The notes below the pieces were generated by a model, which was not told the origin of the DNA, made no database searches, and saw only the letters and a program-made list of their open reading frames with translations. A stretch of DNA of 47,047 nucleotides, taken from the NCBI GenBank assembly GCA_016183815.1, contig JACPDW010000004.1:1-47047 (forward strand). The letters run 5' to 3'. This DNA is from Flavobacteriia bacterium. GTDB lineage: Bacteria; Bacteroidota; Bacteroidia; Flavobacteriales_D; Crocinitomicaceae. Of this stretch, positions 1 through 47,047 are shown piece by piece. A program made the position numbers and the translations under genes. How positions within the stretch are numbered: the first letter of the stretch is position 1; each line of letters begins with the position of its first letter.

Positions 1-159
1 AGAGGATAATAAATGAATAGAATGCCCATAGAAAATGGCTCAGTTCAACTTGGTTTTATTCATTATTTTTTGTGCTTTCTACAATTTTTGTGCAATTTTG
101 AAAAATTCAAGATTTTTACTATATTTGTGCAAAAACAATGAATAAAACGCTAATGAGTT
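1..159 (+). repeat. Cassette junction, type B (right part), with promoter
   Basis: This is the right part of an inter-cassette repeat whose left part lies outside the window. About 150 bp match 5105-5253 closely. It contains TTTG at 97-100 and TATATTTG at 120-127 with a 19-bp spacer, an excellent fit to the Bacteroidota promoter consensus, pointing into the first cassette. It ends in GTT at 157-159, the start of cassette 1. Its presence shows that the array continues to the left. Confidence 0.8.
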
Positions 160-1103
160 AGCGGTAATTTTAAAAGACAGACAGGAATTATGAAAAATAT
201 GACTTCAAAGATTATCGGACTCTTCGTATTGACATTACTTGGTTGCTCAGCGACTTATAAAAACAATGAAAAAATCACAGGCTATAATTTGAGTAAGCCT
301 GATTTTACCTTCGTTCTTCCTGACACCTTAAGAGAAATTTCAGGCCTGACTGACATCGACAGCACAACCTTTGCTTGCATCCAAGACGAGAACGGAATAC
401 TTTTTATTTATGACATTGAAAAAAATAATATACAAAAACAATATAGGTTCAATATTGACGGAGATTACGAAGGGATAACCCGAGTTGACAGTTCAATGTA
501 TATCTTAAGGAGCGATGGAACCTTATTCGAAATTTCAAATTATCAATCCTCGAATTTCAAGCTAAATTCATTTATGACAGGTATTCCAGCTAACAATAAC
601 GAAGGACTTTGTTACGACCCTGACAACAACAGACTGTTAATTGCGAGCAAAGGAAAAATTGCGAAAGGTCCTGAATACAAAGACAAAAGAGTAATATATG
701 GGTTCGATTTGAAAGAGAAAAAATTGACGGAAAAACCTGTATTTGATTTCGACCTTCAAAACATTAAACAGTTTGCTGCAACAAATAAAATTGACGTTCC
801 CACCAAGACAAAAAAGAATGGTCAAATTACAGAACCATTTATTAAGTTCATGACTTCTGCTATTGCAATTCATCCAATAACAAAAAAGCTATACTTACTT
901 TCAGCGTCTGACCATTTGCTCTTTATATTCAATATCAAAGGTGAAATTGAACATATGGAACCATTGAATACAGACATTTTCAACAAAGCAGAAGGCATAA
1001 CATTTTTAGACAATGGCGACATGATTATTACTAATGAAGGACAAAACAAAAAACCGACTTTATTGAGATTTAATTATAAAAACAAATAAAAACTACCGCT
1101 AAC
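158..1103 (+). mobile_element. Integron-like gene cassette 1
   Basis: The cassette body starts at the GTT of 157-159 and runs to AAC at 1101-1103. Bases 157-166 (GTTAGCGGTA) are the exact reverse complement of 1094-1103 (TACCGCTAAC). This matches an attC site, where the R' and R'' arms of one cassette pair with each other. It carries a single + strand gene. No integrase is visible, so 'integron-like' rests on geometry only. Confidence 0.65.
190..1089 (+). CDS. SdiA-regulated-like lipoprotein (beta-propeller)
   Basis: The 299-residue protein has a lipoprotein signal peptide with lipobox LLGC (Cys19), so it is probably anchored to a membrane on the periplasmic side. The rest reads as propeller blades of the SdiA-regulated family: 'LREISGLTDID', 'DGDYEGITRVD', 'NEGLCYDPDNNRLLIASK', 'AIAIHPITKKLYLLSA' and 'AEGITFLDNGDMIITNEG'. 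The family is widespread, but its biochemical role is not well established. It is the only gene of cassette 1 and ends five bases before the inverted end repeat. Transcription probably starts from the promoter at 97-127 in the preceding junction. An alternative start is Met4 at 199. The family call is fairly secure; the function is unknown. Confidence 0.75.
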   Translation: MKNMTSKIIGLFVLTLLGCSATYKNNEKITGYNLSKPDFTFVLPDTLREISGLTDIDSTTFACIQDENGILFIYDIEKNNIQKQYRFNIDGDYEGITRVDSSMYILRSDGTLFEISNYQSSNFKLNSFMTGIPANNNEGLCYDPDNNRLLIASKGKIAKGPEYKDKRVIYGFDLKEKKLTEKPVFDFDLQNIKQFAATNKIDVPTKTKKNGQITEPFIKFMTSAIAIHPITKKLYLLSASDHLLFIFNIKGEIEHMEPLNTDIFNKAEGITFLDNGDMIITNEGQNKKPTLLRFNYKNK

Positions 1104-1133
1104 ATTTATCCGAGTAGTCGACAAAAGCTTTAA

Positions 1134-1172
1134 AAAAAAGCGATGAAGTTGATGATTCTTCATCGCTTTTTT
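1134..1172 (+). terminator. Rho-independent-type terminator after cassette 1
   Basis: A 15-bp perfect stem (1134-1148 with 1158-1172), written AAAAAAGCGATGAAG and its complement, closes a 9-base loop. It is followed by T-rich sequence. The A/T-flanked stem could work in both directions. Degenerate versions of the same hairpin sit at the equivalent place in the other type A junctions. Confidence 0.7.
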
Positions 1173-1185
1173 CTTGCATTACTGT

Positions 1186-1357
1186 TTGGGTCTTACTGCT
1201 TTTGTCGATTTACTCGGTGTTCAAGGAAATTGGCTGAAGTTAGCACCTTTTTTATCTTAGGGAATTTGTAGTTGGGTCTTACTGCTTTTGTCGATTTACT
1301 CGGTGTTCAAGGAAATTGGCTGAAGTTAGCACCTTTTTTATCTTAGGGAATTTGTAG
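1186..1357. repeat. 86-bp tandem duplication inside the cassette junction
   Basis: Bases 1186-1271 and 1272-1357 are a direct tandem duplication with period 86. Each copy contains GCTTTTGTCGATTTACTCGG and the junction core AAGTTAGCACC. The other junctions have one copy. Confidence 0.9.
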
Positions 1358-1595
1358 CTCATTTTCTAAAACCTATTACATTTTCAATATTATTGACCAA
1401 AATATGCACAAAAACTACCTAAAAGATTTTGATTATTGTTTTTTAGTTCTAACAATCCATTTTAATACATTTAGAACAATTTTTTTTGACAAAATAATAT
1501 TCATAAATCCACAAAATTATTTTAAAAAAGTGGCTTAAAATGTAAATATTTGCTTATTTTTGAGTTGAATTTAAATAAAAAAAGAGGTTTTTAGA

Positions 1596-1623
1596 CAGTT
1601 TACCCCGACAAATCGGGGAACTG
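1596..1623 (+). repeat. Hairpin CAGTT..CCCCGA/TCGGGG..AACTG just before cassette start
   Basis: The arms CAGTT-TA-CCCCGA and TCGGGG-AACTG close a CAAA loop two bases before the GTT of cassette 2. The same hairpin occurs at 3623-3650 and 6378-6405. It lies between the junction's -7 box and the cassette gene, so it would be in the 5' leader of the transcript or, on single-stranded DNA, close to the recombination point. Confidence 0.75.
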
Positions 1624-1763
1624 CCGTTGAGCAATATTGTAATACAAATCGTCCTTATAAAGACTTACTTAAAATCGACAAAATAGGTGAATAAAAAAAT
1701 AAAATATTGCTTATAAATACAATAATATATCAAATAGATAGATTTAAATCAATCTATTATTAC

Positions 1764-1771
1764 TATATTTG
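1764..1771 (+). promoter_or_regulatory. Bacteroidota -7 box upstream of the cassette 2 gene
   Basis: TATATTTG fits TAnnTTTG exactly and lies 17 bp before the ATG at 1789. No clear TTTG was found at the expected upstream distance. The sequence around it (TACTATATTTGT.AAAACAA) resembles the type B junction promoter. Confidence 0.5.
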
Positions 1772-1788
1772 TAAAAACAAATGATTTT

Positions 1789-3237
1789 ATGAGCAATACA
1801 AGTCTTTTTCCAATAGAAAAAATAGTAGAACGCTTACACTATGAAAATCCTTGGTGGGTTAACAAAAAAATACCTGAAGTGTACAGTACAATGGCTAAAC
1901 GACTATATTTCAGCTTGTTTTATCCGTTTGTAATTGAAAAAAACGTAAAAAGAGCTTTGGTTCTTATGGGACCAAGACGTGTTGGGAAAACTGTAATGTT
2001 ATTTCATAGCATACAACAACTATTGACTGAAAATGTAAATCCGCAAAAAATATTTTTCATAGGCATAGACAACCCTATTTATGTGCACTTAAGTTTAGAA
2101 GACATCTTAAATCTGTGTAAACAATCTCTCAATCAAGTCAATTTAAAGGGTTGCTATGTTTTTTTTGACGAAATACAATACCTGAAAGATTGGGAGCGCC
2201 ATCTTAAAGTGATTGTTGACTCCTATCCCGAAACTAAATTTATTGTATCAGGTTCAGCAGCTGCAGCATTAAAATGGCACAGCACTGAAAGCGGAGCAGG
2301 TAGATTTACAGATTTTATGTTGCCACCACTTACATTTCAGGAGTACATTCATCTAAAGGAAATGAATCACTTAATGTACAATGGAAAAATAAGCTACGGA
2401 GAAAATCAGATACCTTATTGTCTTTCACACGATATAAAAGCTCTAAATAAAGAGTTTGTACATTACTTAAACTTTGGTGGCTACCCGGAAGTTGTTTTAA
2501 GTGAAAAAATACAAAGTGAAATGGGACGATACGTAAAAAACGATATTGTGGACAAAGTATTACTTAGAGATTTGCCAAGTTTATACGGCATAAAAGACGT
2601 ACAAGAGTTAAACCGATTTTTTACTTACATAGCTTACAACACTGGTAATGAATTTTCTTACGAAAGAATGTGTAAAGAAAGTGGAATACAAAAAGACACT
2701 TTGAAAAAATACCTAGAATATTTAGAAGCTGCATTCTTAATCAAAGTATTAAACAAAGTTGATGTTACAGCAAAACGACTAAAACGAGTAACCAGCTTCA
2801 AAGTGTATTTGACAAATCCATCATTGCGAACTGCCTTATTTTCTCCGATTTGTGAAACAGACAATGAAATGGGGAATATAGTAGAAACTGCTGTATTATC
2901 ACAATGGATGCACAGAGAAAAATTAGACTTAACCTACGCCCGATGGAAAGAGGGAAGAAATGAAGGGGAAGTTGACTTAGTTTTGGTTGATGATAAAAAA
3001 TACAAACCTCAATGGGGTGTTGAGATAAAATGGAGTAATCGATATTTTGAAAAACCAAAAGAATTAAAAAGTTTAATACATTTTTGTAAGAGCAACAATT
3101 TTAAAAATGCTTTGGTAACATCAATAGACCAATTAGGTATAAAGCAAATAGAAGGTTTATTCTTTTCATTTTTGCCAGCTTCAATATATAGTTACAATAT
3201 TGGAGACATAACACTGAAAATGAAGAATCAAAATTAG
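1789..3237 (+). CDS. AAA+ ATPase with C-terminal DUF4143 domain
   Basis: The 482-residue protein has a Walker A motif GPRRVGKT at about 61-68 and a Walker B motif VFFDE at about 124-128. A sensor-like stretch FIVSGSAAAAL follows near 151. The C-terminal third has the DUF4143 layout, with 'GEVDLVLVDD...GVEIKWS' near 394-418. That resembles the D...E-x-K core of PD-(D/E)xK nucleases, but activity is inferred. The family is common in accessory genomes and has no firmly established role. It is the only gene of cassette 2 and has its own -7 box. The length is normal for the family and the ORF is intact. Confidence 0.85.
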   Translation: MSNTSLFPIEKIVERLHYENPWWVNKKIPEVYSTMAKRLYFSLFYPFVIEKNVKRALVLMGPRRVGKTVMLFHSIQQLLTENVNPQKIFFIGIDNPIYVHLSLEDILNLCKQSLNQVNLKGCYVFFDEIQYLKDWERHLKVIVDSYPETKFIVSGSAAAALKWHSTESGAGRFTDFMLPPLTFQEYIHLKEMNHLMYNGKISYGENQIPYCLSHDIKALNKEFVHYLNFGGYPEVVLSEKIQSEMGRYVKNDIVDKVLLRDLPSLYGIKDVQELNRFFTYIAYNTGNEFSYERMCKESGIQKDTLKKYLEYLEAAFLIKVLNKVDVTAKRLKRVTSFKVYLTNPSLRTALFSPICETDNEMGNIVETAVLSQWMHREKLDLTYARWKEGRNEGEVDLVLVDDKKYKPQWGVEIKWSNRYFEKPKELKSLIHFCKSNNFKNALVTSIDQLGIKQIEGLFFSFLPASIYSYNIGDITLKMKNQN

Positions 3238-3248
3238 AGTTTATAAAC

Positions 3249-3655
3249 AACATTTATCCGAGTAATTCACTTAAACTATAAAAAAAAACGTTGAATTTAA
3301 AGATTCTTCATCGGCTTTATCGATTTATAAATCGTTCAAGGAAATTGGCTGAAGTTAGCACCTTTTTTATCTTAAGGAATTTGTAGCACATTTTCTAAAA
3401 CCTATTACATTTTCAACATTCTTGACCAAAATATGCTCAAAAACTACCTAAAAGATTTTGGTTATTATTTTTTAGTTCTTACAATCCATTTTAATACATT
3501 TAGAGCATTTTTTTTGACAAAATAATATTCATGAATACACAAAATTATTTTAAAAAAGTGGCTTAAAATGGAAATATTTGCTTATTTTTGAGTTAAATTT
3601 ATATAAAAAAGGAGGTTTTAGACAGTTTACCCCGACAAATCGGGGAACTGACGTT
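3249..3655 (+). repeat. Cassette junction, type A
   Basis: This gene-free stretch starts with AACATTTATCCGAGTA, carries a degenerate version of the terminator hairpin (about 3285-3315), then the conserved block from GTTCAAGG to the -7 box TATTTTTG at 3583-3590. The hairpin at 3623-3650 and GTT at 3653-3655 close it. It has one copy of the 86-bp unit that is duplicated in the first junction. Confidence 0.8.
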
Positions 3656-4990
3656 ATGCCCAACTACATACACAACTGAAATATTAACTCGTTAAAGCAT
3701 GAAGCTAACATTAATAGTAGTTTTATTGTTCCTTATTAAAGGCTTGTATTCACAAGAACTATTAAAAATTGATGATTTAGAAATAGAAACTGGAAATTTT
3801 AAAAACTTTAGCTCGCTTAAAGAGGAACTAAAAGGAGTAAAGATTGTTTCATTAGGTGAAGGAAATCATTATATGGGGACAACTTTTAAAACAAAGGTTG
3901 CCATGATAAAATACTTGCACGATAGCCTTAATTTTGACGTTATTGCTTTTGAATCTGGTCTGTATGATTGTAAAGTCACTAATGATTCATTACAAATAGT
4001 AACCTCTACACAAGAACTTTTTTTTGATGGGCTTTTTGGGGTTTGGAAATGTGATGAAGTAAAGGTATTATATGACTATCTAGCTCAAAACAACAATCAA
4101 GAAAACAATCCAATAGATCTTATCGGTATTGACAATCAACTTTTAGGAAATTCAAAGAAATTCTTAAAAGCTGACTTTGACCAATTATTTGATTCTTTGC
4201 AATATTATACCTCTAAAATAATTGAAAGTGACCGTTTTTATAGCATTTTGGACGAAGTGATTCGAACTTCTAATTTCAAGCAAAATTTTAGTATTGATGA
4301 CACAATTTATTTTAGTGGAAAACTCAGAAAAATAAATCATATTATTGACGAGTATCATCTCGAAAATCGACCATATTACCAGTTTTGGAAACAACTTTGT
4401 AAGAATATCAACAGCGATTATACACGTATGTATTTTCAACCATTCGGAGCAATTCGCGACTCAATGATGTATGAAAATTTGAAATGGTATATGGAGCTTT
4501 ATCCTGAAAAAAAAATCATATTATGGGCAGCATCAGGGCATCTTATGTTTGAGCCTCGAAATAATAATTCTAATAATAAACCTATGGGTACATACCTGAA
4601 AAACAATTTCAAAGAACAATACTATGCAATTGTTTTTACTGCATATAAAGGAAAATATGGCAACAAAGACAAAGGTTTACTATCTTTTAAAATAAAAAAA
4701 TCTACAGAAAAGAGCATTGAACATTATATCCATAAAAATTATTTCGGAAATTTTGCTCTATTCTCATTAAGGAACAATAAGAACAAAGAATTTATCGAGC
4801 AACAAAATATAACTCATGTAAAGATTGGTAGAAATGAAAACTTAATGATTCCATTTGAGTTTGCAGATGCACTTTTTTATATCAAAGAAATGCATGCACC
4901 AACATATTTTTTTAAAGAAATGAAAAAAAATTAAATACTACAAAAAAAAGACTATCCAATTTAACAAATAAAAAAAATGATGGGCATAAC
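3654..4990 (+). mobile_element. Integron-like gene cassette 3
   Basis: Bases 3653-3662 (GTTATGCCCA) are the exact reverse complement of 4981-4990 (TGGGCATAAC). The unit holds one + strand gene. Boundaries were set by where similarity among junctions starts and stops. Confidence 0.7.
3699..4934 (+). CDS. Erythromycin esterase-like protein (exported)
   Basis: The 411-residue protein has an N-terminal signal peptide (MKLTLIVVLLFLIKGLYS, about 1-18) and no lipobox, so it is probably periplasmic. The core resembles the erythromycin esterase (Ere) superfamily. 'LGEGNHYMG' at about 52-60 corresponds to the family's LGE..H motif, 'VIAFESG' (about 81-87) to the conserved acidic strand, and 'LWAASGHLMF' late in the protein to the second His region. 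Most chromosomal members have not been shown to hydrolyse macrolides, so resistance should not be assumed. It is the sole gene of cassette 3; ATG 3699 is 46 bases after the cassette start. Confidence 0.75.
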   Translation: MKLTLIVVLLFLIKGLYSQELLKIDDLEIETGNFKNFSSLKEELKGVKIVSLGEGNHYMGTTFKTKVAMIKYLHDSLNFDVIAFESGLYDCKVTNDSLQIVTSTQELFFDGLFGVWKCDEVKVLYDYLAQNNNQENNPIDLIGIDNQLLGNSKKFLKADFDQLFDSLQYYTSKIIESDRFYSILDEVIRTSNFKQNFSIDDTIYFSGKLRKINHIIDEYHLENRPYYQFWKQLCKNINSDYTRMYFQPFGAIRDSMMYENLKWYMELYPEKKIILWAASGHLMFEPRNNNSNNKPMGTYLKNNFKEQYYAIVFTAYKGKYGNKDKGLLSFKIKKSTEKSIEHYIHKNYFGNFALFSLRNNKNKEFIEQQNITHVKIGRNENLMIPFEFADALFYIKEMHAPTYFFKEMKKN

Positions 4991-5253
4991 ATTTATCCGA
5001 GTAGTCGATAAAAGCTTTAACAAAAACGATGAAGTTTAAAATTCTCCCAACACCATTGAATTCGCTCAGTTAAATTTACGAATCCATAAAACGAAAGGGT
5101 TAATAAAACGATAGAATGCCCATAGAAAATGGCTCAGTTCAACTTGGTTTTATTCATTATTTTTTGTACTTTCTGCTATTTTTGTGCAATTTTGAAAAAT
5201 TCAAGATTTTTACTATATTTGTGCAAAAACAATGAATAAAACGCTAATGAGTT
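4988..5253 (+). repeat. Cassette junction, type B, with strong promoter
   Basis: This gene-free stretch shares the first 60-70 bases (AACATTTATCCGAGTAGTCGA...) with the type A junctions. It then switches to a different sequence that matches window positions 1-159. It ends in GTT at 5251-5253. It lacks the CCCCGA hairpin. One conserved head followed by two alternative tails suggests mosaic junctions. Confidence 0.75.
5191..5221 (+). promoter_or_regulatory. Junction promoter in type B repeat
   Basis: TTTG at 5191-5194 and TATATTTG at 5214-5221, spaced by 19 bp, match the Bacteroidota primary sigma consensus. The promoter points into the HigBA-like cassette and is duplicated at 97-127. Confidence 0.7.
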
Positions 5254-5299
5254 AGCAATCAGTGTAAAAGAATCATCTTCAAAAATAAATGAAATAAAA

Positions 5300-5331
5300 T
5301 TTGCAAATTGATAACTTTTAAGTTAACTTTG
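5300..5331 (+). promoter_or_regulatory. Own promoter of the toxin-antitoxin operon
   Basis: TTTG at 5300-5303 and TAACTTTG at 5324-5331 have a 20-bp spacer. The -7 box ends four bases before the ATG at 5336, so the transcript would be leaderless or nearly so. Confidence 0.6.
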
Positions 5332-5335
5332 TAAA

Positions 5336-5683
5336 ATGAATACTCAAAGACAGATTATTTTTCACGAACATTATTTTCAGGACTTTTATCTGGAACAGAC
5401 CGAAAAAATCCAAGAAAAAATTGAATACGTTTTTAAAATATTGAGAACTGTTCAAAACGTTCCTAAAAAATTTCTTGACCACTTGACTGGAACTGAAGGA
5501 CTTTATGAAATCCGAATTGAATTTGAAAGTAACATTTATAGAATATTTTGCTGTTTTGATAAAGGGAATTTAGTGGTCTTGTTTAATGGTTTTCAAAAGA
5601 AATCTCAAAAAACGCCAAAAAAACAAATTGACTTGGCTTTGAAATTAAAAGAAGAATATTTTAACTCAAAAAAGAAAAAATAA
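5336..5683 (+). CDS. HigB/Gp49-type toxin (RelE superfamily)
   Basis: The 115-residue protein resembles phage-derived Gp49-like/HigB toxins of the RelE superfamily, which cut mRNA at the ribosome. The family pattern is visible: helices around 'FYLEQTEKIQEKIEYVFKIL', then beta strands 'GLYEIRIEFESNIYRIFCCFDKGNLVVLFNGF' and a basic C-terminal helix beginning 'KKSQKTPKKQIDLAL'. The Arg in 'YRIFCCF' and the lysines that follow are typical of the active face, but specific catalytic residues are not certain. It overlaps the antitoxin ATG by one base (stop TAA 5681-5683). Toxin-first order is typical for HigBA. Confidence 0.85.
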   Translation: MNTQRQIIFHEHYFQDFYLEQTEKIQEKIEYVFKILRTVQNVPKKFLDHLTGTEGLYEIRIEFESNIYRIFCCFDKGNLVVLFNGFQKKSQKTPKKQIDLALKLKEEYFNSKKKK

Positions 5684-5988
5684 TGGAAAAAGAAAAAATT
5701 AGAAAAGCTAAAAACTTTGACGAGTTATTAGACATAAAATATGGAAAAATTGGAACTGAAAAACGTGATGTATTTGAAGAAAAAGCACAATATTTTGTGA
5801 TTAGTGAAATATTAAAGGAAGCACGAAAAGAAGCAAATATGACTCAAGAGCAATTAGCTGACAAAGTTGGGACTAAGAAAAGTTATATTTCTCGACTTGA
5901 GAACGGAAAATGCGACATTCAATTATCGACACTTTATAAGATTTTCGAATTCGGACTTGGAAAACGTGTAAATTTAATGTTCGGATAA
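5683..5988 (+). CDS. HigA-type antitoxin, XRE-family HTH
   Basis: The 101-residue protein has an acidic/basic N-terminal arm that would bind the toxin. A Cro/C1-type helix-turn-helix fills about 45-95 ('ARKEANMTQEQLADKVGTKK', then 'SYISRLENGKCDIQLSTLYK'). It should neutralise the upstream RelE-type toxin and repress the operon by binding near 5300-5335. The start codon overlaps the toxin stop, indicating translational coupling. The stop lies eight bases before the cassette's end repeat, so the operon fills the cassette compactly. Confidence 0.88.
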   Translation: MEKEKIRKAKNFDELLDIKYGKIGTEKRDVFEEKAQYFVISEILKEARKEANMTQEQLADKVGTKKSYISRLENGKCDIQLSTLYKIFEFGLGKRVNLMFG

Positions 5989-6001
5989 ACACCGAATTGC
6001 C

Positions 6002-6410
6002 AACATTTATCCGTGTAGTCGACAAAAGCTTTAAAAAAAAGCTATGAAGTTGATGATTCTTCATCGGCTTTATCGATTTATAAATCGTTCAAGGAAATTG
6101 GCTGAAGTTAGCACCTTTTTTATCTTAAGGAATTTGTAGCACATTTTCTAAAACCTATTACATTTTCAATATTCTTGACCAAAATCAGCTCAAAAACTAC
6201 CTAAAAGAACTTGACTTTTATTTTTTTGTTCTGAGAAGGTATTTTAAGCAAATAAGAGCAACTTTTTTTGTAATTGATACTTTTATAAAAAGTAAAAAAT
6301 TATTAATGAAAGTGGCTTAAAATGGAAATATTTGCTTATTTTTGAGTTGAATTTAAATAAAAAAGGAAGTTTTTAGACAGTTTACCCCGACAAGTCGGGG
6401 AACTGACGTT
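6002..6410 (+). repeat. Cassette junction, type A
   Basis: This gene-free stretch begins AACATTTATCCGTGTAGTCGAC and includes a slightly degraded terminator hairpin (about 6030-6075). The conserved GTTCAAGG block follows. A diverged middle (about 6185-6300) replaces the sequence seen in the other type A copies. The -7 box TATTTTTG is at 6337-6344, the hairpin at 6378-6405 and GTT at 6408-6410. The hairpin loop reads CAAG instead of CAAA, which extends the stem by one pair. Confidence 0.8.
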
Positions 6411-7248
6411 AACTGCAACTGAAGAATGACACCGATTACAAGAGAAGAAATAGAAAAATTAGACTTACCAAGGGTACTTTATAAATATCGAACTTGGGAT
6501 ACTGTTGAAGACCAAAGTGTTCTCAAAAACTCGGAACTTTATTTTGCCCCTCATAAAAGTTTCGGATATAATAGTCATGAATTTGAGTTTGAGTACGATC
6601 CGAATTTAATTTCAGACGAAGAATTGTATAAATTTTACTACAACAATCCAGAATACCCAATTGAATCTTTAACACAAAGACATTTATATGCTCTTGAAAT
6701 GAGTCAGAATTCACCATTCAAAGATGAGGAACATAGAAAAGTAACGATTGATGAACATATGACTTTTCTTAATAATATCCATGGTATTTTATCCATGACC
6801 TATACATTTGAAAATAATCGATTATGGAAATATTTTTCAAATAATTTTTCAGGATATTGTGTAGGAGTCGATAAGGAATTTATGTTCAATAAGGAAACTA
6901 TTGATTGTATTTCAGGATTTGTAGACTATTATCCAATATCGCATAAACCATACCTATTACCTCCTTTTTCTAAGGAAAATATGACCAATAATATCTTTAC
7001 AAGAATTTTCAATTTGCCAGATATTTTTAGTGACGAAAAAGAATTTAGATTGAGTAAAATGGTTCATGATGGACCAAGAACTTACCCTATTGACCCTTCA
7101 CTTTTTATGGAAATTATACTTGGATACAATATGAATCCAAATCACAAAGATGAAATAATACAAATTCGAAACGATAAATACCCAAAAGCTAAATTGTGGG
7201 AACAAATTAATATCGAAGGTAAAATATCATATAATAAATGCAGTTAAC
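6409..7248 (+). mobile_element. Integron-like gene cassette 5
   Basis: Bases 6408-6417 (GTTAACTGCA) are the exact reverse complement of 7239-7248 (TGCAGTTAAC). The stop codon of the cassette gene (7245-7247) lies inside the right end repeat. It is the last cassette of the array. Confidence 0.7.
6426..7247 (+). CDS. DUF2971 family protein
   Basis: The 273-residue cytoplasmic protein has the DUF2971 pattern: 'LPRVLYKYRTWD' near the N-terminus, 'VLKNSELYFAPHKSFGYNSHEFEFEYD', and the central 'GILSMTYTFENNRLWKYFSNNFSGYCVGVD' that corresponds to the family's 'W.HYa..h.G.cl.fd' segment. The family is common in accessory and defence-rich regions, but its activity is unknown. ATG 6426 is only 16 bases from the cassette start. 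The end of the coding region overlaps the cassette's inverted end, so gene and mobile unit evolved together. Confidence 0.75.
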   Translation: MTPITREEIEKLDLPRVLYKYRTWDTVEDQSVLKNSELYFAPHKSFGYNSHEFEFEYDPNLISDEELYKFYYNNPEYPIESLTQRHLYALEMSQNSPFKDEEHRKVTIDEHMTFLNNIHGILSMTYTFENNRLWKYFSNNFSGYCVGVDKEFMFNKETIDCISGFVDYYPISHKPYLLPPFSKENMTNNIFTRIFNLPDIFSDEKEFRLSKMVHDGPRTYPIDPSLFMEIILGYNMNPNHKDEIIQIRNDKYPKAKLWEQINIEGKISYNKCS

Positions 7249-7394
7249 ATTTATCCGAGTAATCCACTTAAACTATAAAAAAAAACGTTAAATTTAAAGA
7301 TTCTTCATCGGCTTTATCGATTTATAAATTGTTCAAGGAAATTAGCTAAAGTTAGCACCTTTTTTATCTTAGGGAATTTGTAGCACATTTTCTA
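7246..7394 (+). repeat. Terminal, truncated cassette junction
   Basis: The repeat starts with AACATTTATCCGAGTAAT and follows the type A junction as far as TAGCACATTTTCTAA (about 7394). There all similarity stops. It has no GTT end, promoter or CCCCGA hairpin. It marks the right edge of the array. Confidence 0.75.
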
Positions 7395-7456
7395 ATATTG
7401 ATTGCATATTTCTTAATTTACATCAATTGAGCAATGTTTTTTTTTAATTTTTAACT

Positions 7457-7464
7457 TACATTTG
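7457..7464 (+). promoter_or_regulatory. -7 box of the aminotransferase gene
   Basis: TACATTTG fits TAnnTTTG and lies 15 bp before the ATG at 7480. The TTG at 7462-7464, which would be an upstream start, is part of this box, so ATG 7480 is the better start. Confidence 0.55.
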
Positions 7465-7479
7465 CAAAAAATATTTTTT

Positions 7480-8676
7480 ATGCCAATTCTTTCCAAAAAA
7501 GCAGTTGAAATGCCTGCTTCTCCAATAAGAAAATTAGCTCCTTTTGCTGAACAAGCTAAAAAAAAAGGTGTGCATGTCTATCATTTAAATATTGGTCAAC
7601 CGGATATTGAAACTCCTTCAGTAGCATTACAAGCCATCAAAAATATGGATAGAAAAGTGATTGAATACAGTCATTCTGCTGGATTTGAATCTTATCGTAA
7701 AAAATTGGCTTTGAGTTATCAAAAAATTGGTTTACCTGTTCAATTTGAAGATATTATCATTACGAACGGTGGTTCAGAAGCATTAATTTTTGGTTTAATG
7801 TGTACCTGTAATCCAGGTGATGAAATTATTATTCCAGAACCTTATTATGCCAACTACAATAGTTTTGCATTAATGGCAGGTGTAAAAGTAGTACCAATTA
7901 TTTCCTCTATTCAATCAGGTTTTGCTTTGCCTCCAATAAATGAATTTGAAAAAAAGATTAACAGTAAAACAAAAGCTATTGTAATTTGTAACCCTGGAAA
8001 TCCAACTGGCTATTTATATACCAAAAGTGAATTATTACAGATTAGAGAACTTGTTAAAAAACACAATTTATTTCTTTTTGCAGACGAAGTTTATAGAGAA
8101 TTTTGCTACGATGGAGCCAAACCTATTTCTGTTTTAGAGTTAGAAGGATTAGAAGAAAATGTGATAATGATAGATTCTGTTTCAAAAAGATATTCTATGT
8201 GTGGTGCCAGAATTGGTGCATTAGTCAGTAAAAACAAACTAATCGTCGAAGCTGCATTAAAATTTGCTCAAGCACGATTGTCTCCTCCAACAGTAGATCA
8301 AATTGCAGCAGAAGCAGCGTTAGATACTCCAAAATCTTATTTTGATGATGTTGTCAATGAGTACGTGGAAAGAAGAAATATTTTAGTTGATGGTCTCAAT
8401 AAAATCCCAGGTGTTTTTTGTCCTAAACCATCGGGAGCTTTTTATTGTGTTGCACAATTACCTGTTGACGATGCTGAAAAATTTTGTCAATGGTTATTAG
8501 AAGAATATTCATATGAAAATCAAACAGTTATGTTAGCTCCTGCCAATGGATTTTACTCTTCAAATCAACTTGGAAAAAATGAAGTAAGGTTAGCTTATGT
8601 ATTAAATAAAGAAGATTTAACTCAAGCAGTAAAAGTTTTAAATGAAGCACTTAAAATATATCCCAACAAAGCATAA
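7480..8676 (+). CDS. Pyridoxal-phosphate aminotransferase, class I/II (AspC-like)
   Basis: The roughly 398-residue cytoplasmic enzyme has all class I fold-type landmarks: 'LNIGQPDIETP', 'NGGSEALIFGLM', 'CNPGNPTGYLYTKSEL', the cofactor-binding 'FADEVYREFCYDG', and the Schiff-base lysine in 'SVSKRYSMCGARIG'. It would transfer the amino group between an amino acid (probably aspartate) and a 2-oxo acid. Substrate cannot be fixed from sequence. It is the first gene right of the cassette array and runs into a YkgJ-type gene six bases after its stop. Its Met start follows a clear -7 box. Confidence 0.9.
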   Translation: MPILSKKAVEMPASPIRKLAPFAEQAKKKGVHVYHLNIGQPDIETPSVALQAIKNMDRKVIEYSHSAGFESYRKKLALSYQKIGLPVQFEDIIITNGGSEALIFGLMCTCNPGDEIIIPEPYYANYNSFALMAGVKVVPIISSIQSGFALPPINEFEKKINSKTKAIVICNPGNPTGYLYTKSELLQIRELVKKHNLFLFADEVYREFCYDGAKPISVLELEGLEENVIMIDSVSKRYSMCGARIGALVSKNKLIVEAALKFAQARLSPPTVDQIAAEAALDTPKSYFDDVVNEYVERRNILVDGLNKIPGVFCPKPSGAFYCVAQLPVDDAEKFCQWLLEEYSYENQTVMLAPANGFYSSNQLGKNEVRLAYVLNKEDLTQAVKVLNEALKIYPNKA

Positions 8677-8682
8677 ACGATT

Positions 8683-9180
8683 TTGATTTATACTTCAATT
8701 TTAGAACGTACAAAAAATAAAATTAAACTTTATCGGAAATATTTTGATAAAGTAAAAAAACAAAAATATATAGATTTAGACCAACAATTTTATGATACTC
8801 ATCAAACGGTGTTCAAAAAAATTGATTGTTTACTCTGTGCCAATTGTTGCAAAAATATTTCTCCAATTGTCACTATTTCTGATATTAAAAAAATTGCAAA
8901 AAATTTAAAAATTAAAGAAAATAATTTAATTGATCAATATTTAATTTTAGATGAGGACGAAGATTATATATTCAAACAAACTCCATGTCCTTTTTTAGAT
9001 AAACAAAATTATTGTAGTATTTATGAATTCAGACCAAATGCATGTAAAGAATATCCCCATACAGACAGAAAAAAAATCAGACAAATCATCGATATTACGA
9101 TAAAAAATATTGAATATTGTCCTGCTGTTGCTGAAATATGTGATTACATTTACAATAAAAGTGAGGAGAATAAAAAATAA
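8683..9180 (+). CDS. YkgJ-family cysteine-cluster protein
   Basis: The 165-residue protein has the zinc- or iron-binding cysteine pattern of the YkgJ/CxxCxxCC family: 'CLLCANCCKNISPIV' near residue 46, then 'CPFLDKQNYCSIYEFRPNACKEYPHTDRK', and a late 'YCPAVAEIC'. Members bind a metal cluster through these cysteines; the reaction is unknown. It starts with TTG at 8683 because no ATG precedes the conserved region. It is six bases downstream of the aminotransferase, so the two are probably co-transcribed. Confidence 0.8.
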   Translation: MIYTSILERTKNKIKLYRKYFDKVKKQKYIDLDQQFYDTHQTVFKKIDCLLCANCCKNISPIVTISDIKKIAKNLKIKENNLIDQYLILDEDEDYIFKQTPCPFLDKQNYCSIYEFRPNACKEYPHTDRKKIRQIIDITIKNIEYCPAVAEICDYIYNKSEENKK

Positions 9181-9335
9181 TAACCGTTGTTCATTAAATC
9201 TAACTTTGTCAAAACAACTTAAAATCAAGTACTTTGACAATAAATTTTAAAATAATAAATATTTTTTCAAAAATACATTGTGAATAATTATATAAATAAT
9301 TGTTAAAAACTGTATCTATAATTTATTTTTTGCAT

Positions 9336-9343
9336 TAATTTTG
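9336..9343 (+). promoter_or_regulatory. -7 box of the OmpA-family gene
   Basis: TAATTTTG fits TAnnTTTG, 14 bp before the GTG at 9358. The -33 element is weak. Confidence 0.45.
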
Positions 9344-9357
9344 TTGTTGAATTTAGT

Positions 9358-10527
9358 GTGAGAAATATAATTTTATTTTTAATATTTTCTTTTTCCCTCC
9401 ATAATTTATGGGGTCAATCAGAACGAATATCAGATTGTGATGGTGCTCTTAACATTCTTAATCCAGGCACCTACAACTTACAATTTTCAGGTAAAGGTGG
9501 TATAATAGATGAATTTCAAAAATATCCCTCATTAAAGGAGTTAAAAGAAGAAAATTCTATTTGGTGTTCCTTTGTGGCTCCTTTTAACGGACGTCTTTCC
9601 ATAAACGCTAAAGTTGCAAATGGAAATTTAAAAATGTTGATTTTCAGAAATGAAACCAATGATATGTGTGGTGATATTGTAAAAGGAATCGCTGAGATTA
9701 AAAGAATGATAATCAAACCTACACAAAACGAAATTGGTTTGTCCTTAAATTATGACGATAACTTCTATTATCCGATGGAACTTATTGCAGGTGAATCGAT
9801 TATGATATGTTTTTTTCATACCACAAAAGAACGTGAAAAACTGGATTTAAAATTTAAATACGAACCCATTTCTGACGAACCTAGCACTAATTCACCTGAA
9901 ATTAAAATAGTAGATCAAAGAACAGATAAAAATAAACCAGCATTTTCAATTTTAGTACGAGATGCTGAAACAGGGAATCCAGTTATTGCTGACTTGGTTA
10001 TAAGTGGATTAAAATCAATTTCTTCATTCTATCAAGGATCTGACTTCTTTTTTAATATGGATAAATCTGGTAAAATTGCTGTTCGTGTAGATTGTCAAGG
10101 ATACTTTTTTACGGATAGAGAAGAACCTGTTTCTCCTGGTACTGAACACGAATTGGTTATTTGGCTTGAACCTATCGGTGAGGGTAAAAGTGTTCAATTA
10201 GATGAAATTGAATTTGTTCCTGGAACAAGTGAGTTTTTACCTAGTTCAGAACCCAAATTAAGAAGATTACGAGATTTTTTAGCCCTTAACGCAGGAATAA
10301 ATGTAGAAATTCAAGGTCACGTTCAAGAGTTAGGAGAAAATTCTTTTGCAGGACAAAAAATATCTGAAGCAAGAGCAAAACGTGTTTTAAATTATTTAGT
10401 AGAAAACGGGATTGATAAAAAACGTTTGACTTCCAAAGGTTATGGAAACACACGACCAATTTATCCTACACCAAAATTCGCCTACGAAGAACAAGCCAAC
10501 AGAAGAGTTGAAATTAAAATTCTTTAG
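9358..10527 (+). CDS. OmpA-family outer-membrane protein
   Basis: The 389-residue protein has a signal peptide (about 1-19, ending near LWGQ). A middle part resembles an Ig/CNA-like fold ('FSILVRDAETGNPVIADLVISG', about 195-215). The C-terminal OmpA peptidoglycan-binding domain spans about 280-389, with 'LNAGINVEIQGHVQELG', 'SEARAKRVLNYLVENGIDKK' and 'SKGYGNTRP'. The usual 'GHTD' is 'GHVQ' here. It probably tethers the outer membrane to the wall. Start is GTG 9358, just after a -7 box. Confidence 0.85.
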   Translation: MRNIILFLIFSFSLHNLWGQSERISDCDGALNILNPGTYNLQFSGKGGIIDEFQKYPSLKELKEENSIWCSFVAPFNGRLSINAKVANGNLKMLIFRNETNDMCGDIVKGIAEIKRMIIKPTQNEIGLSLNYDDNFYYPMELIAGESIMICFFHTTKEREKLDLKFKYEPISDEPSTNSPEIKIVDQRTDKNKPAFSILVRDAETGNPVIADLVISGLKSISSFYQGSDFFFNMDKSGKIAVRVDCQGYFFTDREEPVSPGTEHELVIWLEPIGEGKSVQLDEIEFVPGTSEFLPSSEPKLRRLRDFLALNAGINVEIQGHVQELGENSFAGQKISEARAKRVLNYLVENGIDKKRLTSKGYGNTRPIYPTPKFAYEEQANRRVEIKIL

Positions 10528-10634
10528 TTTAAGGAAATAAATCTTTTTATTTTAAAAAATCTTATCGATTTTTCTACTATTTTTCTTCTAATAGAAGACG
10601 ATAATACTTTACAAAGAAAACAAAAATCCAATTT

Positions 10635-10792
10635 CTAAAATTTATAACTAAATCCAATATTTAGTACTTGTTTAAATTGTACTCTTTTCCCTACTCCATC
10701 AATAATGCCATCTCTGTTTTTATCCAATTGTAAAACCACATCGTGATCGTATAATAAATGTGTTCCCAAAGTTGCTGAGATAAATTTATTAA
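10635..10792 (-). pseudogene. Severed 3' end of the DUF3078 gene
   Basis: Read on the minus strand this encodes the last ~50 residues of the DUF3078 protein ('NKFISATLGTHLLYDHDVVL' onward, ending 'GFSYKF'). Removing the 261-bp insertion joins it in frame to the upstream part as 'SMKINKFISATLG'. The terminal aromatic residue, typical of outer-membrane barrels, is in this orphan piece. The apparent 83-residue ORF extending to 10886 begins inside the inserted element and is not a native gene. Confidence 0.85.
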
Positions 10793-10881
10793 ATGGGATA
10801 ACAAGATAGAGTGCAATATAAATTATTAGTTGAAAATTCGTCTTACAAATAGTGAAAATTACAGGTTTAACGATAATCAAT

Positions 10882-10960
10882 GGCACCTAATTGTTAGTAA
10901 AAAGCGAAGCGATGGCTATTGCGGGAACCGAGTGGAGTGCATTTACTAACAATAAGTGCC
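10882..10960. repeat. Large inverted repeat inside the MITE-like element
   Basis: Left arm GGCACCTAATTGTTAGTAAA (10882-10901) and right arm TTTACTAACAATAAGTGCC (10942-10960) form a stem with a 40-base GC-richer loop. The loop composition contrasts with the AT-rich surroundings. Confidence 0.8.
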
Positions 10961-10975
10961 GAGTTTTCTTTTGTT

Positions 10976-11002
10976 ACTTTTCTTTTGCGGAAAAAGAAAA
11001 GT
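10976..11002. terminator. Stem-loop inside the MITE-like element
   Basis: ACTTTTCTTTT (10976-10986) pairs perfectly with 10992-11002 around loop GCGGA. It is possibly a bidirectional terminator; function is inferred only from shape. Confidence 0.4.
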
Positions 11003-11038
11003 AAAAATTAGTATATAAGCAGGAGGTATGGATTGCGA

Positions 11039-11830
11039 CTAATGTTGGTAAGCAAATTTATTAATTTTCATACTCAATAATGTTTCCCAACTTACATCAA
11101 TGTTACCTGGATTGTTCAGATAATTAGAAAACATTTCTAATTTTGTCTGAAATTGAACATTTTCCATGATTTTAACTTGGTAATTAATTCTTAAATAACC
11201 ACCAAATTCACTTCTTAATACTTTAGATGAATCAACACCAAATGCTTTTTGATTTGACAATGTTGTATCTAAAACAAATGTATTTTTTGAGGTAAAAGGA
11301 GCTAAATAAGCAGTCAAATTATTGTTAGGTCTGTATTCAATCCCTATTGCACCTAGTAGATAGCCCGGAGTCATAAACCTAGAAATTGCAATAGAATCGT
11401 TGGGATAATTAAAACCATCGGTAAATTGTGTTTTAAAATTCACTAAACCAGCTAAATAAATACTTTTCTTTAATTTTTGACCATATTTAGATGTAAAATC
11501 TAATTTATCATCTGTTTTTCTCCATAATTTACCTTGATTTAGTAATCCATAACCTAAATCTAAATAGTTTTCCCAAACGGAATTTTTCATTATTTTATGA
11601 GCATATACATTAACTAATGAATTAACTGCAAATGAGCTTTGTCCACCAGCTGCCCAATTAGTCAAACTTGCTTGTGCAATTCCTAAAGAAATAATTCCTC
11701 CTTTTTTCCATCCCAGAGTAGTATCAGTATTTTTCGCTCTAATTTTATCCTCATTATCAGTCACTTGAGACAATGAAAATTTTTGAACACTCGATAAAAT
11801 CAAGAAAAGTAAAATATCGTTTTTTATCAT
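11039..11830 (-). pseudogene. DUF3078 outer-membrane protein, truncated by insertion
   Basis: The remaining 263 residues start with a signal peptide (MIKNDILLFLILSSVQKFSLSQ). They contain the DUF3078 signature ('GWKKGGIISLGIAQASLTNW', 'AAGGQSSFAVNSLVN', 'VWENYLDLGYGLLNQG') and beta-strand-rich barrel segments. Native coding sequence ends at 11054 ('SMKINKF'). The last few codons come from the inserted element. The protein loses about 48 C-terminal residues including the final barrel strand, so outer-membrane assembly is likely lost. Its ATG overlaps the stop of mscL by four bases, so the two were an operon. Family members are outer-membrane proteins of unknown role. Confidence 0.85.
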
Positions 11831-12210
11831 TTATTTTTAAGAAGATCTCTAATTTCAGTTAATAATTGTTCTTGAGACGGTCCTTTAGGTGTTTCACTTT
11901 TCTCTTCATCTTTTTTCTTCATTTTTTTAATGGCTGTATTAAAACCTTTTAAAATTAAAAATAAACAAAAAGCGATAATGATGAAGTTTATCACTGAAGC
12001 TAAAAACTTTCCATAACTTATAGCACCCCATTTTAATTCTGCAATATCTTTAGCTCCTGCTGCATCTAAAGCTGGATTTAAGATTAACGGAGTAATGACA
12101 TCTGATATTAATGAATTGACAATAGCTCCAAAAGCTCCTCCAATGATTACCGCAACAGCTAAATCAATCACGTTGCCTCTCATGATAAATTCTTTGAATT
12201 CTTTTAACAT
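11827..12210 (-). CDS. mscL: Large-conductance mechanosensitive channel MscL
   Basis: The 127-residue inner-membrane protein forms a pentameric pore that opens under membrane tension and releases solutes on hypo-osmotic shock. The start 'MLKEFKEFIMRGNVIDLAVAV' is highly diagnostic. TM1 (about 14-42) carries the glycine/alanine gate 'AVAVIIGGAFGAIV', TM2 (about 70-92) is 'FLASVINFIIIAFCLFLIL', and the C-terminal cytoplasmic helix ends 'LTEIRDLLKNK'. Length is typical. It lies upstream of, and overlaps by four bases, the disrupted DUF3078 gene. Confidence 0.95.
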   Translation of the reverse strand: MLKEFKEFIMRGNVIDLAVAVIIGGAFGAIVNSLISDVITPLILNPALDAAGAKDIAELKWGAISYGKFLASVINFIIIAFCLFLILKGFNTAIKKMKKKDEEKSETPKGPSQEQLLTEIRDLLKNK

Positions 12211-12359
12211 TATTTATTGTTTAAGTATTTTGCAAAATTATTTTTTTTTAACAAAAACAATGGCATTTATAGAATTAATTGTAAAAAATTTGGTTTTAAT
12301 CTCCAACTATACTTTTCAGTGTTCAAAAGTTCGTTTAAAACTTCAAAATATAAATAGGA

Positions 12360-12387
12360 TTGCGATTTAGTAAGTTGATTAATTTTG
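12360..12387 (+). promoter_or_regulatory. Promoter of the PorE-like gene
   Basis: TTG at 12360-12362 and TAATTTTG at 12380-12387 have a 17-bp spacer, 26 bp before ATG 12414. The fit is fair. Confidence 0.45.
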
Positions 12388-12413
12388 GTAGGAATTTTGT
12401 TATGTTTAATTGA

Positions 12414-14453
12414 ATGAAGCCAATTTTTCTTATTTTTTCTGTTTGTTTTCTATCATACTTTTTTTCTCAAGAAGAAGATGAGTCATGTGTAAACCCTGAT
12501 AAAAAAGTCGTTCGTTTAATAGAAACGGCAAAAAATACTCCAAACATACAAATAGCTTCAGAAAATTTCAATAAAGCAATTGATATGGCTCCAGAAAACG
12601 CTATGGTTTATTTTGAATTTGCTATTTATACTTTTCAATACGCTCAATCTTTATATGAAAAAAATCCAAATCCAAACGCAGGTGATAAAGCACTTTTAAA
12701 AGCGGAAAGTTTATTTAAACAATGTATTGGTTATTGTAATGATTATCATTCAGATTGTTTTTATTATTTAGGTGTTATAAACTATAACCAAAAAGAAATG
12801 GACGAAGCAATTACCTACTTCAAAGAATTTGTTTCATTTCAACACAATAATCCAGCAAGAATTTCAGAAAATTTTGATAAAAAGAAAAAAGATGCACAAG
12901 AAATCATCAAAGAAGTACAAAATGATGCTGAGTTAAAAACAACAAAAGTACCATTTGAACCAAAAAAAGTTCCAAATGTTTCTACCACCACCGATGAATA
13001 TTTTCCTATGATTTCGCCTGATAACGAATTGATGTTTTATACTCGAAAAGTTAATGACAACGAAGGTTTAGGGGAGATAATTACCAATGTTGTTGAAAAA
13101 TTTTGTTTTTCTCAACGAACAGACGCAGAGGCACTTTTTGATAAAGGGCAGGCTTTTAAACCTCCTTTCAACGACGGTTCATTCTCAAGTTATGGTGCTG
13201 CTACAATGTCCGTTGATAATAAAGAAATGATTATTTGTGCTTGTAAAAACGAAAATGTTCAGGGTAGAAATTATATGAATTGCGATTTATATATCACAGA
13301 ATTTAAAAGAAGTGGAAAAGGTGGAAATGATTTTGAATGGACTCCTTTAAAAAATATGGGTCCCGAAATCAACACTCCAAACGGGTGGGAAGCCCAACCT
13401 TCACTTTCTGCCGATGGGAATACTTTATTTTTCACAGCTTATAGACCCAATACAAGAGACAATGACATCTTTATTTCCAAAAGGGATGGGAGTGGGAATT
13501 GGTCACAAGCGATACCTTTTGATGAAATTAACACCGATGGAAAAGATAAAAGTCCTTTTTTACATCAAGATTCAGAAACTTTATATTTTGTTTCCTCAAC
13601 TTCTGATAAAAGAAAAGGAGTAGGAGGATTGGATATTTTTTATACTCGTACGGAAAACGGGATTTGGCAAGAACCAAAAAACATTGGATATCCGATAAAT
13701 AGTGCTGAAGATGAATTGGGAATCTTTGTTTCCATAGATGGCAAATTGGCTTATTATTCCTCAAGAGTTGGTGGAGATTGGAATATCTATCAGTTTGAGT
13801 TGTATCCTGAAGCCCGACCACAAAAAGTAGCCATCATGAAAGGGGAATTAAAAAACAATTCAGGTGAGCCAATTACCGACGCAAGTATTGAAATTGCTTA
13901 TGCTAATTCCGATAAAATTGAAACAGTCAAAGTGAAAGGTGATGATGGGAAATACGCTGCGATTGTTAAAACTAAAGAAAAACAAGATGTCATGCTTACT
14001 GTAAAAAAAGAAGGACATGCTTTTGATTCAAAACTTATTACCAAAGAAGAAATCAGTGAGAAAAAATCAATTAAAGGGAATGATTTAGAGGTGAAACCGC
14101 TAAAAGAAGGCGAAGCATATACGATAAAAGACATTCTTTTTGGCACGGCTTCCTTTCAACTCTCTGCTTCTTCTCAGTTTATCTTAAAACAATTTTCTAG
14201 ATTTTTAAAAGAAAACCCAAGTATTAAAATCGCAATTCAAGGTCATACAGACGATGTTGGCGAAGAAAGCACAAACTTAAAATTATCTGACGATAGAGCA
14301 AGCGCTGTTAAAAAATACCTTGTCAGTTTAGGAATTCAAGAATCAAGACTTTCAGCAAAAGGGTATGGCGAAAGTAAACCCAAAATACCAAACGATTCTG
14401 ATTATTCAAGATCTATCAATAGACGAACTGACTTTGTGATTGAAAAATTATAA
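12414..14453 (+). CDS. PorE-like OmpA protein (TPR, PD40 propeller, CRD, OmpA)
   Basis: The 679-residue envelope protein has a signal peptide (about 1-18). A TPR-like helical region (about 40-130, 'AMVYFEFAIYTFQYAQSLYE', 'CFYYLGVINYNQKEMDEAIT') is followed by a PD40/WD40-like propeller (about 190-440, 'DEYFPMISPDNELMFYTRK', 'WEAQPSLSADGNTLFFTAYR'). A carboxypeptidase-regulatory-like Ig domain comes next (about 455-540), then OmpA (about 570-679, 'IAIQGHTDDVGEES'). This order and length match PorE, an accessory of the type IX secretion system, but Bacteroidota have several paralogues, so the T9SS role is inferred. It is transcribed divergently from mscL. Confidence 0.85.
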   Translation: MKPIFLIFSVCFLSYFFSQEEDESCVNPDKKVVRLIETAKNTPNIQIASENFNKAIDMAPENAMVYFEFAIYTFQYAQSLYEKNPNPNAGDKALLKAESLFKQCIGYCNDYHSDCFYYLGVINYNQKEMDEAITYFKEFVSFQHNNPARISENFDKKKKDAQEIIKEVQNDAELKTTKVPFEPKKVPNVSTTTDEYFPMISPDNELMFYTRKVNDNEGLGEIITNVVEKFCFSQRTDAEALFDKGQAFKPPFNDGSFSSYGAATMSVDNKEMIICACKNENVQGRNYMNCDLYITEFKRSGKGGNDFEWTPLKNMGPEINTPNGWEAQPSLSADGNTLFFTAYRPNTRDNDIFISKRDGSGNWSQAIPFDEINTDGKDKSPFLHQDSETLYFVSSTSDKRKGVGGLDIFYTRTENGIWQEPKNIGYPINSAEDELGIFVSIDGKLAYYSSRVGGDWNIYQFELYPEARPQKVAIMKGELKNNSGEPITDASIEIAYANSDKIETVKVKGDDGKYAAIVKTKEKQDVMLTVKKEGHAFDSKLITKEEISEKKSIKGNDLEVKPLKEGEAYTIKDILFGTASFQLSASSQFILKQFSRFLKENPSIKIAIQGHTDDVGEESTNLKLSDDRASAVKKYLVSLGIQESRLSAKGYGESKPKIPNDSDYSRSINRRTDFVIEKL

Positions 14454-14511
14454 TTTTAGAAATTTTTCTTTATTTTATTGAAAAAAAAATATAAAAAACT
14501 TGTTTTAGTTC

Positions 14512-14541
14512 TTTGAGATTCCAAAAATCCACTTATTTTTG
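14512..14541 (+). promoter_or_regulatory. Promoter of the acyl-CoA dehydrogenase gene
   Basis: TTTG at 14512-14515 and TATTTTTG at 14534-14541 with an 18-bp spacer, 17 bp before ATG 14559. Confidence 0.65.
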
Positions 14542-14558
14542 TAAAAAAATAATTATTT

Positions 14559-15722
14559 ATGTTTTTTACAGAAGAACACCATCAATTTAGACAAGGATTT
14601 AAAGATTTTTTACAAAAAGAAGCAGTTCCACATATTGAAAGATGGGAAAAAGAAGGCAAAGTTGACAGAGAAATTTTCAAGAAATTTGGTGAAATGGGTT
14701 ATTTCGGACTCAGACAAGATGAAGAATACGGTGGATTAAATTTAGATTTATTTTTTACAGTAATTTTTTTAGAAGAATTACAAAAAGTCAATTCAGGTGG
14801 ATTTGCTGCAAGTATGTGGGCTCATCAGTATCTGGCTATGACTCATTTAAAAGCTGAAGGTACAGAAGAAATCAAACAAAAGTATTTAACTGCAAGTATC
14901 AACGGAACAATGGTTGGTTCTTTAGCCATTACAGAGCCATTTGGTGGCTCTGATGTTGCAGGAATGAGAACAACCGCTATTAAAGATGGAAATGAATATG
15001 TTATCAATGGCTCTAAAACATTTATTACCAACGGAGTATATTGTGATTATATCGTTGTAGCAGCTAAGACAAATCCAGAACTTCAAGCAAAAGGGATTAG
15101 TATTTTTTTAGTTGACAGAAATACTCCAGGAGTAAGTGCCACAAAACTAGATAAATTAGGTTGGAGAGCTTCTGACACTGCTGAATTGGCATTTGATAAT
15201 GTACGTATTCCTGAAACTAATTTAATGGGAGAATTAGGTAGAGGATTTTTATACATAATGCAACATTTTGCTCTTGAAAGACTCGTAATGGCTGTAAATG
15301 CTCACGCAAGAGCTGAATTTGCAGTGGATTATGCGCTAAGTTACACCTCTGAAAGAATGGCTTTTGGGAAACAAATCAATCAGTTTCAAGTGTTAAGACA
15401 TAAATTAGCCAAATGTGCTTCAGATACTGAGATTGTTAAAACATTCAACTATTACACCACTAAAAGATTAGATATGGGTGAATATGTTGTAAAAGAAGCT
15501 AGTATGGCAAAATTGAATTCTACTAGAGTTTCTGATGAAGTTGTTTACGAATGTCTTCAAATGCTTGGAGGTTACGGTTACATGGAAGAATATCCTTTAG
15601 CACGATTGTCTCGTGACAGTAGATTAGGACCTATTGGAGGTGGAACATCTGAAATACTTTGTGAAATCATTGCCAAAATGATTATTGATAATAAACAATA
15701 CGAACCAGCAGCGAAGTTGTAA
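14559..15722 (+). CDS. Acyl-CoA dehydrogenase
   Basis: The 387-residue flavoenzyme would oxidise an acyl-CoA to the 2,3-enoyl-CoA, passing electrons to ETF. Family signatures are 'AITEPFGGSDVAGMRTTA' and 'GSKTFITNG' (FAD/substrate strand region), 'SERMAFGKQINQFQVLRHKLA', and 'MLGGYGYMEEYPLARLSRDSR'. The C-terminal motif is 'GGGTSEI' instead of 'YEGTSEI', so the usual short/medium-chain catalytic Glu is absent there. A Glu in 'FALERLVMA' (about 240) sits where isovaleryl- and long-chain enzymes carry their base. It may therefore act on a branched or long acyl-CoA. It appears monocistronic. Confidence 0.9.
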   Translation: MFFTEEHHQFRQGFKDFLQKEAVPHIERWEKEGKVDREIFKKFGEMGYFGLRQDEEYGGLNLDLFFTVIFLEELQKVNSGGFAASMWAHQYLAMTHLKAEGTEEIKQKYLTASINGTMVGSLAITEPFGGSDVAGMRTTAIKDGNEYVINGSKTFITNGVYCDYIVVAAKTNPELQAKGISIFLVDRNTPGVSATKLDKLGWRASDTAELAFDNVRIPETNLMGELGRGFLYIMQHFALERLVMAVNAHARAEFAVDYALSYTSERMAFGKQINQFQVLRHKLAKCASDTEIVKTFNYYTTKRLDMGEYVVKEASMAKLNSTRVSDEVVYECLQMLGGYGYMEEYPLARLSRDSRLGPIGGGTSEILCEIIAKMIIDNKQYEPAAKL

Positions 15723-15874
15723 AAATTTGTAATTTTTTGTAGCTACCCGAAGATTGCGATTTCTAAGCACTTTACTGTAAACCTAGTCAAATCTTTATTT
15801 AACCGCCACTTTTTAGTTTGATGTTAACGGTTCGGCATTTTTTGTCCATTTGCTTTTCATTTGTCTTATCTTCT

Positions 15875-15903
15875 GAGCCAATTGAGCCAATTATGAGCCA
15901 ATC
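15875..15903. repeat. Three GAGCCAAT(T/C) repeats at the 3' end of the AlbA_2 gene
   Basis: GAGCCAATT at 15875-15883 and 15884-15892 and GAGCCAATC at 15895-15903 span the stop codon of the minus-strand gene. The short slippage-prone repeat may alter the C-terminus. Confidence 0.7.
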
Positions 15904-17222
15904 AAAACATAGATTGTACCTGCCCCAACATCACCACTTCTGTCCAATACCTTGAACTTTTCCATAAGTTCGGTTAGGTCCCTCGTAGCAGTTGCTTTAG
16001 AAACATCGTTTAAAGTTTGATAATCACTGTTATTTATTTTACCTTTCTCGTTTACGAAAAGTACAGCTTTAATTTGGCGTTCATTTAGTCCAAGGTCTTT
16101 TAGTTGGTTGTGGTTATAAATGTCTTTTCTGAACTCTACCCAAAAACCTGAACTTTTAAAAAAGAATAATGGTATAGGCTGTCCAAAATTTAAACACTGT
16201 TCTTTCATTTTGAAAATACCACGTCCCCATGATTCAATATATCCGCTACGAAAAAGTGAATTTGCGATATCAGGATTAAATGGCTTTGAGGAGTGTTTGT
16301 CAAATAGCGTTTCAATAGTCCAATTTTCAGGTAGTTGTCCTTCATTCCAAATCATTAATTTGTCTTTGTAAACACTAATTTGAATTGGAACACCGCCTGA
16401 ATAGTCTTTATGGGCAACTGCATTTAGTAACGCCTCCCTAATAGCTTCTTTCGGATATTCATAGGTTTCTACACGACTTAAACCTTCATAGCTAATCAAT
16501 GCCTTAATGTATTTTGTGAAAAGTAATTCTGTTGTTTTTTCAATTTGCTCAAAAAGATTTCCGTGAATTTCATCCTGATACCTTAAATCACTATCACTTT
16601 CGAAAAAACCAATTTTTATATAGGCCCCAGTTATATATTTTTCAGGATAAGGATGAAAAAGCAAAATAGACGCCCGCTTATAAAAATCACCTTCCTTGAG
16701 TTGAAGATTCTCGATAAGCTGTTCACTACTGTCGGATAAACTTTCTTCATCAATTCTTTGGCTTCTAAAAGCTCGTTTGCGAAAAAAATCAAAAGTTTCT
16801 TGCTTAAAGTCATTTATTGAAACATTAGGAACAGGGACACCATCCCATCTTTTACCTTTTTTCTGAAGTAAAAACTTGTCTAGAGCAGCGCCTTTTAATT
16901 CCTGTTTGGTGCTTCCGCTCCTGTAATGATATTGTCCTTTATAATTGACAGGATAAGGATATTGTTCTACAAGAATTTCAATAAATTTCCCTTTATCTGT
17001 TTGGCACAAATTAACATCAACCAAAATGCCTAAAGTATCTCTGACTTTATTTGGGATTTCTTCCATTAACTTTTTAGCATTCTTCAAATCCACAACGTTT
17101 CCTGAGTCGTCTTTTCCGATGAAAATTGTTCCTCCATTAGTATTTGCAAAACCACAAATCCATTTTAGGTATTCGTCTTTCCAAGTTATTTTGAATTCAA
17201 TATTTTGCGATTCAGAGGTCAA
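15891..17222 (-). CDS. AlbA_2 (Schlafen-like) ATP-binding regulator
   Basis: The 443-residue cytoplasmic protein begins with an AlbA_2 DNA-binding domain ('ESQNIEFKITWKDEYLKWIC', 'GFANTNGGTIFIGKDDSG', about 5-120). It has a GHKL-type ATPase module (about 245-360: 'AIREALLNAVAHKDYSGG', 'LMIWNEGQLPENW', 'GRGIFKMKEQC'). The C-terminus is winged-helix-like ('LNERQIKAVLFVNEKGKIN'). The family is called a putative transcriptional regulator or helicase and often lies in accessory DNA; its function is not settled. It stands alone, with about 170 unassigned bases on each side. Confidence 0.85.
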   Translation of the reverse strand: MTSESQNIEFKITWKDEYLKWICGFANTNGGTIFIGKDDSGNVVDLKNAKKLMEEIPNKVRDTLGILVDVNLCQTDKGKFIEILVEQYPYPVNYKGQYHYRSGSTKQELKGAALDKFLLQKKGKRWDGVPVPNVSINDFKQETFDFFRKRAFRSQRIDEESLSDSSEQLIENLQLKEGDFYKRASILLFHPYPEKYITGAYIKIGFFESDSDLRYQDEIHGNLFEQIEKTTELLFTKYIKALISYEGLSRVETYEYPKEAIREALLNAVAHKDYSGGVPIQISVYKDKLMIWNEGQLPENWTIETLFDKHSSKPFNPDIANSLFRSGYIESWGRGIFKMKEQCLNFGQPIPLFFFKSSGFWVEFRKDIYNHNQLKDLGLNERQIKAVLFVNEKGKINNSDYQTLNDVSKATATRDLTELMEKFKVLDRSGDVGAGTIYVLIGS

Positions 17223-17400
17223 TACCGATATTTAATAATATTTAAGTTTCAAATTTACTCTTTTTTTTAAATGGTTTTAAATCTTCGGTTTTTAATGCTG
17301 AGCGATAATGGTTCTCAGCTATCCGCAGTCAGGATTTTTAACCACTGAACACCTACAAACAACTTAATTAAAAATAATCATTATCTTTCTAATGGTTTTT

Positions 17401-18483
17401 CTAATCTATTATTTCTAATACTTCGCAATTATAACTTATTTTAGCTTTTATTTTGTCTAAAACAATATTTCCATAAGCATTTTTCCCTCTAAATTTCATA
17501 TTAACTACAACGTATTCATCCAAGGTTATGTATGTTGTCTCTTCGTGAGAAAAACTTTTTTTATCATTCATGTTTGACTTAACATATTTCACTAATTCTC
17601 TGTGTGAACCGTCCAAACTATTAAAACATTTATTTTCAAATTCTTTTTTCTTTTTTTCTAACATTGTCTTTTGATAATCCAATTGGGCTCGTTGTTTTTT
17701 GACAATTCTGTAGTCATTAATTATAGGATTATATTCAATGGTTTCTATATATTTACCTAGTTTTGCATTTTTTTTAGTAGCAGATGGGAAAAAGTTTAGA
17801 GTATTTGGATAGATTTCAGTTTCAAGTTCACCATCAAAAGAGGAAATGTAATGTTTTTCCAATTGAACTAATTCGTCTTTGTTTAATATTCGGCCTAAAG
17901 TATTTTCTACATAATGACTTTTGTTGAAAACATTAAGTGCGTTTTTATTATCAAAAATGTCAATTGAGATTTTTGCTCCTTTTTCTGTTACGATTTTATT
18001 TATTAAATTTTCAATTTCTAATTTGAATTTGTTATTTGATAAATCCACTTCATCAATCAAAACAATATAGTGTGGAGAATTGTCGTATCTTTTAATAATT
18101 TCGTTTATAATTTCATATTTTATGCTATGAATTTTTTCAGTTTTGTTACTTTTATTATGTTCAGAATTTATTAAAGTTTTTTTTTCGTGTTTTTTATTAT
18201 GAGCAGACTCATTGTTATCATTACCGATTTGTATTCCAATAAAAAAAAGAAAAATAATAATTAAATTATTAATAACTTTGTTATTTAAAAAAGGAAATTT
18301 GTTTCTCCAAAAATCTTTTAATAATGGAATTAATAATAAAGCTACTAATAGTAGAATTATTCCTTTCACAAATTGAAAACTCATTAAAGATTGAATACTT
18401 ATAATTCCAATTAAAATTGAAAAAATCCAATTTAATATTTTAATATTTTTTTGATTAAAAAATTTAGCGTAGTTTGTTTCCAT
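17401..18483 (-). CDS. Membrane-anchored protein of unknown function
   Basis: I do not recognise this 360-residue protein. Two or three hydrophobic segments lie in the first 90 residues ('WIFSILIGIISIQSLMSF', 'GIILLLVALLLIPLL', 'NNLIIIFLFFIGIQIG'). A polar, Lys/Asn-rich linker with 'HNKKHEKK' follows, then a soluble domain of about 230 residues with a coiled-coil-like stretch ('QRAQLDYQKTMLEKKKKEFE'). The final ~70 residues ('FRGKNAYGNIVLDKIKAKIS') resemble the small C-terminal region often found in secreted proteins of this phylum. A fossil of a similar C-terminus lies upstream at 18655-18693. Confidence 0.6.
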   Translation of the reverse strand: METNYAKFFNQKNIKILNWIFSILIGIISIQSLMSFQFVKGIILLLVALLLIPLLKDFWRNKFPFLNNKVINNLIIIFLFFIGIQIGNDNNESAHNKKHEKKTLINSEHNKSNKTEKIHSIKYEIINEIIKRYDNSPHYIVLIDEVDLSNNKFKLEIENLINKIVTEKGAKISIDIFDNKNALNVFNKSHYVENTLGRILNKDELVQLEKHYISSFDGELETEIYPNTLNFFPSATKKNAKLGKYIETIEYNPIINDYRIVKKQRAQLDYQKTMLEKKKKEFENKCFNSLDGSHRELVKYVKSNMNDKKSFSHEETTYITLDEYVVVNMKFRGKNAYGNIVLDKIKAKISYNCEVLEIID

Positions 18484-18654
18484 TTTGATTTTAAAATTTA
18501 AAATTTTTATATTTAATCTCTAATAAAAAATATATTTTTATTTTTTATATCCATTTTCTAAAAATTCACAACATTATAATCTTCAAATTTTTCAATCTTC
18601 ATGATATTTTACAAATCTAAATAAAATAGGTTAATTACACAAGCATTCAATAAT

Positions 18655-18693
18655 TTAATTAAAATCTATTATTTCTAATACATTAGTTGTAAA
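18655..18693 (-). pseudogene. Fossil C-terminus of a paralogue of the 17401-18483 gene
   Basis: The minus-strand reading gives 'DFTTNVLEIIDFN' followed by a stop. It shares 'VLEIID' and a 19-base identity with the end of the neighbouring intact gene ('NCEVLEIID'). The rest of the paralogue is gone, probably through deletion by recombination between copies. Confidence 0.45.
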
Positions 18694-18710
18694 ATCAAAG
18701 TAATAAATTT

Positions 18711-19382
18711 TTAATTACCTTCTTTACGTTTACTAAACAATATTCCCAAACTTGCACCAGCTAAATAAGTCCATGAATAACTAGCAGTTCCTCTTGCTTC
18801 AATAAAAAATCCTAGATTAACTCTGTTTGCTACTGTATATGAAATTTTATTTCCAATGGAAAAAGCATATTTAAAATAGTTTTTAGGAATGTTTCTATCT
18901 CTAACATGATCAATACCTAAAAAATTGATATATGGAGAGTAATCTATTCGATAACTAAGTGGTACATGATAACTTATACCGTCGGGCAATAGTATCATTA
19001 ATATACCTATGGCGATTCCACCTGCACCAAAATCCAAATCGTTGTCTTTTATAGTGTCTTTAGTAAAAGCATTAATTAAACCCAATCCAAATATTGGTGG
19101 ACCTAATAAACTTCCTACCGATGCATGAACTTGTTTAATATTGTCCGTTCTATAGATGTAATCTAAATTATATAATAATCCAATTTTATATTTTGTATGA
19201 AATTCGAGATTTAAAGACCAAACATGAACAGGGTTGCCATTAGTTAATCCTACACCATATCTTGTTTGAAACAAATTTTTATAATTTTCAACTTGAGCAT
19301 TAAATTTTGATAAAGATAAAAACGTGTAGGACAACAAAATAATAAAATAAAACTTTCTATAATTTAAATTTAAATGAATCAT
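18711..19382 (-). CDS. Predicted outer-membrane beta-barrel protein, unknown function
   Basis: The 223-residue protein has an N-terminal signal peptide ('FYFIILLSYTFLSLSKFNAQ', about 11-30) and alternating hydrophobic/aromatic strands ('YKIGLLYNLDYIYRTD', 'HVPLSYRIDYSPYINFLG', 'NYFKYAFSIGNKISYTV', 'VNLGFFIEARGTASYSWTY'). This suggests a small outer-membrane barrel, though it ends in charged 'KRKEGN' instead of an aromatic residue. No family was recognised. It is divergent from the gene at 19424, with a 41-bp gap that must hold both promoters. Confidence 0.6.
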   Translation of the reverse strand: MIHLNLNYRKFYFIILLSYTFLSLSKFNAQVENYKNLFQTRYGVGLTNGNPVHVWSLNLEFHTKYKIGLLYNLDYIYRTDNIKQVHASVGSLLGPPIFGLGLINAFTKDTIKDNDLDFGAGGIAIGILMILLPDGISYHVPLSYRIDYSPYINFLGIDHVRDRNIPKNYFKYAFSIGNKISYTVANRVNLGFFIEARGTASYSWTYLAGASLGILFSKRKEGN

Positions 19383-19423
19383 TCTTTTATATTTGCAAAT
19401 AAAATTAATAATAAATTTTAGAA

Positions 19424-19864
19424 GTGGGCTTTAAATTTGAATGGAACAGAAAAAGAAAAATAATTACTATTGTTTCTTTGGTTTTATTTTTTTCTTTATT
19501 CTGTTTTATCTATTTTAGGTATTATTTCGTTTATAGTGAAGGGACTAGAGTCGGAATTTTATACAAATTTTCAAAAAAAGGGGTAGTTTTTAAAACACAT
19601 GAAGGTGAAATGGTATTGCCTGGGATACGATTTAAAAGTAATACTGCTCCGGTAAGTTCAAATATGTTTTATTTTTCTGTTAGAGATGAAAAAATCGCTA
19701 AAACATTAATGCAAAACCAAGGTGCTGAAATTGAAGTGCATTACGTTTATTATTTCCGACCTTTGCCATGGAGGGGCGATCGTTACGAAAATGAAAAAGG
19801 ACAATACATAGTGGATTATATAATCAAAATTAAAAATCAAAATCCTAACGGTTATGGATTATAA
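19424..19864 (+). CDS. Small membrane-anchored hypothetical protein
   Basis: The 146-residue protein has one transmembrane helix near the N-terminus ('IITIVSLVLFFSLFCFIYF', about 13-31) and a beta-rich outer part ('EGTRVGILYKFSKKGVVFKT', 'GAEIEVHYVYYFRPLPWRGD'). Similar short proteins upstream of bshB1 are common in flavobacteria, with no known role. Start is GTG 19424. Its 3' end overlaps the bshB1 start by 11 bases, so the two are co-translated. Confidence 0.65.
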   Translation: MGFKFEWNRKRKIITIVSLVLFFSLFCFIYFRYYFVYSEGTRVGILYKFSKKGVVFKTHEGEMVLPGIRFKSNTAPVSSNMFYFSVRDEKIAKTLMQNQGAEIEVHYVYYFRPLPWRGDRYENEKGQYIVDYIIKIKNQNPNGYGL

Positions 19865-20609
19865 AAGTATTTATCTCAATCAAAAACAAAATGATAAATT
19901 AGACATACTTTGTTTTGCTGCACATCCTGACGATGTCGAATTGTCTTGTTCAGCTACTATGATAAAACATAGATTATTAGGTAAAAAAATTGGTATAATA
20001 GATTTAACAAAAGGCGAATTAGGCACAAGAGGTACTCCTGAATTAAGACTCGAAGAAAGTAAAAAATCTTCTTTATTAATGGATATTCAAGTAAGAATTA
20101 ATTTAGGACTTGAAGATGGTTTTTTTGAACATAATCAAACAAACTTGATGTACATAATTGAACAAATTAGACGATATCAACCTGAAATTATTTGTTGTAA
20201 TGCACCAACAGATAGGCATATCGACCATGGGAGAGCAGCAAAACTTGTCTCAGAAGCATGTTTTTTATCTGGATTAATAAAAATTAATTCAAAATGGGAA
20301 GGTGTAAAGCAAAATGCTCATCGACCTAAAATAGTGATGCACTATATTCAAGATAGGTATATTGAACCAAATTTCATTGTGGACGTAAGTGATTACGTAG
20401 TTAAAAAAATGGAGTGTATAAAAGCATTTAATAGTCAATTTTACGATGCCAATTCAAAAGAACCAGCTACACCGATATCAGGGGAGGAATTTCTTGAATT
20501 TATTATTTCAAGGATGTCTGAATTTGGCAGAAGGATAGGCGTTAGATATGGAGAAGGATTTGTAATGCAACGCACAGTGGGTATCAATGATTTTTCAATG
20601 ATAATTTGA
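19854..20609 (+). CDS. bshB1: Bacillithiol biosynthesis deacetylase BshB1
   Basis: The 251-residue enzyme is a PIG-L/LmbE-type zinc deacetylase. It removes the acetyl group from N-acetylglucosaminyl-malate, the second step of bacillithiol synthesis. The zinc motif is 'AHPDDVE' (about 22-28), with further family motifs 'LTKGELGTRGTPELR' and 'NAPTDRHIDHGRAAKL' (the HxxH-type metal site). BshA and BshC are not in this window. It follows a membrane protein with an 11-base overlap. Confidence 0.92.
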   Translation: MDYKSIYLNQKQNDKLDILCFAAHPDDVELSCSATMIKHRLLGKKIGIIDLTKGELGTRGTPELRLEESKKSSLLMDIQVRINLGLEDGFFEHNQTNLMYIIEQIRRYQPEIICCNAPTDRHIDHGRAAKLVSEACFLSGLIKINSKWEGVKQNAHRPKIVMHYIQDRYIEPNFIVDVSDYVVKKMECIKAFNSQFYDANSKEPATPISGEEFLEFIISRMSEFGRRIGVRYGEGFVMQRTVGINDFSMII

Positions 20610-20659
20610 TTTTTCTTATCAATTAACTTTTATGTTAGAAAAAAAAAGTGCAAAAAATT

Positions 20660-21133
20660 CTATTTTTCTGGTCGATAAACAAGTATTTTACCTTTTCTTA
20701 TTTTATCAAAATACAATTTGTCGATAGACACTTTTTTTCCATTAGTTTCTGTATTTTGTTGTGCGACAAAATATTCGTTTTTACTAATCACTTGATAAAT
20801 AATCGCTGTATGTTGAGGATAAGATTCTTTTATAACCCTACTTCCGTCTTGATATTCGATTTGAACATTTTGAAATTGTATAATATCACCAGGTAAAATT
20901 TTATCTTTTTTCCAATCTAATTCTTTTCCAAAGTCAAATTTTCCGTCCCATTTGGCATTAAATTTTGTAAGTGGGATTTTAGCAAGATCCCAACATTCTC
21001 CCCTACCTACCCTTTTACCAATTTGTGATTTTACAAATAAAAATATTTGTTCATTTAACTCGGGTAAAGAATCTGTTTGAGATTTGAAATCAAAAGAATA
21101 AAATAGTATTAAAATTAGAAATAAAATTTTCAT
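20660..21133 (-). CDS. Secreted cysteine-peptidase-fold protein (NlpC/BBC1-like)
   Basis: The 157-residue exported protein has a signal peptide (about 1-18). A compact papain-like fold is suggested by the Cys in 'GRGECWDLA' (about 46) and the His in 'YPQHTAIIYQV' (about 106). 'LPGDIIQFQNVQIEY' is the strand often seen in CHAP/NlpC and BBC1/AIM3-type proteins. It could process peptidoglycan peptides, but the substrate is unknown. It is encoded convergently to bshB1, with a 50-base gap. Confidence 0.65.
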   Translation of the reverse strand: MKILFLILILFYSFDFKSQTDSLPELNEQIFLFVKSQIGKRVGRGECWDLAKIPLTKFNAKWDGKFDFGKELDWKKDKILPGDIIQFQNVQIEYQDGSRVIKESYPQHTAIIYQVISKNEYFVAQQNTETNGKKVSIDKLYFDKIRKGKILVYRPEK

Positions 21134-21206
21134 GTTTACTTAGTTTATAAAATTGCAAAAACGAGTTGAATAAAATTCTTTTATATCATAAAAACTATAC
21201 CAAAAA

Positions 21207-23180
21207 TTAATGAGGTAAAGAATAATCCTCAAAATCTTCAGTCATTTTTTGATTTAAACGTTTTGCGACGTTTATGGGTACATATTCAACTACAACATTT
21301 GTTTTATCTAATCCAAAATCTTCAGCTGGAGTTAAACCAATAGATTTGATAAATCGATAAGCTTTGACATAAATCCCTTGTATGGCAGAAAGTTTATTAT
21401 CTGTTGCAACTCTAGAATTCAGTACAATAAATTTAAAATCAGGTCTTAAAAACTTTTTGTTTATTGAGGGGAAAACACTTTCATTGTCAATTTCTTGTTT
21501 ATCCACCATTCTTTTGTAAATTTTATGAAGCATGTGTTCAACTCTGTGCTCTTCTTTAAAACCAAGATGAAGAGAAATATAATAACAATGTTTATCAATC
21601 ACTTCGTTAACAGAATAATTAATTCCCCATGGTTCATTTTTAATATCTATATGTAAAAACCAAAAAATCTTTGCTTTACGAGGTTTTTTTCTGAATAAAG
21701 AATAAAAAATCGTGGAATCTAATTTAGTACAAGAATCACTTCTTGTTGGATAAACCAAATTAGTGGCCTCATAAGCTATATTTTTATCCGAATCAACTGC
21801 TTTCATTAGTTCCACTACTTTATCCATCGGCACGTATTCAGTTATGGATTTTCTTAATTGCCTTGCTTTAAAATACAAATAAAGCATTAAGAAAAATCCA
21901 ACAGAAAGTACCAAAGTAAACCATCCTCCATGTAATATTTTACCTAAATTTGAAAATAAAAAGATGCTTTCTATTACAATAAATACAAGAAAAATTATTG
22001 AATAAATCAATTTAGCTTTTGGGTATTTTAAAAACAATAAATAAAGAAGTAAAATAGATGTCATTACCATATTTATTGTAATTGCCAAACCATAAGCTGC
22101 CTCCATCTTGGTAGATTCTCTGAAAATTGCGATGACTAAAATACAGCCACCCATTAAAAACCAATTGATAAAAGGAATATAGATTTGCCCCTGATGTTCT
22201 GAAGGATATTTCACCTTTAGATTAGTCCATAATTTTAGTTTTATAGCTTCATTCATTAAGGTAAAAACTCCTGTTATCAATGCTTGAGAAGCTATAATTG
22301 TTGCTGATGTTGCTATCACAATAGCCCACGGCATTAATTTTGGTGATATGTTAGAGACCATACTATAAAAAACAGTTTGCCCTTCTTGAAGATGAAAACC
22401 TGGCTTTAGACACAATGCAGCTTGACCTAAATAATTTAATACTAAAATACCTGACATTACAGCCCAAGAAATCCTGATATTAAACTTTCCACAATGACCT
22501 AAATCTGAATACAAGGCCTCCGCCCCTGTTGTACATAAAAATACAGCTCCTAAAACCCAAAATCCTCCTTCAATTTCAAAAATTAAATGATAGGCGTAAT
22601 AGGGATTAAAAGCTTTTAAAACTGTAGGATTTTGAAGTAAATTCACCATTCCTAAATACGCCAACAAACTAAACCATATAATCATTATTGGTCCAAATGC
22701 TCTTCCAATTATTGTTGTTCCAAATTGTTGAACTAAAAACAACAAAAATATTATCACACAAACGATGGGTAAAGTTTTTATATTTGGATTTAAATTGACC
22801 AAACCTTCCACTGCAGAAGAAATAGAAATCGCAGGAGTAATAAATCCATCTGCCATCAAAGTCGCACAACCAATCAAAGCTGGAATAATTATCCATTTAA
22901 TTTTTTTTTCCTTCAAAAGTGCATACAAAGCAAATATTCCACCTTCACCTCTATTGTCTGCATTTAAAGCAAAATAAATGTATTTAACAGTAGCCAATAA
23001 TATTAATGTCCAAATAACACAGGATAATCCTCCTAAAATAAATGCTTCAGAAATGTTTTTTCCTGAATTTGTAATCGCTTGAAAAACATATAATGGTGAT
23101 GTACCAATATCACCAAACACAATTCCTATAGTAATGATAACACCTGCTAAACTTGCTTTATTTGTATTTAATGTGGACAT
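21207..23180 (-). CDS. kup: Kup-type potassium uptake protein
   Basis: The 657-residue inner-membrane K+/H+ symporter of the KUP/HAK family has a long hydrophobic N-terminal part of about 12 helices (about 10-435). Family signatures include 'GIVFGDIGTSPLYVFQAI', 'ADNRGEGGIFALYALL' and 'SDLGHCGKFNIRISW'. A C-terminal cytoplasmic region follows ('GVYV'-like, 'IFWFLHIDIKNEPWGI', about 440-657). Length and motifs are normal. About 180 bases upstream hold no recognised gene. Confidence 0.95.
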   Translation of the reverse strand: MSTLNTNKASLAGVIITIGIVFGDIGTSPLYVFQAITNSGKNISEAFILGGLSCVIWTLILLATVKYIYFALNADNRGEGGIFALYALLKEKKIKWIIIPALIGCATLMADGFITPAISISSAVEGLVNLNPNIKTLPIVCVIIFLLFLVQQFGTTIIGRAFGPIMIIWFSLLAYLGMVNLLQNPTVLKAFNPYYAYHLIFEIEGGFWVLGAVFLCTTGAEALYSDLGHCGKFNIRISWAVMSGILVLNYLGQAALCLKPGFHLQEGQTVFYSMVSNISPKLMPWAIVIATSATIIASQALITGVFTLMNEAIKLKLWTNLKVKYPSEHQGQIYIPFINWFLMGGCILVIAIFRESTKMEAAYGLAITINMVMTSILLLYLLFLKYPKAKLIYSIIFLVFIVIESIFLFSNLGKILHGGWFTLVLSVGFFLMLYLYFKARQLRKSITEYVPMDKVVELMKAVDSDKNIAYEATNLVYPTRSDSCTKLDSTIFYSLFRKKPRKAKIFWFLHIDIKNEPWGINYSVNEVIDKHCYYISLHLGFKEEHRVEHMLHKIYKRMVDKQEIDNESVFPSINKKFLRPDFKFIVLNSRVATDNKLSAIQGIYVKAYRFIKSIGLTPAEDFGLDKTNVVVEYVPINVAKRLNQKMTEDFEDYSLPH

Positions 23181-23362
23181 TTCTTTTTAATAAATAAGGT
23201 AGTAAAATTAATGCTAAAGTTTTATTATATTTCATTTTAGAAAAATTATTTTTTTTAAATGCAAATGTATTGGGTGGTATAGAACTTTACCTTCTTTGAA
23301 AAGAATTTTACAAGTAATTAAATTAAGCAACAAATCATAAAAAAGATTTATGTATAATTCCA

Positions 23363-24188
23363 TTAAAAAAGACTTATTTGACTTTCAATTTTAGGGTGAA
23401 AAGTTCCAATTATCATAAAAGGATTTTTACCAGTTAAATGATGTAGCTGTGATGTTCCTAAAAACAAATGTATATCTTTTGTTTTAGCAAAATCATGAAA
23501 GTATTTTTTCTTAACATCTTCAACTGCTTTTGCTTCGTTTCCTTCGTGACGAGAAAGACAATTCCAGTAAAGTTGTCCTATTTCCCAATCTTCAATCATC
23601 ATCTTACTTTTTTTCCCGTTACAATCAAGTAAAACATAAGAAAATTTGTATGGAAGTTTTCTAACAATTTCAAATAGATCTTCATCTTCTTGAGCAAACA
23701 AGTTAGTACTTCTGTCATGCTTCAACTTTTCTAGTTTACTTTTATCCCATTCTCTTTCAGCTACTTCAATTGTGAAATCTATAATTTTGCTTGGTTTGAA
23801 AACAGCAAGAGAAGTCATTTTTTCTCTATTTTTTGCATCGGAAATAAGTTCATTTATATCAGAGTAAATTTTATTTTTGAATACTATTTCTTTTCGTAAT
23901 AACCAATTACTTTTGGTATCTAAATGTCCTAATATTTTTATTTCAGTGTCATATGAAATTGGTCTAAAACTTTCTTTTCTAAAATCACTTTTGTTTTTAA
24001 CAAGATCTATTTCAATCCAATCATATTTTTTGTATTGCTGTTCAAAAGAATTTTTTTCGGAACTGAATTGGGTATATTCTAATCCAAGAGCCATCTTCAA
24101 GAAAACCAGCTGTACAAACTAATTCATCATATTTAGCTGAAATAGTAGGGTACGTTTTTACAGTGATTAAAACCTTTGTTTTTGCCAT
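23363..24188 (-). pseudogene. Dual-OB domain protein, broken by a one-base frameshift
   Basis: The native start is ATG at 24186-24188, giving 'MAKTKVLITVKTYPTISAKY', then 'DELVCTAGFLEDGSWIRIYP' and 'IQF'. The reading frame then breaks at a run of seven A (minus strand; T run at 24051-24057). Dropping one A joins it to the downstream 'NSFEQQYKKYDWIEIDLVKN' and the rest of the protein. The combined protein (about 275 residues) looks like the Dual-OB family found beside DUF488 proteins. It lies one base after the DUF488 stop. It is either a real pseudogene, a phase-variable tract, or a sequencing error. Confidence 0.75.
24051..24057. other. Homopolymer tract at the frameshift in the Dual-OB gene
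   Basis: Seven T on the + strand (seven A in the coding strand) mark the exact site where the reading frame changes. Six would restore one ORF. Confidence 0.8.
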
Positions 24189-24189
24189 T

Positions 24190-25080
24190 TTAAATATGTT
24201 TTATTTTATACTTAAAATTAGGTAATTGTTCTATCGCTTCTGCTAAATGTTTTCGATGACACTGACAAATATTTGCTTCAAAACACGTCAAAGCAATACG
24301 TTTTTTTTCATGCAACAAACTCAATATTTTTTCTTGTATTAATTTGGTATTTACTAAATTATTTTCACGGTAAATTACAAACAATTTGTCGTAATCACTT
24401 TGGTTTTTAAGTTCTTGCCTGTGTTCTGATTGAATCCCAACTTCGGGAAAATGTAAATAATCTATTCCAAGACTAGTGCAGTAACGTATTAATTGACTTT
24501 TACTAAATCCATATTTCATACTTATTGGATTACGACGAACATCAATTAATAATTTTATATCATTTTTAATTAATCGATTTAAATATTCTTCTAATGAAAT
24601 ACCTTCATAACCAATAGTAAATAAAGTTATTTCATTATAATTTGGACGGCATAAATCTACTTTTTCAAGTTCTTTAGATGATAAAATATCTTTGGCTTTC
24701 AAACTATTAATTGCCCAATACGGAAAGTTAAGGTAAGTATGTTTCATCAAAGCATTAGCATTCATTTTTCCATAATGAACCTTTATTTCCATCAATTGCT
24801 TTTTGTCAGTATCCTTTAGTAAATTGAAATAATCTATAGTTTCATTACTTGTAAAATGGCTTGAAGTTTCTGAAAGTATCCCTTTTTTAACCATCGTAGT
24901 TAAATCGGCATTTGCAGAATAGGAATAACAGCCGAATCGATATGGAATAAAATCATATTCAGCTTTGTTTTGTCGTTGAGTAAATAAAAATAATAATTTT
25001 TGGAAGCTAATTTTATCAATTGCACCATTAAAAATTTGTAGTAATGCTAATATAATTTTTCTTCTATAATACATATTCAC
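24190..25080 (-). CDS. DUF488 family protein with extra N-terminal domain
   Basis: The C-terminal half (about 150-296) of this 296-residue protein is DUF488: 'LFTIGYEGISLEEYLNRLI', 'LLIDVRRNPISMKYGFSKSQ', 'YLHFPEVGI' and the cysteine/His motif 'CFEANICQCHRKHLAEAI'. The N-terminal half ('ISFQKLLFLF', 'YDFIPYRFGCYSYSANADLT', 'MVKKGIL') resembles the KLLY..GP-type domain of Panacea/SocA-like antitoxins, a weak match. DUF488 is an uncharacterised putative enzyme family seen in defence-rich loci. The Dual-OB gene follows after a single base, so both belong to one operon. Confidence 0.8.
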   Translation of the reverse strand: MNMYYRRKIILALLQIFNGAIDKISFQKLLFLFTQRQNKAEYDFIPYRFGCYSYSANADLTTMVKKGILSETSSHFTSNETIDYFNLLKDTDKKQLMEIKVHYGKMNANALMKHTYLNFPYWAINSLKAKDILSSKELEKVDLCRPNYNEITLFTIGYEGISLEEYLNRLIKNDIKLLIDVRRNPISMKYGFSKSQLIRYCTSLGIDYLHFPEVGIQSEHRQELKNQSDYDKLFVIYRENNLVNTKLIQEKILSLLHEKKRIALTCFEANICQCHRKHLAEAIEQLPNFKYKIKHI

Positions 25081-25166
25081 AAATTTAAAAAAATCACATC
25101 CAATATCCTAATTTCCAAAAATATTTTTAACAAGAAATAATTGTTTTTAGCACCTATTTTTCCTTC

Positions 25167-26069
25167 CTATTCCTTCAAAAAGCCATATTCATACACCTTC
25201 GGTTTGATTTTATCGGCTAAAACAGAAAGTTTGCTTCGTAATTCACCAATTAAATTCATATAGGTTTCATCGTTGCTTTTGGAGTTCATTCGGCCTTGTT
25301 CGTTTCTACCTTGGAAATATTCACGAATATCGTACAAACTCGCGTTGACATTTACGTCTTTTTGAGCATGGTAATACTTCCATAATTCCCTGCCGGCATC
25401 AAAAACAGCAGTGGCTTCTGGCGAAAATTTGAGTAACTTACTTTTCACCTCCTGTGTAGGGGTATCACTTTGTGATGGGGTGGTCACCCCACTCTTTACT
25501 TCATCCTTATTTGAAAAAGAAGGATGTTTTTCTAACATATTTAAAACACCTGAAAGGTTATTTTTTACCTCTTCAACTTGAATACGAATGATTTTTAAAC
25601 CCAAATCTTCCATGTATGCATCACGTTTGGCATCATATTCTTTTTTATCATCGTGGCTACTTCCATCGATTTCAATCACTACATTATTATTTGTACAATA
25701 GAAATCAACGATGTAGTTTCCTATTATTTTTTGTCTATCAAAGTCTAAACCGTTGAAAGATTTGTTTTTAACTGCTTTCCAAAATAAAACTTCAGCCAAA
25801 TTTCCTGCTTTACGTAATTCTTTTGCTCTTTCTATTAATTTAGGATTATAAGGTAAATCAAAATAGTTTTTACTATTTCGAAATTTATTGACTATGCTGT
25901 CTTGGGTGGATTGATCAATAGAAGAATAGACCTCTACGTCCTGCGGACACCCCTCCAAAGGAGTATTGACCACCCCGTCCTGCGGACACCCCTCCAAAGG
26001 AGTATTGACCACCCCGTCCTGCGGACACCCCTCCAAAGGAGTATTGACCACCCCGTCCTGCGGACACAT
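25167..26069 (-). CDS. DUF559 (Vsr-like) nuclease fused to the C-terminus of the upstream methylase
   Basis: The 300-residue ORF starts at ATG 26069, inside the 39-bp repeats ('CPQDGVVNTPLEG' units). A DUF559 endonuclease-like domain follows (about 70-180: 'LRKAGNLAEVLFWKAVKNKS', 'GNYIVDFYCTNNNVVIEIDG', 'DLGLKIIRIQVEEV'). It ends with a segment that reads as the lost C-terminus of the upstream methylase ('FDAGRELWKYYHAQKDVNV', 'SLYDIREYFQGRNEQGRMN', 'YEYGFLKE'). Its frame is -1 relative to the methylase. Either it is made as a separate protein or slippage in the repeats joins the two. Confidence 0.7.
   Translation of the reverse strand: MCPQDGVVNTPLEGCPQDGVVNTPLEGCPQDGVVNTPLEGCPQDVEVYSSIDQSTQDSIVNKFRNSKNYFDLPYNPKLIERAKELRKAGNLAEVLFWKAVKNKSFNGLDFDRQKIIGNYIVDFYCTNNNVVIEIDGSSHDDKKEYDAKRDAYMEDLGLKIIRIQVEEVKNNLSGVLNMLEKHPSFSNKDEVKSGVTTPSQSDTPTQEVKSKLLKFSPEATAVFDAGRELWKYYHAQKDVNVNASLYDIREYFQGRNEQGRMNSKSNDETYMNLIGELRSKLSVLADKIKPKVYEYGFLKE
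25446..26067 (-). mobile_element. DUF559-encoding insertion in the restriction-methylase gene
   Basis: The insertion separates methylase residues ending '...QGKIKPQ' from those resuming 'KLLKFSPEA'. The minus-strand left end consists of 39-bp units (25938-26067). The other end, 25446-25484, is an inverted, diverged copy of the same unit, sharing GGGGTGGT and CACCTCCT-type blocks. This gives terminal inverted repeats around a nuclease gene, as in a mobile or selfish element. Exact ends were estimated by eye. Confidence 0.55.
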
Positions 26070-28189
26070 AGGTCGATGTTTTCTGCTTGTGGTTTAATTT
26101 TTCCTTGAATAAAATCTGTCATAAAATGGCTCTCAAAACGGTTTTGGGCATTTACTTCTTGCTCTGTGAAAGGAATCCAATGGTTACTGCCTTCACTGCT
26201 TGTTATTCTGTTTTGACCATGAAATAAAGCATACGCTAAACAATCGTTTTGAAATTCTACATCTGTTTGCCAACCCTCATTGGGAAATAAAAATTGGTCT
26301 CGGTCGTTGAGCCAAGAGGAATCAATACATTGTCTAACTGTAAGATAAACAACGCAAACTGTTATATTTGATAAAGTAATTGTAAATTTACCATCACCTC
26401 CCAAAACCACTTGATCATATTGGACAAATCTAATTCTTGCTTGATGTTGGAAATCATTACTATTAAATATCAATTTTCCTACTGGAGAATTATTGTTTTT
26501 AAATTTTGTTAACCAATTGTTTAAGAATAATGAATTGTCATAGGTTGAAAATCCTTTGAACCCAATTAACTCGTTATTATAATCAAATACATCAGCTTTT
26601 ATGAATGAAAAGATTTCTTTTTTTGATGTATCATAAAGGTGAAATCCTATAGGAAATTTGCCTTTGACATTATCAAAAGTATCTGCAGGAGTAATAAATA
26701 ACTTTTCTAATTTAGCTTTAAATAATTGTCTCATTAACAAAAAATCAGGTGCATTTAACATTTTTAATTTTGAAAAGACACCAATTTTACAATTTTGAAT
26801 TTCTATGTAAATTCTATAAAGAAATTGAATGTATAATTCATCCTTTGCACCACCAATTTCCTCACGACGCCAATTAGTATCAGCAACTCCAAGACCTCTT
26901 TTATAAGGTGGATTAATATAAACCACCAACTTTTTGCGTTTTTCTTCGTGGCTGATAATCTCAAACAAACTATCGGGCATTTTTCCTCCTTTAGAAGCAG
27001 GTATAAAATCATCGTTTAAGAAATCAAACTGAAACACGTGGTTTTTTAACAAATTGGCTCCGTGATCAATGCGTTCGTGCATCACATTAATATCGGCTTG
27101 GTCTAAAGTGCTGGCGTAGATGTTGTATTTGTTGGTTAATCCTGCTAATAGATTTCCTGTACCTGCTGCACAATCCCAAATAAAGTAATCGTCTTGCCAA
27201 TTTTCGCCCAAATAATCGGTGAGGTATTTTTGCGAAAGTTCCACCCAAATACGAGGTGTAAAAAATGCTCCTTTACGTTCCCGAATGTCTTGAGGAACGA
27301 GTAAATCTCTACGTTCAATGATGTAATCTTGAAATTCTTTTATTGGAGGTCGTTTGTAGCGTTTCCAAAATTGTTGGTAGGTGTCTTTGTTTTTCAGATT
27401 AATGGTAGCATCAAACATTTGCTTGATGTTTTCTTTGGCAATTTTATAACCTTGGTTTTGAAATACAACAAATAAGCTGTCACGAATTGTTTGGTCGTCC
27501 TCAATGATTTGTGTGTCTTTATCGTCCACAAACAAATCGGCTAAATAAAAATCATTATCGAGAATATTAGCTTTTTTCAGTTCGTCCCAATTCACATTAA
27601 TGATTGGTTTCACTATTTCGAGCCAGCGTAAATAAATAGGTATAAAATTATTTTTATCAATTTTTAATTTACTATTTGTGTTTGCATTTGTTAAGGAGTT
27701 TTTAATAAATATTCTTAATTCTTTTTCCTCTTTAATATAATCAAAAACGGTCGAATTTTGCTTTAGTGTATTTTCAATACGATCTTTAATAAGCTGAAAT
27801 TCTTTACTTTCATGATTACTGGGAGTTACATTCCAATTAAAATCATTGAGGTAAAAAATATCTTGTACACTTAAATAAGGTACAAATGCAATTTTTTTGA
27901 AATCAAAAGCACCAAGAAAAGCTGGCGGCATGGTTTTATCAAAAGTGCGAGCTTTACCAATGGTTAAAATAAGTTGCACAAACATCGTTGGAATGTCAAA
28001 ATCTCCCGTTTTCGCTTCTGCCCATAGGAGAGGAGTTCGTCCAAATAAATTGTCTTGTTTCGGAAAAACAGTAAAGTCGATGTTTCCAATAATTTCGGTG
28101 CTATCAAAATTTTTGAACCAATCGGCTCCCACTTTATTTTTTAATTCTTCTTCACGAATGTTTTTGTATTTCATATTAATAATTTTCAA
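25934..28189 (-). CDS. Type IIG-like restriction-modification protein (adenine-N6 methyltransferase), interrupted
   Basis: The N-terminal region of the 751-residue ORF has a possible PD-(D/E)xK nuclease core ('NIDFTVF' then 'LLWAEAKTGDFD', about 40-60). The methyltransferase has SAM motif I 'WDCAAGTGNLLAGL' and catalytic 'NPPYKRG', which indicate N6-adenine methylation. 'QDIRERKGAFFTPRIWVEL' is typical of Type IIG/Eco57I-like enzymes. The native frame is lost after 'QGKIKPQAENIDL'; the last ~45 residues are translated repeats. The C-terminal piece continues in the next ORF. Whether the enzyme still works is unclear. Confidence 0.8.
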   Translation of the reverse strand: MKIINMKYKNIREEELKNKVGADWFKNFDSTEIIGNIDFTVFPKQDNLFGRTPLLWAEAKTGDFDIPTMFVQLILTIGKARTFDKTMPPAFLGAFDFKKIAFVPYLSVQDIFYLNDFNWNVTPSNHESKEFQLIKDRIENTLKQNSTVFDYIKEEKELRIFIKNSLTNANTNSKLKIDKNNFIPIYLRWLEIVKPIINVNWDELKKANILDNDFYLADLFVDDKDTQIIEDDQTIRDSLFVVFQNQGYKIAKENIKQMFDATINLKNKDTYQQFWKRYKRPPIKEFQDYIIERRDLLVPQDIRERKGAFFTPRIWVELSQKYLTDYLGENWQDDYFIWDCAAGTGNLLAGLTNKYNIYASTLDQADINVMHERIDHGANLLKNHVFQFDFLNDDFIPASKGGKMPDSLFEIISHEEKRKKLVVYINPPYKRGLGVADTNWRREEIGGAKDELYIQFLYRIYIEIQNCKIGVFSKLKMLNAPDFLLMRQLFKAKLEKLFITPADTFDNVKGKFPIGFHLYDTSKKEIFSFIKADVFDYNNELIGFKGFSTYDNSLFLNNWLTKFKNNNSPVGKLIFNSNDFQHQARIRFVQYDQVVLGGDGKFTITLSNITVCVVYLTVRQCIDSSWLNDRDQFLFPNEGWQTDVEFQNDCLAYALFHGQNRITSSEGSNHWIPFTEQEVNAQNRFESHFMTDFIQGKIKPQAENIDLCVRRTGWSILLWRGVRRTGWSILLWRGVRRTGWSILLWRGVRRT
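25938..26067. repeat. 39-bp direct repeats, 3.3 copies
   Basis: Units lie at 25938-25976, 25977-26015 and 26016-26054, with a 13-base partial at 26055-26067. Each begins GTCCTGCGGACACCCCTCCA on the + strand. The length is a multiple of three, so both overlapping minus-strand frames stay open: one gives 'CPQDGVVNTPLEG', the other 'VRRTGWSILLWRG'. The GC-rich units stand out from the AT-rich background. Confidence 0.9.
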
Positions 28190-28260
28190 TTACAATTAAA
28201 TCAAATGATAAAATTTAATTTTGTATGATTTTTATTGATTATAAATTTAAAAATAAAATT

Positions 28261-29205
28261 CTATTCCCTTACCAAAGAATTTACAATTTCTTTTATTGAT
28301 TTAATTTCACGAACTTCTTCAATAGATTTACCAGCACACCATACTTGCTCTAAAGAATTATTAAAAGCAGATTGATACAGTTTTTTTAAACCAATTTTAA
28401 ACAGAATAATTTTTGCAATTTTTTTAAATCTTTTGTTTTTTTTCCAAAATTGTACAAATAAACTGCTTTTTTTATTCCATTTTTGAACAAATGGAGTATT
28501 GATTACTGTACAAGGTGTTCCAGACAACTTATCTGTCATAACAATATCTTTTTCACCATATTGAATACAGGCATTTTTATATAAATCGTTAACAGGACTT
28601 TCTGTACTTGCTATAAATATTGAGCCAATTGAAACGCCAGCAATACCCATTTGTATCCTTTTTAAATATTGAGATCGATTACCTATCCCACCTGCTGAAA
28701 TAATTGGAATTTGAATCTCTTTTTGTAATTCTTTGATTAAAAACTCTGAATCAAGAAGACCTGAATGTCCTCCTGCTTCTGAACCAACAGCAATTATGGC
28801 ATCTGCTCCTAATAATTCCACTTTTTTTGCATAAAATACATCTGTAACATCACAAAAAACTTTAATTCCTAAAGGTTTACATTTATTAATTATTTGTTCA
28901 GGTTTCCCTAATGAAGTGATAACAAAAGCAATTTTTTCTTCACAACATACTTCCAATTGTTTATGTAAAAGAATGTTTGATTGGTTTGCAATTAAATTTA
29001 TTCCAAATGCTTTGTCACTTGTTTTTTTAATTGTTTGAATTGCAGTCCTTAATTCAAGTATCGTTCGATAATTTAAAGCAGGAATTGCAGCTGTTATTCC
29101 TGAATTTAATGCTGAAATAACCATATTGACATCAGACACCAAAAACATTGGAGCCATAATAATCGGATATTCAATATCTAAGATTTTGTTTAGCTGAGGT
29201 GACAT
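28261..29205 (-). CDS. NAD(P)H-dependent flavin oxidoreductase (nitronate monooxygenase-like)
   Basis: The 314-residue TIM-barrel FMN enzyme has the 2-nitropropane dioxygenase/FabK-like signatures: 'YPIIMAPMFLVSDVNMV' (about 14-30), 'GADAIIAVGSEAGGHSG' (FMN and substrate loop, about 134-150), 'IPIISAGGIGNRSQ' and 'GIAGVSIGSIFIASTESP'. Possible activities are nitronate oxidation or enoyl-ACP reduction; the sequence alone does not choose. It is a single gene downstream of a region with a SpoIIE fossil. Confidence 0.85.
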   Translation of the reverse strand: MSPQLNKILDIEYPIIMAPMFLVSDVNMVISALNSGITAAIPALNYRTILELRTAIQTIKKTSDKAFGINLIANQSNILLHKQLEVCCEEKIAFVITSLGKPEQIINKCKPLGIKVFCDVTDVFYAKKVELLGADAIIAVGSEAGGHSGLLDSEFLIKELQKEIQIPIISAGGIGNRSQYLKRIQMGIAGVSIGSIFIASTESPVNDLYKNACIQYGEKDIVMTDKLSGTPCTVINTPFVQKWNKKSSLFVQFWKKNKRFKKIAKIILFKIGLKKLYQSAFNNSLEQVWCAGKSIEEVREIKSIKEIVNSLVRE

Positions 29206-29217
29206 GAGTTTACAAAA

Positions 29218-29259
29218 TTACACTATTTTAATTCCTATTATTAAAACATCATCAATCCC
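29218..29259 (-). pseudogene. Fossil C-terminus of a second SpoIIE-type phosphatase
   Basis: The minus-strand reading gives 'GIDDVLIIGIKIV' and a stop. It matches the end of the neighbouring phosphatase ('QIDDVCIIGVRI'). Nothing else of the paralogue is readable in 29260-29455, which holds only short inverted repeats such as CTGGATTTAAAAATCCAG. Confidence 0.5.
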
Positions 29260-29455
29260 GAAGCAAAAATAGTCTTTTTCGATAATAATAATTTCTTCAA
29301 TCGGGATCTATTCCGTCATACATTCTAGTTCGTCCTATCCAAATTCAGCATTAAAAAATGCAGAATCGATTAAGAATTTGTAATCTGGATTTAAAAATCC
29401 AGAACAACTTCTAGATCGGGATTAACCCAACTAATGCAAATAGTTCGTCTTAGGT

Positions 29456-30853
29456 TTAAATGCGGACTCCTATAATGCAGACGTCATCAATTTGTTCAAA
29501 ATTACCTTTCCAATTTTCAAAAACGTCAATTAATTTAGCTTTTTGTTGAATTAGATTTAACTCAGAACATTCTATTAAAGTTTGCTTTAATCTGCTGTAT
29601 TTAAACTTTTTGCCTCCTTTTTCTATTTTATTTCCTCCAAATTGATCGGCATAACCATCAGTAAATAAATATATTAAATCATTTTTTTGTAATTGAAAAT
29701 CTTGATTTGTGAATTTTTTTTCAATTCCAAAATTACTTCCTATAGCTTGTTTGTCTGCTTTTAATTCAATAATTTCTTTATTTCTTAAAATATAGACAGG
29801 ATTATTTGCTCCCGCAAATTGCATTTTTAATGAATTAAAATTTAGTGCAATTAATGCAATGTCCATCCCATCGTTGATACTACTAATATTTTTATTCAAT
29901 TGAGTATTTAAAAAATCTAATGCCTCTGATGGGCAATTAACATCTTTGTTATTCAAACTTTGATTTAATATGGTACTTCCTATAACGCTCATCATCGCAC
30001 CAGGAACACCATGACCTGTGCTGTCTGCAACTGCAACGACCACAATTTTTTCACTGTTATTGTTTGTAGGGGTGGTATTTACTTCGTTAATCCAATAAAA
30101 ATCACCACTTATGATGTCTTTTGGTTGATAAAAAATAAAATAGTCAGACAGAATTTTGTCAATATCCTGTATTGAGGGTAAAATTGCTTGTTGTATCCTG
30201 TATGCATATTGAATACTTGATAATATATCATTTTTTTGATCTTCAATAATTGTTTTTTTATCTTTCAATTCTTCGTTTGATAATTTTAGTTCAATGGTAT
30301 TTTTAATTTCTTTTTTTACGCTTGATGACTTTGAATGGATTAGAAAAATAGAAAAAAGAGCAATAGAAAAGGTTAAAAACCCTCCATTTGTAATGTACTC
30401 ATTTAGTGTTAGTTTACTTAATAATTGAAAAAAAACTATATTAAAAATCAAATTAGTTAAAATTACTACAATTGACCATTTTATTCTCCAAAGTATAAAC
30501 ATTCCGGCTCCTAAAAACATGATTACATAAGCAAAAGTATGTTTTTGAAACTCTTGAATTTCCATTACATTATACATATACGCATTTTGGATACTTATAC
30601 CAATTAATGGTACAAAAACCAACCATTCAGGTTTATTCTGAAATTTTTTATGATAAATAAAAGTTAAAACTGTAGCAAGTGTAATTGAAATTCGAAATAC
30701 TATAAATTCTGTAAAATATTCAGGAATATTGTAATAATCAACAATACCCCATAGAGGATTGAAAACAATAGCAATTAAGGCAATTATTTTATGAAAAAAA
30801 TAAGCTCTTCTATTGAATTCACTATCAATTAATGAATTTATTGTTTCTTTCAA
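29456..30853 (-). CDS. Membrane SpoIIE/PP2C serine phosphatase
   Basis: The 465-residue protein has about six N-terminal transmembrane helices (about 18-175, including 'IIALIAIVFNPLWGIVDYY' and 'GGFLTFSIALFSIFLIH'). A coiled-coil linker follows ('ELKLSNEELKDKKTIIEDQK'), then a PP2C/SpoIIE domain (about 235-465). The domain has 'PKDIISGDFYWINEV', 'VVAVADSTGHGVPGAMMSVI', 'AGANNPVYILRNKEI' and 'IYLFTDGYADQFGG', with metal-binding Asp residues in each. It probably dephosphorylates a partner-switch anti-anti-sigma-like or other signalling protein; partners are not visible nearby. Confidence 0.88.
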   Translation of the reverse strand: MKETINSLIDSEFNRRAYFFHKIIALIAIVFNPLWGIVDYYNIPEYFTEFIVFRISITLATVLTFIYHKKFQNKPEWLVFVPLIGISIQNAYMYNVMEIQEFQKHTFAYVIMFLGAGMFILWRIKWSIVVILTNLIFNIVFFQLLSKLTLNEYITNGGFLTFSIALFSIFLIHSKSSSVKKEIKNTIELKLSNEELKDKKTIIEDQKNDILSSIQYAYRIQQAILPSIQDIDKILSDYFIFYQPKDIISGDFYWINEVNTTPTNNNSEKIVVVAVADSTGHGVPGAMMSVIGSTILNQSLNNKDVNCPSEALDFLNTQLNKNISSINDGMDIALIALNFNSLKMQFAGANNPVYILRNKEIIELKADKQAIGSNFGIEKKFTNQDFQLQKNDLIYLFTDGYADQFGGNKIEKGGKKFKYSRLKQTLIECSELNLIQQKAKLIDVFENWKGNFEQIDDVCIIGVRI

Positions 30854-30965
30854 GTATATTTTTTACAAACATACTATAAATCAATATAAAAACAAAATAT
30901 TTTTTAATAAATTAATTCAATACTGTATTAAAGACAAAATTCAAAAAATAGTTGAAAAAGAAAAA

Positions 30966-32468
30966 CTATTTTACTCCTCCCATCAATTTTTTAAAGAAAG
31001 GAGAAATTGCAATTAAAAGAACACCAGCAATAACAGCATATAAAGCAAAATCTTTATATCCTGTTGTGTAAATTGTCAATTTTTCAGTAGGTGAAGAGTT
31101 TTCATTAGGTGAGATACTTGCTCCAAACAAACCTGCAACATATTGACCATAAGCAGAAGCTAAAAACCACATCCCCATCATAAACCCTTGCATTCTCATT
31201 GGAGATAGTTTTGTCATTAAACTCAAACCAATAGGAGATAAAAACAATTCTCCGAATGTAACCACTAAATAAGCTAATGCAAAAATATTTAAAGAGCTTT
31301 TTCCGTCTTCACCTGCTGTAAATCTTAATAAATAAAAAGTGTAAAAAGCAAGCCCTAAAAGTAAAAAAGCTAATCCAAATTTTATTATAGAATTCGGTTC
31401 TGCCTTTTTTTTGGAAAGTGCTATAAAAACGATTCCAATAAGTGGTGCAAAAAGAATTACAAACAAAGCGTTAAATGAATTATTCACCGCATTAGGATCG
31501 GTAGTCAGACCCATTAATTTATCACCTACATAGTCTTTAGCAAATAAACTTAATGATCCACCTGCTTGTTCAAATATAGCCCAAAAAATAACCGAAAAAA
31601 TAATAAACAAAAAGGCAGCAATGAGCTTTTTATTTTCTTCTAGATTATTTTTTGTCATTTCAAATACAAAATACAATAAACTAAAAGGACCAATTATGTA
31701 CATAAAATAATCTGTATAAGTAGCGTTAGAAACCATCAACATAACTAACGGTACCACTAATAAAGCACCAATATATACTGAATATTCATAAGTTTTTTGT
31801 TTGGTTTGACTTAAATTTAGTAAAGGAGAAAGTCCTATTGTACCTAAAGATTTTTTAGTTAACATAAAAGTAAGCAAACTAATAAACATAGCAACTGCCG
31901 ATGCCCCAAAAGCAAAATTCCATCTTAATGCTTCGGGAATAAAAGAAGCAAACATGGTTCCTTTTCCAATTGCTATAATATAACCACCAATAAAAGCACC
32001 TATGTTAATTCCAGAATAAAATAAAAGAAAACCTGCATCCCTACGAGTATCGTTTTCTTTATATAATTGTCCAACCATAGAAGAGATATTTGGTTTAAAA
32101 AATCCCGTTCCAATTATATTAAAAGTAATCCCAAGAAAAAACCATTCTTTAGGATTAATTGCTAATAAAATACTTCCAGTAATCATTAATAAAGCACCCC
32201 AAAATAAGGATTTTCTAAACCCTAAAATTTTGTCTGCAAAAAGTCCTCCAATAAAAGTAAAAGCATAAACAAAGGCTTGAGTTGCACCGTACTGTAAATT
32301 GGCAACTTTGTCATTCATCAGTAATTGGTCGACCATAAAATAGGTCAACATACCTCTCATACCATAAAAGCAGAAACGTTCCCACATTTCTGAAAAAAAC
32401 AAAGACCAAATTTGTTTAGGATATTTCCCTTCGAAATTTTGTATCTGTGCTAGTTCAATTTGACTCAT
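30966..32468 (-). CDS. POT/PTR2 proton-dependent oligopeptide transporter
   Basis: The 500-residue inner-membrane major-facilitator protein would import di- and tripeptides with protons. The family motif near the N-terminus is 'EMWERFCFYGMRGMLTYFM' (the ExxERFxxY motif), and 'GTGFFKPNISSMVGQLY' is the second PTR2 signature. About 14 transmembrane segments are visible. It lies 20 bases downstream of a second POT gene in the same direction. Confidence 0.92.
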   Translation of the reverse strand: MSQIELAQIQNFEGKYPKQIWSLFFSEMWERFCFYGMRGMLTYFMVDQLLMNDKVANLQYGATQAFVYAFTFIGGLFADKILGFRKSLFWGALLMITGSILLAINPKEWFFLGITFNIIGTGFFKPNISSMVGQLYKENDTRRDAGFLLFYSGINIGAFIGGYIIAIGKGTMFASFIPEALRWNFAFGASAVAMFISLLTFMLTKKSLGTIGLSPLLNLSQTKQKTYEYSVYIGALLVVPLVMLMVSNATYTDYFMYIIGPFSLLYFVFEMTKNNLEENKKLIAAFLFIIFSVIFWAIFEQAGGSLSLFAKDYVGDKLMGLTTDPNAVNNSFNALFVILFAPLIGIVFIALSKKKAEPNSIIKFGLAFLLLGLAFYTFYLLRFTAGEDGKSSLNIFALAYLVVTFGELFLSPIGLSLMTKLSPMRMQGFMMGMWFLASAYGQYVAGLFGASISPNENSSPTEKLTIYTTGYKDFALYAVIAGVLLIAISPFFKKLMGGVK

Positions 32469-32488
32469 GGATAAAAAAATATTAAAAA

Positions 32489-34204
32489 TTATTTAACCTT
32501 ATTTTCTTTCATCACACGATTTAACCATTTTAACATCACAAACATGATTATTGTTGCTCCTAAAACTAAGAAGAAATTTAAGTAAAAAAAGTTTTGTTTT
32601 TCTTCGATATTTTCCCATAAGCTAGATAACATACCAGATAATTTATTTCCAACAGAAATGGCTAAGAAAAACCCACCCATCATTAAAGCAGTTATTCTAG
32701 GAGGTGATAATTTTGAAACTAATGACAGACCCATAGGAGAAAGACATAATTCACCTAAGGTAATCACTCCATAAGAAGCAAGTAACCATATCGAACCTGC
32801 TTTTAAACTCATCTGATTGGTTGAATATACTGCTCCAACCATCACCAAAGCAGATAAAGCAGTAATTAATAAACCAATAGCAATTTTACTCGGTGTACTT
32901 GGCTCTCTATTTCTTCGTCTTAAAAAACCAAAGATTCCTACAACAACTGGAGTTAAAAAAATCACCCAAAAAGGATTGATGGATTGATACAATTCAGTAG
33001 AATACAATCTTAATTCTGAACCTTTAGCAGGAATTTGATCTTTTGGTAATGTTTTAAAATATTTTCTTGATTTTTCCAACTGATCGATAACTTTACTTGC
33101 TTCCGCTTTTACTTTTAAATCTTTTAAAGACTTTTTAGGTAAAGCATTCATATTATTTACTAAAACAGAAATTGAGTCATTGAAAGTTTTATCATCAGCT
33201 GAAACTAAATCATTATTCAAAACCACTTGTGCCATACCTAAATCATCTGCTACGCCCGCCACAGTCTGACTCATTTTTCTATCTGTATGGTCTTCTGCCC
33301 AAACTGTTAAAGCATCTCCATTTTGATGAAAAATAGCAAAAAACAAAATCACACAAGCAAAAACAGCTAATAAAGCTTTGATTGCTCGACTTTCTTTTGC
33401 TTCGGATTTGAAAGCTAAATAAATAAAAAAACCAATTACAGGAAGACATCCAATAATAAAGGCATCGTTAGTATCTGAGCCTAAAAAATTTCCTGGGAGT
33501 AAATATCCTATTACACCAAAAATAAACATAGGTAATACTGTTAAACCTAAAATTTTAGATGTTTTCATATCTCCATCTGATTTAGGCTTAATTACATCAA
33601 CATGTTTAATGTGCTTAGTGCCTGATACAAAAATCAAAACACCTATTAACATTCCAACTCCAGCAGCAGCAAAAGCATAACCCCAACCAAAGTTAATTCG
33701 CATATAAGCAGCAACAAAGTTGCAAATGAACGCACCAATGTTGATTCCCATATAGAAAATATTATATCCGGCGTCTTTTTTATCTTTTAACTCATCGTTA
33801 CTGTATAAATTACCCACTAAAGTAGAAATATTAGGTTTAAAGAATCCATTACCTAAAATAATTAGAAACAAAGCGAGATAAAAAGAAAATGTTGAATGAA
33901 TTGATAAACAAAAATATCCAGATGCCATCATCAATCCACCAATTATAATAGATCTTCTGTACCCTAAAATTCTATCGGCTAATAAACCACCAATAAAAGG
34001 AGTTAAATAAACCAATCCTAAATATGTTCCATAAATATCCGATTTTTTTGATGGATCAAAGCCCATTCCTCCGTTGTTCCATCCATCTAACATGTAAAGA
34101 GAAAATATTCCTAACATTAAATAATAACCGAATCTTTCCCACATTTCAGTTGCGAATAAGTACCATAACCCTTTTGGATGTGATTTTTTAATTGTGTTTT
34201 CCAT
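32489..34204 (-). CDS. POT/PTR2 oligopeptide transporter, long form
   Basis: The 571-residue peptide-proton symporter has the motifs 'EMWERFGYYLMLGIFSLYM' and 'GNGFFKPNISTLVGNLY'. It is about 70 residues longer than its neighbour because of an extra soluble loop (about 315-400, 'SDTNDAF' onward through 'NNMNALPKKSLKDLK' and 'LEKSRKYFKTLPKDQ') between membrane segments. It is the upstream gene of a two-POT operon, separated from the second by 20 bases. Duplicated POT genes fit amino-acid-based growth, common in this phylum. Confidence 0.92.
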   Translation of the reverse strand: MENTIKKSHPKGLWYLFATEMWERFGYYLMLGIFSLYMLDGWNNGGMGFDPSKKSDIYGTYLGLVYLTPFIGGLLADRILGYRRSIIIGGLMMASGYFCLSIHSTFSFYLALFLIILGNGFFKPNISTLVGNLYSNDELKDKKDAGYNIFYMGINIGAFICNFVAAYMRINFGWGYAFAAAGVGMLIGVLIFVSGTKHIKHVDVIKPKSDGDMKTSKILGLTVLPMFIFGVIGYLLPGNFLGSDTNDAFIIGCLPVIGFFIYLAFKSEAKESRAIKALLAVFACVILFFAIFHQNGDALTVWAEDHTDRKMSQTVAGVADDLGMAQVVLNNDLVSADDKTFNDSISVLVNNMNALPKKSLKDLKVKAEASKVIDQLEKSRKYFKTLPKDQIPAKGSELRLYSTELYQSINPFWVIFLTPVVVGIFGFLRRRNREPSTPSKIAIGLLITALSALVMVGAVYSTNQMSLKAGSIWLLASYGVITLGELCLSPMGLSLVSKLSPPRITALMMGGFFLAISVGNKLSGMLSSLWENIEEKQNFFYLNFFLVLGATIIMFVMLKWLNRVMKENKVK

Positions 34205-34326
34205 GATATAATTTTAAAACAAGCCGTGAAAATACATATTATATTTTATTTTTTGTTTTTTTAACATATTTTTTTTCATCTCTTTTTGTTTAAAGCAAAC
34301 TGTTTAAGGTATCTTAATAAAAATAT

Positions 34327-34334
34327 TAATTTTG
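34327..34334 (+). promoter_or_regulatory. -7 box of dapF
   Basis: TAATTTTG fits TAnnTTTG and ends four bases before ATG 34339. The expected transcription start lies at or next to the start codon, so dapF may have a leaderless transcript. Confidence 0.5.
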
Positions 34335-34338
34335 GTGT

Positions 34339-35127
34339 ATGAAACTAAATTTCTATAAATATCAAGGTACGGGAAATGATTTTATAATAATTGAAAATTT
34401 CATTCAAAACAATCCTTCATTTGACATTCAAAACATTCCATTTTTGTGTGACAGAAAGTTTGGTATTGGTGCAGATGGATTAATTATTATGAATAAAGTG
34501 GAAAACGCTGATTTTGAAGTTGATTATTACAATTCAGATGGGACTAAAAGTTTTTGCGGAAATGGAGCTCGATGTGCTGTTTCTTTTGCTAAAAAATTAG
34601 GTATCATTTCAAAAAAAGCACATTTTTTAGCCATTGATGGTTTTCATTTTGCTGAAATGAAAGAAAAGGAAGTCTATCTTCAAATGAATAATGTGGATAA
34701 AATTCTAGTTCATAAGGAGAATATTAATTATGAATTGAATACTGGTTCACCACATTTCATACAATTTGTTGAAAATTCTTTAAATATTGATGTGCAAAAA
34801 GATGGGAAAAAAATAAGATATTCACCTCAATATAATGATGAAGGCATTAATGTAAATTTTGTAGAAATAATTAAAAATCAATTACTTGAAGTAGCAACAT
34901 ACGAACGAGGAGTAGAAAACGAAACCCTTTCATGTGGGACAGGCGTAGTAGCTTCTGCCCTTGCTTATTCAGAAAAAATGAATCTAAATTTAGGAGATCA
35001 TGAAATCGAAGTCCATACTAAAGGAGGTCATTTAAAAGTGAAATTTGAAAAGAAATCTTCACATTATGAAAACATTTTTTTAATAGGCCCAGCTGTATTT
35101 GTTTTTTCAGGAGAAATAGAGGTATAA
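34339..35127 (+). CDS. dapF: Diaminopimelate epimerase
   Basis: The 262-residue cytoplasmic enzyme converts LL- to meso-diaminopimelate for lysine and peptidoglycan synthesis. It has the two catalytic cysteines: Cys73 in 'SFCGNGARC' and Cys199 in 'TLSCGTGVVASA', plus the N-terminal 'KYQGTGNDFIIIE' signature and 'GVENETLSCGTG'. Length is usual. It stands alone, divergent from the POT operon and convergent with a phosphatase gene, with 12 bases between the stops. Confidence 0.95.
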   Translation: MKLNFYKYQGTGNDFIIIENFIQNNPSFDIQNIPFLCDRKFGIGADGLIIMNKVENADFEVDYYNSDGTKSFCGNGARCAVSFAKKLGIISKKAHFLAIDGFHFAEMKEKEVYLQMNNVDKILVHKENINYELNTGSPHFIQFVENSLNIDVQKDGKKIRYSPQYNDEGINVNFVEIIKNQLLEVATYERGVENETLSCGTGVVASALAYSEKMNLNLGDHEIEVHTKGGHLKVKFEKKSSHYENIFLIGPAVFVFSGEIEV

Positions 35128-35139
35128 TAATTTCACTTT

Positions 35140-36369
35140 CTAATAAAACCTACACGAAAATATCGCAGTATCGTCAACAAACTTTCTACTTCCTCTCCAT
35201 TCGTCTAATTTGGAAAAAATTAAAGTGTTTAAATCCTCCATTTTTAATGGATAATATTGATTAACCAACTGAATTAAACGATCTAATTCAAAAAATTCAT
35301 TTTTCTCATTCTCCAATTCCACTATCCCATCAGTATATAAAATCAAAGTTGTATTGGCTTCTAAAACCTCTTTTCCAATATTTAAAAAAGGTAATTCTTC
35401 TAACATTCCTAAACCAATACTACCTTCTTCTAATAATTTAATTTTTTTTCCATTGGTAACAAAAGGCGAATTATGTCCAGCATTTACATAAGTCAATTTT
35501 CTTGATTTCACATTATAATGTGCAATAAAAAAGGTTATAAATTTTTCTCCTTTAGAGCTTTTATAGACTTTATCATTTAATTCATACAACAATTGAATAA
35601 AATCAAAATTTTGATAAGTAAACAACACTCGAATCGTGGCTTGAAAATTTGCCATCAACATTGCAGCACTAATTCCTTTACCTGAAACATCGGCAATACA
35701 CAACATATATTCCTCTTCATTAATTGGGATAAAATCATAATAATCACCTCCAATTTCATGTCTTGAGATGTATTTAGCTGAAATGTCCATTCTATCATTA
35801 GAAGGTAAATCCGATGGAAAGAGCATTTTTTGCATTTCAGAAGCAACTTCTAATTCTTTTTTCAACTTGGTTTGATGAATGGTCATTTTCACCATTTTTT
35901 TGTTTTCTATGGCAGCTAAGAGTACATAAGCTAAACTTTGAAAAAACCGTAGTTCTTCTATCATTTCCAAATGATTCAATCGCAAGCTCTCTAAATCTCC
36001 CATAAGAAGATAAGAAATAATTTCTTCATTATGATATAGTGGAATGACTACTTTAAATTCATTTATAAAAGCAGATGGTGAGGAATCAATAACCGTAATT
36101 TCTTTAAATCGTTTTAAATTTTCGATATTAAAATTTTCGTTTTTTTTTGGTTTAATTCCAGATTTTAGCCAAACGTCCCATTCTTCTTGTTTATAGATAA
36201 AAGCGTATTTTGTTAAGCCAACTTGCTCTTTTAAGAAAAAAGTAAATATCTTACTTAACTGTTCAATACTTTGATTTGAGTTTATAGCATGAGTAATATC
36301 TAACAAAACATTTAATTTGAATCGATCACTTAAAACTCCAGTATGTAAATCCCTGTTTGAATGTCTCAT
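35140..36369 (-). CDS. SpoIIE/PP2C phosphatase with N-terminal GAF-like domain
   Basis: The first ~155 residues of this 409-residue cytoplasmic protein look GAF-like ('LNVLLDITHAINSNQSIEQL', 'VIPLYHNEEIISYLLMGDLE'). A coiled-coil helix follows ('KLKKELEVASEMQKMLFPSD'), then the PP2C domain (about 190-409) with 'HEIGGDYYDFIPINEEE', 'CIADVSGKGISAAMLMANF', 'NAGHNSPFV' and 'LILYTDGIVELENEKNEFFE'. It is one base after lpxD, so the two are co-transcribed. A signalling role with an unseen partner is inferred. Confidence 0.88.
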   Translation of the reverse strand: MRHSNRDLHTGVLSDRFKLNVLLDITHAINSNQSIEQLSKIFTFFLKEQVGLTKYAFIYKQEEWDVWLKSGIKPKKNENFNIENLKRFKEITVIDSSPSAFINEFKVVIPLYHNEEIISYLLMGDLESLRLNHLEMIEELRFFQSLAYVLLAAIENKKMVKMTIHQTKLKKELEVASEMQKMLFPSDLPSNDRMDISAKYISRHEIGGDYYDFIPINEEEYMLCIADVSGKGISAAMLMANFQATIRVLFTYQNFDFIQLLYELNDKVYKSSKGEKFITFFIAHYNVKSRKLTYVNAGHNSPFVTNGKKIKLLEEGSIGLGMLEELPFLNIGKEVLEANTTLILYTDGIVELENEKNEFFELDRLIQLVNQYYPLKMEDLNTLIFSKLDEWRGSRKFVDDTAIFSCRFY

Positions 36370-36370
36370 T

Positions 36371-37291
36371 TTATTTCTTTTTCATCCATTCTGGCAATTG
36401 TTTAATAGCTGCCATTTCTCTGTATTTTTCTTTAATTTCTCCAGCAGGACTACCAAAATAGGATTTGTTACCCTCTAAACTTTTGCTGATCCCAGATTGT
36501 GCTAATACAACAGCTTTTTCACCAATTCGTACCCCAGAAGTACAGCCCACTTGTCCCCATATTGTTACAAAATCTTCGATATCTGTACAGCCAGCAATAC
36601 CTACTTGCGAGGCGAACAAACAATGTTTACCAATTCTAACATCATGACCTATTTGCACAAGATTGTCAATTTTTGTCCCCTCTCCAATTCTGGTAACATC
36701 GGTAACTCCTTTATCAATAGTACATCCTGCACCTATTTCAACATTTTTATCTATAAAAACACTTCCAACTGACTCTAATCGAGTATATATATTTTCTCTT
36801 TTTTTGAAATAAAATGCCGTATGACCAATAATTGTATTTGGACCGATAATTGAGTTTTCACAGATGGTTGTATTGTCCATTATTATTGCTCCTGGTAATA
36901 TTTGAACATTTTTTTCTATTTGAACATTTTTACCAATATATACATTTGGAGATATAATGGATTCAGGATGAATTAAATTAATGTTTTGATGAATTTTTTG
37001 ATTTTCGTTTGAAAAATATCGTAATAATTTATTAAAATCATCAAAAACATTTTCAGAAATTAACAACACTTTCCCTTCAGGACAGTCCACTTTCTGATCA
37101 ATTAATACACATGTCGCTTCTGATTGTAAGGCCTTTTCATAATATTTTGGGTGATCTACAAAAACAATATCACCCTTAGAAACTCTATGTATTTCATTGA
37201 TACCTAGTATTTTTTCGTCAGGATTTCCAACAAAATCAACATTTAAAATACCCGCAACTTCTGCCAAAGTAAGTGGCTGAATAAATTTCAT
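36371..37291 (-). CDS. lpxD: UDP-3-O-acylglucosamine N-acyltransferase
   Basis: The 306-residue enzyme adds the second acyl chain to UDP-3-O-acyl-glucosamine in lipid A synthesis. It has an N-terminal uridine-binding domain ('KFIQPLTLAEVAGILN', about 1-95) and a left-handed beta-helix of hexapeptide repeats (about 100-270, 'IISPNVYIGKNVQIEKNVQI'). The catalytic His lies in 'IDNLVQIGHDVRIGKHCLFA'. The C-terminal helix binds acyl-ACP. It is followed after one base by a phosphatase gene. Length is slightly below E. coli LpxD but typical for this phylum. Confidence 0.93.
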   Translation of the reverse strand: MKFIQPLTLAEVAGILNVDFVGNPDEKILGINEIHRVSKGDIVFVDHPKYYEKALQSEATCVLIDQKVDCPEGKVLLISENVFDDFNKLLRYFSNENQKIHQNINLIHPESIISPNVYIGKNVQIEKNVQILPGAIIMDNTTICENSIIGPNTIIGHTAFYFKKRENIYTRLESVGSVFIDKNVEIGAGCTIDKGVTDVTRIGEGTKIDNLVQIGHDVRIGKHCLFASQVGIAGCTDIEDFVTIWGQVGCTSGVRIGEKAVVLAQSGISKSLEGNKSYFGSPAGEIKEKYREMAAIKQLPEWMKKK

Positions 37292-37430
37292 TCCTTTTTG
37301 TTTTAAAAATAGAAAGAAATATGCCTCTAAGAAAATTAATCAAAAAAACTTACTAAAAGATAATTGTTAATAAGGATTTTATACCAATTGTAAAAGAAAT
37401 CAGACTTTTAACACTATTTTAATTTGATAT

Positions 37431-38921
37431 TTAATATTGATTAATAAATTCACCACTTTTATTACCAAAAGAATCTAAAATACCGTCTTTTGTATCATAC
37501 ACATCGGTGTTATATGAATTTCTTTTTTGAATGAATTGCTGCCAACGAGGATTCTTTCTCTCACCAATCACATCACTATGAAGTAAAATATAATTGTTTA
37601 TCAAATCAGGGTCATAAAATATAAATTTTCTGTTGGAATAATTCTGAATCTTATCATATCTCCAAATTTCAAATGGAACTTCTCCGGAAGAAACACTTCT
37701 ATTAATAATATTACTTGGGGCTCCGTATTTGAGATAAACTCTACCTCTATCTGTTTCAAATCCATCTATACTTGATGTTTTATACAATTTATGGACTAAC
37801 TGAACTTGAGATTTATATTTCATCCACTCTTCATATGAACTCTTGTTTTGAGCATATACTTGCCAAAAATTTTGAATATATTTTCTATACATCTCTTTAT
37901 TTTTGGTTTTTAAAACACGAATTAAGTTTTTGGTTTCAGCAGGAGAACAGATTGGTATCAAACTAGAAATATAATATTTTAAACTGTCGTCAGTAATTGA
38001 TTCTTGAAAAGAGGGATCGATAATTACATTTTCTTCACTTGCTAACATTGGTAAATACATTCCACTTTTTTCAAAAGAATAAGAAGTTGTTGCAATTTCA
38101 TTCATTTTACTATCGATTAACGAATAAATTAAGGTATATTCACCAGTTTGCAACTGACTTATATCAATTTTTCTAATCATTGGAAGTACTTCTTTTACTT
38201 CTATTTTAGTAAATCGAGTTAAATTTTCGACCTCTAAGGAAGTATTTTTTGACAACACACTTTGTTTTAAACCAAAAATTGTATCCTTTGTATGATTATA
38301 TAATTCTAAATAGACAGGAAGATATAGATCATTCATAGAAAAATAATTGTTGATTCGAGGATATACATCAAATCCTGATTTAGAAAACATATTTTCTTCC
38401 CTAGTTTTAAATATATTTTCAGCTATCACAATATCGGAGAACTTAGTTGTTTTGTTATTGTTTTTCACTTCAACAAGCATTTCTGCATCAAGTCCTTCTT
38501 TTTTATCACTTAAATCTTCAATATGAATTTTAAAAGTGTATTTTCCAAAAGGCACATTAATTCTTTTCAGTTCATAAAAATCTTCCACTAAACTGTCTTT
38601 CATAATCGGACTTAACATTCTATAAGCATCTGAAAAAACAACATTTTGCATCGAGTCATTTAGTTGATATTTAATAAATAGTTCTGCTTGGATACCATCT
38701 TCCATTGGAAAATATTTACAAGAATATCCAACGAATTGAATATAAATTTCTAATAAAGGTTTTGAATCAGGGAGATAAAATTGTTTAAAATCTACATAAG
38801 CTTTCAATGAATTTTTACGTTGACTTAAACTAAAATTATTCAATGAAAAAATTAGTTGAACTAAAAGTATAAATGCGATTTTATTTGACACTTTTTTTAT
38901 TCTATATTTAAATAAACTCAT
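37431..38921 (-). CDS. GWxTD domain-containing protein
   Basis: The 496-residue exported protein has a signal peptide (about 10-33, 'NKIAFILLVQLIFSLNNFSLS') and a long beta-rich middle that resembles Ig-like folds (about 130-290). The C-terminal GWxTD domain has 'NFWQVYAQNKSSYEEWMKYK', 'IDGFETDRGRVYLKYGAPSN' and 'EVPFEIWRYDKI'. The 'GWxTD' core itself is 'GFETD' here. The family is Bacteroidota-specific, probably envelope-located, with no known reaction. It follows parC with a ~100-base gap. Confidence 0.82.
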   Translation of the reverse strand: MSLFKYRIKKVSNKIAFILLVQLIFSLNNFSLSQRKNSLKAYVDFKQFYLPDSKPLLEIYIQFVGYSCKYFPMEDGIQAELFIKYQLNDSMQNVVFSDAYRMLSPIMKDSLVEDFYELKRINVPFGKYTFKIHIEDLSDKKEGLDAEMLVEVKNNNKTTKFSDIVIAENIFKTREENMFSKSGFDVYPRINNYFSMNDLYLPVYLELYNHTKDTIFGLKQSVLSKNTSLEVENLTRFTKIEVKEVLPMIRKIDISQLQTGEYTLIYSLIDSKMNEIATTSYSFEKSGMYLPMLASEENVIIDPSFQESITDDSLKYYISSLIPICSPAETKNLIRVLKTKNKEMYRKYIQNFWQVYAQNKSSYEEWMKYKSQVQLVHKLYKTSSIDGFETDRGRVYLKYGAPSNIINRSVSSGEVPFEIWRYDKIQNYSNRKFIFYDPDLINNYILLHSDVIGERKNPRWQQFIQKRNSYNTDVYDTKDGILDSFGNKSGEFINQY

Positions 38922-39023
38922 ATTTCTGTAAGTATGCTTCTATTAAATTAACAGTAAATTTATACAAATTTAAAGTAAATTAAAATAATACCACTCTCTT
39001 ATTGATTATTTGGTCATTATCAT

Positions 39024-41699
39024 CTATTCATTATCAAACAATTCTAATTGATTGTCTTCTGAATCGTCTTTATTTTTACTTAAATCCCATTCTATTTCAT
39101 TGGTTTGCAATTCAATCGACTCATCATTAGAATCAATTGTTTTTTCCTCTATAGGCCAAGCTTCTCCCCCATCAATATCATGTGTTAATACAATTTCTTT
39201 AACTTTTAATTTTGTCATTTGATTGCCTTGAGCTTTAAGCCCTTTAATCTCAATCATATCAGCTAAATTAACAACATTGTCTGGTAAATTTTTTGTTTCT
39301 TTTAATTGTTTATTGTAAACAATTCTTGCTTCCGGTCTAAAAGAAGTAGAAACCAAATCCAAATATGAACCATCAGATTCTGAAATAAAATTTACACGTT
39401 TATCTGTTGTAATTTCACAATAAAACCTTTTGACAAAATGCAAATCTTTTTCAGCATCATAATACACACAAGTGATTGGTCTTTTTGAGATCCATTTTTC
39501 GATATGTATTAAATCTTCATCAAAATGTGTAGCCAAATCAAAGTTAGACAAACGATATTCACCATTTTTATATAAGGTTAAAATTTTATCATTCCCTTTA
39601 AATTCTCCTAAAAATTTTCCTCTTGATTCATCGTTTAATCTGCCTACAACAGTGTCAAACCAAATTTTCCGTGCCGATAATGTTGAACCACCCACCTCTT
39701 TTTGGAGAATTTTTTGAACAATCTCTTTCGTTACTCTGTTTCCAGTGGAGCTTCTACCTTTTATTAATAAATCTCCAAAATCAATGTCAAATTTTAAACG
39801 TTTTAAATGAGGACGAGGACGTAAAATCACGGTAACTACCTCTTTTTCACCATTTGGATGTACAGAAAAATACAATAATTTTGAACCTTTTGTTCCTTTA
39901 GTTAAATCATATTCCGTATCTCTAGTGATGCTGTTGACGTAAAATCTTTTCATCATAGTTGCTCCACCAATTCCGTCTTGATACATCATGTGATAAATGG
40001 TTCTTGTATCTCCTTTTTTCCATACATCAGCATAAACAATACCTTTTCCAACAAACTTTTTTTCAGCCACTTTACAAACCATCATTTTTCCAGTGTTGAA
40101 AAATATTATAATGTCATCAATTTCTGAACAATCATTTACAGGGTCATTTTTTTTAAGACCCCATCCGATAAATCCTTCTTCAATATCAACATAAAGTTTT
40201 TTATTTGCAATAATAACCTTTGTAGCAGTAATATTATCAAATATTTTGATTTCCGTTTTACGTTCTTTCCCTTCTCCAAAGCGTTTTTTAATATCTTTAA
40301 AATAGTCAATAGCGTAATCAACCAAATTGTTCAATTTTTGTTTAACCTCTTCCAATTCGTTTTCTATTTTACTGATGTTTTCATCTGCTTTATCAGAATC
40401 AAAACGTGTAATTCGAATCATTTTAATTTCAGTCAATTTAGCCAAATCTTCTTCAACAATTTCTCTTATAAAATGTTTTTTAAAAGGTTCAAATCGTTTA
40501 AAAAGGTATGAAAACAAGGATTCTTTGTCGGAATAAAGTTTGAAATCAATGTACATTTCCTCACGTATGAATATTTTTTCAAGCGTAGCAAAATGCCATT
40601 GTTGTTCTAATTCATTAATACGAATTTCCAACTCCCATTTTAGTAAAAGAACAGTATTATCGGTATTAATTCTTAAAATTTCACTTACACCTAAAAATCT
40701 TGGTTTATCACCGTCAATAATAGAACAATTAGGAGAAATAGACACTTCACAATCAGTGAAAGCATATAAAGCATCTATGGTTTTATCAGGTGAAATTCCA
40801 GGAATTAAATGAATAAGTATTTCAGCTTCTGAAGAAGTATTGTCTTCAATTTTTTTTACTTTTATTTTCCCTTTGTCATTGGCTTTTATAATTGATTCAA
40901 TCAAAGAAGAAGTCGTTGTTCCAAAAGGAATCTCATAGATAACTAAAGTTTTATTGTCAAATTTTTTTATTTTTGCTCTTACCCTCACCTTACCTCCTCT
41001 CAAACCATCGTTATAATTTGTAAAATCCGCCATTCCACCATTAAGAAAATCAGGAAAGATTTCTATTTTTTTACCTCTTAGATGATTAATGGATTGGTCT
41101 ATTAATTCAATAAAATTGTGTGGCAATATTTTACAGGCCATACCTACTGCTATCCCTTCCGCACCTTGAGCCAATAATAAGGGGAATTTAACAGGTAGCT
41201 GGTCTGGCTCTTTATTTCGACCATCGTAACTGGCAAGCCAATTGGTGGTTTTTGGATTAAAAACAACGTGATTGGCAAATTTGGATAAACGTGCTTCAAT
41301 ATAACGTGGGGCTGCAGCACCATCTCCTGTAAGCGTATTTCCCCAGTTTCCTTGGCAATCTATTAGTAATTCTTTTTGACCTAAAGCCACTAAAGCATCT
41401 CCAATTGAAGCGTCACCATGAGGGTGATACTTCATAGTGTTTCCGATAATATTAGCTACTTTGTTGTAACGACCATCATCTAATTCTTTCATAGAATGTA
41501 AAATTCGGCGTTGAACGGGTTTCAAACCATCAAAAAGTGCTGGAACTGCTCGTTCTAATATTACGTAAGAAGCATAATCTAAAAACCAATTTTCGTATAA
41601 ACCATTTAGAGGAATGATTTTATCATCTCCTGTCGATTTTTCAAAAGGATTGGATTCTTCGTTTGGATTTTGCTCTTTTTGTTCTTCGTCTTCAGTCAT
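39024..41699 (-). CDS. parC: DNA topoisomerase IV subunit A
   Basis: The 891-residue protein is the DNA-cleaving subunit that decatenates chromosomes with ParE. The catalytic tyrosine Tyr133 lies in 'GAAAPRYIEARLSKFA'. Upstream are the quinolone-region 'HPHGDASIGDALVAL' and the N-terminal 'ASYVILERAVPALFDGLKPV'. The C-terminal beta-propeller is seen in 'KMMVCKVAEKKFVGKG' and similar blades. parE lies upstream but separated by a KilA-N gene. parC is 27 bases after the KilA-N stop. Confidence 0.93.
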   Translation of the reverse strand: MTEDEEQKEQNPNEESNPFEKSTGDDKIIPLNGLYENWFLDYASYVILERAVPALFDGLKPVQRRILHSMKELDDGRYNKVANIIGNTMKYHPHGDASIGDALVALGQKELLIDCQGNWGNTLTGDGAAAPRYIEARLSKFANHVVFNPKTTNWLASYDGRNKEPDQLPVKFPLLLAQGAEGIAVGMACKILPHNFIELIDQSINHLRGKKIEIFPDFLNGGMADFTNYNDGLRGGKVRVRAKIKKFDNKTLVIYEIPFGTTTSSLIESIIKANDKGKIKVKKIEDNTSSEAEILIHLIPGISPDKTIDALYAFTDCEVSISPNCSIIDGDKPRFLGVSEILRINTDNTVLLLKWELEIRINELEQQWHFATLEKIFIREEMYIDFKLYSDKESLFSYLFKRFEPFKKHFIREIVEEDLAKLTEIKMIRITRFDSDKADENISKIENELEEVKQKLNNLVDYAIDYFKDIKKRFGEGKERKTEIKIFDNITATKVIIANKKLYVDIEEGFIGWGLKKNDPVNDCSEIDDIIIFFNTGKMMVCKVAEKKFVGKGIVYADVWKKGDTRTIYHMMYQDGIGGATMMKRFYVNSITRDTEYDLTKGTKGSKLLYFSVHPNGEKEVVTVILRPRPHLKRLKFDIDFGDLLIKGRSSTGNRVTKEIVQKILQKEVGGSTLSARKIWFDTVVGRLNDESRGKFLGEFKGNDKILTLYKNGEYRLSNFDLATHFDEDLIHIEKWISKRPITCVYYDAEKDLHFVKRFYCEITTDKRVNFISESDGSYLDLVSTSFRPEARIVYNKQLKETKNLPDNVVNLADMIEIKGLKAQGNQMTKLKVKEIVLTHDIDGGEAWPIEEKTIDSNDESIELQTNEIEWDLSKNKDDSEDNQLELFDNE

Positions 41700-41726
41700 A
41701 ATGATAATGTGTTATCTAAAGGTTTT

Positions 41727-42551
41727 TTATTTCAATTTAGTTAATTGTTTGCTATTTATCAAGGATTTCATCTGTGTAATAGCGATTTTATTTAATTGGA
41801 TTAATCTATTCGTTTGTTCTATCTTTTGATGGATTAAAACAGCATTGATACTTTCCAAGTTACTCAAAACAACTAATTGTTCTAGAGTTGCGGCATCTCT
41901 AATATTTCCCTCAGCATTTGGATTCTCTTCTCGCCATTCTTTAGTAGTCATTCCAAACAAAGCCATATTAAGTAAATCAGCTTCATTTGCATAAATAATA
42001 CTTGTTTGATTTCTATTTAATTCTTTTGGGATCAAATTTTCTTTAATAGCATCGGTATGAATATGATAATTTACTTTTGCTAAAGTGCGTTGTAGGTTCC
42101 AATCTAATTTTAATCGATCATTTTCATCATTTTTAAGACGTTGGAATTCTGTTATTAAGTAAAGTTTAAATTCAGCGCTTATCCATGAAGCAAATTCAAA
42201 GGCAATATCTTTATGAGCAAATGTACCGCCGTATCTTCCTGCTTTTGATGTTATTCCAATTGCATTTGTAGTTTCAATCCATTTTTGAGGAGTAAGTGAA
42301 AAACTATTTGAACCAGATTCGTTTTTAAACGCATCGAATTCGATGCGTTTAAAAATTGGGTTATGAAGTTGCTCCCATAAACCACAAAATTCGATTGCAC
42401 TTCTTGTTCTCAACCAGTTTTGAATAATATAATTAGTTCTATCCATATCTCTAAACTTGGCCATATCTGTTAAGGAAATATAATCTTGATTTTTTACTGT
42501 ATGGATTACAATTTCAAGATTTTCAACAGTTATTTTTTTATTTGTAGCCAT
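41727..42551 (-). CDS. KilA-N domain protein
   Basis: The 274-residue protein has the KilA-N DNA-binding domain in the first ~140 residues: 'DYISLTDMAKFRDMDRTNYI', 'IQNWLRTRSAIEFCGLWEQL', 'TPQKWIETTNAIGITSKAG', 'RYGGTFAHKDIAFEFASWIS'. A C-terminal helical part follows ('TKEWREENPNAEGNIRDAAT'). Family members are phage- or MGE-linked and bind DNA. It sits between parE and parC, which are neighbours in related genomes. Three 30-bp palindromic sites and a weaker one lie inside the gene and upstream, which suggests it binds its own region. It may be a recent arrival. Confidence 0.85.
   Translation of the reverse strand: MATNKKITVENLEIVIHTVKNQDYISLTDMAKFRDMDRTNYIIQNWLRTRSAIEFCGLWEQLHNPIFKRIEFDAFKNESGSNSFSLTPQKWIETTNAIGITSKAGRYGGTFAHKDIAFEFASWISAEFKLYLITEFQRLKNDENDRLKLDWNLQRTLAKVNYHIHTDAIKENLIPKELNRNQTSIIYANEADLLNMALFGMTTKEWREENPNAEGNIRDAATLEQLVVLSNLESINAVLIHQKIEQTNRLIQLNKIAITQMKSLINSKQLTKLK
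42322..42355. promoter_or_regulatory. 34-bp perfect palindrome inside the KilA-N gene
   Basis: The sequence TTTTTAAACGCATCGAA and its exact reverse complement form a 34-bp palindrome centred on AATT. Its core is CGAATTCG with TTTAAA at each outer end, matching the upstream 30-bp sites. It is coding and gives 'IFKRIEFDAFKN'. Confidence 0.85.
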
Positions 42552-42606
42552 TTTTTATGAGATTGCGTTTTATATTTTTAACACATTTTTTAAATTAAAC
42601 TTAACT

Positions 42607-42636
42607 CCTAAAGGTGACGAATTCGTTACCATTATA
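42607..42636. promoter_or_regulatory. Partial copy of the CGAATTCG palindromic site
   Basis: A core GGTGACGAATTCGTTACC (42613-42630) is palindromic except for one base pair and has CGAATTCG at its centre. The outer TTTAAA blocks are not conserved here. Confidence 0.5.
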
Positions 42637-42670
42637 TTTTTAACTTTATTATTAGTTTTAGGTTTGTATT

Positions 42671-42700
42671 TTTAAACACATCGAATTCGACCCCTTTAAA
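42671..42700. promoter_or_regulatory. 30-bp palindromic site, copy in the parE-KilA-N gap
   Basis: TTTAAA, eight bases, GAATTC-centred TCGAATTCGA, then CCCC and TTTAAA. It has the same length and spacing as 42324-42353 and 42741-42770. Confidence 0.65.
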
Positions 42701-42740
42701 CTCTGTGTTTTATTCTTAATCATTAGTAAAAATATTTTTT

Positions 42741-42770
42741 TTTAATTATAGCGAATTCGCCACATTTAAA
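42741..42770. promoter_or_regulatory. 30-bp palindromic site adjacent to parE stop
   Basis: TTTAAT, spacer, GCGAATTCGC, spacer, TTTAAA with the same 30-bp layout as the other sites. It lies just 15 bases from the parE stop codon. Confidence 0.6.
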
Positions 42771-42784
42771 CTATTTCTTTTTGT

Positions 42785-44695
42785 TCACGATGCATTATCC
42801 AACGGTTCTTTTTCATTATTATCACTTGTTGCAATCAAATTTTCTTTTGCTATTTCTTCTTCCAAATCTTTTTCGACACGTAAATTATCAATAATAAAAT
42901 CTTGTCTTTCTGGTGTATTTTTACCCATAAAATAAGACAAAATAGAATCTATGGTCGCTTCTTTTGTTAACAATACTGGCTCTAAACGGATGTCTTCACC
43001 AATAAAATGTTTAAATTCGTCTGGAGAGATTTCACCTAATCCTTTGAAACGAGTAATTTCTGGATTTTTCCCTAATTCATTGATGGCTTTTCTTCTTTCT
43101 TCGTCAGAATAACAATAAATAGTCTTTTTCTTATTTCTTACTCTAAAAAGTGGTGTTTGTAAAACATAAACGTGATTTCTTTTGACTAAATCAGGAAAAA
43201 ATTGTAAGAAAAAAGTCAATAATAATAATCGAATATGCATTCCATCAACATCAGCATCAGTTGCAATTACAATATTATTGTAGCGAAGATTATCCATGTC
43301 GTCTTCAATGTCTAAAGCCGCTTGAATTAGATTAAATTCTTCATTTTCATAAACAATTTTTTTGGTTAAACCATAACAATTTAAAGGTTTACCTCTCAAA
43401 CTAAAAACGGCTTGAGTATTCACATCACGGGATTTAGTTATCGACCCACTAGCCGAATCACCTTCGGTTATAAACAAAGTGGTTTCTTCTCTTCTTTGGT
43501 CTTTTAAATCAGTTAAATGAACACGGCAATCTCTTAATTTTTTATTATGTAAATTTGACTTTTTTGAGCGTTCTCTAGCTAGTTTTCTTATCCCTGATAA
43601 TTCTTTTCTTTCTCGTTCAGATTGTTTAATCTTTTTTTCAATAATATCAGCAACTTGAGGATTCCTGTGAAGGTAATTGTCTAACTTTTCTTTTAAAAAA
43701 TCGTTGATAAAAGTCCGCATTGATTGACCTCCTGGCTCAATTTCTTGTGAACCTAATTTTGTTTTAGTTTGAGATTCAAAAATTGGTTCAACTACTTTTA
43801 CGGCAATTGCTGCTACAATGGACTGTCTGATATCTGCAGCATCGTAATTTTTGTTATAAAAATCTCGAATAATTTTAGCAACAGATTCTCTAAAATAACT
43901 TTGATGAGTACCTCCTTGAGTTGTATGTTGTCCGTTCACAAACGAATAATAATCTTCACCGTAGGTTTTACCATGAGTAAATGCCACTTCAATATCTTCG
44001 CCTTCTAAATGAATAATAGGATACAGAGGATCACCGTCCATATTGTTGTCCAATAAATCTTTTAAGCCCTCTTTGGATTGATATTTTTCACCATTGAAAT
44101 AAATTGCTAATCCTCTATTTAAATAACAATAATTCCAAATTAATTTCTCCAAATAAGGAGTTTTAAAGATGAACTTTTTGAAAATTGTTTCGTCAGGAAT
44201 AAATTCAACATAAGTACCATTTGCTTCGTCTGTTTTACATAAAATATCGTCATTTACAATTTCACCTTTTGAAAAAGATACTTTTTTCATTTCTCCATCA
44301 CGAACAGAATATACCATAAAATAAGAACTTAAAGCATTCACTGCTTTTGTACCTACCCCATTTAACCCGACAGATTTTTTAAATGCTTTAGAATCGTATT
44401 TTCCACCTGTATTCATTTTGGAAACCACTTCAGCTACTTTTCCAAGAGGAATTCCGCGACCATAATCACGAACTGAAACTTTACCATCTTTGACAATTAT
44501 ATCAATTTTTTTACCATTCCCCATCACAAATTCATCGATACAGTTGTCGATTACTTCTTTGACGAGGATATAAATTCCGTCATCGGCGGCTGCTCCATCG
44601 CCCAACTTTCCGATGTACATCCCAGGGCGTAAACGAATGTGTTCTTTCCAATCGAGTGAACGTATATTGTCTTCGGTATATTGATTTTCTGTCAT
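42785..44695 (-). CDS. parE: DNA topoisomerase IV subunit B
   Basis: The 636-residue ATPase subunit of topoisomerase IV has the GHKL ATP-binding motifs '[15 protein letters not shown]', '[11 protein letters not shown]' and '[14 protein letters not shown]'. The Toprim domain has '[17 protein letters not shown]' and '[19 protein letters not shown]', whose Asp and Glu residues hold magnesium. Length is typical for ParE of this phylum. It is separated from parC by a KilA-N gene and a ~230-bp region with palindromic sites. GyrB was considered, but the adjacent ParC supports parE. Confidence 0.93.
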
Positions 44696-44887
44696 TTACT
44701 TTTATGCTAATGAATAACTTACAAAGGTAATGAACGAAAAGCATTTTTTCTCATAAACTTATTATGATTTATGAACGTGGTTTTGTTGAATACGTTTGAG
44801 TTTAGAAAAAGGTAAAAATAGATTAGATTAAATCGAAAATGTCCGATTATATTTGATAAATTTAAGGGATAGATATTTTTCAAATTT

Positions 44888-45535
44888 TTAATAAAAAATT
44901 TGTCGATCTAAATGAATAGAATGTTTTTGATTTTCAAAATCTCTATATTCAATTCTTTTTAATGTTAGTGATTTTTTACTTGCATCTTTTTCCAAAACTT
45001 TTAAAATATCTTGTTTAATTTTTGACCCAAAATTTTTGTATTGGTTTCCATTAATTTCAAAAACCAAGTTATCAATAAAGTAATTAACATTTAGAGGAAT
45101 ATGTTTTTCATAAGTCAATTTAAAATTGTGTTTTATCAGCGTTTCTAAATGTAAAGGTTTTAGAGAAATTAAGCTATCATTTATAAAAACGGATGGTGGA
45201 GGTGGATTGAAGGATCTTATTGAAAAAGATTTTATTAAAAATATTTCGCTTTTATAAATTCCATACAAATCAATCTTTATATTGCCTTCTTCAAGAGGTT
45301 CAAGTAAAGCACTATTTTTTGTTTCAAATTTAATTTTCAATTTATCTGATTTAATAAATAAAGAATCGTAATTTCCTTCATAGTTAAATTCTAAATAATT
45401 ATCAAACAATTTGTAAACGATATAAGAATCAGATAATGAAATTAAAGAATTTTGTGAAAAAGTAGTAAATGATACTAAAAGCGAAATGATAAACAGCTTT
45501 ACTACGAGTAGCTTACATTTTTTTAAGGATTTCAT
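44888..45535 (-). CDS. Secreted protein of unknown function
   Basis: The 215-residue exported protein has a signal peptide (about 10-28, 'LLVVKLFIISLLVSFTTFSQ') and a beta-rich body with no family that I recognise. 'NYFIDNLVFEINGNQYKNFG' and other strands suggest an Ig-like or gliding-motility-type fold, a weak hint only. Its ATG (45535) lies inside the end of the HepT gene with a 23-base overlap, so it may be translated as a third gene of the MntA-HepT operon. Confidence 0.6.
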   Translation of the reverse strand: MKSLKKCKLLVVKLFIISLLVSFTTFSQNSLISLSDSYIVYKLFDNYLEFNYEGNYDSLFIKSDKLKIKFETKNSALLEPLEEGNIKIDLYGIYKSEIFLIKSFSIRSFNPPPPSVFINDSLISLKPLHLETLIKHNFKLTYEKHIPLNVNYFIDNLVFEINGNQYKNFGSKIKQDILKVLEKDASKKSLTLKRIEYRDFENQKHSIHLDRQIFY

Positions 45536-45842
45536 TTTTTAATAAAGGAATGTGAATTTTAAGAATTGCCCAAATAATGGAAGAATCCATTGAATCGTAA
45601 TAATGAATTAATCGATTTCTAAAGCCAACTATTTTTCTAGTATTTTGCAAGTTAAAACTTGGATTATTTTTGTCAATTTTATTTGCTGCTTCTCCAATAA
45701 TACTTAATTGTCTTTCAACAGCACTTTGAGTTTTTTTATCTTTGTCAAAATCATTATAATCAAACGTATTTGATGTAAAATCTTCAATTAATTTGATTGC
45801 TTGTAAAATGTCAGATAAGTACTTTTTTACTTGCTCCATCAT
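45513..45842 (-). CDS. hepT: HepT-like toxin (HEPN ribonuclease)
   Basis: The 109-residue protein belongs to the DUF86/HepT family, with the HEPN motif Rx4H in 'RNRLIHYYDSMDSSIIW' (about 75-91). HepT is an RNase that is AMPylated and silenced by its partner MntA. The N-terminal helices 'VKKYLSDILQAIKLIEDFTS' are typical. It follows the MntA gene with a 32-base overlap, so they form one transcript, with the antitoxin first. Confidence 0.85.
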   Translation of the reverse strand: MMEQVKKYLSDILQAIKLIEDFTSNTFDYNDFDKDKKTQSAVERQLSIIGEAANKIDKNNPSFNLQNTRKIVGFRNRLIHYYDSMDSSIIWAILKIHIPLLKNEILKKM

Positions 45843-46149
45843 AAATTAGGATTTTACTTTTATCAATATTTTCTTTAAAATAGGGGTTTTGAATAGAACG
45901 TTCACTAATCAAATCTACTTTTTTTACAAAAAAACTTTCTAATACATCCCATAATGACATTAATTTTTCACCTTTTTTAATAGGGTTTTGCTCATTTATT
46001 TCAACAATTAAATCAATATCACTTGTTGAAGGATTAAATTGATCATTGGTGGAAGATCCAAATGCATACAGCTTATCCACATTATGTTTTTTGCAAATCA
46101 AAATAAAATCGTTTATGCGTTTTGAAATCTCATCTTTTATAAACATCAA
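45811..46149 (-). CDS. mntA: MntA-like minimal nucleotidyltransferase (antitoxin)
   Basis: The 112-residue protein has the minimal nucleotidyltransferase motif: 'YAFGSSTNDQFNPSTSDIDL' gives GS, spacer, then the metal-binding D-x-D, and 'KVDLISE' is the third carboxylate region. It would transfer AMP to a tyrosine near the HepT active site to block the toxin. It is the first gene of the operon. The helix-rich C-terminus fits the family. The ATG 46149 has 134 bases of AT-rich sequence upstream. Confidence 0.85.
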   Translation of the reverse strand: MMFIKDEISKRINDFILICKKHNVDKLYAFGSSTNDQFNPSTSDIDLIVEINEQNPIKKGEKLMSLWDVLESFFVKKVDLISERSIQNPYFKENIDKSKILIYDGASKKVLI

Positions 46150-46283
46150 TTTAGAATTTTAATCAAAGATAGTAAATAAATAGAAACGAATATCTTTTAA
46201 TAAATTTAAATTATAAAATTGAAAAACAAATTGAATAAATATGACCTATTTAACATTATTTGCATTCATTTTAAACTCTATTT

Positions 46284-46910
46284 TCATTCTATTTGCATCC
46301 TATAATGTCCCACTATTGCGTGTCTTTCAAAAGACAAAAACCATATATGTAATGCTTTTTTATCTTGATCGGAAAAATGGATTAAAGGTCCGTCTATTCC
46401 CACCTTGTGACTGTCTAACCATTTATCTTGACCATCTAAAAGTAAAGCATAAAAAGGTGATATCAATGATTTATTTTTCAAATGCTCACTGTAAGTTTCA
46501 TAAAATGAATGATTTCCAATGCCCATAGAATTTTTCCATGCATCATTTGCCTCACTTTCACTTAAAACAGGAATTAGATTAAAATCAAGTCCACCAATTA
46601 CAAATTTTGTTATTTCATCTGTTGATTTATGCAAAAAAGTAAATTGTATTTCGTTTAAAACTTGTTGATTTGAATTTGATTTTATTTCAAATAATTCAAT
46701 ATTTTTTAAAAAATAAATTCTACCAAGTTCAGTTTTTCTAGGGTCTTTTTTATTGTAATATCCTGGAGGTGTAAAAGTTGCAAATAATGTAGAATCACTT
46801 TGTAAATTCCTCATTTTTAAGAAAGATGATGGATAAATGATTTCTTTGAATTTTTTTTGCCTCTCACCTTTTACAGGATAAGGTTGATCTGATAAATCAA
46901 TATAACTTAA
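46284..46910 (-). pseudogene. Unidentified gene, 5' end cut by the second MITE-like copy
   Basis: The native coding sequence up to 46910 reads 'LSYIDLSDQPYPVKGERQKK', then about 190 residues ending 'ERHAIVGHYRMQIE'. I do not recognise the family. Features such as 'LFATFTPPGYYNKKDPRKTE' and 'ISPFYALLLDGQDKWLDSHK' are of unknown meaning. Its start codon lies beyond the element and outside the window. The apparent start (TTG, 46934) is inside the inserted element, so the present reading is not the native protein. Confidence 0.65.
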
Positions 46911-47047
46911 ATGGGATAACAAGATAGAGTGCAATATAAATTATTAGTTGAAAATTCGTCTTACAAATAGTGAAAATTACAGGTTTAACGATAATCAATG
47001 GCACCTAATTGTTAGTAAAAAGCGAAGCGATGGCTATTGCGGGAACC
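46911..47047. mobile_element. MITE-like element, copy 2 (cut by window end)
   Basis: These 137 bases are identical to 10793-10929, in the same orientation, and are preceded by TTAA in both copies. The element interrupts the unrecognised minus-strand gene to its left. The right half with the stem-loop and end is outside the window, so its target duplication cannot be seen. Confidence 0.85.

Follow-up and report, generated by a model that had tools for sequence, protein, structure and literature searches.

The insert in a methylase-like gene of the window—the whole stretch of 47,047 nucleotides of Flavobacteriia bacterium DNA analysed here—is probably a copy of a mobile element in which a DUF559 nuclease gene is enclosed by structured DNA units, those at the far end being inverted, with the nuclease probably also spreading solo units. 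This reading, drawn from sequence comparison, builds on the insertion itself, matched inverted structured ends, co-divergence of the ends with the nuclease tree, a multi-copy sister element, and the nuclease fold, all of which were observed. The repeats are members of a dispersed, structured repeat family, a point missed by the first-pass annotation of this DNA. The pairing of DUF559 with triplex-forming repeats is widespread and apparently undescribed; in a search limited to one open-access library, no terminal palindromic or triplex units were found to be reported in the DUF559 literature.

The insert and its nuclease

The interrupted gene and the insert are laid out as follows.

26070–28189, minus strand: 5′ part of the host gene, about 706 codons from a TTG start (ORF list; tblastn homologues 44–70% identical)
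25167–26069, minus strand: second ORF, 300 aa, with its ATG at 26069 (ORF list)
25937–26067, minus strand: 39-bp tandem array, 3.4 copies, 100% match, forming the 5′ terminal units of the element (Tandem Repeats Finder)
25934–26069, minus strand: 136-nt stretch shared by the two ORFs, which read it in different frames (ORF list)
25533–25835, minus strand: DUF559 nuclease domain with a predicted Vsr/EDxHD-like PD-(D/E)XK fold (PF04480; AF2 model; Foldseek)
25446–25494, plus strand: inverted, diverged 3′ terminal unit, with the hairpin ATCAC-TTT-GTGAT followed by GGGGTGGT
25167–25445, minus strand: native 3′ end of the host gene, some 90 codons read in the same frame as DUF559 (homologue alignment)

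The host ORF, listed from 28189 to 25934 on the minus strand and encoding a methylase-like protein, runs beyond the L codon of 'ENIDL' into the 39-bp tandem repeat, out of frame, and stops at 25934. The second ORF contains, in order, a repeat-coded leader, the DUF559 domain, a repeat-coded tail, and the native methylase C-terminus; the part after the insert, FDAGRELWKYYHAQ...YEYGFLKE, aligns with homologues, confirming the earlier suggestion that the native C-terminus continues past DUF559. The limits of the element lie at about 25446–26067. The 39-bp unit amounts to 13 codons and is stop-free in all three minus-strand frames, so that the frame is independent of copy number. The host gene today is two overlapping out-of-frame ORFs, the second of which holds both the nuclease and the native C-terminus. 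The earlier suggestion that the 3′ part of the host gene stays translated has parallels at other loci, where insertions in HsdR, HsdM, LeuRS, and MetH leave both host parts in a single ORF; in the window copy, with its host gene divided between frames, the second ORF may be translated from its own ATG at 26069.

The host is a probable N6-adenine methylase, judging from its sequence. The methylase motifs DCAAGTG... and NPPY, spotted by eye, are the basis of the label of restriction methylase given to it initially; Pfam, NCBIfam, and PADLOC gave no family match for the gene. Two downstream genes at 23363–25080 (minus strand) match two families of candidate defence genes in PADLOC, PDC-M19B (E = 9e-94) and PDC-M19A (DUF488, E = 2e-126), and these neighbors place the interrupted gene in a probable defence locus.

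Homologous methylase loci, obtained from one scan, were aligned across the junction. DUF559 is absent in all 22 homologue rows showing both sides of the linker (L009–L012 and L014–L030, with L022 represented twice), in which 'GK..' leads directly to 'FSxxA'. Two rows were left out—L013, the upstream side of which is not a methylase, and L031, which is without the linker—and DUF559 is absent in both. The domain is thus an insertion and not a native fusion, as the first-pass annotation had proposed, and no homologue with a native fusion was found. That the methylase family had a DUF559 domain at this linker all along would fit the single frame shared by the domain and the host C-terminus, but has a vanishingly small probability in view of the 22 rows, which refute it for the relatives examined. 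At the nucleotide level, no clean empty site was found for the window element from which exact ends or a target-site duplication, as for a DDE-type insertion sequence, could be read; the insert codes for DUF559 only.

The methylase linker collects different repeat families. In three homologues (L017, L025, and L029), a single in-frame unit of the same kind as those of the element, 42–48 nt long, is located in another nearby loop. The L011 homologue carries an unrelated repeat (QPELVSGSNEMLKRVQHD... in the protein) in the identical linker, before the match at 4001–4381, and the L030 homologue (1126–1530) carries a tandem in-frame repeat of a different family (peptide of the NVAFSSTSLTERKRDGYNV type) in an AQK/NVNAS loop.

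The DUF559 domain of the window (residues 79–179) matches PF04480 with an E value of 1.1e-30 and 106.2 bits, the curated cut-off being 20.6, and is intact with its conserved residues present. Over 19 aligned rows, D59 and E70 (numbering of the aligned 121-aa domain) are invariant, and Y56, D72, G73, and H76 are nearly so. The AF2 model of the domain, built from 19 sequences, has a pLDDT of 82.6 and was matched by Foldseek to 3hrl, a DUF559 structure (2.1e-5), I-Bth0305I (3r3p, 4.9e-4), PvuRts1I (7.7e-3), and, weakly, Vsr (0.19). I-Bth0305I was also matched by sequence (HMM 0.0032), and its entry 3r3p bears the PDB name 'mobile intron protein'. By predicted fold and sequence together, the DUF559 nuclease is homologous to this EDxHD homing endonuclease. 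Previously, YcjD has been placed in the PD-(D/E)XK superfamily (PMC1189080), a DUF559 gene has been assigned to the EDxHD homing family (PMC9403480), and a Caulobacter DUF559 protein has been proposed as a Vsr-like repair enzyme (PMC12907096).

Structured units at the ends of DUF559 genes

The arrangement described initially—39-bp repeats at one end of the insert and an inverted, diverged copy at the other—was confirmed by Tandem Repeats Finder and pattern matches. Each unit of the tandem array contains a hairpin (GTCC-GCA-GGAC), GGGGTGG, and then a decayed hairpin (CTCC-TTT-GGAG). The core of the inverted unit, GGGGTATCACTTTGTGATGGGGTGGT on the plus strand at 25459–25484, corresponds to GGGGTGTCCGCAGGACGGGGTGGT on the minus strand at 25969–25992 and 26008–26031, and this pattern (type A) has just three matches in the 3.24-Mb genome, all within the window element. 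The 5′ and 3′ units differ chiefly in their hairpin arms, GTCC/GGAC versus ATCAC/GTGAT, with complementarity kept.

In relatives, the canonical unit reads CCCCTCC-NNN-GGAGGGG-TG-hairpin-GGGGTGG, with a second hairpin that varies in sequence and keeps its pairing. For the 41 distinct type-A units listed, the pairs of this hairpin form in 87.2% of cells, as compared with 68.9% after shuffling (76.8% at maximum), and all four pairs form in 30 units, as compared with a shuffled mean of 8.8 and a maximum of 16; this 41-unit recount pairs by position because MAFFT misplaced loop gaps. Covariation in the second hairpin, determined for 33 of the 41 listed units, was 0.525, versus 0.112 for shuffled units. 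Other DUF559 clades have other tails (GGGGGAGGA, GGGGTGTG, GGGAGGTGA, and more).

Holder et al. (2015; PMC4666352) describe intrastrand triplex motifs (TM, ITxF), which consist of a hairpin and a mirrored G-rich strand, as abundant in bacteria. In the canonical unit, GGAGGGG pairs with the C-rich arm and is mirrored by GGGGTGG, corresponding to the purine-motif intrastrand triplex defined there, and such motifs were found at 55 of 59 loci of relatives, but not in the window copy. A strict triplex finder scored no unit in the window copy, because the C-rich arm is lost or mutated, down to CTCC; the window units thus read as a partly decayed form of the canonical unit of relatives.

The association of units with DUF559 was quantified at 59 loci, which are what remained of 65 after removal of 6 with short flanks and which were best-scoring matches rather than a random draw, some being close copies (L035–L037). 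At least one unit was found within 350 nt of the domain at 55 of these loci, with the window locus as one of the four misses, as compared with 18 of 1200 control windows; the controls were natural windows, taken from 20 of the same genomes (20 stretches, each of 20 kb), and not matched for intergenic DNA. A forward unit upstream together with a reverse unit downstream was present at 33 of the 59 loci, and an inverted-repeat score above 28, the 99th percentile of the controls, at 38 of the 59 versus 9 of 1200. Where both ends could be typed, the same unit (tail) type occurred at both in 24 of 28 loci, with 4.9 expected. Moreover, tail type changed 11 times on the DUF559 tree versus 28.3 times when shuffled, on a tree of 61 domains (46 typed rows) with few columns and unsettled bootstrap.

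In a second set, collected with the generic Pfam model alone, units were found at 19 of 21 canonical DUF559 loci, but at none of 6 low-scoring relatives; this set omits L270 (an incomplete locus) as well as L269 (the window) and L277 (G259), the elements of which had already been counted. Away from the domain, 6 of 126 windows of 350 nt from these 21 loci contained a unit. On viral contigs, 16 of 45 loci were examined: units accompany the five DUF559 loci that are closest, and 11 more distant nucleases are without them. The first-pass annotation had recommended a search for further DUF559 genes flanked by such units, and the two sets (55/59 and 19/21) show that many exist.

The association also extends to plasmids. 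For 12 of 45 matching records, from cyanobacteria, alphaproteobacteria, Deinococcus, and Photobacterium, G-rich palindromic units were seen by eye to adjoin the DUF559 gene in every case, and the inverted-repeat score exceeded the 99th percentile of shuffles at 9 of the 12 (not at L154, L159, or L162). On a Sphingomonas plasmid (L164), a DUF559 gene with inverted units is located between sufB and sufC. In E. coli K-12, a triplex motif lies 174 nt downstream of ycjD, a variable gene, with 3330 of 5426 E. coli genomes matching at least 80% of the ycjD region. The fabI–sapF gap of K-12 contains ycjD and the triplex motif, and that of two other E. coli strains contains a TetR-type regulator and efflux genes (L165, L285, and L286); a swap between eef and ycjD in E. 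coli is described in PMC12817139. Among 14 control genomes, DUF559 was found only in Caulobacter and Corynebacterium, with E. coli among the 14 and without DUF559.

Dispersal and in-frame placement

Of 240 genomes from the family, 83 contain type-B units, in 494 copies as compared with 5 for a reversed control pattern, and DUF559 was found in 76 of the 240. Units occur in 49 of the 76 genomes with DUF559 and in 34 of the 164 without (Fisher 9e-11, with this and the following p-values inflated by phylogenetic non-independence), so that DUF559 was not detected in 34 of the 83 genomes with type-B units. The link persists within strata of genus and size, with 49 genomes observed versus 36.2 expected and 0 of 10000 permutations reaching this value. 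A Y1/RAYT transposase was considered as the mover of the units and rejected. Y1 transposases correlate with units in unstratified counts (60 of 131 genomes with Y1 versus 23 of 109 without, p = 7e-5), and weakly among DUF559-free genomes (22 of 73 versus 12 of 91, p = 0.011), but are no independent predictor within the same strata (60 observed versus 58.8 expected, p = 0.39).

The genome of the window has three further DUF559 places, all with type-B units. For a sister DUF559 element in this genome, two contigs start inside copies that are identical at 339 of 341 nt and then continue into unrelated DNA; identity ends about 12 nt past the terminal unit, and the upstream half is absent from both contigs. 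With the type-A pattern confined to the window locus, mobility in the element's own genome is thus shown for another DUF559 clade. Two similar genes (on G000:C13 and G000:C44; L173 and L177) have a type-B unit at the same point but facing opposite ways, as though the units derived from an element that was formerly paired. Opposite-facing close doublets occur at 5 of 30 solo loci, a count in which the central unit was missed at 7 of the 30, and the idea of doublets remains weak.

Several solo type-B units of the window's genome lie in frame in genes, namely those for IleS, HsdM, SufD, and T9SS-sorted proteins. Outside this genome, none of 25 solo type-B units is in frame inside a gene, and in-frame placement is thus no general rule. 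The corresponding fractions are 10 of 27 for type A (including DUF559-bearing loci and the window), 5 of 8 in the window's genome, and 536 of 800 for random positions. An exact empty site in IleS was not obtained, owing to variation of the linker and the presence of other inserts in it, and no usable empty site was found for the S. meliloti plasmids among the matches listed. In the variable linker of IleS, a triplex unit is present in the window's genome (L178); L187 has a similar unit there, and the palindrome of L188 is a different one.

DUF559 itself is embedded in a single ORF between host domains in several proteins: HsdR (at one site in L007, L093, L097, and L098, and at another in L257), HsdM (L259), an Eco57I-type enzyme (L119), MetH (L046 and L261), and LeuRS (L255 and L267), the unit finder detecting no unit at L255. 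It is located at gene ends in ThiE (L100 and L103) and QueG (L110). Repeated sites are thus seen in HsdR (four records), LeuRS (two), and the MetH linker (two), and many other sites are used. Homing would lead to such reuse of a site, which could also come from common descent. On the Pseudanabaena galeata plasmid pPg_02 (L156), a single annotated CDS of 4.9 kb contains both DUF559 and its units, so that in-frame placement is also seen beyond Bacteroidota.

Proposed mechanism, alternatives, and related systems

Cleavage by DUF559 and transposition of the element are suggested by the association of nuclease and units. In the mechanism proposed, the DUF559 nuclease would recognize a folded or triplex-prone unit and cut or nick DNA at or beside it, after which host repair would copy or insert the element, or a solo unit, elsewhere. 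The triplex form may arise where DNA is single-stranded, as in replication. Solo units would be non-autonomous derivatives, by analogy with REPINs and RAYTs, and insertion would be tolerated in variable linkers, best with a length that is a multiple of three.

In an alternative account, another agent moves or generates the units, which are old repeats, and DUF559 genes home into them or recombine between them, using them as landing sites only. The fold resembling that of a homing endonuclease suits this account, as do the excess of units over DUF559 genes and their presence in 34 of 164 DUF559-free genomes, where Y1 transposases correlate with them (p = 0.011); in addition, segments with transposase and DUF559 have been described as repeated recombination hotspots in Legionella (PMC12308824). 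It is nonetheless unlikely, since unit type follows the nuclease tree (11 versus 28.3 changes), ends match at 24 of 28 loci, Y1 transposases have no explanatory value within genus and size strata, and the type-A pattern in the window's genome occurs only at the element itself. An account of DUF559 as a Vsr-like nuclease that serves repair or is an accessory to restriction, retained next to modification genes for this function and with the repeats being incidental, appears highly improbable. It would explain the proximity of the window gene to PDC-M19A/B, the restriction–modification character of several host genes, and the role proposed for the Caulobacter protein in PMC12907096, but not hosts such as MetH, LeuRS, ThiE, and QueG, the many intergenic loci, or units that adjoin 19 of 21 canonical DUF559 genes and none of 6 low-score relatives.

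A further possibility, tentative but deserving serious weight, concerns the window copy alone and is compatible with a mobile DUF559 element at the level of the family: the copy may be a dead relic, with the methylase broken and the split methylase and nuclease neither made nor used. The different frames of the host and insert ORFs, terminal units without a C-rich arm, and the occurrence of the type-A pattern here only all point in this direction. Against it, the DUF559 domain is undamaged and keeps its conserved residues, the C-terminal 90 codons are open and conserved, and the tandem copies are 100% identical, which indicates that the array is recent.

The mobile element favored here has partial counterparts among known systems. 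In REPIN–RAYT systems, an element of one gene is bounded on either side by short palindromic units, and further units are scattered through the genome. The DUF559 element is similar in its paired inverted palindromic units (33 of 59 loci) and dispersed type-B units (83 of 240 genomes), but its gene is a nuclease of the PD-(D/E)XK type and not a Y1 transposase. I-Bth0305I is located in a self-splicing intron. It and Vsr resemble DUF559 in fold, with a distant sequence match for the former and a weaker fold match for the latter; unlike the intron-borne I-Bth0305I, the DUF559 element is bounded by structured repeats, and nothing indicative of an intein splicing domain was seen in it. Rickettsia palindromic elements share with the DUF559 element the in-frame placement of palindromic repeats within genes, but are not known to encode a nuclease. 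The element also recalls inteins in that the nuclease domain lies in frame in host-protein linkers. An intein was nevertheless rejected, as the Pfam search found no Hint domain in the insert, which holds only DUF559/MTES_1575, or in ten further ORFs; without a splicing domain, the intein-like manner of insertion suggested initially does not apply to the mechanism, and the domain would stay in the protein. The unit sequence differs from the GTAG/CGTC-tagged REPs to which the title of PMC3733652 refers.

The triplex motifs of PMC4666352 share with the element units a C-rich arm, its complement, and a mirrored G-rich third strand, and inverted pairs occur among them. Many Bacteroidota units, unlike those motifs, have a second, covarying hairpin in the loop. 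The authors of PMC4666352 state that mobility genes, such as transposases or integrases, were never encountered by them next to the motifs in E. coli, and the words nuclease and endonuclease are absent from the text; unlike those motifs, the units here form the ends of DUF559 genes. DUF559 nucleases may, on balance, be the missing mobilizers of G/C-rich intrastrand-triplex repeats across bacteria, including E. coli. They would then represent a new minimal class of mobile element, with one Vsr/EDxHD-fold nuclease gene and triplex-forming ends, solo repeats as non-autonomous offspring, and in-frame insertion without splicing that extends to essential genes, including that for leucyl-tRNA synthetase. 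The pairing of DUF559 with the repeats may thus explain the spread of common bacterial triplex repeats, and the unit-flanked nuclease gene found in several phyla, including ycjD of K-12, is a testable candidate for the spreader. If this is true, a large family named for its unknown function would gain a role, and a nuclease gene would be able to persist within essential proteins with the help of neither an intein nor an intron.

Separately, the window contains a perfect 86-bp tandem duplication at 1186–1357 (2.0 copies, 100%).
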